Part shown: in pieces, positions 1 to 43,915 of the stretch
Position numbering within the stretch: the stretch's first letter is position 1
Layout of the letters: every line of letters begins with the position of its first letter
NCBI GenBank assembly: GCA_017882375.1
Contig: JADGPP010000024.1
Coordinates: forward strand, 1-43,915
Source: Solirubrobacteraceae bacterium
GTDB lineage: Bacteria; Actinomycetota; Thermoleophilia; Solirubrobacterales; Solirubrobacteraceae
DNA: 43,915 nucleotides
Direction: 5' to 3'
Notes under the pieces: model-generated
The model's database searches: none
What the model was told of the DNA's origin: nothing
What the model saw: the letters and a program-made list of their open reading frames with translations, nothing else
Made by a program: the position numbers and the translations under genes

Positions 1-205
1 CGCAGCCGACGATGCGTGGCCGTCGCCGCGCGGAGAACGTCACGAAACTCGCCGGCAGCGGACCCCAGCACTCGAAGCGGCATCGGCCAATCGTTGCGGG
101 CGCGCCGGACGCCTGCGCAGTCAGGGTGGCGCAATCGCGGCGGTGTCGCACGACCGCGCCAGAGCCGGCAGGACCCCCACGGGGGGGCGGCGAAGAGAGA
201 AGGAA

Positions 206-602
206 ATGACACAGCCTCTCCAGCATCCGAAGCCGCCCAAGTTGGCCAACGAACGCACCGGCTTGAACGACAAGGTCGCGAACGTGATCGCCACGACGGT
301 GGGCTCGGATGTGGATGTTCTACGCCAGCATCATCGGCTTCGCGGTCTGGATGGCCGGGCTCGGGGTCACCGTCGCGGGCGACAACTACCCATACAACCT
401 CATGCTGCTCGCTGTCGGCGGCATCATGCAGTGGCTTGCAATGATCGCGATTCTCGTCGCGCAGAACGCTCAAGGGAACGTTCAAGACAAGCAGGTCGAG
501 CGCCTACACAAGCTAGGTGTAACGACCCACAGCCTGGTCGTGGAGAACACTGAGCTGACCGAAGCGATCCATGACCACTTCATGAAGAAGAGCGGTTCCT
601 AG
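206..602 (+). pseudogene. small membrane protein gene with a +1 frameshift
   Basis: Two overlapping reading frames together make one plausible protein. The first starts at ATG 206 behind a purine-rich ribosome site (GAGAGAAGGA) and reads MTQPLQHPKP...LNDKVANVIATTVGS. The second begins at 309 (MWMFYASIIGF...) and runs to the stop at 600-602. Removing one G at 307/308 joins them without a gap into about 131 residues: a soluble N-terminus, a 'TTVGS-MWMFY' entry into the membrane, two hydrophobic segments, and a polar helical tail that ends HDHFMKKSGS. The pattern resembles small two-helix DUF1003-like or low-affinity-permease-like membrane proteins, but the family is uncertain. The 309 ORF alone would lack the N-terminus and has no good ribosome site. 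It is either a decayed gene, a sequencing error, or recoding. Confidence 0.6.
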
Positions 603-989
603 CCGGCTTGCTGGCCGTGTAGCGGGCTTGGCGCGGACCGGTTGCCGAAAAGCCCGCGGACCACTTCGACCGCGAATTGAAGTGGCGCCAACTGTGGCTC
701 GGTGGCCCGCAGTGGAGACCGACCAGACTAGGTACGGGCCTCCGATTCTCGCGCCCGCGGTCGCTACGAATGAAGACAGCCATCGACCGCACCGTGACGC
801 TGCAGCCCCCGCGGTCGGCGCTACCATCCGGCCAGCCGCAACCCCACAATCCGCCACGCTGGCCGAGCCGCGGGTAAGGCCGGCAAGCACACCGTTTCGC
901 AGCAGAGAGCGGCTGGACGGAGCCGGTGCCAGGCGTGCGCGCTGTCGTGGGATGGCCGAACGCCGGCTGGCGACGTCTGGCTTGAGCGC
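603..989. other. intergenic region without recognised gene
   Basis: No reading frame here has the codon bias or a recognisable motif expected of a gene. The region starts just after the frameshifted gene and ends at the stop of the small hydrophobic gene on the minus strand. A perfect 7-bp inverted repeat (CCACTTC at 661-667 and GAAGTGG at 679-685) could be a weak bidirectional terminator. Nothing else stands out. Confidence 0.5.
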
Positions 990-1136
990 CTAGAGGCGCC
1001 CCCGTCGACCGCGGTAGGGACCCACGAACAGCAGCAGCGCCACGATAAGAAGAACCAACACCAGCGGGCTCACGAACGCGGCGCCCGCGACGCTGAGAAT
1101 GATCAAGACGATGATGAGAAGCACAAGCAAGTCCAT
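990..1136 (-). CDS. 48-aa hydrophobic membrane peptide
   Basis: A very short gene, chosen because its ATG at 1136 is preceded at good spacing by a strong ribosome site (GGAGGAGG on the minus strand, near 1143-1150). The product starts MDLLVLLIIVLIILSVAG, is almost entirely aliphatic, has a 'SP' turn near residue 23-24 that may split it into two short membrane helices, and ends in a basic tail GPYRGRRGRL that should sit in the cytoplasm. Small proteins of this shape are common in actinobacteria and are usually annotated only as hydrophobic proteins. No function can be assigned. A longer ORF in the same frame exists but has no coding signal upstream of this start. Confidence 0.65.
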   Translation of the reverse strand: MDLLVLLIIVLIILSVAGAAFVSPLVLVLLIVALLLFVGPYRGRRGRL

Positions 1137-1243
1137 AAGAGTCCTCCTCCAGTTCGGATGCCCTGTGCGGTTTTCTGCCAGCCTACCTGTGGGCTGCGTA
1201 AACCAGCGTCGTGCGTCGTGCAGCCGACGACGATCCTCCCGCG

Positions 1244-1677
1244 CTACATGTTGAGAATGTTGACCGCGCGGGCGGCAACCAGGCCAACGGTCAGAGATGA
1301 CGCAATCGACTCGATCAGCATCAGGCTCTTGATGCGAACGCTCAGCGGCATGGCATCGGTGGGACTGAATGTGCTCGCGTTCGTGAATGAGACATAGAGG
1401 TAATCCAAGAACGCTGGACGCCAGCCCGCAGTGATGGCTCGGAAGCACCCATTTGGGGAAAGGGGAAGTCTGGTGCGCGGGGCTCGGGCGCGGTGCGCAT
1501 GTGCGGACCGCCGCGATCGACCTCCCAGAACCACAAGCCGAAGACGGCCACGTTGGTGAACCAGATCTGGGCGGCCGACAGAACCAGTGCTCGTCCGCCG
1601 GTCCCACTGCCCTTGAGCAGATAGTGGACGAGCAGTCCCTCCGCCGCGAAGTTAGCTGCGGTAACGATCCCGATCAA
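1244..1677 (-). pseudogene. multi-helix membrane protein, frameshifted and 5'-truncated
   Basis: Two minus-strand frames give consecutive parts of one membrane protein. The upstream part reads ...GIVTAANFAAEGLLVHYLL...IWFTNVAVFGLWFWEVDRGGP...DFPFPQMG. The downstream part reads ...GWRPAFLDYLYVSFTNASTFSPTDAMPL...VARAVNILNM. From memory this order (W-W/F-E-x-DRGGP, then DFxFPQM, then FTNAxxFSPTD, then ARAVNIL) is that of an actinobacterial integral membrane family often labelled DUF1345-like. The reading frame changes between about 1423 and 1455. Upstream, the open frame (RVRRRIAIG...) meets a stop near 1762 with no usable start except TTG 1677, so the usual N-terminal helices are missing. It is probably a dead gene, unless the assembly is wrong. 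Confidence 0.6.
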
Positions 1678-1738
1678 CCCGATCGCGATACGCCGACGAA
1701 CGCGCGACTGGGTGTGGTGACGATAGGGTGTCGAGATT

Positions 1739-1843
1739 ATGAGCCCGAACGGCGAGGTCGTTCAGGTCTTTGAGGTGCTTCTCGACGCGATAGAGCTTGA
1801 GACAATGCGATGGGGTGCTCAAACCGCGCTAACCTCGCTCTAG
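1739..1843 (+). CDS. possible 34-aa peptide abutting the DUF2007-like gene
   Basis: A short ORF begins at ATG 1739 (MSPNGEVVQVFEVLLDAIEL...) and ends with TAG 1841-1843, immediately followed by the ATG of the next gene at 1844. The product would be a single acidic amphipathic helix. The exact stop-start abutment suggests translational coupling, and the same CTAGATG junction recurs 264 bp later. The ribosome site is weak and the peptide is not recognised, so this could be chance. Confidence 0.3.
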   Translation: MSPNGEVVQVFEVLLDAIELETMRWGAQTALTSL

Positions 1844-2107
1844 ATGCCCAACGAGCTCAAGATCGTAACCACGGTGAGCAACGAGGCAGAGGCCGAAATG
1901 GTCTGCGAGTCGCTGTCGGAGGCCGGTATCCGCTCGATGCCGCAGATGAGCAGCGGGAACATACGGCTCGGAGCTGCGGCCCCGCTCGACGTGTACGTCG
2001 AGGAGCAGCACTACGACAGGGCGCTCGAAGTCTTGAACGCTGCGGTCCCAAGCGACGAGGAGTTGGCGCGCCTAAGTCACGAGGCGGGCGAGAGGAGCGC
2101 ACCCTAG
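1844..2107 (+). CDS. DUF2007-like small protein (putative signal-transducing domain)
   Basis: This 87-residue protein begins MPNELKIVTTVSNEAEAEMVCESLSEAGI and continues with a variable stretch, then LDVYVEEQHYDRALEVLNA. That is the ferredoxin-like beta-alpha-beta-alpha layout of the DUF2007 family, small proteins labelled 'putative signal transducing' on weak evidence. The first strand (LKIVTTVSN), the helix carrying the E-A-E-x-x-x-x-x-L pattern, and the last helix (DRALEVL) are clear. The start is the only ATG and directly follows a TAG stop. It ends at TAG 2105-2107 with the next ATG at 2108, so at least two genes here are translated in tandem. Function unknown. Confidence 0.65.
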   Translation: MPNELKIVTTVSNEAEAEMVCESLSEAGIRSMPQMSSGNIRLGAAAPLDVYVEEQHYDRALEVLNAAVPSDEELARLSHEAGERSAP

Positions 2108-2392
2108 ATGCGACGCAATTGGCAGCGCACCGGGAAGCCCACCCAGCCGACCAAGCCCAAAGGCAAGGACAAGCAGGGCAAGCCTTACAAGCCGGTCCAG
2201 GCGCTTGAGAAGGCTGCCAAGTCTTCGTCTGGTTCCAAGGAGGCAAAGCTCAACGCACTTCGCAATGCGTATCCCGAGGAGTTAGAGGTCCAAGGCGACG
2301 AGCTCCGAGACGACGCCCGTCAAGCAGGTGCTTCGCCGAAGGAGACCGACAAAGCGGCAAACACGCCCCCTTCGCCTCCTCCGGGCGGCTAG
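2108..2392 (+). CDS. hypothetical Lys/Pro-rich small protein
   Basis: This 94-residue product is not recognised. It is highly charged: a basic N-terminal half rich in Lys, Gly and Pro (KPTQPTKPKGKDKQGKPYKP), a central alanine/lysine helix, a short ordered-looking stretch (NALRNAYPEELEVQGDELRDDARQAG) and a Pro/Gly tail. No membrane segment or signal peptide is present, so it should be cytoplasmic and partly disordered. It starts at the base after the stop of the DUF2007-like gene, so it is probably translated by coupling. A strong hairpin at 2489-2520 lies about 100 bp downstream and may end the transcript. Confidence 0.45.
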   Translation: MRRNWQRTGKPTQPTKPKGKDKQGKPYKPVQALEKAAKSSSGSKEAKLNALRNAYPEELEVQGDELRDDARQAGASPKETDKAANTPPSPPPGG

Positions 2393-2488
2393 AAGGGCCG
2401 AGCGCGAGCAGCGCGGAGCAGCCAGAGTCTACGAACATCGAAGTCCGCGAGTAGCGATGGTTGTACCCCACGGGTCGGACCCTCGGCC

Positions 2489-2520
2489 CGCTTCCGCTTC
2501 TGCTAGGCAAAGCGGAAGCG
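2489..2520 (+). terminator. 11-bp perfect hairpin, terminator or start-site occluder
   Basis: CGCTTCCGCTT (2489-2499) pairs perfectly with AAGCGGAAGCG (2510-2520) across a 10-base loop. There is no T-tract. It lies downstream of the small-gene operon and could end it. Its right arm contains the only ribosome-site-like sequence (GCGGAAG) for an ORF whose ATG is the very next base, 2521. Confidence 0.6.
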
Positions 2521-2661
2521 ATGTCAACCCCACATGAGACGCCTGGATCGGACGAAACTCAGGCGTCCACGCCCACGCCGAACTTGTGCCTGGTTCCGTT
2601 GAAGAGCGAGCGTGCTCGGCCCACCAGATACGTGCGCGAACTTGCGAGCCAGACCACTTAG
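2521..2661 (+). CDS. possible 46-aa peptide
   Basis: ATG 2521 opens MSTPHETPGSDETQAS..., a short polar sequence with a central NLCLVPLKSERARPTRYVRELA segment, ending at TAG 2659-2661, where it overlaps the end of the convergent glycosyltransferase by four bases. No family is recognised. The ribosome site would be locked inside the preceding hairpin. It is listed because the start, hairpin and end fit neatly between two genes, but coding evidence is thin. Confidence 0.25.
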   Translation: MSTPHETPGSDETQASTPTPNLCLVPLKSERARPTRYVRELASQTT

Positions 2662-3593
2662 GGTCGAGGAGTCTCTGGCCCAGGCGCGATCGCCGGCGGG
2701 CGCCTCCCGAGCGCCAGCGCCGCCCCTCCCCCGGCGACCGCCCGCCACGCCCGCGCCTCCTGCGGCCGCGACCGTGCGAACAGCGCGACGCGCGGCAGGC
2801 TGATCGCCAGCTCGGCGATCCCGAGCACGGCGCGCTGCGCGCGCGAGAAGTGCGCGTCGGCGTACTGGACGATGCCGTGGTGGATCGAGCGGATGTGCTC
2901 GGCCTTGCCCCAGCGCCGGAAGCTGCCGCCGCCGAGGTGGCGAAAGACGGCGCCGGGCACGTAGAGGATCGGCCCGCGCTCGCTCAGGCGCAGCAGCAGG
3001 TCGGAGTCCTCGAACCAGAACCAGAAGCGCTCGTCAAAGCCGCCGACGGCGTGCAGCGCGTCGCGGCGCACGAGGATCGCCGCGGCGGCCGGCTGCGCCA
3101 CCTCCTGCACGCTCGTGTCGTCCCACTGGGCGCCGTGGTAGCGGCGCGTGACGGGGTTGCCGGGCCACAGCTCCTCGACGCCGAGCACGATCACGAGGAA
3201 GTTGGCGAGCGTGGGGAACGGCCGCGGGCGGTACTGCTCCTGGGTGACGAGCGTCTGCGGGTCGACCAGGCGCCCGCCGGCGGCGACGGCGCGCGGATCG
3301 TCGTCGATCGCCGCCAGCAGCGCCCCGATCGCCCCGGGCGCGACGAGCACGTCGGAGTTGAGCAGAAGCACGTACGGCGCGCCGCCCTTGGCCACGCCGC
3401 GGTTGTTGGCGGCGGCGAATCCGTGCGGCACGTCCAGCGCCACGACCGTCGCGCGCTCGGCGAGCGTTCGGCGGGACTCTGCAAGGTCGTCCGCGAAGGC
3501 GTTGTCGACGACGACGACGCTGGCCACCGCCGGATCGTCGAGCTGGCCGATGCACTCCAGGGTCATCTCGGCCATGTCCGCGGAGACGATCAC
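2658..3593 (-). CDS. family 2 glycosyltransferase (rhamnosyltransferase-like)
   Basis: A GT-A fold, inverting glycosyltransferase of family GT2, likely moving a sugar from a nucleotide donor onto a lipid-linked or surface glycan at the inner face of the membrane. The N-terminal strand VIVSAD, the VVVVDNA nucleotide-binding strand, GFAAANNRGV, the metal-site strand YVLLLNSDV (NSD in place of DxD), and the late GGFDERFWFWFEDSDLLLR catalytic block occur in the right order, as in WbbL-like rhamnosyltransferases. The C-terminal 60 residues are amphipathic and Arg/Ala-rich, possibly for membrane contact. GTG 3593 is the only start: no ATG/GTG/TTG occurs in frame in the 90 bases upstream. It is divergent from a second GT2 gene, with about 88 bp of shared control region. 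Confidence 0.85.
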   Translation of the reverse strand: MIVSADMAEMTLECIGQLDDPAVASVVVVDNAFADDLAESRRTLAERATVVALDVPHGFAAANNRGVAKGGAPYVLLLNSDVLVAPGAIGALLAAIDDDPRAVAAGGRLVDPQTLVTQEQYRPRPFPTLANFLVIVLGVEELWPGNPVTRRYHGAQWDDTSVQEVAQPAAAAILVRRDALHAVGGFDERFWFWFEDSDLLLRLSERGPILYVPGAVFRHLGGGSFRRWGKAEHIRSIHHGIVQYADAHFSRAQRAVLGIAELAISLPRVALFARSRPQEARAWRAVAGGGAALALGRRPPAIAPGPETPRP

Positions 3594-3681
3594 GACGTCG
3601 ACGCTCGCCGCGTGATCCGTTGGCGGGCGCGCCGCGGCGCGTGAGGCGGCGGAGGCCGCGGGCTGTAGCTTGTCCGCTTCG

Positions 3682-4671
3682 ATGGCGCAATCATTGCCGA
3701 CGCAGACCGACGGGGAGGCGCCGCTGCTGACGGTCGCGGTGCTCTCCTACGACGGGCGACACCTGCTCGAGCTGATCCTGCCGTCGCTGGCGCGCCAGAG
3801 CTTTCGCGACTTCGAGGTCGTCGTCGTCGACAACGGCTCGCGCGACGACACGGTGGCGTGGCTGGGCGAGCACTGGCCCGAGGTGCAGGTGATCTCGCTG
3901 GCGCAGAACATCGGCGTGACGGCAGCGCTGAACGTCTGCGCGCGCGCCGGCCGCGGCGAGCTGGTGGGGCTGTTCAACAACGACCTGGAGGTCGATCCGG
4001 ACTGCCTCGGCGAGCTCGTGGCGGCGCTGCGCGAGCACCCGCAGGCCGGCTGGGCGGGCGCGAAGCTGCGCGACTTCGAGCAGCGCGATGTGCTCGACGG
4101 CGCCGGCGACGTGTTCACGTGGGCGGCGACGGGCGGACGGCGCGGGCACGGCGAGCGCGACGTGGGCCAGTACGACGAGCCGCGCGCGATCTTCGGCGCG
4201 TGCGGCGGCGCGGCGCTGTACCGGCGCAGCACGCTGCAACAGGTCGGCGACTTCGACGAGGACTTCTTCGCCTTCTACGAGGACGTCGACTGGAACCTGC
4301 GCGCGCAGCTGGCCGGCTTCAGCTGCCGCTACGTGCCCAGCGCGGTCGTCTACCACATGGGCAGCGCGACGATCGGACGCGGACTGTCTGACTTCACGCG
4401 CTACCACCTGTGGCGCAACACGCTGTGGATCATCGCCAAGGACCTGCCGGCGCGCGCGCTGCTGCGCCACGCTCCGCACCTGCTGCTCGGCCAGCTCGTC
4501 AACCTGGCGGTGGCGATCCGCGACCGCAAGCTGACGATCTGGCTGCGCGTGTGGCGCGACGCGCTGCGCGGCCTGCCGCGGATGCTGCGCAAGCGACGCG
4601 AGGTGCAGGCGCGGCGACAGATCTCGGCGAGCGCGCTGGACGCAGTCGTCGGCGCGGACGGCGGGCGCTGA
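3682..4671 (+). CDS. family 2 glycosyltransferase
   Basis: This 329-residue GT2 enzyme has all core blocks: LTVAVLSYDGRHLL (first strand), FEVVVVDNGSRDDT, QNIGVTAALN, the metal/donor motif LVGLFNNDLEVD, then GACGGAALYRR and the DEDFFAFYEDVDWNLRAQLAG acceptor block, followed by the VYHMGSAT segment typical of WbbL/rhamnosyltransferase-like members. The last 90 residues (RNTLWIIAKDLPARALLRHAP...) form an amphipathic, Arg-rich membrane-associated tail. ATG 3682 is preferred to TTG 3670 because the family starts about a dozen residues before the first strand. Divergent from the GT2 gene on the minus strand. The pair sits beside the nucleotide-sugar operon and probably assembles the same glycan. 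Confidence 0.85.
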   Translation: MAQSLPTQTDGEAPLLTVAVLSYDGRHLLELILPSLARQSFRDFEVVVVDNGSRDDTVAWLGEHWPEVQVISLAQNIGVTAALNVCARAGRGELVGLFNNDLEVDPDCLGELVAALREHPQAGWAGAKLRDFEQRDVLDGAGDVFTWAATGGRRGHGERDVGQYDEPRAIFGACGGAALYRRSTLQQVGDFDEDFFAFYEDVDWNLRAQLAGFSCRYVPSAVVYHMGSATIGRGLSDFTRYHLWRNTLWIIAKDLPARALLRHAPHLLLGQLVNLAVAIRDRKLTIWLRVWRDALRGLPRMLRKRREVQARRQISASALDAVVGADGGR

Positions 4672-4808
4672 CCGTTGCCATAGCGGGTCGCCCTCAGCTG
4701 TCCAGCATTGGACTTTCGGACGCATTCCGGCAGTTGATAGGGTGTCCGCCGTAGCGCTTGCGTGCGCCACACCGGCTGTACGCACATCGTCTATTCAAGG
4801 GGGCCTCA

Positions 4809-6506
4809 ATGCATTGGTCACTGCCGTTCCGCTGTGGCGCGACCAACCGCGCCGGCGGACAAGCCCGACGAGCCGATCGCTCGCGCAGAGATGCGCGGCG
4901 CTGGGCGCTTGCCGTGCTGGTCGGATCCGTTCTGCTGCTCGTCGTCGGTCCTGTAGCCGGCGCGCAGGCTGCCGGTACCGCCAAACTCACGGGCGAAGTG
5001 ACCGCCAAAGGCGGAACCAAAGCCGGAGCCAAATTGCCAGGAATCGAGGTCACCGCAGAAGGCACCGGCGGCGAAGGGACAGCTCTTACCGAACCGGTAA
5101 CCGGAAAATATACGATAGGCGAACTGGGAGCCGGGTCATACACGGTCAGGTTCCGTGACCCCAACCAAACCTACCTGCCACTCGAAGAATCAACCACCGT
5201 CGCCGTCGAAGGCGAAACCAAGACGCTCAACGCTAAATTGAAAGAAGGCGGCTCGATATCGGGCACGGTGACGAGCGCCGCCAATGGGGGCGGGCTCGGC
5301 GGCGTCTCCGTGTCAGTCACTGGGAAATCCGGGGAATCGGAAGGATTTACGGCCACCGAAGCCGACGGTAAATACACGGTCAAAGGTCTCGCGCCCGGGT
5401 TGTACACCGTCGAGTTCTCACCCAGTGGCGGCGAATATCTGCCGCGGAGTGAGGGGGCGACGGTCGCCGAAGCCGAAGGCTCAGTTACGATAGCCAACAT
5501 CGCGCTGAAACAGGGCGGCAAGATCTCGGGCAGGGTCACCGATGCCTACACCCATAACGGGTTGGGGAAGATTGGAGTCGAAGCAGGAGGAGAATTCGCC
5601 TCGACCAACGACAACGGTGAATACACCGTGACCGGACTCTCGTCGGGCTCCTACAAGATCAGGTACTTTTGGGAGTTCTCTGACGCCGAAGTCAAAGAAT
5701 TCGAAAAAGCGCCCAGATTCATCCCGAAGTACATCGAACAGTACTTCAACGGTCAGCCTTCGCAAGCAACCGCCAATACGGTAGGAGCCAGCGAAGGAAA
5801 CGTTACGTCAGGGATCAACGTGGCGATGGTGCCCTCGGCGCCTGTCAATACCGCGCTGCCGGTCGTCTCCGGCACATCCACCGTCGGGAGCCCGCTGTCG
5901 TGCTCAAGCGGATCGTGGACAGGGGAATCCCAGATCAAGCTGTCCGTGGGCTGGCCCCTGACGACACCTTTCGGCTACCAGTGGCTGCGCAACGGGGCGG
6001 CGATCGCGAGTAGCACGTCGCCGACCTATATCGTCCAGGCCGTCGACCTCGGACACGGCTTGGAATGCGAAGTGACCGCGACCAACGAAGCGGGCCACGC
6101 CAGCGCCAAGAGCACTCCGTTCGCGGTGGTGAATCCGGTGCCGGTCATCACGACATCGGCGTCGAAGCTGCGGGTGTCGAAGAACTCGACCACGGTGAGC
6201 ATCAAGTGCGCGAACGCGGCGTGTGTCGGCACAGCTCAGCTCGTCCAGACGGTGATCGTCAAGCATCGCAAAGGCAAGAAGAAGGTCTCCAAGAAGACGA
6301 CGCTGGTCGTCGCGGCGGGGTCCTACTCACTTGCCGCGGGCAAGACGGGGACGATCACGCTGCGCCTGACGAAGGGCGGCAAGAGCAAGCTCGCCAGCGC
6401 CCACCGACTAACGCCGAAGCTCGTCGTGTCGGTGACGGGTGGTAAGCGACTTGAAAAGACGGTGCAGCTCAGCCTGGCTGCCGCCAAGAAGAAAAAGAAG
6501 AAGTAG
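4809..6506 (+). CDS. secreted surface protein with three Cna-B/carboxypeptidase-regulatory-like repeats and an Ig-like domain
   Basis: ATG 4809 follows AAGGGGG at good spacing. The product (565 residues) has a long basic N-terminus and a hydrophobic segment WALAVLVGSVLLLVVGPVAGAQA, so it is exported. Three beta-sandwich repeats follow, each with the pattern G-x-I/V-S/T-G-x-V ... G-K/E-Y-T-V-x-G-L-x-x-G-x-Y: about residues 57-135, 136-220 and 221-290. Next comes an Ig-like domain (VVSGTSTVGSPLSCSSGSWTG ... YQWLRNGAAI ... CEVTATNEAG) of a kind common in Thermoleophilia surface proteins. A two-Cys segment (CANAACVG) precedes a Lys-rich end finishing in six lysines, which may bind wall polymers. 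Glu and Lys codons in the repeats are mostly GAA/AAA, unlike neighbours. Role probably adhesion or envelope structure. Confidence 0.75.
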   Translation: MHWSLPFRCGATNRAGGQARRADRSRRDARRWALAVLVGSVLLLVVGPVAGAQAAGTAKLTGEVTAKGGTKAGAKLPGIEVTAEGTGGEGTALTEPVTGKYTIGELGAGSYTVRFRDPNQTYLPLEESTTVAVEGETKTLNAKLKEGGSISGTVTSAANGGGLGGVSVSVTGKSGESEGFTATEADGKYTVKGLAPGLYTVEFSPSGGEYLPRSEGATVAEAEGSVTIANIALKQGGKISGRVTDAYTHNGLGKIGVEAGGEFASTNDNGEYTVTGLSSGSYKIRYFWEFSDAEVKEFEKAPRFIPKYIEQYFNGQPSQATANTVGASEGNVTSGINVAMVPSAPVNTALPVVSGTSTVGSPLSCSSGSWTGESQIKLSVGWPLTTPFGYQWLRNGAAIASSTSPTYIVQAVDLGHGLECEVTATNEAGHASAKSTPFAVVNPVPVITTSASKLRVSKNSTTVSIKCANAACVGTAQLVQTVIVKHRKGKKKVSKKTTLVVAAGSYSLAAGKTGTITLRLTKGGKSKLASAHRLTPKLVVSVTGGKRLEKTVQLSLAAAKKKKKK

Positions 6507-6518
6507 CAGTGACGCGTC

Positions 6519-6554
6519 GCCGCCCCTGTCCGTCTCGTGACGGGCAGGGGCGGC
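6519..6554. terminator. 16-bp stem hairpin after the surface-protein gene
   Basis: Arms 6519-6534 and 6539-6554 pair over 16 positions with a single G-T wobble around the loop TCGT. The core is CGCCCCTGTCCGTC/GACGGGCAGGGGCG. It starts 12 bases after the stop of the plus-strand surface protein and lies 110 bp from the end of the convergent methyltransferase, so it can stop transcription from either side. No T-run follows, as is usual in GC-rich actinobacteria. Confidence 0.8.
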
Positions 6555-6664
6555 AGCGCACCGAGACGGCCGCGGCGCGGCGACGGATCAGCGCCGAGCA
6601 GCTCGACCCCTTCGTTGGGATCAACGGCGGAGACGACTAACCCGCGGCCCCAGACGCGCCGGGT

Positions 6665-7579
6665 CTATTGCGGGTTCTTGACGAACAACAGCGTCAATGC
6701 CGGCCCGCGAAGGTCGCGCCGTTCGACCGGCGCAAGCAGGCGCGAAATCGCCTGGGCGGCTCGGACCGTCACGGCAGCGCTGTCCTTCGCGGCCGGTCTG
6801 CGTCTCAGCGCATAGGTCCAGCCGTGCAGCGCGCAGATCCTGCCGAAGAGATCGTCGGTCGTCGCGGCGACGAGACGCAGGCCGTGTGCGCGAAGGCGCG
6901 ATGCGAGCGCCTGCTCGGGAATCAGGCAGAGGTGACGCGGGGCGTCCAGGTGCGCCCACCGTGCCCTGAGCAGACGGAACTGAAGCGACCTCGGATTTGG
7001 CACGCCGATCGCCAACATTCCGGCGTCCTGCAGCCGCTGGGCTGCGGTCGCAAGCATCTCGCCGGGATCGCGCAGATGCTCGAGCACGTGCCAAAGCGAG
7101 ATCACTCGCGCAGGCGCCTGCCGCTCGAGCTCGGCGATCGGCTCGTCGCTGCAGATCGCGTGAACGCCGAGACGACGGTTCATGTAATCGCAGCACCGCT
7201 CGTCCATCTCGATCGCCGTCACGTTGTAGCCCGCATGCTTCGCCGCGGCGGCAAACCCGCCAGGACCGGCGCCGATGTCGATCAAGCGACCGCCCGGCTC
7301 GGCAAGGCGCCGCAGCATGGCGACCCTCGCCGTCTCGACCTCGGCCAGCGTCGGGTTGTGCTCCCACTCGGGGGTCCCGTCGGCCGCGAATCGGTGGTAC
7401 TCGCCGGCATAGAATGGCGACAGATCCGCAGGCACGTCGACCATGAAGATCGTCTCGCATGCCGGGCAGCGGTTGTAGGTGAAGCGCGCCTCGGTTGTCT
7501 CCCGGTTGCGGTCGCGCGCCTGCAGGGCAAAGACCGAGTCCGCGCCGCAGAATGCACACGGTCGCGCCTGCGATGCCAT
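6665..7579 (-). CDS. class I SAM-dependent methyltransferase with N-terminal zinc knuckle
   Basis: 304 residues. An N-terminal four-cysteine site (C8-x2-C11 and C38-x2-C41) resembles the zinc knuckle found on sugar or polysaccharide methyltransferases. A Rossmann methyltransferase follows: motif I LIDIGAGPGG (99-108), the acidic loop VTAIEMDE, and the ISLWHVLEHLRDPGEML block typical of the Methyltransf_23 group. The C-terminal third (RARWAHLDAPRHL...) matches the same group. ATG 7579 is chosen because it places the first Cys pair at the normal position; the longer open frame upstream is a shadow of the flippase gene. It follows the flippase by 11 bp, so it is last in the polysaccharide operon and may methylate the finished or growing glycan. 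Confidence 0.8.
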   Translation of the reverse strand: MASQARPCAFCGADSVFALQARDRNRETTEARFTYNRCPACETIFMVDVPADLSPFYAGEYHRFAADGTPEWEHNPTLAEVETARVAMLRRLAEPGGRLIDIGAGPGGFAAAAKHAGYNVTAIEMDERCCDYMNRRLGVHAICSDEPIAELERQAPARVISLWHVLEHLRDPGEMLATAAQRLQDAGMLAIGVPNPRSLQFRLLRARWAHLDAPRHLCLIPEQALASRLRAHGLRLVAATTDDLFGRICALHGWTYALRRRPAAKDSAAVTVRAAQAISRLLAPVERRDLRGPALTLLFVKNPQ

Positions 7580-7590
7580 CGCGCAGGACC

Positions 7591-9105
7591 CTAGCGAACG
7601 GCCGATGTGCGACGCGCCGACAGGATCTCCGCAACCTCCGGCGGAAAGCGCCCGAGCAGCGCCAGGATCGCGAAGTAGACGGCGCTGGCAACAACGATGC
7701 CGATCAGCGGATGGACCGGCAGCAGCAGACCCACGGCGACCGCCGCGCCGCCGGCCACCCCCGCGGCGACGACGGTCATCAGCGGCAGCGCTACGCCGTC
7801 GGCGGCGCGCCTGAGCATCACGGCCTGGCTCACCGCGAGCCCGAGCTCGGCGACCAGCGCGGCCAGCGCGGCGCCGCGGGCACCGAGCGACGGGGCGAGG
7901 GCGAGCGTCAGGGACGCAGAGATCGCCAGGGCGAGCAGATTCGACATCAGCACCGCGCGAAACCGGCGCAGCGTCAGCAGCGGAAACCCGCAGGCGACCG
8001 CGACGAACGTCGCGAGCACGGCAGCGCCCTGGATGCGCAGCACGACGATCGCCGGGTCGGCTTTGTTCGCGGCGAGCACGTGGATCGCGAATTCGGCGCC
8101 CACCTCCAGGCACAGCACCAGCCACACGCCCGCGAACAGAGCAAGCTCGAAGATGCGCCCGCTGGCATAGTCGAAGCGCGCGCGGTCGTCTCGCTGTGCG
8201 CGAGCGAGGATCGGAAACGCCGCGCCGATCACCAGCCCAGGTATGCCGACGAGCACTTCGGTTATGCGAAACGAAGTGGCGAAGTAGCCCGTCTGAACGG
8301 CGCCGGCGACGACGGACATCAGCACGATCGACACGCGGAAGTAGACGACGTTCACGGCGCTGATCACCGCCCACGGGATCGTCTCGCGCAGCAGGTGCCA
8401 CCAGCGGCCCAGGTGAAAGGACGGACGCAGGCTCGTTTGGCCGATCACGAGCGGCAGCGTGAACAACAGCGACACGGCCGAGGCGGGAATCGCGACCGCC
8501 AACAGCGGCAGCACGCCCGCACCCGCGAGCACGAGCCCGACGAGCAGCGCGACGTTGACAACCTGGCGGACGAGTTCCGCGACCGATGCCCAGCCGAAGC
8601 GCAGCTCGGCCTGAAGCGTGACCGAAAGCAGGCTCTGCAGCAGCTGCAGCACCAAGCCGAAGCCCGCCAGCAGAGTGCCCAGCACGAGCGTCGTGCCATA
8701 GCCCGCGACAGCCGCAAAGGCGACCACCACGGCCACGCCGAGCAGCGTGAGAACGATGCGCATGCCCACCGCCGAGCGCATCATCTGTCGCTGGCGCGCA
8801 CCGCTCAGCGTCGCAAATTCGCGCAGCACGATGCTGTTCAGGCCGCCCTCGGTGAAGCCGCTGACGATCGTGACCAGTGAGAGCACCGACACGTAGCGCC
8901 CGAAGTCGGCGACGCCGAGGTGGCGAACCAACAGCGGCGCGGAGATCAGCGACAGCAGGATGCCCAGCACGTAGGCCCCGGTTCGCAGGACGCTCCCGCG
9001 AAGCGCCGCCGGCCCGGCGGCGCTGGTCCCGAGAAGATCGCTTTCCACCACCGCGATCGGCTCGGGCGGCGGCATGCCCGGCTCGACGGTGGTCATCGCG
9101 GACAT
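7591..9105 (-). CDS. Wzx-type polysaccharide flippase (MATE/MOP superfamily)
   Basis: About 504 residues with roughly 12-14 hydrophobic helices and few charges. The first helices (RTGAYVLGILLSLISAPLLVRHLGVADFGRYVSVLSLVTIVSGFTEGGLN, residues ~40-90) show the classic oligosaccharide flippase signature: short basic entry, 'LGxxxFGRY', then 'GL' on helix 2-3. These proteins move lipid-linked repeat units across the cytoplasmic membrane. Starts at ATG 9105 or ATG 9096 are both possible; an upstream in-frame start at 9129 adds only basic residues. It lies 37 bp downstream of the epimerase/reductase and 11 bp upstream of the methyltransferase, consistent with export of a glycan made by this operon and the two GT2 enzymes. 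Confidence 0.85.
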   Translation of the reverse strand: MSAMTTVEPGMPPPEPIAVVESDLLGTSAAGPAALRGSVLRTGAYVLGILLSLISAPLLVRHLGVADFGRYVSVLSLVTIVSGFTEGGLNSIVLREFATLSGARQRQMMRSAVGMRIVLTLLGVAVVVAFAAVAGYGTTLVLGTLLAGFGLVLQLLQSLLSVTLQAELRFGWASVAELVRQVVNVALLVGLVLAGAGVLPLLAVAIPASAVSLLFTLPLVIGQTSLRPSFHLGRWWHLLRETIPWAVISAVNVVYFRVSIVLMSVVAGAVQTGYFATSFRITEVLVGIPGLVIGAAFPILARAQRDDRARFDYASGRIFELALFAGVWLVLCLEVGAEFAIHVLAANKADPAIVVLRIQGAAVLATFVAVACGFPLLTLRRFRAVLMSNLLALAISASLTLALAPSLGARGAALAALVAELGLAVSQAVMLRRAADGVALPLMTVVAAGVAGGAAVAVGLLLPVHPLIGIVVASAVYFAILALLGRFPPEVAEILSARRTSAVR

Positions 9106-9142
9106 GCTACGCCAGCGACCCGCGCGCACGCCAATCGCGTGC

Positions 9143-10075
9143 TCAGGCGGGGCTACCCGGCGGCCGATCGGGCGATCCGGCGCCGGCTGCGAGCCGCTTG
9201 CGCCACCACGAGATCACGAGATCCAGGCCCTCATCGAGCTCGATCGAGGGGCTCCAGCGGACCTCGTCACGCAGTCGCCGAACATCGGCCACCAGCGAGG
9301 CCGGCTCGCCCTCGCGCGACGGCATGGCGCCCACCCGCAGCAGCTCCTCGGCCCCGATGCGCTGCGCGATCTGTCGGGCGAGCTCGCCCAGCACGGTCGC
9401 ATTTCCCGAGGCAACGTTGACGGCCCCCGTCACCGTGCTGTCGGCGAGCGCGGCAAACGCGGCGCCCGCGTCGGCGCTGTGGAGGAAGTCACGGACCTGC
9501 GAGCCATCGGTCATCGGCGCCGGCTCCCCCCGCAACAGGGCCACGATCAAAGAGGGCACGAAGCGCTCGGGCGCCTCGCGGGGGCCGTAGAGGAGGAACA
9601 GACGGCCCCAGGCCAGCTCAAAGCCCTCCTGCTCGGCGAGCGTTGCCGCGATCACGTGCAACCCGTGCTTGGCGGCACCGTAGAGCGTCGCTGGTTGCAG
9701 GGGACTGCTCTCGGAATAGCGCTCGCTCGACCACTCGTACTCCGCACAACTTCCAGCGAGCACCGCGCGCCTGCCGCCCGACGCCGCGAACTCCCTGAGC
9801 AGCTCCAGCGACGCTCCCACCCAGCGCAGGTTCTCCAACGAGGACCAGAACCTGCCGTGCTCGGCGTACCACGCGAGATGAACGAGGATCTCCGGCTCGA
9901 TCTCAGCCACGATCTCGCTCCCTGCGAGCAGGTCGGCCTCGTGCCAGGTCACGCCCGGGACAGCGGTGCCGGGATGGCGCGCCACCGCGTGCACCTCGTG
10001 ACCAGATCCCGCAAGCGCGGTGAGCGTGTGACGACCGATGAAGCCGCTCGCCCCGGTCAGCAGGACCCGGCTCAC
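9143..10075 (-). CDS. NAD(P)-dependent sugar epimerase/4-ketoreductase (extended SDR)
   Basis: 310 residues of the extended SDR family. It has the Rossmann motif TGASGFIG (7-14), a Thr/Ser-to-Ser active site region (AVLAGSCAEYEW), and the catalytic Y132-x3-K136 in LYGAAKHGLH. Substrate-side motifs (RLFLLYGP, VRDFLHSADAG, NVASGNATVLGELA) fit nucleotide-sugar epimerases and reductases such as RfbJ/abequose-type synthases. Its likely role is reduction of the C4 ketone of the CDP-keto-sugar made upstream. The GTG start at 10075 overlaps the stop of the 3,5-epimerase gene in a GTGA junction, so the two are translationally coupled. Exact stereochemistry cannot be told from sequence. Confidence 0.8.
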   Translation of the reverse strand: MSRVLLTGASGFIGRHTLTALAGSGHEVHAVARHPGTAVPGVTWHEADLLAGSEIVAEIEPEILVHLAWYAEHGRFWSSLENLRWVGASLELLREFAASGGRRAVLAGSCAEYEWSSERYSESSPLQPATLYGAAKHGLHVIAATLAEQEGFELAWGRLFLLYGPREAPERFVPSLIVALLRGEPAPMTDGSQVRDFLHSADAGAAFAALADSTVTGAVNVASGNATVLGELARQIAQRIGAEELLRVGAMPSREGEPASLVADVRRLRDEVRWSPSIELDEGLDLVISWWRKRLAAGAGSPDRPPGSPA

Positions 10076-10608
10076 GGCCGAAAGTCGGCGAAGGCGCGGT
10101 CGCGCTCGGAGACGATCCGCTCGCCATCGGGCTCCGGCCATTGAATCGCGAACGCCGGGTCGTCCCAGCGCACGCCTCGCGCCGCCTCGGGCACGTACGG
10201 ATTGCCCATCTGGTAGAGCACTTCGGCGTCGTCTGAGAGCGTCTGAAAGCCGTGCGCGAGCCCCGGCGGGATGTAGAAGGCCAGGCGATTGTCGGCGCTC
10301 AGCTCCACGCCGTGCCAGCGGCGCAGGGTGGGCGAGCCGCCGCGCAGGTCGACGGCGACGTCGAAGATCGCCCCGCGCACGCAGCGCACGAGCTTTGACT
10401 CGCCGTGCGGCTCTGCCTGGTAGTGCATCCCGCGCAGCGTCCCGCGGCGGGCGTTGAAGGAGGCGTTGCACTGCACCACCGCCGGGTTCAGGCCGCGCGC
10501 GGCGAACTCGCCGGCGTCGAACGTCCGCGCGAACCAGCCGCGCTCGTCGCCGAGCAGATCGAGATCGACGACCCACGCTCCGTTCAGCGGCGTCTCGATG
10601 AAGCGCAT
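10072..10608 (-). CDS. dTDP-4-dehydrorhamnose 3,5-epimerase-like cupin (RmlC/RfbC family)
   Basis: 178 residues, the usual RmlC length. Diagnostic parts are the FIETPL start, DERGWFARTF, QCNASFNARRGTLRGMHYQ with the catalytic His62, and GLAHGFQTLSDDAEVLYQMG with Tyr132 as the candidate acid, then VRWDDPAFAIQWP. The family inverts C3 and/or C5 of 4-keto-6-deoxy nucleotide sugars. Because the neighbours make a CDP rather than a dTDP sugar and a C-methyltransferase sits next door, it probably acts on a CDP-4-keto-3-C-methyl-6-deoxyhexose. ATG 10608 shares one base with the stop of the methyltransferase gene (TGATG). The 16-residue upstream extension in the open frame is not family-like. Confidence 0.85.
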   Translation of the reverse strand: MRFIETPLNGAWVVDLDLLGDERGWFARTFDAGEFAARGLNPAVVQCNASFNARRGTLRGMHYQAEPHGESKLVRCVRGAIFDVAVDLRGGSPTLRRWHGVELSADNRLAFYIPPGLAHGFQTLSDDAEVLYQMGNPYVPEAARGVRWDDPAFAIQWPEPDGERIVSERDRAFADFRP

Positions 10609-11837
10609 CAGAGCAGCGTCAGCTCCGGCGTGCGCGCCGCGAACCGTCCACCCCACTCGCCGATGAATTGCAGCTGCGCGACGATCTCATCCTTGAGGTT
10701 CCAAGGAAGGATCAGCACGACGTCCGGACGGTCCTGACGCAGCTGGTCGGGCGAGCGGATCGGGATGTGGCTGCCCGGCAGGAAGTGCCCCTGCTTGTGC
10801 GGGTTCAGATCGCAGGTGTACTCGATCATGTCGCGCCGCACGCCGCAGTAGTTCAGCAGCGTGTTGCCCTTCGCCGGCGCGCCATAGGCGGCGACGCGCA
10901 GGCCCTGCTCCTTGAGGTCGATCAGGAAGCGCAGGATCTGGCGCTTGTCCTGCTCGACGCGCCGCCCGTAGCCCGCATAGGTCTCCAGGCGCTGCAAGCC
11001 GGTGGCCCGCTCGCGCTCGGCCAGCTCGCGCGCGGACGCGCTCTCGGGCTTGCCCGCGTCCTCGGCGTGGGCGGCGTAGATGCGCAGCGACCCGCCGTGC
11101 GTGGGCAGCTCCTGCACGTCGAACAGGCGCAGCCCGTGGGCGGCGAACACGGCGCTGACGGTGAGGAAGGAGAAGTAGGAGAAGTGCTCGTGATAGATCG
11201 TGTCCCACTGGTTGTCCTCGATCAGACGCATCAGGTGCGGGAACTCCATCGTGATCACGCCGCCGGGCTTCAGCAGCACCTTCATGCCGGCGACGAAGTC
11301 GTTGAGGTCGGGCACGTGCGCGAGCACGTTGTTGCCGAGCAGCAGGTCCGCCGCCGACTCGCCGGCGAGCCCGCGCGCGACGTCCTCGCCGAAGAACTCC
11401 ACGATCGTCGGTATGCCCTTCTCGACGGCGACCTCGGCGACGTTGGCGGCCGGCTCGATCCCCAGCACCGATATCTGACGATCGCGAAAGAACTGCAGCA
11501 GGTAACCGTCGTTGGAGGCGATCTCCACGACGTGGCTGGCGCCGTCCAGGCTCAGTCGCTCGATCATCTGCTCGGCGTAGCGGCGGCTGTGCTCCAGCCA
11601 GCTGGACGAGTACGAGGAGAAGTACGCGTAGTCGGAGAAGATCTGCTCGGGCGTCTCGAACTCCTCCAGCTGCACGAGAAAGCATTTCGCGCAGACGAGC
11701 GCGCGCAGCGGGTAGAACGGCTCCATCGCGTTGACGCGCTCGGCCGGCAGGTAGGCGTTTGCCAGCGGCGACATCCCCAGATCGGCGAACACCGCCTCCA
11801 CCGGCGCGCCGCAGAATCGGCAGGCGGTCGCCGTCAT
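10608..11837 (-). CDS. sugar C-methyltransferase (NovU/TylCIII-like, three-domain)
   Basis: 409 residues, the normal length for sugar C-3/C-5 methyltransferases. An N-terminal zinc site (C6-x2-C9 and C49-x2-C52, Methyltransf_13 type) leads to SPLANAYL and QIFSDYAYFSSYSSSWLEHSR. The SAM-binding core (HVVEIASNDGYLL, 102-114) then precedes the active-site block YHEHFSYFSFLTV, whose His/Glu/Tyr pattern is typical. The C-terminal Methyltransf_14 domain (VAAYGAPAKGNTLLNYCG, then DLNPHKQGHFLPGSHIPI) is complete. It should add a methyl from SAM to carbon next to the ketone of a CDP-4-keto-6-deoxysugar. It overlaps rfbG by four bases (ATGA) and the 3,5-epimerase by one. Confidence 0.85.
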   Translation of the reverse strand: MTATACRFCGAPVEAVFADLGMSPLANAYLPAERVNAMEPFYPLRALVCAKCFLVQLEEFETPEQIFSDYAYFSSYSSSWLEHSRRYAEQMIERLSLDGASHVVEIASNDGYLLQFFRDRQISVLGIEPAANVAEVAVEKGIPTIVEFFGEDVARGLAGESAADLLLGNNVLAHVPDLNDFVAGMKVLLKPGGVITMEFPHLMRLIEDNQWDTIYHEHFSYFSFLTVSAVFAAHGLRLFDVQELPTHGGSLRIYAAHAEDAGKPESASARELAERERATGLQRLETYAGYGRRVEQDKRQILRFLIDLKEQGLRVAAYGAPAKGNTLLNYCGVRRDMIEYTCDLNPHKQGHFLPGSHIPIRSPDQLRQDRPDVVLILPWNLKDEIVAQLQFIGEWGGRFAARTPELTLL

Positions 11838-12934
11838 GCCGAGTCGGCGGCGTACGAGAAGGCCTCGATCTGCCCGAGCGTCACCGCACGCATGTCCGCT
11901 CCGTCGCGCAGCGCCTGATACCACTCGACGATGCTCTGCAGCGCCTCGTGCAGGCCGACCGGCGGGCGCCAGCCGAGCTGCTGGCGGGCGCGCGAGGAGT
12001 CCAGCTTGAGGTAGCGCGCCTCGTGCGGATGCGGGCCGTCGTCGAGCGTCCAGCCCAGCTCCGCCGGCCACAGCTCGGCGATCCGCTCGACCAGCCAGCC
12101 GACCGGGCGCGCATCCGCGTCGGAGGGTCCGAAGTTCCAGCCCGCTGCGTGCTCCGCCGACTCGTACAGGGCCTGCGCGAGCACCAGATAGCCGCTGAGC
12201 GGGTTGAGCACGTGCTGCCACGGGCGGATCGAGTTGGGGTTGCGCACGCGCGCCGGCTCGCCGGCCAGCGCGGCGCGCATGATGTCCGGCACCAGGCGGT
12301 CCTCGCCCCAGTCGCCGCCGCCGATCACGTTGCCCGCCCGCGCCGAGGCGATGCGCGGGCCGTCGGGGTCGGCGAAGAAGGAGCTGCGAAAGGCGCTCGT
12401 CACGAGCTCCGCGCAGCCCTTGGAGTTGGAGTACGGGTCGTGCCCGCCCATCGGCTCGTCCTCGCGGTAGCCCCACTCCCATTCGCGGTTCTCATAGCAC
12501 TTGTCCGAGGTGACGTTGACGACCGCGCGCACGCCCTCGCCGTGGCGGCGCACCGCGTCGAGCACGTTGACCGTGCCCATCACGTTCGTCGCATACGTGT
12601 CGCGCGGCTCGACGAACGAGCGCCGCACGAGCGACTGCGCGGCCATGTGCACGATCACCTCGGGCCGGCTGGCGGCGACCGCGCGCGCGACCGACTCGGC
12701 GTCGCGCACGTCGCCCTCGATGCTCTCCATGCCCTCACCCACGCGCGCCAGGTCGTGCAGCGACGGTTGCGTCGGCGGACCGGAGGAGAACCCCGTCACG
12801 CGCGCGCCGAGCGACTGCAGCCACAGCGCCAGCCAGGTGCCCTTGAAGCCGGAGTGGCCGGTGACCAGCACGCGCCGCTCGCGCCAGAAGTCCGGGTCGA
12901 CGACCGCCGGAGCTGCCGAGGAGGAGTCGCTCAT
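11834..12934 (-). CDS. rfbG: CDP-glucose 4,6-dehydratase
   Basis: 366 residues of the extended SDR family. The dinucleotide motif TGHSGFKGTW (25-34), where 'HSGFKG' marks CDP-glucose 4,6-dehydratase rather than RmlB, is followed by HMAAQSLVRRSF, the VVNVTSDKCYEN active-site strand, and Y168-x3-K172 in DPYSNSKGCAE. RAGNVIGGGDWGEDRLVPD and NPNSIRPWQHVLNPLSGYL are also diagnostic. It converts CDP-D-glucose into CDP-4-keto-6-deoxy-D-glucose with bound NAD. It lies 4 bp after rfbF, which makes its substrate, and overlaps the C-methyltransferase, so the three are clearly one translation unit. Confidence 0.93.
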   Translation of the reverse strand: MSDSSSAAPAVVDPDFWRERRVLVTGHSGFKGTWLALWLQSLGARVTGFSSGPPTQPSLHDLARVGEGMESIEGDVRDAESVARAVAASRPEVIVHMAAQSLVRRSFVEPRDTYATNVMGTVNVLDAVRRHGEGVRAVVNVTSDKCYENREWEWGYREDEPMGGHDPYSNSKGCAELVTSAFRSSFFADPDGPRIASARAGNVIGGGDWGEDRLVPDIMRAALAGEPARVRNPNSIRPWQHVLNPLSGYLVLAQALYESAEHAAGWNFGPSDADARPVGWLVERIAELWPAELGWTLDDGPHPHEARYLKLDSSRARQQLGWRPPVGLHEALQSIVEWYQALRDGADMRAVTLGQIEAFSYAADSA

Positions 12935-12938
12935 CGGT

Positions 12939-13709
12939 CTATGTCCACGTCCGCCACGGAGGCGTTCCCGAGCTCCACAGCTGCTCGAGGTGATGACGGT
13001 CGCGCAGCGTGTCCATCGCCTGCCAGAAGCCCTCGTGGCGATAGCAGGAGAGCTGACCGTCGCGCGCGAGCGAGCGCATCGGGCCCTGCTCCCAGACGGT
13101 GTCCGCGCCGTCGATGTAGCGCCCGACGTCGGGCGAGAGCACGAAGAAGCCGCCGTTGGTCCAGCCGCCGTCGCCGCGCGGCTTCTCCTCGAACTCGCGC
13201 ACGCGCGCCCCCTCGACGTCGAGCGCGCCGAAGCGACCCGGCGGCTGCACGGCGGTGACCGTCGCGCTGGTCCCCTGTTCGCGATGGAAGGCCACGAGCG
13301 CCGTGATGTCGATGTCGGCGAGGCCGTCGCCGTAGGTGAAGCAGAAGTCCTCGTCGCCCACGTACGGCAGCACGCGCGCCAGGCGCCCGCCCGTCATCGT
13401 CTGCTCGCCCGTGTCGACGAGCGTCACGCGCCACGGCTCGGTCTCGGAGCGATGGACCTCCATGTCGCCCGAAGCCAGGTCGAAGGTCACGTCGCACGTG
13501 TGCAGGTAGTAGTTGGCGAAGTACTCCTTGATCAGATAGCCCTTGTAGCCGAGGCAGATCACGAAATCCTCGATGCCGTGGGCGGCGTACAGCTTCATGA
13601 TGTGCCAGAGCATCGGCTTGCCGCCGATCTCCACCATCGGCTTGGGACGCACGGCGGTCTCCTCGCTGAGTCGCGAGCCGAAGCCACCGGCCAGGATCAC
13701 GGCCTTCAC
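12939..13709 (-). CDS. rfbF: glucose-1-phosphate cytidylyltransferase
   Basis: 256 residues, matching RfbF. The nucleotide-binding signature [20 protein letters not shown] (6-25) is complete, and [55 protein letters not shown] and [10 protein letters not shown] follow in family order. GYKG/YFANYY and TYGDGLAD separate it from dTDP-glucose or UDP-glucose enzymes. It joins CTP and glucose-1-phosphate to give CDP-glucose and pyrophosphate. It is the first gene of the minus-strand sugar operon, so a promoter should lie in 13710-13801, just after the stop of the secreted-protein gene. Confidence 0.93.
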
Positions 13710-13801
13710 GGCGAGCAGGTTATTGAACGGCTCAGCGGCCCACAGCCGTCGCGGCGCCGGCGGGCACGCGAGAGCGCGGGCCGACCGCGGTCCTGCGGGT
13801 G

Positions 13802-15472
13802 TCAGCGCTCGTGCACGGCGACGACGTTCGACGCTCCGCCGGCGAACGGGAAGTCGGACTCCGGTTCAGAGCGAGCGCGGAAGCGGTAGTCGGCGGGGCC
13901 CGGGAACTTGAAGCGGTAGGACGCGCGATAGCGCCCGCGCGCATCCGTGCGTACGACCTTGAACTCGATCCACGCGCTGCCCGGCGAGCGCGCCTCGAGC
14001 ACGAGCTGCTTGCCGCCCTGCGGGATCGGGCCGCCGCGCAGGCTCCCGTGGAAGAAGATGCTGCGCCCGACGCTCGTCGTGTGCGGCGACACGCGCAGCG
14101 CGATCCCCGCGCGCACGTTCAACGTGAGCGTGCGCGTGGCGACGGCAAGTGCGTCGCCGACGTGCGCGCGATAGGCGAAGCGCAGCGATTTCGACGACGC
14201 GCCGCCGGCGATGCGCACGCTGAAGCGCCCGTCCGGGCCAGTCTGCGGGCCCGTCATCTGCACCGGACGCGCGCCCGCATAGGACGGCGTCACGCGCATG
14301 TCGATCGCCGCCCCCGCGATCGGCACCCCGCCCGGCCCGGTCAACCGGCCCGCGAGCGTCCGCGCGCGGCCGAAGCCGGTCGTGACGCTCGCCCTGCGCG
14401 TGCCACTCCAGCGCACCGACAGGGTCGCCTGCGCCGACGCGTTCGTGCCGTTCGCCGCGCCCGGCGCGGGCGCATTGGCGACCGCCACGCTCCTGTCCAG
14501 CACCGGCGCGGCGTTGCCCGCCGCATCGATCACGCTCACGACCAGATGGTGCGCGCCGTTGCCCACCTTCGTCGTGTCGAACGGGACGTCGACGCTCACC
14601 GACGGCTCGCACGGCTGCACGTACTCAAACGCCGCCAGCCCATCCGTCGTCTGCCCAACATCCCTGCAGCGCCCGCCATTGGAGTCGAGCACCGTTCGCT
14701 GAACCACCTGCCCGTCGACGCTGAACAGCGCCTCGTACACACCCGACCCCGCGTCGGTTGCGTCAAACGCCAGATCGCTCTGCCCCAACACCGTCGGCGC
14801 ACTCGCCAAGTCGCCGCTCACGTTGCTCGCATGCGGGCCTTCGTTCTCTTCCAGCGTCAGGTCGGCGGCGTAGACGTAGCTGACCGCGGCAAACCCGTTT
14901 GGATCGCCCGTGTTTAGTTCGCAAACGTGTCCCGGTATCACCCCACAGTTCGCGTTCACGGACAGTCGTGATCCGAGCGAGCTGGCAGGTACGGGCACGC
15001 GATTCTGCGGCGAGAAGACGGTCGAGAATGTGCCCAACTGCTGGCAGCCAAGCGTGTAGATGCATTCGTCGAACGCGAGGTTTTCGTTGGGTCCGGTCAT
15101 CCACAGCTGGTAGGTCGCGGTTTCGGCGCTGTGACCGTGGACATAGCCGGCTCGCCAGAGGGTTGCGCCTGAGATGCTCGTGTCCGCCGGGCTGGCGAAC
15201 GCCCACGTTGCCTTGTCGATCTCCGCCCCATGAATCGTCTGATCGCCGAGCGCCGCGACGAGCGCGCCGCCTTCGGGGCACGTGTTCAGCGCGAAGTCAT
15301 CGAACGCTCCGCCGGCCGCGACAGACCCGCTCCACCCATCAGCCGGAGCGGTTTCGCCGGACGGCGTGCGGCACGAGTACACGTGGTAGCGGCCGGCGTG
15401 CGCGGCGACAGCGCTCAGCGCAAGCGCGAGGCTCGCCGCGAGCGTGGCCAGCTTGAAGATCCGTCTTGCCAT
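13802..15472 (-). CDS. large secreted protein, lectin-like N-terminus and Ig/carboxypeptidase-regulatory-like C-terminus
   Basis: 556 residues with a clear Sec signal peptide ([26 protein letters not shown], cleavage after AHA near residue 26). The mature N-terminus ([21 protein letters not shown]) begins a ~190-residue, Cys-containing beta-rich domain of a type seen in Solirubrobacterales exported proteins, function unknown to me. A middle segment resembles Ig-like/Big modules ([22 protein letters not shown]...[12 protein letters not shown]). The C-terminal half has two carboxypeptidase-regulatory-like sandwiches ([19 protein letters not shown]...[11 protein letters not shown] and a second ending [13 protein letters not shown]). 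No sortase motif or anchor helix is seen. It sits just upstream of rfbF in the same direction. Confidence 0.6.
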
Positions 15473-15662
15473 ACCATCCGTATGTCGTTGAGAGGAGCCT
15501 CATGCCCCCCTTCGGAATTGTCCCACTCCGCCGACGTGGCGGCAACCAGCATCGGCGATGGGCCCGGAGAGCGCAGACGTGTGTCAGCGCGTCTGCGACT
15601 GGAGGCTAGATGCGGGCGCATCGCGCTTCATACAGCGGCCTCTGGTGGCGCTCGTGCCGCTG

Positions 15663-15807
15663 GCGATAGCCATGGTATTTACGCGGCGGGGGCTGGGTGT
15701 GTGCATGTGCCGCCGGCGATAGCCATGGTATTTACGCAGCGGGGACTGGGTGTGTGCAAGAACACGCAGCGATAGCCATAGTATCTACATTGTATATACG
15801 ATTGCTA
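15663..15807. repeat. 53-bp tandem repeat array with an inverted copy of its core
   Basis: Three direct units start at 15663, 15716 and 15769, exactly 53 bp apart. Units 1 and 2 share GCGATAGCCATGGTATTTACGC and a following GGGTGTGTGCA; unit 3 keeps GCGATAGCCATAGTATCTAC. Unit 3 is followed after three bases by an inverted, diverged core (15792-15807), which gives a 16-bp imperfect stem matching at 13 of 16 positions with the core at 15773-15788. The array lies between the ends of the P450 gene and the start of the secreted-protein gene. Related cores occur at 20975-21041. No coding potential is seen. Confidence 0.8.
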
Positions 15808-15864
15808 CCGCAACGCGTAAAACGAAACACACACCTCAGGAGCCGCAGCGGGCTGCTCTCGCGC

Positions 15865-17148
15865 TCACGCCGTGAACGCGATCGGCAGCTCAGCCAGGCC
15901 GTAGATGCCCGACACGCCCTCGAACACCGGCTCGCCGTCCAGGCGCAGATCGTGCAGATGCTCCGCCAGGAACGCCAATCCCTCCTGCAGCTCCACACGC
16001 GCGAGGTTCGCGCCGAGGCAGTAGTGCACGCCAGCGCCGAACGTCAGCGGACGCGCGCGTCCGCGGTCGGCCATGATGTCGAAGCTGTCCGCGCCGCGCT
16101 CGCCCGCCTGCTCGTCGTCGAGGTCGCGGTTGCCCGTGAACGCACACACCATCACCACCGTCCCCTCCGGGAACGTCACGTCGCGGTACACCACCTCCTC
16201 GGTAAGGATGCGCGCCGTGAACGGCGTGATCGGCTCGTAGCGCAAGGCCTCCTCGACCGCGCGCTCGGCCAGCGACGGATCCGCCGCGAGCAGCTCCCAC
16301 TGGTCGGGGTTTTCCGCCAGCAGCCGCACCGCGTGCGCGAGCTGGCTCTGGCTCGTGTCGACCCCACCCACCAGCACGTTGAAAACGAGGTTGATGCACT
16401 CCACGTCGCTCAGCCGCTCGCCCTGCTCCTCCGCCGCGATCAGCCTTGAGATCAGGTCGTCGCTCGGGTCCTCCCGGCGCGCGCGCACGAGCTCGCGCGC
16501 GTACTCGTAGAACTCCTCCACCGCCTGCGTGATCTGCTCTTTCTCCTTCTCGTCGGACATGCTCACCGCGTCGAACTGCCGCTGTATCCAGTTCGACCAG
16601 TGGTGCAGCCGCGGCGCATCTTCCAGCGGCGCACCCATGACGGTCGCGATCGCCAGCGACGGATACGGCTTCGCGAACGCATCCACGAAATCACAAAAGA
16701 TCATCGCCTCGTCCTGTTCGTCGGCGTCCGGTCCCGACGACGCCGCGATCGCCTGCGCCAGCAAGTCGCCCAGGAACTCGCGCATGATCGGGCGGTAGCG
16801 CTCGACCGCGCGCGGCGACAGCGCCGGGTTGACCAGGCTGCGCAGGCGCGTGTGATCGGCGCCGTTGACGTGCAGGATGTTGCGCCGCATCTGCTCGTAC
16901 AGCGGCCCTTCCGTCACGCCGAAGATCTCCGCGATCTTCATCCCCGGGAAGATCGCCGAGCGCGTGCGCAGGAAGAACTCGCCCGCCTCGCGGTCCAGCG
17001 TCATGTAGCCGAACGGCGCCTGCGCCAGCCAGCCGCGCTCGCGCGCCTGCGCCATCGCCTCGTGGAAGCGCTCGCCGCGCATCGCCGCGTCGGTGTAGTC
17101 AAACGTCCCCAGCTCCAGCTCGCTGACCAATGCCATCGCGCCCGCCAT
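15865..17148 (-). CDS. cytochrome P450
   Basis: 427 residues, normal for a soluble bacterial P450. The heme-binding loop is FGAGVHYCLGANLARVEL with Cys377 as the iron ligand. The I-helix oxygen-activation motif is LVGGVDTSQS (GGxDT type), the K-helix pair is EEALRYEP (ExxR), and the C-helix has HVNGADHTRLRSLVNPALSPR. It inserts one oxygen atom into an unknown substrate and needs a ferredoxin/reductase not encoded here. ATG 17148 is 4 bp after the stop of the GlcD-like gene, so the two are one operon. The set fits oxidation of a small hydrophobic or hydroxy-acid compound, but the substrate cannot be told. Confidence 0.93.
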   Translation of the reverse strand: MAGAMALVSELELGTFDYTDAAMRGERFHEAMAQARERGWLAQAPFGYMTLDREAGEFFLRTRSAIFPGMKIAEIFGVTEGPLYEQMRRNILHVNGADHTRLRSLVNPALSPRAVERYRPIMREFLGDLLAQAIAASSGPDADEQDEAMIFCDFVDAFAKPYPSLAIATVMGAPLEDAPRLHHWSNWIQRQFDAVSMSDEKEKEQITQAVEEFYEYARELVRARREDPSDDLISRLIAAEEQGERLSDVECINLVFNVLVGGVDTSQSQLAHAVRLLAENPDQWELLAADPSLAERAVEEALRYEPITPFTARILTEEVVYRDVTFPEGTVVMVCAFTGNRDLDDEQAGERGADSFDIMADRGRARPLTFGAGVHYCLGANLARVELQEGLAFLAEHLHDLRLDGEPVFEGVSGIYGLAELPIAFTA

Positions 17149-17152
17149 CCTC

Positions 17153-18547
17153 TCAGCTCGCCGCCGCCGGCGGGCGCGCCAGCTTCTTGCCCGGGTTCAG
17201 CAGCCCCTTCGGGTCGAACGCCAGCTTGATCTGCTCGTGCAGCTGCACAGCCCGCGCGTCCCACTGCGACGTAAGCAGCCCGCGCTTGAGCCAGCCGACC
17301 CCGTGCTCGGCCGCGATCGAGCCGCCCAGCTCGCCCACCAGCGAGAACAGCTCGGCACCCACCGCCTGCGCCCGGTCCAGCTGCGCATCGTCGGCCGGGT
17401 CGACCAGCACCGTCGCGTGCACGTTGCCGTCGCCGCCGTGCCCGAACGCGCACGAGCTCAGCCCGTGGCGCGCCGCGATCTCCTCAAAGCGCTCCAGCCC
17501 CTCCTGCAGGCGCTCGACCGGGAACGACACGTCCTCTGACACCTTCGCCCCGCGCACGCCCGAAAGCACGCCGTTGAACCCGTCGCGCCAGCGCCACAGC
17601 GCCGCCGCGTCCTGCGGCTGCTCGATCGCCAGCGCGCCGCCGCCCAGCAGCTCGCGCAGCTCGTCGGTCTGCTGCTCGACCTGCTCGCGCGTTCCGTCCA
17701 CCTCCAGCAGCAGCGCAAATCCGGCGCCGTCCGGCACCTCGCCCGGATACCCGCCCGCCAGGTGCGCCAGCGTCTCGCCGTCGGCGAAGTCCATCGCCGC
17801 CACCTCCATGCCCGCTGCCGGCACGCTCAGCATCGCCGCGCAGCCCTCCGCGCGCGTGCCCACGAACACCACCAGCGCGACCTGAGCCTCGCGCGCCGGC
17901 AGCAGGCGCAGGCGCACAGCCGTGATCACGCCCAGCGTCCCCTCCGAGCCGATCAGCAGGCTCTTGATGTCATAGCCCGCCACGTCCTTGCGCGCCCACC
18001 CGCCCACCTGCACCAGCTCGCCCGGCGCCAGCACCGCCTCAAGGCCCGTCACCCACGCCCCCGTCACGCCGTACTTCAGAGCGTGCGGCCCGCCCGCGTT
18101 CGTCGCCACGTTGCCGCCGATCTGCGACTGCTCAGACGCCCCCGGATCGGGGGCGAAGAACAATCCGTTCTCGCGCGCCAACCGCTGCACGTCGCGCGTG
18201 CTCACCCCCGCCTCCACGAACATCCGCCACAGCCCCGGCTCAAGCTCGCGCACCGCGCGCACGCGCTCCAGCGACAGCACCACGCCCCCGTCCGTCGGCA
18301 CCGCTCCACCCGTCAACCCCGTGCCGCCGCCGCGCGCCACGATCGCCACGTCATGCGCGTAGCACCAGCGCACGACCGCCGCGACCTCCTGCGCGCTGCC
18401 CGGCAGCACCACCGCGTCCGCCCGGCCGTGCAGGCCGCGACGGCGCGACGCGTCGCTGTTGTACGGCGACTGCGCCGGCGCATTTAGGACGTGCTCTGGG
18501 CCCAGCAGGCGGGTCAGGTCGTTCTTCAGAGAGTCAGACACCGTCAC
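17153..18547 (-). CDS. FAD-linked oxidase, glycolate oxidase GlcD / D-lactate dehydrogenase family
   Basis: 464 residues with both family domains. The N-terminal FAD_binding_4 domain shows VVRWCYAHDVAIVARGGGTGLTGG, GVSTRDVQRLARENGLFFAPDPGASEQSQIGGNVATNAGG and GYDIKSLLIGSEGTLGVIT. The C-terminal FAD-oxidase_C domain ends in the metal/active-site motifs FGHGGDGNVH and AEHGVGWLKRGLL, then LAFDPKGLLNPGKK. These flavoenzymes oxidise 2-hydroxy acids (glycolate, D-lactate, D-2-hydroxyglutarate and others) to 2-oxo acids. No GlcE/GlcF partner is adjacent; the gene is instead paired with a P450, so the exact acid is unknown. Start ATG 18547; the next upstream gene is divergent, about 90 bp away. Confidence 0.9.
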   Translation of the reverse strand: MTVSDSLKNDLTRLLGPEHVLNAPAQSPYNSDASRRRGLHGRADAVVLPGSAQEVAAVVRWCYAHDVAIVARGGGTGLTGGAVPTDGGVVLSLERVRAVRELEPGLWRMFVEAGVSTRDVQRLARENGLFFAPDPGASEQSQIGGNVATNAGGPHALKYGVTGAWVTGLEAVLAPGELVQVGGWARKDVAGYDIKSLLIGSEGTLGVITAVRLRLLPAREAQVALVVFVGTRAEGCAAMLSVPAAGMEVAAMDFADGETLAHLAGGYPGEVPDGAGFALLLEVDGTREQVEQQTDELRELLGGGALAIEQPQDAAALWRWRDGFNGVLSGVRGAKVSEDVSFPVERLQEGLERFEEIAARHGLSSCAFGHGGDGNVHATVLVDPADDAQLDRAQAVGAELFSLVGELGGSIAAEHGVGWLKRGLLTSQWDARAVQLHEQIKLAFDPKGLLNPGKKLARPPAAAS

Positions 18548-18639
18548 TCAATCCGAGTCCTCGTTATGGCTAACTTGCGGGCGGGTGCGCCAAGCCGCGA
18601 ATATGGCATTTCGTCCCAGCTCCGCATCACACTGCACCC

Positions 18640-18930
18640 ATGGCAATGCGCCGCGTCTCGATCCTGATCCTTGATGAGGGCAATCTGGCAGAGATGGCAC
18701 GCCACAGCGTCTCGGCGGCTGAGGTCGTGCAGGTGATCTCAAATCGCCACATTACCGCCGCGAACCGCCGAGGCGAGAAAGGCAGCATCCTGCTCCTCGG
18801 TGAAACCGACGGCGGGCGCACCTTGACGATCCCCTTGGCACCGACTGACGATCCGACGACCTGGCGTCCTGCGACTGCCTTCCCAGCTTCACGACATCAA
18901 CAGATCATCTTTCGCCAGCGAGCCCGATAA
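18640..18930 (+). CDS. BrnT-like small protein, probable toxin of a TA pair
   Basis: 96 residues with a compact alpha/beta pattern: VSILILDEGNLAEMARHSVSAAEVVQVISNRHITAANRR, then a two-stranded hairpin (GSILLLGETDGGRTLTIPLAPT) and a terminal ATAFPASRHQQIIF. The layout (short strand, 'N/H-x-x-x-M/L-A-R-H-x-V-S-x-x-E-V', then R-N-R-R, then a GxT-x-x-x-R-x-L-x-I hairpin) is that of BrnT/RelE-like RNase toxins of the DUF497 type. Starts at ATG 18640 and 18646 are equally likely. The neighbour six bases downstream looks like a small antitoxin, so a toxin-first TA module, as in brnTA, is inferred. Confidence 0.55.
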   Translation: MAMRRVSILILDEGNLAEMARHSVSAAEVVQVISNRHITAANRRGEKGSILLLGETDGGRTLTIPLAPTDDPTTWRPATAFPASRHQQIIFRQRAR

Positions 18931-18945
18931 GTCATCATGGGAGAT

Positions 18946-19158
18946 ATGAACGCCGCAGATTTTGATCCGATCGATGAGCAGAACCTGGAAGTCCAGGAGG
19001 GTCATCCTGTCAAGCTGGTCGTCTCGGTTGAGCTTGATGGCGAGGAATCGCAGCTGGTCGCCGAACTCGCGCAGGCCGAGGGCACTGATCCGGCCGGGAC
19101 GCTGCGGGCCGCCTTGCGCTACTACGCAGCGGCAAGAGCGCAGCGCGTGTCGCACTGA
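18946..19158 (+). CDS. probable antitoxin of the TA pair
   Basis: 70 residues from ATG 18946, which follows GGGAGAT, a better ribosome site than that of the alternative in-frame ATG 18937. An acidic N-terminus (ADFDPIDEQNLEVQEGHP) leads to a strand VKLVVSVELDGEE and two helices SQLVAELAQAEGTDPAGTLRAALRYYAAARAQR. A strand followed by two helices ('...A-x-x-x-G-x-x-x-x-x-x-L-R-x-A-L') is how ribbon-helix-helix antitoxins are built. It would bind both the BrnT-like product and the pair's own promoter in 18548-18640. Assignment rests on order, size and fold pattern only. Confidence 0.5.
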   Translation: MNAADFDPIDEQNLEVQEGHPVKLVVSVELDGEESQLVAELAQAEGTDPAGTLRAALRYYAAARAQRVSH

Positions 19159-19201
19159 GTCCCAGTCGAGCGCCTTCAGAGCCGGATAGCATCTATCCGC
19201 A

Positions 19202-20857
<1,656 letters not shown>

Positions 20858-20974
20858 GCACGCGAGGCGCCATTGCGCGAGGCGTGCTCGTGCCCGGCCC
20901 GTGCTGCGCGAGGCGCGTGCTGCGCAGGGCGTGTGGGCGGTGTGGATGCGTGCGCTGCGTGCGCTGCGTACGCG

Positions 20975-21041
20975 ATGGTATCTACGCGGGAGGGATGTGA
21001 CGTTCGCTTCACCGACCGCGTATAGCAATGGTTATACGCGG
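20975..21041. repeat. two further copies of the intergenic repeat core, one a perfect palindrome
   Basis: ATGGTATCTACGCGG at 20975-20989 matches the core of the 15663 array (ATGGTATTTACGCGG) with one difference. At 21016-21041, CCGCGTATA and TATACGCGG form a perfect 9-bp inverted repeat around GCAATGGT; its inside (TAGCAATGGTTATACGCGG) also resembles the array core. They sit in the 326-bp gap between icmA and the 22-aa leader ORF. The rest of that gap holds GC-rich GTGCTGCGC-type short repeats and the palindrome GTGCTGCAGCAC (21151-21162), with no gene. Confidence 0.7.
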
Positions 21042-21183
21042 CGCGCGAGCGAACACACGACACCTCCGCGCGCGCAGCCCCAGACGCCCTTCGCTGCGCC
21101 TTCGCTGCGCAACTTCCAACGGAGCTGACGTGATCGGAAGTTAGGATTCGGTGCTGCAGCACCCACACGCTCCCGGAGGCTCT

Positions 21184-21252
21184 ATGAACAACTGCAGGCG
21201 CTCGACCGCGCTCGCGCCGCTGGCAACCCTCGGCCGGGCGGGCGGCGCGTGA
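21184..21252 (+). CDS. 22-aa leader peptide ORF coupled to the arylsulfotransferase gene
   Basis: ATG 21184 has the sequence GGAGG four bases upstream, the best ribosome site near the arylsulfotransferase gene, whose own GTG start has none. The peptide (MNNCRRSTALAPLATLGRAG-GA) ends in TGA that overlaps that GTG as GTGA. This is the layout of a translationally coupled leader. It could instead be the lost 5' end of a longer signal peptide after a frameshift, but the main ORF has its own complete membrane-targeting start. Confidence 0.5.
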   Translation: MNNCRRSTALAPLATLGRAGGA

Positions 21253-23111
21253 CCCATAGCCGGCTACGAAAAGGCCTGCTCGCCGGTGCCGTCTTCGTCG
21301 TCATCGCCAGCGCCACGACGCTGGCGATCGCCTCGCGACGCATCGTCGCCGAGCAGGCGGCCTTTCGTGCGCCGACCGCGGCGCGCTGCTATCCGAGCAC
21401 GTTGAACCGCTCGGCGACGCTGCCCGGCACGAGCCTGAACGTCTCGCCGCTGCCCGACACCTACGAGGCCTCGGCGCGCGCGCAGATCAGCCTGCTCGGC
21501 GCCCCTGCGGAGTCGATCGGCGGACTGCACGTGAGCGGCTCTGAGAGCGGCTCGCACAGCGGGCGCCTGCGCGCCTACTCCCAGGGCGACGGCGCGAGCT
21601 TCGTGCCATCGGAGCCCTTCTCCCGGGGCGAGACGGTCACGGTGCGCGGCGAGGTCAAGGCGGGCACCCACACGCAGCGCTTTGCCTACCACTTCGTCGT
21701 CGCAACGCAGGACGTTGTGCCCTTTGCCAAGCCGTCACTGCCCTCGGGCCTGGACCCCAACGAGAAGCAGCACTTCCACTCGGCGCCCGGTCTCGAACCG
21801 CCGGCGCTCGCCGTCTCGGCGCGCTCGGCCCAGAGCGCACCGGGGGACATCTTCGTCGCTCCCTACTCCGGCCCCGGCCCGCCTGGCCCGATGATCTTCG
21901 ACGAAGCCGGAAACCTCGTGTGGTTTGACTCGCTGCCGAAGGGCATCGCCGCGGCGACCAACCTGCAGGTGCAGCAGCTGGGCGGCAAGCCGGTGCTCAC
22001 GTGGTGGCAGGGCTACATCCCGTCGCAGGGATACGGCCAGGGCGAAGAGATCATCGCCGACTCCTCCTACCGCCAGGTTGGCCGGGTGCACGCCGGCAAC
22101 GGCTACAAAGCCGACCTGCACGACTTCCACCTGACGCCACAGGGCACGGCGCTGCTGACGGTGTTCGCCCCGATCGACTGCAACCTGTCGGTCGTCGGCG
22201 GACCGAGCGGCGGCGCCGTGAGCGACAGCATCTTCCAGGAAGTCGACCTGCGCACGTCGCTTGTGCGGCGTGAGTGGCACAGCCTGGACCACGTGCCGCT
22301 GACCGACTCCTACAGCTCGGCGACGGGCAGCAGCACGACGTGGCCATTCGACTACTTCCACATCAACTCGATCGAGCAGCGCGCCGACGGGTCGACGCTG
22401 ATCTCCGCGCGCAACACGTGGGCGATGTACCTGATGGACACCGCCAGCGGCCGCGTGCAGACGTGGATCGGCGGCAAGCACTCGACGGTCAAGCTCGGTG
22501 CGGGCACGAGGACGGCCTACCAGCACGACGCGGAGACGCTCCCCGACGGCACGATCAGCGTGTTCGACAACGGCGCGGCGCCGAAGGTCCACCCGCAGTC
22601 GCGCGGGCTCGTGCTCTCGCTGAAGGCGGGCTCTGTCAGCGCCGTCACGCAGTACGAGCACAGCCCCGCGCTGTCGTCCGGCAGCCAGGGCAACATTCAA
22701 CAGCTGGGAAACCAGGACATGTTCGTCGGATGGGGGCCGGAGCCATATTTCTCGGAGTACAGCGCAAGCGGCCAGCTGCTGTTCGACGCGCACATGCACG
22801 GCTCCTACCAGTCCTATCGCGCCTACCGCTTCCCCTGGACGGGGGCGCCGGGTGGCGCGCCGTCGATTGCCGCGACGCCTGTCTCGGGCGGCCGCGCGGT
22901 GGTGTACGCGAGCTGGAACGGGGACACGCGCACGGCGAGCTGGCGCGTGCTCGCAGGCGCCTCGGCGCAGACGCTGACGCCGGTGGCGAGCGCCGCGCGC
23001 AGCGGCTTCGAGACGTCCGTCACGACGCCCGGCGCCGCGCCGTACGTCGCCGTGCAGGCGCTCGACGCTTCCGGAGCTGTGCTCGGCAGCTCGCCGACAA
23101 TCCGCGGCTAG
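21249..23111 (+). CDS. arylsulfotransferase (ASST)-family exported protein
   Basis: 620 residues. An N-terminal basic stretch and hydrophobic helix (LLAGAVFVVIASATTLAIA, ~10-28) direct it across or into the membrane. Residues ~60-160 form an ASST N-terminal beta sandwich. A bladed propeller follows: GDIFVAPYSGPGPPGPMIFDEAGNLVWF, VLTWWQGYI, YKADLHDFHLTPQGTALLTVF, FDYFHINSIEQRADGSTLISARNTWAMYLMD, YQHDAETLPDGTISVFDNG and GNIQQLGNQDMFVGWGPEPYFSEY. Repeated 'H-D/N...L-P-D-G' patterns fit the Arylsulfotran_2 family. Classical ASST enzymes transfer sulfate between phenols through an active-site His, but actinobacterial homologues are mostly uncharacterised, so activity is not assured. Start GTG 21249 overlaps a leader ORF. 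Confidence 0.8.
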   Translation: MTHSRLRKGLLAGAVFVVIASATTLAIASRRIVAEQAAFRAPTAARCYPSTLNRSATLPGTSLNVSPLPDTYEASARAQISLLGAPAESIGGLHVSGSESGSHSGRLRAYSQGDGASFVPSEPFSRGETVTVRGEVKAGTHTQRFAYHFVVATQDVVPFAKPSLPSGLDPNEKQHFHSAPGLEPPALAVSARSAQSAPGDIFVAPYSGPGPPGPMIFDEAGNLVWFDSLPKGIAAATNLQVQQLGGKPVLTWWQGYIPSQGYGQGEEIIADSSYRQVGRVHAGNGYKADLHDFHLTPQGTALLTVFAPIDCNLSVVGGPSGGAVSDSIFQEVDLRTSLVRREWHSLDHVPLTDSYSSATGSSTTWPFDYFHINSIEQRADGSTLISARNTWAMYLMDTASGRVQTWIGGKHSTVKLGAGTRTAYQHDAETLPDGTISVFDNGAAPKVHPQSRGLVLSLKAGSVSAVTQYEHSPALSSGSQGNIQQLGNQDMFVGWGPEPYFSEYSASGQLLFDAHMHGSYQSYRAYRFPWTGAPGGAPSIAATPVSGGRAVVYASWNGDTRTASWRVLAGASAQTLTPVASAARSGFETSVTTPGAAPYVAVQALDASGAVLGSSPTIRG

Positions 23112-23155
23112 GCGCGCGGGTCGGACTCGCGCGTTGGCTGGTACGCTCTGCTCGT

Positions 23156-23165
23156 TTGACGTCAA
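23156..23165. promoter_or_regulatory. TTGACGTCAA palindrome, candidate TetR operator
   Basis: A perfect 10-bp palindrome lies 31 bp before the ATG of the double-TetR gene, followed at 23170-23182 by a second small inverted repeat GGGTT-TTC-AACCC. TetR proteins commonly bind such sites over their own promoters. The TTGAC half may also serve as a -35 box. Confidence 0.4.
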
Positions 23166-23196
23166 GGCGGGGTTTTCAACCCAAGGAAATCGGGAT

Positions 23197-24624
23197 ATGA
23201 CGGCGCGCAAGGCCAACTCCAAGCCCCGCAGGACCGACGCTTCCCCGCCATCCTCCGACGCCGCCCGCTACCGCCGTCTGCCCACGGGTGCGCACGGACT
23301 GACGCGCGAGGAGGTCGAGCGCGATCAGCGCGAGCGACTGCGATCGGCGATGGTCGAGCTGATCGCCCAGCGCGGCTACCCGGCGGTGCGCATCCTCGAC
23401 CTCACCCAGCTCGCGCACGTCTCGCGACCGACGTTCTACAACCTCTACGCCGACAAGGAAGAGCTGCTGCTGAGCGCCTACGAGGACATCGCCGGGCGCA
23501 CGACGGAGAAGGTCGCCGTGGCATTTGCCGAAGGGGAGTCGGAAGAGGAGAGCCTGCTGCTGGCGCTGCAGGCGTTCGCCGAGCTCGGCGCCGCCGAGCC
23601 CGAGGCGATGACGCTCGCGCTGCTGGGCACCTTCGGCGCCGGGCCACGTGCGTTGGAACGCCGTGAACGTACGCTGCAGGCGCTCGAACAGATCGTCGGC
23701 TCCGGACGGGCGCCGGCCGGCGGCGAGCAGCTGCGCGACCTAACCGTGAAGTTCCTGATCGGCGGCATCCGCGAGGTCTCGGCGACGCGCCTGCGCCGGG
23801 GCCGCGCGCAGGAGCTCGTCGAGCTGGCCGACGATCTCGGCGGCTGGGCGAGCGCCTACCCGCTGGCTCTGCCGCTAGGGCTGGAGGGGCCGCCTCACGT
23901 GCGGCCGCGCGACGGCGCGGTGACCGCCGAGCAGACCTCGCCGCGCAGTCGTCGCGCCGAAGGGCGTCTGCCCAGCGGACGCCATGACCTGCCGCGCGAT
24001 CTCGTCGTCAAGAGCCAGCGCGAACGGATCGTCGACGCAACCGCGGCGATCGTCACCGAGAAGGGCTTCGCCGGCTTGACGATCCCCGAGATCGCCTCGC
24101 GCGCGAACGTCTCGCACGAGACCTTCTACGAAATGTACCCGACCAAGCACGACGCGTTCCTCGGCGCGCAGAAGGTCGGTCTGCACCAAGCGCTGCGCGT
24201 CACCGCCGAGGCCTATGAAACGCACAAGGGCGCATGGCACGACGGCGTCGCAGCGGGCATGCACGCGCTGACCGACTACGTCTGCTCGGAGCCCTCGCAC
24301 GCGCACCTGACGCTCGTCGACACATTCGGCGCCAGTCCGGAGGCGATCGAGATCCGCGAGAGCGCGCTTCAGTCCTTCACCGTCTACCTGCAGCCCGGCT
24401 TCGACCACGCGCCGACGCACGTCGACGTGCCGGAGATCGCCGCCGAGGCCGTCGCCGGCGGGATCTGGCAGGTGCTGCACCACTACATCGAGCACCGCCG
24501 GGTGCACGAACTCTGCGACGCCGCGCCACAGCTGATCTTCCTCACGCTGAACCCGTTCCTCGGGCCGGAGGCCGCCGCCGACGTCGCGCGCCAGCCGGCC
24601 GGCCAGCTGCAGTCCAGCCGCTAG
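23197..24624 (+). CDS. tandem double-TetR transcriptional regulator
   Basis: 475 residues containing two complete TetR units in one chain. Unit 1 has its helix-turn-helix at about 47-90 (RLRSAMVELIAQRGYPAVRILDLTQLAHVSRPTFYNLYADKEELL). Unit 2 has its own at about 275-320 (RIVDATAAIVTEKGFAGLTIPEIASRANVSHETFYEMYPTKHDAF). Each is followed by an all-helical ligand/dimer domain. Both units open with the same lead-in, LPTGAHGLTREEV...QRER and LPSGRHDLPRDLV...QRER, which shows an internal duplication. ATG 23197 has AAGGA nine bases upstream and is preferred to the longer open frame. Such a protein could bind DNA as a pseudo-dimer. Effector and targets are unknown; the arylsulfotransferase gene upstream is a candidate partner. 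Confidence 0.85.
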   Translation: MTARKANSKPRRTDASPPSSDAARYRRLPTGAHGLTREEVERDQRERLRSAMVELIAQRGYPAVRILDLTQLAHVSRPTFYNLYADKEELLLSAYEDIAGRTTEKVAVAFAEGESEEESLLLALQAFAELGAAEPEAMTLALLGTFGAGPRALERRERTLQALEQIVGSGRAPAGGEQLRDLTVKFLIGGIREVSATRLRRGRAQELVELADDLGGWASAYPLALPLGLEGPPHVRPRDGAVTAEQTSPRSRRAEGRLPSGRHDLPRDLVVKSQRERIVDATAAIVTEKGFAGLTIPEIASRANVSHETFYEMYPTKHDAFLGAQKVGLHQALRVTAEAYETHKGAWHDGVAAGMHALTDYVCSEPSHAHLTLVDTFGASPEAIEIRESALQSFTVYLQPGFDHAPTHVDVPEIAAEAVAGGIWQVLHHYIEHRRVHELCDAAPQLIFLTLNPFLGPEAAADVARQPAGQLQSSR

Positions 24625-24643
24625 CTCAGCGCGGCGCCGTGCC

Positions 24644-24665
24644 GCTCACGAGCACGCTTGTGAGC
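24644..24665. terminator. hairpin between convergent genes
   Basis: GCTCACGAGC (24644-24653) and GCTTGTGAGC (24656-24665) pair at nine of ten positions plus a wobble, giving a tight stem. It begins 20 bases after the double-TetR stop and precedes the end of the convergent histidine kinase, so it probably works in both directions. No T-run. Confidence 0.55.
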
Positions 24666-24728
24666 TTCGGCAGGTATCCCGCGCGACCACCTGCAATGCC
24701 CGCGACCGCATCAGTCACGTCGCATGCC

Positions 24729-26183
24729 CTACTCGCTGGGCGCCCCGGCTAGAGGCTCGGCGACGGCAACCGGCGGGCCGAAGCTGACCTCCAGGCACGC
24801 GCCGCCGCCGCGCGCGTTGGCCGCCTTGGCATAGCCCTGGTGCGCCTCGGCGGCCTGGCGCACGATCGCCAGGCCAAGGCCCGAGCCGGGCAGCTTGCGC
24901 GCGCGCTCGGCGCGGTAGAAGCGCTCAAAGACCTTCCCCAGCTCGTCCTCTGAGAAGCCGGGGCCGTGGTCGCGCACCGTCAGCACGCCATTGCGCAGAG
25001 CGACCTCGACGACGCCGTCGGGCGGGCTCCACTTGCGCGCGTTGTCGAGCAGGTTCGACACCGCGCGGGCGATCCGATCGGCCTCGCCGCGGACGATCGT
25101 CGGCTGCAGATCGACATCGAAGCGAAGCTCGCCGCGGCGCCGAGCGCGGGTGACCGCATCGCCGACGATCTCGTCCACACGGACGTCCGTCAGCGCCGAC
25201 TCGCCACGCGAGCCGCGTGCCAGCTCGACGACGTCGGCGACCAGCGCCGTCAGCTCGTCGAGCTCGTCGATGATGTCCGCGCGCAGGCGCCGCTGCTCGG
25301 CCTGCGGCAGGCGGTGCGCGTCCTCGAGGACCTGGATGTTCGCGCGCAGCGAGGCGATCGGCGTGCGCAGCTCGTGGCTGGCGTCGGCGATCAGCTGGCG
25401 CTGTGCCGACAGCGCGCCCTGCAGCGCGTCGAGCGTCGTGTTGAAGCTCGCCGCCAGCCGCGCGAGCTCGTCGCGGCCGCCCACCTCCAGGCGCTGGGAC
25501 AGATCCATTTCGCCGGTGAGCGACTCCGTCCGGCGCGTAAAGCGGACTATCGGGCGCAGCGCCGTGCGCGCCACAAGCGCGCCCAGCAGCGCCGCGATGG
25601 CGATTCCCGCCAGTCCCACGACGAGCAGGATCAGCAGGATGCGATTGAGCTCGTGGTCGACCTCGTTCAGCGGTCGCGCGATCATCACCGCGCCCGAGGT
25701 CGCCGCAGCGGATTTCGCCGCAGCGGATGAGTGGACGCCGATCGTCAACACCCGCACGTGGGTGCCTTTGACGGTGCGGTCGCTGAGCGAGCGCCCGCTG
25801 CCGCGCGCGGCGATCTTGCGATCGGTCGCATTTGGCGGGACGGTCGGCGAGGAGCCCTGGCCACCGGGAACGTCGATCTTGCCCTGGCGCGAGATGAACT
25901 GCACATAGCCGGTCGCCCCGCCGAATTTCGCCGGCTGGATCGCCGCCGGGAACCTGCGAATGCGCGCGCCCTGCGGCGGTCGACCGGGGCCGAATCCGGG
26001 CCCGGCGTGACCGGGGCCGAGAGCGACGGCCGAGGTGAAGATCTGCGCGCGCTGGGACAGCGACTGGTCGATCTGTCCGCGCAGGTCGGAGCGCACGGCG
26101 AGATACAGGCTGACGGCGGCGACGAGGACCGCCAGCGCGACCGCGAGGCTCGCGACCGCGGCAATACGCGCGCGCAGCGTCAC
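24729..26183 (-). CDS. sensor histidine kinase of an OmpR-type two-component system
   Basis: 484 residues from GTG 26183. A first helix (IAAVASLAVALAVLVAAVSLYLAV) and a second (RILLILLVVGLAGIAIAALLGALV) enclose a ~150-residue extracytoplasmic sensor rich in Gly, Pro and Ala. A HAMP domain (ALRPIVRFTRRTESL...DELARLAASFN), the HisKA H-box ADASHELRTPIASLR (phospho-His270), and the HATPase N-box NLLDNARKWSP, G1 DHGPGFSEDELG and G2 GSGLGLAIVRQ follow; all catalytic residues are present. The frame stays open to GTG 26252, but the repeated operator at 26254-26280 would then leave no room for a promoter. Its likely partner is the response regulator at 32226-32900, at the far side of the export operon. 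Confidence 0.9.
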   Translation of the reverse strand: MTLRARIAAVASLAVALAVLVAAVSLYLAVRSDLRGQIDQSLSQRAQIFTSAVALGPGHAGPGFGPGRPPQGARIRRFPAAIQPAKFGGATGYVQFISRQGKIDVPGGQGSSPTVPPNATDRKIAARGSGRSLSDRTVKGTHVRVLTIGVHSSAAAKSAAATSGAVMIARPLNEVDHELNRILLILLVVGLAGIAIAALLGALVARTALRPIVRFTRRTESLTGEMDLSQRLEVGGRDELARLAASFNTTLDALQGALSAQRQLIADASHELRTPIASLRANIQVLEDAHRLPQAEQRRLRADIIDELDELTALVADVVELARGSRGESALTDVRVDEIVGDAVTRARRRGELRFDVDLQPTIVRGEADRIARAVSNLLDNARKWSPPDGVVEVALRNGVLTVRDHGPGFSEDELGKVFERFYRAERARKLPGSGLGLAIVRQAAEAHQGYAKAANARGGGACLEVSFGPPVAVAEPLAGAPSE

Positions 26184-26253
26184 GGCTCGCGCGGGATGTG
26201 GCTGGCTCCCATGTCGTGATTGTGACCTACCCGCAGTGGCCTCCGAGCCCACT

Positions 26254-26280
26254 CCTACGTTCGTCTTAGCCGAGCCTTAG
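26254..26280. promoter_or_regulatory. three 11-bp-phased repeats, OmpR/PhoB-type operator
   Basis: Read on the minus strand, CTAAG (26280-26276), CTAAG (26269-26265) and GTAGG (26258-26254) recur every 11 bp. This is the spacing of tandem sites for OmpR/PhoB winged-helix regulators. It lies between the divergent histidine kinase and the adaptor gene, and matches 32952-32978 upstream of the response regulator. Confidence 0.6.
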
Positions 26281-26348
26281 GGCGTTCTTGTGAACGGCGG
26301 CGATGCTCGACGTCGCTGCCTGCGCTGCGCGGGAGAAAGCTGCAACCC

Positions 26349-28640
26349 ATGCCCAAGCTCAACGAACGACCATGGCTCAACCTCGCGCTCGGCGTGCTCT
26401 GCATCGCCGCGATCGTCGTGGCCTACACGACCGTCGGCCAGGCGTCTTCGGCAACGGCGCAAAGCCGCCGCACGGCGGCGGTCGCGCAGGGAGTCGTCCA
26501 GTCGACGGTGTCGGGCAGCGGAACGCTCAAGCCCGCAGCGGACATCAGCGTCAACTTCGCCACGAGCGGAACGCTCAAAGGAGTCTTCGTGAGCGTCGGC
26601 GACCACGTCAAAGGCGGTCAGCTGCTCGCCGAAATCAACCCGAGCAGCGCGGAGTCGAGCCTGCACTCGGCGGAAATCGCCCTGACTACCGATGAGGCCT
26701 CCTATCAGGACGCGGTCAAGGGACTCACGCCCGCCGAACAGCGCCAGGCCGAAATCAGCGCCGAACAGTCACGAGCGTCAGTCAACTCCGCCAGGCAGTC
26801 GCTCAAGCAGGACGAGCAGACAGCAAAATCCGAAGCGTCTTCGGCCAGCGTGACCGTCGCGCAGGATGAAGTCTCGCTGAAGAGCACCGAACAGTCGGTC
26901 GCCGTCGAAGCCAAGAGTCAGCAGGATTCGGTCAACCAGGACATAGGCCAGCGCAGCACTGATGAAAAAACGGTCGTCGAAGCCAAGTCTCAGGTCGAAG
27001 AAGCGAAGTCACAGCTCGCCGCAGAAAGGAACAAGGCACCGTCTAACGAACAGAAGGTGAACTCCGCTGAATCGAAGCTCAGCTCGGCCGAATCGGCTGT
27101 CAAGTCAGACGAAGCGAAAGTGGTTCAGGACGGCTACACGATAACCAGCGCGCAGAACAATCAGGCGGCGGGGACCGTCAAGGGCCAGCAATCGATCGAC
27201 AGCGCGCGTAACGGGGTCACCAGCGCGAAGAAGACCAAGGCCTCGACCAAGCTCCACAACGACCAGACGATCGCGCAGGCGCGGACGACCCTGTCAAGCC
27301 AGGAACTATCGCTGCAGTCCACCCTGGCCTCCAACGAAGTCAAAGCCGCGCCGGCGAAAACGTCGACCGTAGTGAGCGCCGAGAACACCGTCAAGAGCGC
27401 GCGCATGACAGTCGAAAAAGCACGCCAGACGCTCTCCGAAACGAAGCTCTACGCACCCACCGAAGGCGTGGTCGCGTCGATCAAAAATACGGTCGGCGAA
27501 AGCATCTCGGGCACGGGCACAGAAGCATCGTCCAACAGCAGCGGCTCGAGCGGGACCAGCGCCACCGGTGGCAGCGCTACGAGCGGTGGCGGGAGCAGCT
27601 CGGGCAGCGCCGGCGGGGCCAGCGGTAGCGGAACCAGCGGGACCGGCACTAGCGCAACGGGCAAAAGCGCGGAAGCAAGCGGCAGCGGGACGAGCGGCAG
27701 CGGGACGAGCGGCAGCGGGACGAGCGGCAGCGGGACGAGCAGCGGTGCGACCAACGGTGCCAGTAGCAGCGGCGGTGGGACCAGCGGGACCAGTGGCAGC
27801 GGGACCGCGACCAGCGGCGCCGGTACCAGCGGTAGCGCTACGAGCGGAGCCGGCAGCGGGAGTAGCCCTTCCGAAGGCGGCGGCGTCTCGACCACAAGCA
27901 ATGGCGGCGGTGGCAGATATCAGGACATCGCCTACACGAGCTCCAGCAGTGGCACGTATCGGAACATCGCTAGTTCGAGCACGAGCGGCGGCGGTACAAG
28001 CGGCGGCAGTTCCGCCACCGGCAGCTCCGGGACGGGCGCCTCCAGTACGAGCAGCGAAAGCAGCAGCAGTAGTAGTTCGTTCATCGAACTGGTTGACGTG
28101 CAGGGCTACCAGGTGGTGGTGCCGTTGAGCGAATCTGAAATCGGCAACGTGCGTGTCGGACAGATCGCCACGGTCACCGTCGAAGCGCTCGAAGGCCGCA
28201 AGTTCGCCGCCCAGGTGGTGAGCTTGCCTGTTCTCTCGACGAGCAGCAGCGGCGCGGCGAGCTATAGCGTCACCTTCCAGCTCGAACAAACCGCGCCCGG
28301 GTTGAAGCCTGGGATGAGCGCAACCGCCGAAGTCGTCGTCAAACAGGCCGAAGGCATCAACGTGCCGACGAGCGCGATCACGGCCGGTAGCGTGACCGTG
28401 GAGCGCGGCGGCAAGCAGGTCAGCCAGGCCGTGACGACAGGGCTGGCGGGCAACAGCAGCACGATCATTCTCAGCGGCCTGAAGGCCGGAGAAACGGTGC
28501 TTCTGCCGGCGACGAGCAGCACGACCTCGAGCGGCGCGAGCGTGACCTCCAAATCGGGTGGGCGTAGCGGTGGGGGCTTCGGCGGCGGTGGGGGCTTCGG
28601 CGGCGGCGGCTTCGGCGGCGGGGGACCCCCGGGCGGATGA
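26349..28640 (+). CDS. MacA/HlyD-type periplasmic adaptor with long Ser/Gly/Thr linker
   Basis: 763 residues, about twice the normal adaptor length. An N-terminal helix (LNLALGVLCIAAIVVAYTTV) anchors it. The first half of the lipoyl/barrel-sandwich domain (VVQSTVSGSGTLKPAADISVNFATSGTLKGVFVSVGDHVKGGQLLAEI) is followed by a very long coiled coil (~100-365), the second lipoyl half (KLYAPTEGVVASIKNTVGESI), then ~190 residues of Ser/Gly/Thr (about 388-577), the beta-barrel (QGYQVVVPLSESEIGNVRVGQIATVTVEAL) and membrane-proximal domain, and a Gly-rich tail. It should couple the MacB-like transporter downstream to the wall. The stop overlaps the ATPase start (ATGA). Glu codons are nearly all GAA, unlike most neighbours. 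Confidence 0.85.
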   Translation: MPKLNERPWLNLALGVLCIAAIVVAYTTVGQASSATAQSRRTAAVAQGVVQSTVSGSGTLKPAADISVNFATSGTLKGVFVSVGDHVKGGQLLAEINPSSAESSLHSAEIALTTDEASYQDAVKGLTPAEQRQAEISAEQSRASVNSARQSLKQDEQTAKSEASSASVTVAQDEVSLKSTEQSVAVEAKSQQDSVNQDIGQRSTDEKTVVEAKSQVEEAKSQLAAERNKAPSNEQKVNSAESKLSSAESAVKSDEAKVVQDGYTITSAQNNQAAGTVKGQQSIDSARNGVTSAKKTKASTKLHNDQTIAQARTTLSSQELSLQSTLASNEVKAAPAKTSTVVSAENTVKSARMTVEKARQTLSETKLYAPTEGVVASIKNTVGESISGTGTEASSNSSGSSGTSATGGSATSGGGSSSGSAGGASGSGTSGTGTSATGKSAEASGSGTSGSGTSGSGTSGSGTSSGATNGASSSGGGTSGTSGSGTATSGAGTSGSATSGAGSGSSPSEGGGVSTTSNGGGGRYQDIAYTSSSSGTYRNIASSSTSGGGTSGGSSATGSSGTGASSTSSESSSSSSSFIELVDVQGYQVVVPLSESEIGNVRVGQIATVTVEALEGRKFAAQVVSLPVLSTSSSGAASYSVTFQLEQTAPGLKPGMSATAEVVVKQAEGINVPTSAITAGSVTVERGGKQVSQAVTTGLAGNSSTIILSGLKAGETVLLPATSSTTSSGASVTSKSGGRSGGGFGGGGGFGGGGFGGGGPPGG
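27678..27737 (+). repeat. four perfect 15-bp tandem repeats inside the adaptor gene
   Basis: AGCGGCAGCGGGACG occurs four times in a row (27678, 27693, 27708, 27723), coding for SGSGT each time. Unit length is a multiple of three, so gain or loss of copies would change linker length without breaking the frame. Confidence 0.9.
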
Positions 28641-29542
28641 GGTCTTTGATGCGCGCCGCAAGGAACCCCGACCCGGGAGCCGGCGGGCCAGGACGGCTTG
28701 CTCGCGAGCGGCCCTTGGTCGACCGCGCCTCCTCAGCGCGGCAGCCTCCGGCGGGCGACGGCCCGCGCCAGCGACCACTAGCAATCCAGGTGCGCGAAGT
28801 CACAAAGACCTACGAGCTTGGGCAGATCAAGGTGCGCGCGCTGCGCAATGTCTCACTGCAGATCGAGCGGGGCGACTTCGTCGCGATCATGGGCAGCTCA
28901 GGCAGCGGCAAGAGCACGCTGATGAACATCCTCGGCTGCCTGGACATACCCTCAAGCGGTAGCTATCTGATCGACGGAGTGGATGTCAGCAGCCTGGACG
29001 AGGACGATCTCTCCGACCTGCGCAGCCGCAAGATCGGCTTCATCTTTCAAAGCTTCAACCTAGTCTCGCGCACGAGCGCGATCGCCAACGTGGAGCTCCC
29101 GCTCGCCTACGCGGGAGTCGACCGCGCAACGCGCCGCCAGCGCGCAGAGGATGCGCTGAGCGCGGTCGGCATGGCCAACCGCCTGCACCATCAGTCATCC
29201 GAGCTCTCGGGTGGGCAGCAGCAGCGGGTAGCCGTCGCGCGGGCGATCGTAACCAACCCAACGCTGATCCTCGCCGATGAGCCGACTGGAAACCTCGACT
29301 CGCACTCCACCGAGGGCGTGTTGAGGATCTTTGCCCGACTGAATGAAGAAGGCCGGACCGTGGTCCTGATCACGCACGAGCCCGACGTCGCCGAACTGGC
29401 CAAGCGGGTGGTCAGACTGAGTGACGGCGAGGTCGTGGAGGATCGCCGCATCACCGGAGCGCACGACGTCCCGCCCGCGCTCCAGCACTTGAAGTCTGCG
29501 CACCACGCGCCCGACGCGAACGCCCCGGGGACGCAATCGTGA
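28637..29542 (+). CDS. ABC transporter ATP-binding protein, MacB/LolD type
   Basis: 301 residues. After an unusual ~48-residue basic, Pro-rich N-terminal extension, the ATPase domain begins at [15 protein letters not shown]. Walker A is GSSGSGKST, the Q-loop is FIFQSFNLV, the signature is LSGGQQQR, Walker B is [12 protein letters not shown], and the switch His lies in [11 protein letters not shown]. The family powers MacB-type efflux or lipoprotein release by mechanotransmission. ATG 28637 overlaps the adaptor stop, and the end overlaps the permease start (GTGA), so adaptor, ATPase and permease are made together. The true start could be an internal one nearer the domain, but the overlap favours the first ATG. 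Confidence 0.92.
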
Positions 29543-30756
29543 TTGGCCCCGAGACACTTCGCATCGCGTGGGGCGGGATCACTGCGAACAAGCTGCGCTC
29601 CGGGCTGACGATCCTCGGCATGACGATCGGGGTCGCTTCGGTGATCGTACTGATCGCCGTCGGCAATGGCTCCTCCAAGGCTGTCAAGTCTCAGATCCAA
29701 CGCCTCGGGACGAACGTGCTGCTCGTGATGGCGGGCGCCGGACGTGGGGGCCCACGCGCGTCCAGCTCGACGAGCATCTCGCTGACCAAGGCGGACGCCG
29801 AAGCGCTGCATAACCCCAACCTCGCGCCGGATGTCAAAAGCGCCTCGCCGGTGGCCGAGGCGAGCAGCGTGAAACTCGTCTACAACGGCTCCAGCTTCGA
29901 ACCGTCGTCGTTTATCGGCACCACGCCCTCCTATCTGACGGCCCACAGCTACAAGCTCGCCGAAGGCGCCTCGCTCACCTCCGAAGACGTGAGCAAGCAC
30001 AAGCGCGTGGCCGTGATCGGCCAGGAAGTCGTGCAGGAACTGTTCGCCGGCTCAAGCGCCGTCGGGCAGAACATCAAGGTCAATGGCAGCAACTTCGAAG
30101 TGGTCGGCGTGCTTGCCAAAAAGGGAACGAACGGCACCACCAACGAGGACAACGTCGTGATGGCCCCGATCACCACGGTGCAGAGCACGCTCACCGGCGC
30201 CGGCTCGATCAACTCGATCACGGTCGAGGCGAAGTCCGAATCAGCGCTCAACGCCGCCGAAGGCGAGGTCACCCAGATCATCGAGGAACGTCACAAGATC
30301 AAGAACACCTCAGAACCGGGCTTCAGCGTCCTCAACCAGGGGTCGCTGCTGTCGACCTCGAGCTCCTCCAGCGGCGTGTTCACGACACTCCTCGGAGAGG
30401 TGGCCGCGATCTCGCTGCTCGTCGGCGGGATCGGCGTCATGAACATCATGCTCGTGAGCGTCACCGAGCGCACTAGGGAGATCGGCATCCGCAAGGCGCT
30501 CGGCGCCCGCCGCTCAGACATCCTCACGCAGTTCCTGACCGAGGCCGTGCTGGTCTCGCTGATCGGTGGCATGAGCGGCGTGCTCGTCGGCGTCATCGGC
30601 AGCCAGTTCAAGATCGCCGGTGTCCAACCGGAAATCGCCACCTACTCGATCTTCCTCGCGTTCGGCGCGGCGGCGCTGTCCGGCCTGTTCTTCGGCACCT
30701 ACCCCGCCGCTCGCGCCGCCGCGCTGCGACCGATCGAAGCGCTGCGCTTTGAGTGA
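29539..30756 (+). CDS. MacB/FtsX-type ABC permease
   Basis: 405 residues with the four-helix MacB plan. Helix 1 ([26 protein letters not shown], ~19-45) carries the 'NKLRSxLTxLGxxIGVxxVI' signature. A large extracytoplasmic MacB_PCD domain (~55-275) follows, then the FtsX block with three helices: [40 protein letters not shown], the helix [24 protein letters not shown], and [34 protein letters not shown], all diagnostic. It forms the membrane dimer for the ATPase upstream and docks the HlyD-like adaptor. GTG 29539 overlaps the ATPase stop. The exported substrate is unknown; the two downstream envelope proteins are possible partners. Confidence 0.93.
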
Positions 30757-30784
30757 GCAACCTTCCCCCATAGAGGAGTCCGCC

Positions 30785-31492
30785 ATGCCCGACGAGCAAC
30801 AGACAATCCACGACCCCGCCGTCCAGGCGCCGGAGACGCTCGCGTATGAGCCGATCGAGGACGAGCAGGACGACTGGACCGAGGAGCCCGAGGAGCTGCC
30901 GCGCCGGCCGCGCCGGCGTCTGCTGACGCCCGTGCCGCTGGCGCTGCTCGCCGTGCTGCTGATCGCCTGCGGCTTCATCGGCGGCGTGCTCGTGCAGAAG
31001 GGCCAAGGCGGCACGGCCTCGGCGAGCGCCGGCGCGAGCGCCGGCTTCGCCTCGCGCCTGGCCGCCCTGAGAGGCGCTGCGCGCGGCGCCGGCGCGACCG
31101 GCGGCGCCGCCTCCGCCGGCGGCTCCGCAGCGAGAGCCGGCGCGGGCGCGTTTGCGGGCCTCGGCGGATCGGGCGGCGGCGTCACCACGGGCGAAGTCGC
31201 CTACGTGCGCGGCAACACGCTGTACGTGACCGACAGCCAGGGCAACACGGTCAAGGTCGATGCCGGCGCCGGATCGAAAGTGACGAAGACCGTCAGCACG
31301 AAGGCAAAGGACATCCACCCCGGGGCGACGGTCGTCGTGCTGGGCAGCAAAGCCAACAACGGCAGCATCAGCGCGACTTCGATCAGCGTCAGCTCGACTG
31401 CCTCGGACAGCACGACAGGCACCGGCGCGGGCTCGTCCGCCACAGGCGCGAGCAGCAGCGCCGGCACCCCCACGCTGTTCGGCCCCGGCTAG
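30785..31492 (+). CDS. membrane-anchored small beta-domain protein (DUF5666-like)
   Basis: 235 residues from ATG 30785, which follows AGAGGAG. A 50-residue acidic cytoplasmic part (MPDEQQTIHDPAVQAPE...EEPEELPRRPRRR) leads to one membrane helix PVPLALLAVLLIACGFIGGVLV (~57-78). An Ala/Gly-rich spacer exposes a small beta domain: TTGEVAYVRGNTLYVTDSQGNTVKVDAGAGSKVTK...IHPGATVVVLGSKANNGSISATSISV. That 'GxV-x-x-V-x-G-x-x-L-x-V-x-x-x-x-G-x-x-V' pattern is like the DUF5666 OB/beta-barrel fold. The Ser/Thr-rich end is flexible. It is 28 bp after the permease, so very likely part of the export operon. A longer frame upstream overlaps the permease and is not used. Confidence 0.7.
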   Translation: MPDEQQTIHDPAVQAPETLAYEPIEDEQDDWTEEPEELPRRPRRRLLTPVPLALLAVLLIACGFIGGVLVQKGQGGTASASAGASAGFASRLAALRGAARGAGATGGAASAGGSAARAGAGAFAGLGGSGGGVTTGEVAYVRGNTLYVTDSQGNTVKVDAGAGSKVTKTVSTKAKDIHPGATVVVLGSKANNGSISATSISVSSTASDSTTGTGAGSSATGASSSAGTPTLFGPG

Positions 31493-31527
31493 CCGCAGAC
31501 ACCCACCAACGAACAAGGAAGCGATAA

Positions 31528-32217
31528 ATGCCCACCTACCCACGTCCCGTCCCTCGACCGACCAGGCGCCAGCGCATCCGGCCGCTTCTCGTGCTGTGCG
31601 CTCTCGGCGCGTGTGTGGCGCTCGCGGCGTGTGGAAGCTCAGGCGGCGGCGCGACCTCCGCCAAGAGCTCCAGCACGTCGGCGAGCAACGCCGACGGGCT
31701 GGGCTCGAGCCGGTTCGCGGCGCTCAGCTCCTGCCTGAAGAAGCAGGGCATCACGCTGCCCTCGGCGCCGTCCCGCGCGGGCGGCCAGCCTGGCGGACCG
31801 ACCGCCGGCGCACCGGGTGGCCGGCCCGGCGGCTTTCAGCTGCCCAAAGGCGTCACCCGGGCTCAGCTGCAGGCGGCGCTGAAGAAATGCGGCGCCGACA
31901 AATTCCTGCGGCGCGGACCGGGGACCCTCAACAGCGCGTCCTCGCGGGCGGGGCTGGTCAAGTACGCAGCGTGCCTGCGCCAGAACGGCGTCAACGTGCC
32001 GGCGCCCAACACCACGGGCAAAGGCCCGGTGTTCAGCACCAAAGGCATCGACACGTCCAGCAGCAAGTTCAAGTCTGCCCAGAGCAAGTGTCAGAGCGAC
32101 CTCAGAGGCGCCTTCGCCGGCGGGGCGGGCGGCGGCGCGCCGCCTTCGGGCGCGCCGAGTGGCACGCCACCGGCCGGCGGCGGCCCACCGCCCGTGGGCG
32201 AAGGCTCCGCCGGGTAG
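31528..32217 (+). CDS. lipoprotein with duplicated Cys/‘CLRxNGVxxP’ motif
   Basis: 229 residues from ATG 31528 behind AAGGAAG. A lipobox (VALAAC-GSS, Cys at about 35) marks it as a lipoprotein attached outside the membrane. Two related halves follow: SSCLKKQGITLPSAPS...LQAALKKCGADKF and AACLRQNGVNVPAPNTTGKGPVF...SAQSKCQSDL. Each pairs a Cys near 'K/R-x-x-G-x-x-x-P' with a second Cys 40-70 residues later, suggesting two disulfide-closed units. Gly/Pro-rich linkers flank them. This type is common in actinobacteria (often 'YAxCMRxNGVxxFPDP') but has no known function. It is 35 bp after the DUF5666-like gene and ends the export operon, 8 bp from the convergent response regulator. Confidence 0.75.
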   Translation: MPTYPRPVPRPTRRQRIRPLLVLCALGACVALAACGSSGGGATSAKSSSTSASNADGLGSSRFAALSSCLKKQGITLPSAPSRAGGQPGGPTAGAPGGRPGGFQLPKGVTRAQLQAALKKCGADKFLRRGPGTLNSASSRAGLVKYAACLRQNGVNVPAPNTTGKGPVFSTKGIDTSSSKFKSAQSKCQSDLRGAFAGGAGGGAPPSGAPSGTPPAGGGPPPVGEGSAG

Positions 32218-32225
32218 CAATCGCG

Positions 32226-32900
32226 TCAGGGCTCGCGCAGCACGTAGCCGACGCCGCGAACGGTGTGGATGAGATCGCCCGCGCCGATCTCATCCAGCTT
32301 GCGCCGCAGGTAGCCGACGTACACGCGCAGGGCGTTCGACGCCGCGCCGAAGTCATATCCCCAGACACGGTCGTAGATCACGCTGTGCGCCAGCACCTGG
32401 CGGGGGTTGCGCATGAACAGCTCCAGCAGCTGGTACTCGGTGCGCGTCAGCTCGACGATCTGCCCGCCGACGCTCGCGCCGTGACGCGCTCGATCCAGGC
32501 GCACCTCGGCGAAGGACAGCTCGTCGGGGTCACCCTCGGGGCCGGTCCGGCGCAGCAGCGCCCGCAGCCGCGCCTTCAGCTCCTCCACGTCGAACGGCTT
32601 GACCAGATAGTCGTCGGCGCCGGCATCCAGGCCGGCCACGCGGTCTGAGATCTCCACGCGCGCGGTGAGCATCAGGATCGGCACACGATTGCCGAGCATG
32701 CGCAGGCGCGCGCACACCTCCAGCCCATCGACGTCGGGCATGCCGACGTCCAGCACGACCGCGTCCGGAACAGCCTGCACGACCGCCTCGATCGCCTCCG
32801 TACCGCCGTCGGCGCTCTGCACCTCATATCCGGCGAGCGTCAGCACGCGCCGCAGCGCTTCGCGCACGGCCCGATCGTCATCGACCACGAGGACCCTCAT
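32226..32900 (-). CDS. OmpR/PhoB-family response regulator
   Basis: 224 residues. The receiver domain has the acidic cluster VVDDDRAVREAL, phospho-acceptor Asp51 in AVVLDVGMPDVDG, Thr in LMLTARVE and Lys in YLVKPFDVEEL. The C-terminal winged helix reads IVELTRTEYQLLELFMRNPRQVLAHSVIYDRVWGYDFGAASNALRVYVGYLRRKLD...IHTVRGVGYVLRE. ATG 32900 is chosen because it opens directly on MRVLVVDDD. Convergent with the lipoprotein gene, so the regulator closes the export locus from the other side while the kinase opens it. The upstream repeats at 32952-32978 suggest it controls its own gene, the kinase and probably the operon. Confidence 0.93.
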   Translation of the reverse strand: MRVLVVDDDRAVREALRRVLTLAGYEVQSADGGTEAIEAVVQAVPDAVVLDVGMPDVDGLEVCARLRMLGNRVPILMLTARVEISDRVAGLDAGADDYLVKPFDVEELKARLRALLRRTGPEGDPDELSFAEVRLDRARHGASVGGQIVELTRTEYQLLELFMRNPRQVLAHSVIYDRVWGYDFGAASNALRVYVGYLRRKLDEIGAGDLIHTVRGVGYVLREP

Positions 32901-32951
32901 GTGTCGATTGTCGCGCACCGTCCGCACCAGACGGCAGGCTGCAGGGCAGCT

Positions 32952-32978
32952 CCTACATTGCTCTTACGTGCCCTTTGC
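32952..32978. promoter_or_regulatory. 11-bp-phased repeats upstream of the response regulator
   Basis: On the minus strand GTAAG (32967-32963) and GTAGG (32956-32952) are 11 bp apart, with a weaker GCAAA another 11 bp up (32978-32974). On the plus strand CTCCTACATTGCTCTTAC matches CTCCTACGTTCGTCTTAG at 26252-26269 in 14 of 18 positions. It ends 52 bp before the response regulator ATG. Confidence 0.55.
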
Positions 32979-33022
32979 GGCGCGGCGGGGTAGTTAGGTG
33001 GAGGCGGCAGGTGTGTCCTTTC

Positions 33023-33089
33023 ACGCCCATACGCCTATACGCCCACACGCCTATACGCCCAATGCGCCTCATACGTCCCATACGCCCAT
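33023..33089. repeat. octamer tandem repeat ending in a start codon
   Basis: Eight units of ACGCCYAT type: four or five exact-length octamers (33023, 33031, 33039, 33047, 33055) followed by three 8-9-mers (33064, 33073, 33082). The last unit's AT plus the next base form the ATG of the alpha/beta hydrolase at 33088. No ribosome site is present in the array. Confidence 0.85.
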
Positions 33090-34053
33090 GAGTCCAGCAG
33101 CCACTGCCAAAGCAGAAGCCCCCGAGACATCGTCGAGGCCGTCCGGCGGGCGGCTGCTCGAGCAGCCCCAGCTGCGCCGGCTGACCCTCCACGGCCATCG
33201 GATCGCCTACCGCAAGGCCGGCAGCGGCCCGGCGCTGGTGCTGATCCACGGGATCACGTCGAGCTCGGCCACGTGGGAGCGGGTGATGCCGTATCTGGCG
33301 CGCCACTTCACGGTGATCGCACCCGACCTCGTCGGGCACGGCGAATCGGACAAGCCGCGCGGGGACTACTCGCTCGGTGCGCACGCCAGCAGCATTCGCG
33401 ACCTGCTGCTCGTGCTCGGGCACGAGCGCGCGAGCATCGTCGGGCACTCGCTTGGCGGCGGTATCGCCATGCAGTTCGCCTACCAGTTCCCCGAGCGCTG
33501 CGAACGCCTGGCACTGGTGGACACCGGCGGCCTCGGCAGAGATGTCAACGTGCTGCTGCGCGCGGCGACGCTGCCCGGTGCCGAGTTCGTCCTGCCGCTG
33601 CTCGCGGCCACCCGGCTGCTCGACGCCGGGCGGCTCGCGGTGGGCGTGCTGCGCAGCCTCGGCCTGCGCGCTCGCACCGACGTCGAGGAGATGGCGCGCG
33701 GGCACGCGACGCTGTCCGATGCCGAGGCGCGGGCGGCGTTCGTGCACACGCTGCGCTCCGTCGTCGAGCCGGGCGGACAGCGCGTCGACGCATCCAATCG
33801 CCTGTACCTTTCCGCGCACATCCCGTTCCTGCTCGTGTGGGGCGAGCACGACTCGATCATCCCGATCGCCCACGGCCGCGCGGCACACGAACAGGTCATT
33901 CAGAGCCGCCTCGAGGTGTTCGCCAACTCCGGGCACTTCCCGCAGCTGGACGAGCCGCATCGCTTCATCGACGTGCTCGTCGACTTCGTCGAGTCGACCG
34001 ATCCGGCCACGCTCGACGCTGAAGGCTGGCGCGAGCTGCTCGACCCGCACTAG
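33088..34053 (+). CDS. alpha/beta hydrolase
   Basis: 321 residues with the full fold. LVLIHGITSSSATWERVMPYLA carries the oxyanion HG, FTVIAPDLVGHGESDKP follows, the nucleophile Ser121 is in VGHSLGGG, Asp255 is in LLVWGEHDSIIP, and His283 is in NSGHFPQLDEP. The cap between strands is rich in Leu and Arg. It could be an esterase, haloperoxidase-like or C-C hydrolase; the substrate is not predictable. ATG 33088 is the first ATG, lying at the end of an octamer repeat, but the frame is open to GTG 32998, so the repeat might be translated as a HTPIRPHAYTP-like tail. The body is preceded by a 30-residue variable leader. Confidence 0.85.
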   Translation: MSPAATAKAEAPETSSRPSGGRLLEQPQLRRLTLHGHRIAYRKAGSGPALVLIHGITSSSATWERVMPYLARHFTVIAPDLVGHGESDKPRGDYSLGAHASSIRDLLLVLGHERASIVGHSLGGGIAMQFAYQFPERCERLALVDTGGLGRDVNVLLRAATLPGAEFVLPLLAATRLLDAGRLAVGVLRSLGLRARTDVEEMARGHATLSDAEARAAFVHTLRSVVEPGGQRVDASNRLYLSAHIPFLLVWGEHDSIIPIAHGRAAHEQVIQSRLEVFANSGHFPQLDEPHRFIDVLVDFVESTDPATLDAEGWRELLDPH

Positions 34054-34076
34054 CCGGTCCGGCCTGGCACACCGGC
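34053..34076. terminator. possible terminator between convergent genes
   Basis: GCCGGT (34053-34058) and ACCGGC (34071-34076) form a 6-7 bp stem with a 12-base, itself GC-rich, loop. A second palindromic run, GCCCGCCGGGC, follows within 10 bases. They fill the gap between the hydrolase stop and the end of the convergent oxidoreductase. Confidence 0.35.
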
Positions 34077-34101
34077 TCGCCCGCCGGGCGGCGCCGCCGC
34101 C

Positions 34102-35094
34102 TCAGTCGGGGCGGACGTCGAGCACGACCTTGCCGGTCGCGCGGCGCTCGTCGATGCAACGCAGCGCCTCGGCCGCGCGCTCCAGCGGGAAGCGCTCGCC
34201 GACGATCGGTCGCACGAAGCCCTCGTCGACCAGCCGCTCGATGACCGCGCCGATCTCACGATTGATCTGCGGCCTGGCCATTACGTAGGCGCCCCAGCCG
34301 GCGCCGACGACCTCGGTGTTGCCGAGCAGCAGCCGGTTGACTTTGACCTCGGGGATCGAGCCGCCGGTGAAGCCGACGACGATCAGACGGCCGTTCTCGC
34401 GCAGCGAGCGCAGGCTGTCGGTGAAGCGGTCGCCGCCGACCGGGTCGAGCACGATGTCGACGCCGCCACCCGAGCGCTGCTTGACCTCGTCCTTCCAGCT
34501 GTCGCTGAGCAGCACGACCTCGTCGGCGCCCGCCTGCTCGGCGACGCGCTGCTTGGCCTCTGAGGAGACGAGCGCGATCGTGCGCGCGCCGAGGCCCTTG
34601 GCGACCTGCAATGCGGCCGTCCCGACGCCCCCGGCGGCGCCGTGCACGAGCACCGTCTCGCCCTGCTTCAAGCGCCCGCGCAGCACCAGCGAGAAGTAGG
34701 CGGTGTGGTAGTTGAGAATCAGGCTCGCGCCTTGGGCGAAGTCGAGCTCGTCCGACAGCGCGAACGTGAAGAACTCCGGCGCGACGGCCGTCTCGGCGAA
34801 GCCCCCCAGCGCACAGAACGCGGCCACGCGATCGCCCGGCTTCACCGATGCTCCCTCGGAAGCGCTGCGGACCACGCCGGCGACCTCGCTGCCGGGCACG
34901 AACGGCAGCGGTGGTTTCATCTGGTACTGCCCGCGCGTCTGCAGCACCTCGGGGAAGGACACGCCGGCAGCATGAACGTCGACGACGACGCCCGCGCCCG
35001 GCGTGAGCATGTGCGAGGGCTCCGGGTCGTCCAGCTCGACCAACCGCAGTGCCGTATCCGGTCCCGATTCCTGCACGATCTGCACGGCTCGCAT
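34102..35094 (-). CDS. NADPH:quinone oxidoreductase-like, MDR superfamily
   Basis: 330 residues of the zinc-free medium-chain reductase group. The N-terminal GroES-like part (VDVHAAGVSFPEVLQTRGQYQMKPPLPFVPGSEVAGVV) lacks catalytic zinc cysteines. The Rossmann motif AAGGVGTAALQVAKGLGARTIALVSSEAK binds NADP(H), and DIVLDPVGGDRFTDSLRSL and GRLIVVGFTGG are also typical. Such enzymes reduce quinones or enoyl compounds, or act on acyl-CoA-like substrates. It is divergent from the formate dehydrogenase gene with only 40 bp between starts, so the two promoters must overlap the opposite leader. Confidence 0.88.
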   Translation of the reverse strand: MRAVQIVQESGPDTALRLVELDDPEPSHMLTPGAGVVVDVHAAGVSFPEVLQTRGQYQMKPPLPFVPGSEVAGVVRSASEGASVKPGDRVAAFCALGGFAETAVAPEFFTFALSDELDFAQGASLILNYHTAYFSLVLRGRLKQGETVLVHGAAGGVGTAALQVAKGLGARTIALVSSEAKQRVAEQAGADEVVLLSDSWKDEVKQRSGGGVDIVLDPVGGDRFTDSLRSLRENGRLIVVGFTGGSIPEVKVNRLLLGNTEVVGAGWGAYVMARPQINREIGAVIERLVDEGFVRPIVGERFPLERAAEALRCIDERRATGKVVLDVRPD

Positions 35095-35134
35095 GCTGCG
35101 ATTATGTCCGAAACATCGAGGAGGGGTTCAAGCT

Positions 35135-36337
35135 ATGGCCAAGGTGCTCTGCGTGCTGTACGACGATCCTGTCGACGGGTACCCCCCGTCCTACGCACGC
35201 GACGGCGTCCCACAGATCGCGCGATATCACGACGGGCAGACCACGCCGACTCCGCAGGCGCTCGACTTCACGCCGGGAGAGCTGCTCGGCAGCGTGTCGG
35301 GCGAGCTCGGCCTGCGCAGCTTTCTTGAGGAGCGCGGGCACACGCTGGTGGTGACCTCCGACAAGGACGGCCCGGACTCCGAGTTCGAGCGCGAGCTGAC
35401 CGACGCCGAGGTCGTGATCTCCCAGCCGTTCTGGCCCGCCTACCTGACGGCCGAGCGGATCGCCAAGGCGCCGCAGCTGAAGCTCGCGCTGACGGCGGGC
35501 ATCGGCTCCGACCACGTCGACCTGCAGGCGGCAATCGACCGCGGGCTGACGGTCGCCGAGGTGACGTACTCCAACAGCATCAGCGTGGCCGAGCACGTCG
35601 TGATGATGATTCTCGCGCTCGTGCGCAACTACATTCCCTCCTACCAGTGGGTGATCGACGGAGGCTGGAACATCGCCGACTGCGTGTCGCGCTCCTATGA
35701 CCTGGAGGGAATGCAGGTCGGCACGGTGGCAGCGGGGCGCATCGGCTCGGCCGTGTTGCGCCGGCTGAAGCCGTTCGAGGTCGGCCTGCACTACACCGAC
35801 CGCCACCGGCTGCCGGCCGACGTCGAGCAGGAGCTCGGCGCGACCTTTCACGACAGCGTGGAGTCGCTGGTCGAGGTCTGCGACGTCGTGACGATCAACG
35901 CGCCGCTGCACCCGGAGACGGAGAACCTGTTCGACGAGCGGCTGCTGGCGAAGATGAAGCGCGGGGCGTATCTGATCAACACCGCGCGCGGAAAGATCTG
36001 CGACCGCGACGCCGTCGCACGCGCCTGCGAGAGCGGGCAGCTGGCCGGCTACGCCGGCGACGTGTGGTTCCCGCAGCCGGCGCCGCGCGACCATCCTTGG
36101 CGCTCGATGCCCCACCATGGCATGACCCCGCACGTCTCCGGCACGAGCCTCTCGGCGCAGGCTCGCTACGCGGCCGGGGCGCGGGAGATCCTCGAGTGCT
36201 ACTTCGACGGGCGGCCGATCCGCGAGGAGTATCTGATCGTCAACGCCGGCGCTCTCGCCGGCGCCGGAGCGCACGCCTACAGCGCCGGCAACGCGACCGG
36301 CGGCTCGGACGAGGCGGCCAGGTTCACGGCGGGCTGA
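35135..36337 (+). CDS. fdh: NAD-dependent formate dehydrogenase
   Basis: 400 residues, the length of the Pseudomonas/plant-type D-2-hydroxyacid-family FDH, and by eye very close to the Pseudomonas enzyme. It oxidises formate to CO2 and makes NADH, without metals. Seen: AKVLCVLYDDPVDGYP, SQPFWPAYLT, N147 in TYSNSISVAEH, the coenzyme loop TVAAGRIGSAVLRR, D222 (sets NAD preference) in HYTDRHRLP, R285 in NTARGK, and H333 in MTPHVSGT. Start ATG 35135 has GAGGAGGGG upstream. Two Cys of the Pseudomonas protein (145 and 255 in its numbering) are Ser and Ala here. Likely role: energy from formate or one-carbon turnover. Confidence 0.96.
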   Translation: MAKVLCVLYDDPVDGYPPSYARDGVPQIARYHDGQTTPTPQALDFTPGELLGSVSGELGLRSFLEERGHTLVVTSDKDGPDSEFERELTDAEVVISQPFWPAYLTAERIAKAPQLKLALTAGIGSDHVDLQAAIDRGLTVAEVTYSNSISVAEHVVMMILALVRNYIPSYQWVIDGGWNIADCVSRSYDLEGMQVGTVAAGRIGSAVLRRLKPFEVGLHYTDRHRLPADVEQELGATFHDSVESLVEVCDVVTINAPLHPETENLFDERLLAKMKRGAYLINTARGKICDRDAVARACESGQLAGYAGDVWFPQPAPRDHPWRSMPHHGMTPHVSGTSLSAQARYAAGAREILECYFDGRPIREEYLIVNAGALAGAGAHAYSAGNATGGSDEAARFTAG

Positions 36338-36473
36338 GGGGCCCAGGCCGGGCGCAGGGGGGCTGCGCGTAGCCCGAGAGCTGGCTGAGCGTGACTTCGC
36401 CCGGCGCAAGCGCCGTGACCTGCACGATCCCCGTATGAGCGCGCGTGGAGAATCTGGGAACTTCCTGAGAAAG
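36338..36473. other. intergenic region between convergent genes
   Basis: The 136 bp between the formate dehydrogenase stop and the end of the small membrane protein gene is GC-rich and holds no recognised gene or strong hairpin with clear boundaries. Confidence 0.4.
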
Positions 36474-36815
36474 CTAGGAGCGCGCGAGGACGACGCGCGA
36501 GTCCGCGCGCAGCCATGCCGCGGCGGCCATCGCCGCGGCGACGAGCAGCACCGCGGGCCAGGCGCCGATCGCCAGTGCGAGCACGTGCGAGAGGACGAAT
36601 GCCGCGAGGCCCGCGCAGGCGAGCGTCACGGCGGTGCGCGTGTCGTTGCGCTGCGTCCACGCGCGAACGCACCACAAGCCACCGGCCAGCAGCACGACGC
36701 CACCGAGCGGCCTGGACCCGGTCCCCGCGGCGACCGCGTATCCGGCGATCAGCGAGCCGGCGGCAACCGGCGCCGTCGGGGTCAGACGGATGAAGGCACG
36801 ATCCACAGAGGCCAC
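36474..36815 (-). CDS. small four-helix membrane protein of unknown function
   Basis: 113 residues from GTG 36815. After a short basic leader (RAFIRLTPTAPV), four hydrophobic segments are visible: AAGSLIAGYAVAAGTG, LGGVVLLAGGLWCVRAW, TAVTLACAGLAAFVLSHVLALAIG and WPAVLLVAAAMAAAAWL. It ends in a short charged tail. I do not know its function; similar unnamed proteins occur in actinobacteria. A later GTG (near 36806) is an equally possible start. It stands 20 bp downstream of the aldo/keto reductase stop-to-start region in opposite order, so it may be on the reductase transcript's far side. Confidence 0.6.
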   Translation of the reverse strand: MASVDRAFIRLTPTAPVAAGSLIAGYAVAAGTGSRPLGGVVLLAGGLWCVRAWTQRNDTRTAVTLACAGLAAFVLSHVLALAIGAWPAVLLVAAAMAAAAWLRADSRVVLARS

Positions 36816-36834
36816 GCGCGCAGCCTAGCGCGAC

Positions 36835-37923
36835 TCACCCGCTGCTCGACTCGGCCCACAGGTTGATCCCACCCTCCTTGGCGTAGCGGTCGATCTCCGC
36901 GAGCTCATCCGCGGCGAAGTCGGGCTTCTGCAGGGCCGCGACGTTCTGCTCGAGCTGCTGCACGCTGCTGGCGCCGAGCAACGCAGACGTGACACGCCGA
37001 TCGCGCAGCGCCCAGGAGATCGCCAACTGGGCGAGCGTCTCTCCGCGCCCGCCGGCGATCTCGTTCAACGCGCGCACGCGTTGGAGATTCTCCTCGCTGA
37101 TCAGCTCGGCGGAGAAGTGGTTGCCGCGGCGCACCCGTGAGTCCTCTTGCACGCCCTCGAGATACTTGTCGGTGAGCAGGCCCTGGGCCAGCGGCGAGAA
37201 CACGATCGCTCCCACTCCCTCGCGCTCGAGCACGTCGAGCAGCTGCTCCTCGATCCAGCGGTTCAGCAGCGAGTAGGACGGCTGGTGGATGAGCAGCGGC
37301 GTCCCGAGCTCGCGCAGGATCCGTGCCGCCTCTTCGGTTCGCTTGGGCCCGTAGGAGGAGATGCCCACGTACCTGGCCTTGCCGCTGCGAACGGCGCTGT
37401 CGAGCGCGCCCAGCGTCTCCTCCAGCGGCGTGTCCGGGTCAAAGCGATGCGAGTAGAAGATGTCGACGTACTCCAGCCCCATGCGCTGCAGGCTCTGATC
37501 GAGGCTCGCCAGCAGGTACTTGCGCGACCCGAACTCGCCATACGGACCCGGCCACATGTCCCAGCCGGCCTTCGTCGAGATGATCAGCTCATCGCGGTAG
37601 GCGCGGAAGTCCTCGGCAAAGATGCGTCCGAAGTTGATCTCCGCGCTGCCGTACGGCGGGCCGTAGTTGTTGGCCAGATCGAAGTGCGTGATGCCGAGGT
37701 CGAACGCCCGGCGCAGGATCGCCCGGCTGTCGCGCAGCGGGCGGTCGTCGCCGAAGTTCTGCCACAGCCCGAGCGAGATCGCCGGAAGCTGCAGGCCGCT
37801 GCGTCCGCAGCGGCGATAGGGCATCGCCTCATAGCGGTCGTCGGCGGGCACGTACAGCGACGGGCCGAGATCAGCGTCGTAGGGCACCCTCCGAGTATTC
37901 CACCACCACGCCGGATCAAACAT
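36835..37923 (-). CDS. aldo/keto reductase, YghZ/L-glyceraldehyde 3-phosphate reductase type
   Basis: 362 residues, close by eye to E. coli YghZ (Gpr): YRRCGRSGLQLPAISLGLWQNFG, AFDLGITHFDLANNYGPPYGSAE, ELIISTKAGWDMWPGPYGEFGSRKYLLASLDQSLQRMGLEYVDIFYSHR, LIHQPSYSLLNRW, and SALLGASSVQQLEQNV. The catalytic set Asp (FDLANN), Tyr (NNYGPP), Lys (STKAG) and His (YSHR) is complete. YghZ-type enzymes reduce L-glyceraldehyde 3-phosphate and detoxify methylglyoxal with NADPH. The open frame begins ATG 37923; GTG 37887 (giving PYDADLGPSLYVPADD) is an alternative start that fits family length better, though GGAGG lies directly against it. Confidence 0.9.
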   Translation of the reverse strand: MFDPAWWWNTRRVPYDADLGPSLYVPADDRYEAMPYRRCGRSGLQLPAISLGLWQNFGDDRPLRDSRAILRRAFDLGITHFDLANNYGPPYGSAEINFGRIFAEDFRAYRDELIISTKAGWDMWPGPYGEFGSRKYLLASLDQSLQRMGLEYVDIFYSHRFDPDTPLEETLGALDSAVRSGKARYVGISSYGPKRTEEAARILRELGTPLLIHQPSYSLLNRWIEEQLLDVLEREGVGAIVFSPLAQGLLTDKYLEGVQEDSRVRRGNHFSAELISEENLQRVRALNEIAGGRGETLAQLAISWALRDRRVTSALLGASSVQQLEQNVAALQKPDFAADELAEIDRYAKEGGINLWAESSSG

Positions 37924-37984
37924 TCAGCGGCCGTCTTCAGCGCCGAAAGAGCGCGCGCCGAAGACTGTGCGGCGCGGTCGAGTC

Positions 37985-39070
37985 TCAGTCGTTCCAGGTG
38001 GGCGCGAAGGCGTTGCGCACGAGCGTCGTGATCGGGCCGCCGGCGAAGGGCACGCTGACGATGTTGTGACCGGAGCCCGGATCGAAGCCGCCGGTCGCGG
38101 CGAGCACGGTCGAGCCGTCGCGCGAGATGCCGGCGGCGACGAGCTGCAGCGCGATCGATTTCTTGGCGCTGAACGTGTGCACGGCGCCGGTCAGCGGGTT
38201 GACGCCCTCGCCGTACACGGTGTCCTGGCCGCCGAACTGCGCGAGCAGTTGCGCGCCGCTCGCCGACCACGCAAGCGGCGCCGGCCCGGAGAGCAGGAAC
38301 GCCGCTTTCTGGCGCGTGAGCTGGCGCGCCTGCGAGCCATCGGGGTGCATCAGCCAGACGTTGCTCTTGGGCGCGTCTTCGCGGCGGCCGCGGGCCTTGA
38401 ACGTGCGAGCGAAGGCGATCTTCGCCGGACCCCACACCGGCTCGGTGCTGCGATGGTTGCGCGTGATGCGCGTCGGGCTGCCGCCCGCCAGGGGCACCGT
38501 GTAGATGTCGCTGAAGGTTGGGAACGTCTTCAGATTGGGGGCGCGCGCGTACGCGAGCCGAGTCGAATCGGGCGAGAAGCTGACACCCTGGATGGTGCCC
38601 GTTGCGATCACGCGCGCGCTGCGCGTCGCGACGTCGATCAGCACGAGCTGTTCGCGTTCCGGGGTCAAGCCGCGCGTCGTCGCGATCGTCTTCGAGTCCG
38701 GCGACCACGCGGTGTTGTTCATGCTCGCCTCCTGCGCAGCCAGGACGACGCTCGCGCCGCCGGCGGTCGAGACCATTTCCAGAGCGGCGTTGCCGTGGGC
38801 GGGAAGCGACTGGAAGATGACGGCGCTGCCGTCGGGCGCGATCAGCGGCTGATTGCCGCCGGTGCCGCCGACCAGCTGGCGCGGCGAGCCACCGTTGGCT
38901 TCGGCGACCCAGATCGACGGATGGAAGCTGCCCGAGTTCTTCTCGTAGGCGATCGTCGCGCGGGCCGGCGCAGCGACCACACAGGCAAGCGTGGCAAGCG
39001 CGGCGACGAGGGCGAGCGCAGGCAGTGAGATCTCCGCCTGCAAGCGCGCACGACAACGGCCCCCGGTCAT
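37985..39070 (-). CDS. exported TolB-like WD40/PD40 beta-propeller protein
   Basis: 361 residues. A signal peptide (basic MTGGRCRARLQAEI then LPALALVAALATLACVVAAPARA, cut near residue 38) exports it. At least five PD40-type propeller blades are visible by their 'W/I-S/A-P-D-S/G-x' turns: PLIAPDGSAVIFQS, TAWSPDSKTIATTRG, VSFSPDSTRLAYAR, PVWGPAKIAFAR, LAWSASGAQLLAQ and ISRDGSTVLAAT. The fold binds proteins or small ligands; TolB-like propellers in actinobacteria are mostly uncharacterised. It lies 42 bp downstream of the acetolactate decarboxylase stop in the same direction, and precedes the aldo/keto reductase gene, but no functional link is evident. Confidence 0.75.
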   Translation of the reverse strand: MTGGRCRARLQAEISLPALALVAALATLACVVAAPARATIAYEKNSGSFHPSIWVAEANGGSPRQLVGGTGGNQPLIAPDGSAVIFQSLPAHGNAALEMVSTAGGASVVLAAQEASMNNTAWSPDSKTIATTRGLTPEREQLVLIDVATRSARVIATGTIQGVSFSPDSTRLAYARAPNLKTFPTFSDIYTVPLAGGSPTRITRNHRSTEPVWGPAKIAFARTFKARGRREDAPKSNVWLMHPDGSQARQLTRQKAAFLLSGPAPLAWSASGAQLLAQFGGQDTVYGEGVNPLTGAVHTFSAKKSIALQLVAAGISRDGSTVLAATGGFDPGSGHNIVSVPFAGGPITTLVRNAFAPTWND

Positions 39071-39112
39071 GCGCGAAAGCCTATTCGAGTGTGCCGCGCC
39101 TCTGACCGGCCT

Positions 39113-39892
39113 TCAGCGATCGGACTCGAGCCGGTGCAGCGCCGCCTGATCCAGCGGGGACCCGTGGCGCGGGACCGCGACGGCTTCGGGCAGCTCGACG
39201 TGGAGTGCGGTCGCACCGTCGAGCTGCGCGATCGCTTCCAGCAGCGTGTAGCTGAGCACGTGCCCGCCGCGCGTGCGGTCGTCGGTGAGGAAATGCAGGT
39301 GCGAGCCGACCATCTCGATGCCGTCGAGCGCGTCCGGGAAGCAGAAGCCGATCATCGTGCCCGAGACGTCGCGCAGCACGCTGACCTGCTGCTGGGCGAT
39401 CACCTCGGCGAGCGGGCGGTAGGGAGGCTTCTGCCGCGGCACCGAGCGGACGTGCACTTGGGCAAAGCGACCGTCGATGCGAATCGCAGTCGGGCGCGTC
39501 GCCTTCGACACGCGCTCGCCCAGATGCGCTTCCAGGTCGGCCTCGGCGAACGGCCCGGTCAGGGCCACGGGCTCGCCCGGCGAGAATGCGACCACCACCG
39601 CGTAGGGCGTCTTCGACGAGGCGTCCGCGCGCACGAGCGTGCAGTCCAGCTCTGCCTTCCACGCCTGCCCGTCGAGCACGATCAGCTCGCCGTCGAGGCC
39701 GTTGAGCGTGCCGAGTCCGAGATCGCCGTGCTCGAGGATCTCCGCGAGCGTGACGTCGCCGTCGAACGCGCCCGCCAGCAGAGCGTGAACGGTGGAGGTC
39801 TGAAAGAGCTCGTGGTCGGGGTGCTCGGAACGCAGTTCGCCGTGGCGAAGCAGCTCGACGCCCAATGCGCCGAGAAACTCGATCTCGCTCAT
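39113..39892 (-). CDS. budA: alpha-acetolactate decarboxylase
   Basis: 259 residues, matching BudA/AlsD. Characteristic stretches are DHELFQTSTVHALLAGAFDGDVTLAEILEHGDLGLGTLNGLDGELIVLDG, KTPYAVVVAF, QKPPYRPLAEV, and the metal site VGSHLHFLTDDRTRGGHVL with its three zinc histidines. It turns (S)-acetolactate into (R)-acetoin and CO2, an overflow route from pyruvate that also spares branched-chain synthesis. No acetolactate synthase or butanediol dehydrogenase is adjacent. ATG 39892 overlaps the stop of a 72-codon ORF (ATGA), so its translation is probably coupled to that upstream ORF. Confidence 0.92.
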   Translation of the reverse strand: MSEIEFLGALGVELLRHGELRSEHPDHELFQTSTVHALLAGAFDGDVTLAEILEHGDLGLGTLNGLDGELIVLDGQAWKAELDCTLVRADASSKTPYAVVVAFSPGEPVALTGPFAEADLEAHLGERVSKATRPTAIRIDGRFAQVHVRSVPRQKPPYRPLAEVIAQQQVSVLRDVSGTMIGFCFPDALDGIEMVGSHLHFLTDDRTRGGHVLSYTLLEAIAQLDGATALHVELPEAVAVPRHGSPLDQAALHRLESDR

Positions 39893-40107
39893 CGCGTGGC
39901 GGCGGCCGGCTTGCGCGCGCGGAAGCGAAACGAGCTTGCGCTCCGCGAGACGACCGTCTCGGCCAGACCCGCATTGTGCAGCCGATTGGCCAGTCCATCG
40001 GGGGCGACGGGGACGAGCGTGTCGGCGACGGAGAAGCGCACGGCGCCGCATGCACAGCGCCCTGTCAGCGGGCTCTCCGTCGTCGGCGTTGTCATCTCGG
40101 CCAGCAT
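39889..40107 (-). CDS. small protein with GFA-like CxCG motif, coupled to acetolactate decarboxylase
   Basis: 72 residues from ATG 40107 (or 68 from ATG 40095). SPLTGRCACGAVRFSVADTLV recalls the first zinc-binding loop of glutathione-dependent formaldehyde-activating (GFA/CENP-V) proteins ('G-x-C-x-C-G-A-V-R-F'). The remaining GFA cysteines are absent and the rest (VPVAPDGLANRLHNAGLAET...FRFRARKPAAATR) is basic. It may be a truncated relic or a small metal/peptide-binding protein. Its stop overlaps the decarboxylase start by four bases, evidence that it is translated. Confidence 0.5.
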   Translation of the reverse strand: MLAEMTTPTTESPLTGRCACGAVRFSVADTLVPVAPDGLANRLHNAGLAETVVSRSASSFRFRARKPAAATR

Positions 40108-40182
40108 AGGAGCTCGCTCGGCCCGCGCGATGCAGGTCGCGACCCGTTGTCAGTAGTTCAGACGCACGACCAGGCCTCATCT

Positions 40183-40200
40183 CATCGCGCAAGCGCGATG
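40183..40200. promoter_or_regulatory. perfect 8-bp inverted repeat in divergent intergenic region
   Basis: CATCGCGC-AA-GCGCGATG lies between the GFA-like ORF (minus) and the 99-aa gene (plus), in a 189-bp gap otherwise without features. As the two genes diverge it is more likely an operator than a terminator. Confidence 0.4.
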
Positions 40201-40296
40201 CGCGCAGCCGGGCCTTCGGCAAACGTCCAACGGCGCCCCGCGGATGCTGGCCAATTGGCCCTTAGCCGTGTGTTCGCAGCCCGTCATCTTTACCCC

Positions 40297-40596
40297 ATGG
40301 CAGGCATCCTCGAGATCATCGGCGGACCCACTCCTATCCAGGCACCGCGCGTGGGCGACACCTACCGCTGGAAGGTTCAGGACGGCTCGGCGGAAAAGCA
40401 CGTGTACGTGCAGATCGCGGAATCGATGAGAGCCGAGGCCTTCGAGGAGCCGCTGCGATCGGGAATCGAGTCCAAGGGCGAGACCGTCCTGCGCAAGCTG
40501 CTCGAGCGCGGCAAGGTGCCGACGCGGATCAAGATCACCTCGGCGGGGATCACCGAAGTCGGGGTCGACCGCCGACCGCGCCGCTGCTCGGTCTAG
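40297..40596 (+). CDS. hypothetical 99-aa protein
   Basis: Start ATG 40297 gives MAGILEIIGGPTPIQAPRVGDTYRWKVQDGSAEKHVYVQIAES, a beta-rich first half, then an amphipathic helix EAFEEPLRSGIESKGETVLRKLLERGK and a final strand PTRIKITSAGITEVG with a basic end. No cysteines in the core, no signal peptide, no membrane segment. I do not recognise the family. The codon pattern and compact beta-beta-alpha-beta order make it a credible gene. It is convergent with the aldo/keto reductase 37 bp away. The frame is open further upstream, but that part only mirrors minus-strand genes. Confidence 0.6.
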   Translation: MAGILEIIGGPTPIQAPRVGDTYRWKVQDGSAEKHVYVQIAESMRAEAFEEPLRSGIESKGETVLRKLLERGKVPTRIKITSAGITEVGVDRRPRRCSV

Positions 40597-40633
40597 CGCC
40601 GGCGCCGCAGACCGGCCGGGTCGGTCGCGTCGG

Positions 40634-41623
<990 letters not shown>

Positions 41624-41676
41624 CGTTGATCTGCCTTTCTCGGTGAGGGTGAAGCTCTCAGCCTACGACGCGAGCG

Positions 41677-42270
41677 TCAGGCTTCCGAGCCGACGGTGAC
41701 GCGGCGCAGTGAGGCGAAGCCCTCGTCCAGCAGGCCGATCAGGTCTGCCTTGCCGCCGGCCGCGCCCCAGCTCTGCACCGTTGCGGTCAGAACCGCGACG
41801 CCGACGGTCGCGACCAGCCGCGGGACGGAGTCGCGCAGCGGGTCGACGCCCAGGCGTTCGGCGACCCCCTCGGTTAGCACGGCGTCCCACGCCTGATAGT
41901 CCGAGCCGGCATGAAGATCGGGGCCTGACTCGAACAGGCGCATCAGCCCGAGCGTCAGCTCCGGGCGGGCGCCATACCCTGCCGCGACCGTCGCCAGCGC
42001 ACGGTGGACGGCGTCCAGCGGCGTCTCGCTCGCGGGACGGGCGGCGAGCGCCTCGCGCAGTTCGTCGGCGGTTCGCCGCTTCCAGTCGAGGATCACGTCC
42101 TCCTTGCGCGCGAAGTAGCGAAAGAACGTGCGTCGCGAAACATCGGCCGCCGCGGCGATTTCGTCGATCGTCGCCCCGTCGAAGCCGCGTTCGGCAAACA
42201 GGCGCAGCGCAGCTTCGGTGATCTGCTCGCGTCGGCGCAGCTTGTTGCGTTCGCGCAGCCCGGCCGTCAT
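41677..42270 (-). CDS. TetR-family repressor
   Basis: 197 residues. The helix-turn-helix is at about 10-57: [49 protein letters not shown]. The helical effector domain contains [16 protein letters not shown] and ends [10 protein letters not shown]. The start is ATG 42270; the longer frame runs into the operator region. It is divergent from an SDR gene and upstream of an aldo/keto reductase, and two palindromes between the divergent genes (42289-42304, 42310-42321) are its likely binding sites. It should block both transcripts until an aldehyde- or ketone-related ligand binds. Confidence 0.92.
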
Positions 42271-42288
42271 CGCTGAAAGTATATCCGG

Positions 42289-42321
42289 AGTGCCAATTGG
42301 CACTTTGCTTGCCAACTGGCA
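42289..42321. promoter_or_regulatory. two TetR operator palindromes
   Basis: AGTGCCAATTGGCACT (42289-42304) is a perfect 16-bp palindrome. TGCCAACTGGCA (42310-42321) repeats its core with one central change, 19 bp downstream. A further half-site TGCCA lies at 42330-42334. They fall between the divergent TetR and SDR genes and overlap the SDR -35 box. Confidence 0.85.
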
Positions 42322-42337
42322 TCCTTAGTGCCATAAT
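42309..42337 (+). promoter_or_regulatory. sigma-70-type promoter of the SDR gene
   Basis: TTGCCA (42309-42314) and CATAAT (42332-42337) are separated by exactly 17 bp. The -35 box is inside the second operator, so TetR binding should exclude polymerase. The SDR ATG is 44 bp downstream of the -10 box, with AAGGA at 42366-42370. Confidence 0.7.
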
Positions 42338-42380
42338 GCTTGGAACGCCCACGAGCACGCGACCTAAGGATGCCTCGAAC

Positions 42381-43307
42381 ATGAACGATCTTCCCGATCA
42401 ACACGGCCGCATCGCGGTCATCACCGGCGCCAACAGCGGAATCGGACTCGAGGCCGCACGGGAGCTCACGCGCGCGGGCGCGCACGTGGTCATGGCCTGC
42501 CGCGACACCGCGAAGGGCGACCGCGCGGCAGAGACGATCCGCGCGGAGATCCCCGGCGCCGAGCTCGACGTCGCGGCGCTCGACCTCGCGTCGCTGGCCT
42601 CGGTACGCGCATTCGCCGAGCGCTACTCCGACGAGCGTCTGGACCTGCTGATCAACAACGCCGGCGTGATGGTCCCGCCCTACACCAAGACGGCGGACGG
42701 CTTCGAGCTGCAGTTCGCCACCAACCATCTCGGCCACTTCGCGCTCACCGGGCTGCTGCTCGACAGGCTGCTCGCCACGCCGGGGGGCCGCGTCGTGACA
42801 GTCAGCAGCACGGCGCACAAGTTCGGGCGCATCGACTTCGACGACCTGCAAAGCGAGCGCTCCTATCGCCGCTGGCGCGCCTACGGGCAATCGAAGCTCG
42901 CCAACCTCCTGTTCATGTTCGAGCTCGACCGCCGGCTGCGGGCGATCGACGCCGATCTGCTGAGCGTCGCCGCGCACCCGGGCTACTCCGCGACCAACCT
43001 GCAGTTCGCCGCCACGCCCTCGCGGATCGAGCGGCTCGGCTCAACGGTGCTCAACCGCGTGTACGCGCAGAGTGCCGAGCGCGGCGCGATGCCGACGCTG
43101 TATGCCGCGACCGCCGACATCCCCGGTGGCTCGTTCGTCGGGCCCGACGGCTTTCAGGAGATGCGCGGAGAGCCGAAGGTCGTCAAGTCGACGCGCGCCG
43201 CGCGCGACCCGCAGACGGCACTCCGCCTGTGGGAGGTATCCGAGCAGCTGACGGGCATTCACTTCTCGGTCGCCGACCGTTCCGCACCGCTGCTGTCGAA
43301 GAGCTGA
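42381..43307 (+). CDS. short-chain dehydrogenase/reductase
   Basis: 308 residues. The NADP-binding loop TGANSGIG (15-22), VVMACRD, the NNAGVM motif, the catalytic Ser region [12 protein letters not shown], and Y168-x3-K172 (YGQSK) give a complete classical SDR of the retinol-dehydrogenase/WW-oxidoreductase-like group; [15 protein letters not shown] follows. It reduces or oxidises a lipophilic carbonyl/alcohol. The start ATG 42381 is the first in frame; an ATG at 42369 is out of frame. It is controlled with the divergent TetR-AKR pair through the shared operators. It ends 13 bp from the convergent GNAT gene. Confidence 0.92.
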
Positions 43308-43320
43308 GCGAGGCGCTCGA

Positions 43321-43881
43321 CTAGCGAGGCTCCGAGGGATGGCCGGCGCCGCCTGCCAGGAAGCGCTGAGCCCAGGCGACGTCGTGCCAGGCGCCGAGCT
43401 TGAAGCCGATGCGACGGTAGGTGCCGACCGGCTCGAATCCCATCGCTTCGTGCAGCGCGACGCTCGCGTCGTTTGGCAGGGTCATGCCGGCGACGGCGAC
43501 GTAGTAGCCGCGACCCGCCAGCCTGGTCAACAGCTCGTCGTACAGCGCACGCCCACCGCCCGTGCGTCGACGGCCGAGCTCGAGGTACACGCTCACCTCG
43601 CACGCCCAGCGATACGCGGGACGCGAGTGAAATGGGCCGCCGTAGGCATAGCCGACGATGCGTCCGTCGTCCTCGAGCACGAGCCAGGCGTGGTCCCGCG
43701 CGGCCGCGGCGATCCGGTTCGCCATCTCCGCCGGCGACGGCGGATCGGTCTCGAAGGTGACCGCCGTGTCGGTCACGTACGGCGCGTAGATCGCCGCGCA
43801 TGCGGCCGCGTCGCGCTCTGAGGCCGTGCGCACTCCGGCGCGGCCCGCAGGCCCATCACCCGTGGCCGCGCCTCGATCCAT
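43321..43881 (-). CDS. GNAT acetyltransferase, phosphinothricin-acetyltransferase-like
   Basis: 186 residues. VRTASERDAAACAAIYAPYVTDTAVTFETDPPSPAEMANRI is the typical start of the Pat/Bar/YncA group, followed by HAWLVLEDDGRIVGYAYGGPFHSRPAYRWACEVSVYL, the acetyl-CoA loop LGRRRTGGGRALYDELL (motif A, R-x-x-G-x-G/A variant RRTGGG), and MGFEPVGTYRRIGFKLGAWHDVAWAQR. It acetylates an amine such as phosphinothricin, methionine sulfoximine or an amino acid. ATG 43881 is close to the window edge; 15 residues before the domain are basic/Gly-rich, so a later start is possible. Confidence 0.88.
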   Translation of the reverse strand: MDRGAATGDGPAGRAGVRTASERDAAACAAIYAPYVTDTAVTFETDPPSPAEMANRIAAAARDHAWLVLEDDGRIVGYAYGGPFHSRPAYRWACEVSVYLELGRRRTGGGRALYDELLTRLAGRGYYVAVAGMTLPNDASVALHEAMGFEPVGTYRRIGFKLGAWHDVAWAQRFLAGGAGHPSEPR

Positions 43882-43915
43882 GAAGTCAGCGTACAGCGAC
43901 GCCGGCGCGGCAAAC

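What the first reader, a model, noticed from the sequence alone, without database searches (positions are those of the whole stretch)
26252..26280. Matching 11-bp-phased sites at 26254-26280 and 32952-32978
CTCCTACGTTCGTCTTAG and CTCCTACATTGCTCTTAC share 14 of 18 bases, lie at similar distances before the kinase (71 bp from GTG 26183) and regulator (52 bp) starts, and show 5-bp half-sites every 11 bp, the known spacing for OmpR/PhoB dimers. This supports autoregulation and also the shorter kinase start.
Basis: partly seen in the sequence, partly recalled or inferred. Interest (0 to 1): 0.6.

Follow-up and report, generated by a model that had tools for sequence, protein, structure and literature searches.

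The report
Two matching autoregulatory regulator-binding promoter sites
Two matching DNA sites in this soil actinobacterium (order Solirubrobacterales) are very probably where a two-component regulator binds to switch on its own gene, its split-off partner kinase and an efflux-pump operon; the type of switch is ordinary, but its layout is unusually conserved, reaching Streptomyces.

Summary
The 18-mers at 26252-26269 and 32950-32967 share 14/18 bases and carry half-sites every 11 bp. A matrix built without the window ranks the two sites first and second in it (28.9 and 25.8 bits; next 4.2). The full promoter pattern occurs exactly twice in the 3.57-Mb genome, at these two places. Across 232 genomes, 20 of 22 matches are RR/HK promoters; the reversed-pattern control gives 1.

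The kinase start is GTG 26183, the ancestral RR-HK overlap. Elsewhere RR and HK are adjacent; here a MacAB-like operon has split them, and HK has its own promoter with the ancestral 60-bp geometry, which would start transcription at a 10-codon minicistron ending in the old RR stop.

Binding and activation are untested. Verdict: a new member of a known kind (OmpR/PhoB-type autoregulation).

The parts
26252..26280 (-). Site 1: phased regulator box, read towards HK as CTAAG-N6-CTAAG-N6-GTAGGAG
   Evidence: Second-best matrix hit in window; one of only two promoter-pattern matches in the genome
26254..26307 (+). macA-like promoter on the same site: CCTAC/CTTAG/CTTAG/CTTGT at 11-bp phase, N10, GATGCT (-10, 26302-26307)
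   Evidence: Same geometry in relatives; phase 11/spacing 10 ranks 1 of 77 in 15 promoters not used to define it
26219..26224 (-). Predicted -10 (CACAAT) of the HK promoter
   Evidence: 28 bp from the box, as in RR orthologue promoters
26180..26212 (-). Leaderless 10-codon minicistron MGASHIPREP*, whose TGA overlaps the HK start (GTGA); its 3' end is the ancestral RR 3' end
   Evidence: CGCGAGCCGTGACGCTGCG matches RR-HK junctions of relatives
24729..26183 (-). Histidine kinase (HAMP-HisKA-HATPase), start GTG 26183
   Evidence: Pfam; junction homology
26349..28640 (+). Membrane-fusion (MacA/HlyD-like) protein
   Evidence: TIGR01730 95.7 bits, cut-off 94.9
28637..29542 (+). MacB-type ABC ATPase
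   Evidence: PF00005
29539..30756 (+). MacB-like permease
   Evidence: PF12704 and PF02687
30791..32217 (+). Two small secreted/lipoprotein-like ORFs (P5 30791-31492; P6 31528-32217) of the same operon
   Evidence: Co-occur with macB in relatives; no Pfam or NCBIfam match
32226..32900 (-). OmpR/PhoB-family response regulator, leaderless ATG 32900-32898
   Evidence: PF00072 and PF00486; orthologues
32950..32967 (-). Site 2: regulator box GTAAG-N6-GTAGGAG
   Evidence: Best matrix hit in window; conserved upstream of orthologues
32907..32912 (-). Predicted -10 (GACAAT) of the RR promoter
   Evidence: Conserved in orthologues
26177..26192 (-). 16-bp junction repeat GCGCGAGCCGTGACGC (HK side of the inserted operon)
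   Evidence: 15/16 match to 32223-32238
32223..32238 (-). 16-bp junction repeat GCGCGAGCCCTGACGC (RR side)

Best explanation
The two sites are operators of the OmpR/PhoB-family response regulator encoded at 32226-32900. Phosphorylated regulator binds head-to-tail to 5-bp half-sites (CTTAG/CTTAC/CCTAC) repeated every 11 bp. At site 2 it acts upstream of the leaderless RR promoter (autoregulation, probably positive, since the box lies upstream of the -35 position). At site 1 it acts in two directions: on HK through a promoter with the same box, -10 and leaderless ATG, followed by a 10-codon minicistron coupled to HK at GTG 26183; and on the divergent macA-macB-like efflux operon through four phased half-sites ending 10 bp before GATGCT, the geometry of PhoB-type promoters. 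Shown by sequence: the sites, their conservation, the phasing, the spacings and the ancestral RR-HK junction. Inferred: binding, the sign of regulation, the transcription starts and translational coupling. Also inferred: the operon was inserted at the junction of an RR-HK operon, and the separated kinase retains or acquired a copy of the regulator's promoter.
For: Box plus leaderless -10 architecture in 22 of 34 other orthologue upstream regions, 20 of them with box-to-start 58-63 bp. Pattern TAAGN6GTAGGA...ACAAT: exactly two in own genome, both sites; 20 of 22 order-wide matches are RR/HK promoters, reversed control 1. Matrix ranks 1 and 2. The HK promoter has the ancestral 60-bp geometry; own RR and G202 have +10 bp. 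Streptomyces homologues: GTGAG-N6-GTAAR in 49 of 51, mostly at a fixed 65-66 bp from the -10, about two turns more than the usual 45. macA-type promoters: phase 11/spacing 10 ranks 1 of 77, 0 of 300 shuffles. A same-genus mac operon, G153, has the box CTAAGAGGAACGTAGG before macA and carries an RR with the recognition-helix motif SNALRVYVGYLRRKL. The own-genome paralogue C10 has SLGVYMGYLRRKT and no box. Junction homology.
Against: No binding or expression data. Twelve of 35 RR orthologue upstream regions lack the exact box; some have the RR downstream of other genes, one (G201) has an inverted box and one (G220) a three-half-site variant, and others are unexplained. In the RR/HK promoters the repeats point opposite to transcription, unlike canonical pho boxes. 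The macA geometry model was set up by eye on four promoters before testing on fifteen. A related OmpR-family paralogue could bind the same half-sites.
Confidence: 0.85

Rival explanations
1. The sites are operators of this family but mainly bound by another OmpR-family regulator of the genome (for example the C10 or C54 paralogue), so it is cross-regulation rather than autoregulation.
For: Eleven Trans_reg_C matches in the genome. The only other CTTASN6CTTAS match in the genome lies upstream of the C54 regulator, whose recognition helix also reads VYVGYLRRKL.
Against: The box tracks this regulator's own gene across genomes; 20 of 22 pattern matches are its promoters or that of its kinase. The C10 paralogue differs in the helix (G for R) and has no box.
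Confidence: 0.1
2. The conserved block is a core-promoter or sigma-factor element (a conserved -35-like region with a -10) rather than a regulator operator.
For: It always sits upstream of a CACAAT -10 at nearly fixed distance.
Against: It lies 28 bp from the -10, too far for a -35. The distance changes in whole helical turns (45, 55, 65-66 bp from box start to -10). It is a tandem repeat with 11-bp phase, and it is inverted in G201 and at macA promoters.
Confidence: 0.04
3. The match between the two sites is only shared descent of a duplicated promoter segment, without present function at HK.
For: The HK promoter copies the RR promoter layout, including the ATG, and is joined to a remnant of the RR 3' end.
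Against: Outside the box, the -10 and the ATG the two sequences have diverged while the functional elements are kept. The same array keeps exact 10-bp spacing to the macA -10.
Confidence: 0.07

Closest known systems
PhoB/PhoP-type response regulators and pho boxes (E. coli PhoB, Streptomyces PhoP)
   Same: Winged-helix OmpR/PhoB regulator. Operator of 11-bp direct-repeat units, as described for PHO boxes in PMC4415409. The macA promoter array ends 10 bp from the -10; that pho boxes sit so is from my own knowledge.
   Different: Half-site is CTTAG/CTTAC/CCTAC, not CTGTCAT or GTTCACC. The regulator is below the PhoB equivalog cut-off (205 against 296 bits). At RR/HK promoters the repeats are reversed and 28 bp from the -10.
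M. tuberculosis PrrA (PDB 1ys6) and PhoP (PDB 9ji3, 3r0j)
   Same: Closest solved full-length relatives of the regulator (E about 1e-57).
   Different: Their operators and gene neighbourhoods were not compared here.
MacAB/HlyD-type efflux operons
   Same: Membrane-fusion protein, ABC ATPase and MacB_PCD/FtsX permease in one operon.
   Different: ATPase and permease are separate genes; below the MacA and MacB equivalog cut-offs; carries two extra secreted-type ORFs.
Streptomyces RR homologues at 56-62% identity (for example S. bluensis, S. griseofuscus)
   Same: Leaderless-type promoter with a GTGAG-N6-GTAAR repeat in 49 of 51.
   Different: Box about two helical turns further from the -10; HK only about 34% identical.

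Membership tests
OmpR/PhoB-family response regulator | Receiver domain plus Trans_reg_C winged helix | tested here: met
   PF00072 115 bits and PF00486 88.9 bits, both above cut-off
OmpR/PhoB-family response regulator | Operator made of direct repeats with about 11-bp phase | tested here: met
   STAAG-N6-GTAGG in 23 orthologue promoters including own; phase 11 best in macA promoters
OmpR/PhoB-family response regulator | Phosphorylated protein binds the repeats | not testable with these tools
   Needs gel shift or DAP-seq
PhoB (phosphate regulon) proper | NCBIfam PhoB equivalog cut-off | tested here: not met
   205.1 against 296.2 bits
MacAB tripartite efflux system | MacA and MacB equivalog models | tested here: not met
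   MacA 52 against 342 bits; MacB 270 (ATPase) and 243 (permease) against 966 bits
MacAB-like ABC efflux operon | Membrane-fusion protein, ATPase and MacB_PCD/FtsX permease together | tested here: met
   TIGR01730, PF00005, PF12704, PF02687
Leaderless actinobacterial promoter | -10 element 5-9 nt before an ATG/GTG, no ribosome-binding site | tested here: met
   Sequence layout in orthologues; transcription start not mapped
Leaderless actinobacterial promoter | Mapped 5' end at the start codon | not testable with these tools
   Needs transcription-start mapping

The most novel reading that the evidence does not exclude
An undescribed regulator-operator family conserved from Thermoleophilia to Streptomyces, whose box moves relative to a leaderless -10 only in whole helical turns (45, 55 and 65-66 bp). 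Here it rewired an efflux operon by insertion at the RR/HK junction, leaving HK under a copied autoregulated promoter that starts in a coupling minicistron made from the old RR 3' end.
Probability: 0.35. Interest if true: 0.5.

Novelty: new member of a known kind. Interest (0 to 1): 0.4.

Why it matters
It gives a concrete operator for a widespread but apparently uncharacterised actinobacterial two-component system and links that system to a MacAB-like efflux operon. It fixes a kinase start codon. It is also a readable case of how a transport operon comes under a two-component system's control and how a kinase cut off from its regulator comes to have its own autoregulated promoter.

Tried and rejected
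Genome-wide CTTASN6CTTAS and STAAGN6STAGG scans are not enriched (2 and 6 hits, controls 6 and 6), so no large regulon can be claimed from half-sites alone. G054 and G059 pattern matches do not precede a regulator gene and were treated as chance. The long kinase start at 26252 was rejected because it lies upstream of the predicted promoter and orthologues start at the RR overlap. The idea that other genomes share the inserted operon between RR1 and HK1 was tested and not found among the orthologous loci examined, several of which are cut by contig ends. Literature searches gave no paper on this operator.

Full report
Setting. The window lies on contig C132 of a 3.57-Mb genome in 172 contigs. 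The named records of its relatives are Solirubrobacterales/Solirubrobacteraceae metagenome-assembled genomes. The gene order is: HK (24729-26183, minus), a membrane-fusion protein, an ABC ATPase, a MacB-like permease and two small ORFs (26349-32217, plus), then an OmpR-family response regulator (32226-32900, minus). Site 1 lies between HK and the divergent membrane-fusion gene. Site 2 lies upstream of the regulator, facing an alpha/beta-hydrolase gene.

Observation. The two 18-mers are at 26252-26269 and 32950-32967 and agree at 14 of 18 positions. Half-sites recur every 11 bp. To avoid judging them by their own pattern, I built a matrix from 22 boxes upstream of orthologous regulators with the window left out. 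It scores the two sites at 28.9 and 25.8 bits, the next site in the window at 4.2, and no site in 100 random Markov-1 windows above 18.2.

Footprinting. A search of 232 genomes of the order returned a group of regulator orthologues at about 67-82% identity, above paralogues at 64% or less. Thirty-five upstream regions, own included, were read. Twenty-three carry STAAG/ATAAG-N6-GTAGGA (two with GTATGA, one with GTAAGA), followed after 26-28 bp (38 bp in two) by a CACAAT-like hexamer that lies directly before the start codon, which implies leaderless mRNA. In 20 of the 22 other genomes the distance from box start to the end of the start codon is 58-63 bp. In G202 and in the own regulator promoter it is 70 bp. 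In G136 the start used was further in, but an in-frame ATG sits at 61 bp. In several genomes of genus g17 the box overlaps the 3' end of an upstream gene whose translation, read by eye, looks like NusB; the box is kept there too. Of the 12 regions without the exact box, G201 has it inverted and G220 has a CTAAG/CGAAG/ATAAG array. In G151, G152, G158, G161 and G165 the upstream stretch looks protein-coding (read by eye).

Specificity. The pattern TAAGN6GTAGGA, a variable gap, ACAAT matches 22 times in the 232 genomes; the reversed control matches once. Twenty of the 22 precede a regulator of this family or, in the window, its kinase; G054 and G059 do not. The own genome has exactly two matches, the two sites of the finding.

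Streptomyces. Homologues at 56-62% identity carry GTGAG-N6-GTAAR upstream of the gene in 49 of 51 cases, and in most of these the distance from box start to a CACACT-like -10 is fixed at 65-66 bp. The corresponding distances are 45 bp in the order and 55 bp for the own regulator and G202. The steps are close to whole helical turns, which suggests that the bound regulator must face the polymerase from one side of the helix (inference).

Kinase start and operon split. In relatives, including G147 and G148 of the same genus with the same flanking genes, RR and HK are adjacent, typically overlapping as ...CGCGAGCCG-TGACGCTGCG. In the window this junction sequence is present immediately at HK, where CGCGAGCCGTGACGCTGCG includes GTG 26183, and a 16-bp copy (15/16) remains at the end of RR, so the junction sequence flanks the intervening operon on both sides. 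Upstream of HK the minus strand reads CTAAGACGAACGTAGGA, 28 bp, CACAAT, CACGAC, ATG: the regulator promoter with its ancestral 60-bp geometry. That ATG opens a 10-codon frame, MGASHIPREP*, whose stop overlaps the HK GTG. The simplest reading is that transcription starts at ATG 26212 and HK is translated by coupling at GTG 26183. The longer start at 26252 would lie upstream of the promoter.

Efflux operon. Read rightwards, site 1 is CCTAC-N6-CTTAG-N6-CTTAG-N6-CTTGT-N10-GATGCT. The same layout is visible at the mac operons of G146, G153 and G161. I noticed these four by eye, so I tested 15 further mac-type promoters: among 77 combinations of phase and spacing, 11 bp and 10 bp score highest, and none of 300 shuffles reaches the score. 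This is the geometry of PhoB-type activation, in which the operator replaces the -35. Eleven-base direct-repeat units are documented for PHO boxes (PMC4415409); the 10-bp distance to the -10 is from my own knowledge. In G153 the mac operon is followed by an RR-HK pair whose recognition helix matches that of the window's regulator, and its macA promoter carries CTAAGAGGAACGTAGG. In G145, whose permease fragment is 92% identical to the window's, the mac operon follows a different two-component pair (56% and 40%). The own genome has a related pair on C10 without a mac operon in the 18 kb examined. So the operon seems to have changed partners in this lineage (inference).

How it probably works. 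A signal sensed by HK phosphorylates the regulator. The regulator binds the phased arrays and raises its own expression, that of HK and that of the efflux operon. The signal and the exported substrate are unknown; the sign of autoregulation is inferred from the position of the box.

Verdict. The mechanism belongs to a well-known kind; what is new is this operator, its reach and the promoter history of the split operon.

Noticed in passing
G000:C54:42754-42769 (L039:1501-1516): The only other CTTASN6CTTAS match in the genome, CTAAGCGGCCGCTAAG, lies upstream of a different OmpR-family regulator and of a divergent membrane-protein-like gene.
   Followed up: partly
window 32963-32998: Read rightwards, site 2 gives CTTAC-N6-TTTGC-N10-GGTAGT, so it may also serve the divergent alpha/beta-hydrolase gene.
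   Followed up: no
window 30791-32217: Two small secreted-type ORFs (one with several cysteines) travel with the macB-like gene in many relatives and have no Pfam or NCBIfam match.
   Followed up: partly
G054:C60:39781-39824 (L241): A box-like pattern match just upstream of a stretch that resembles a SAM riboswitch by eye; not checked against Rfam.
   Followed up: no
window 33025-33090: Tandem CATACGCCTATACGCCCA-like repeats between site 2 and the hydrolase ATG 33088, which suggests the hydrolase start annotated by the longest ORF (32998) is too early.
   Followed up: no
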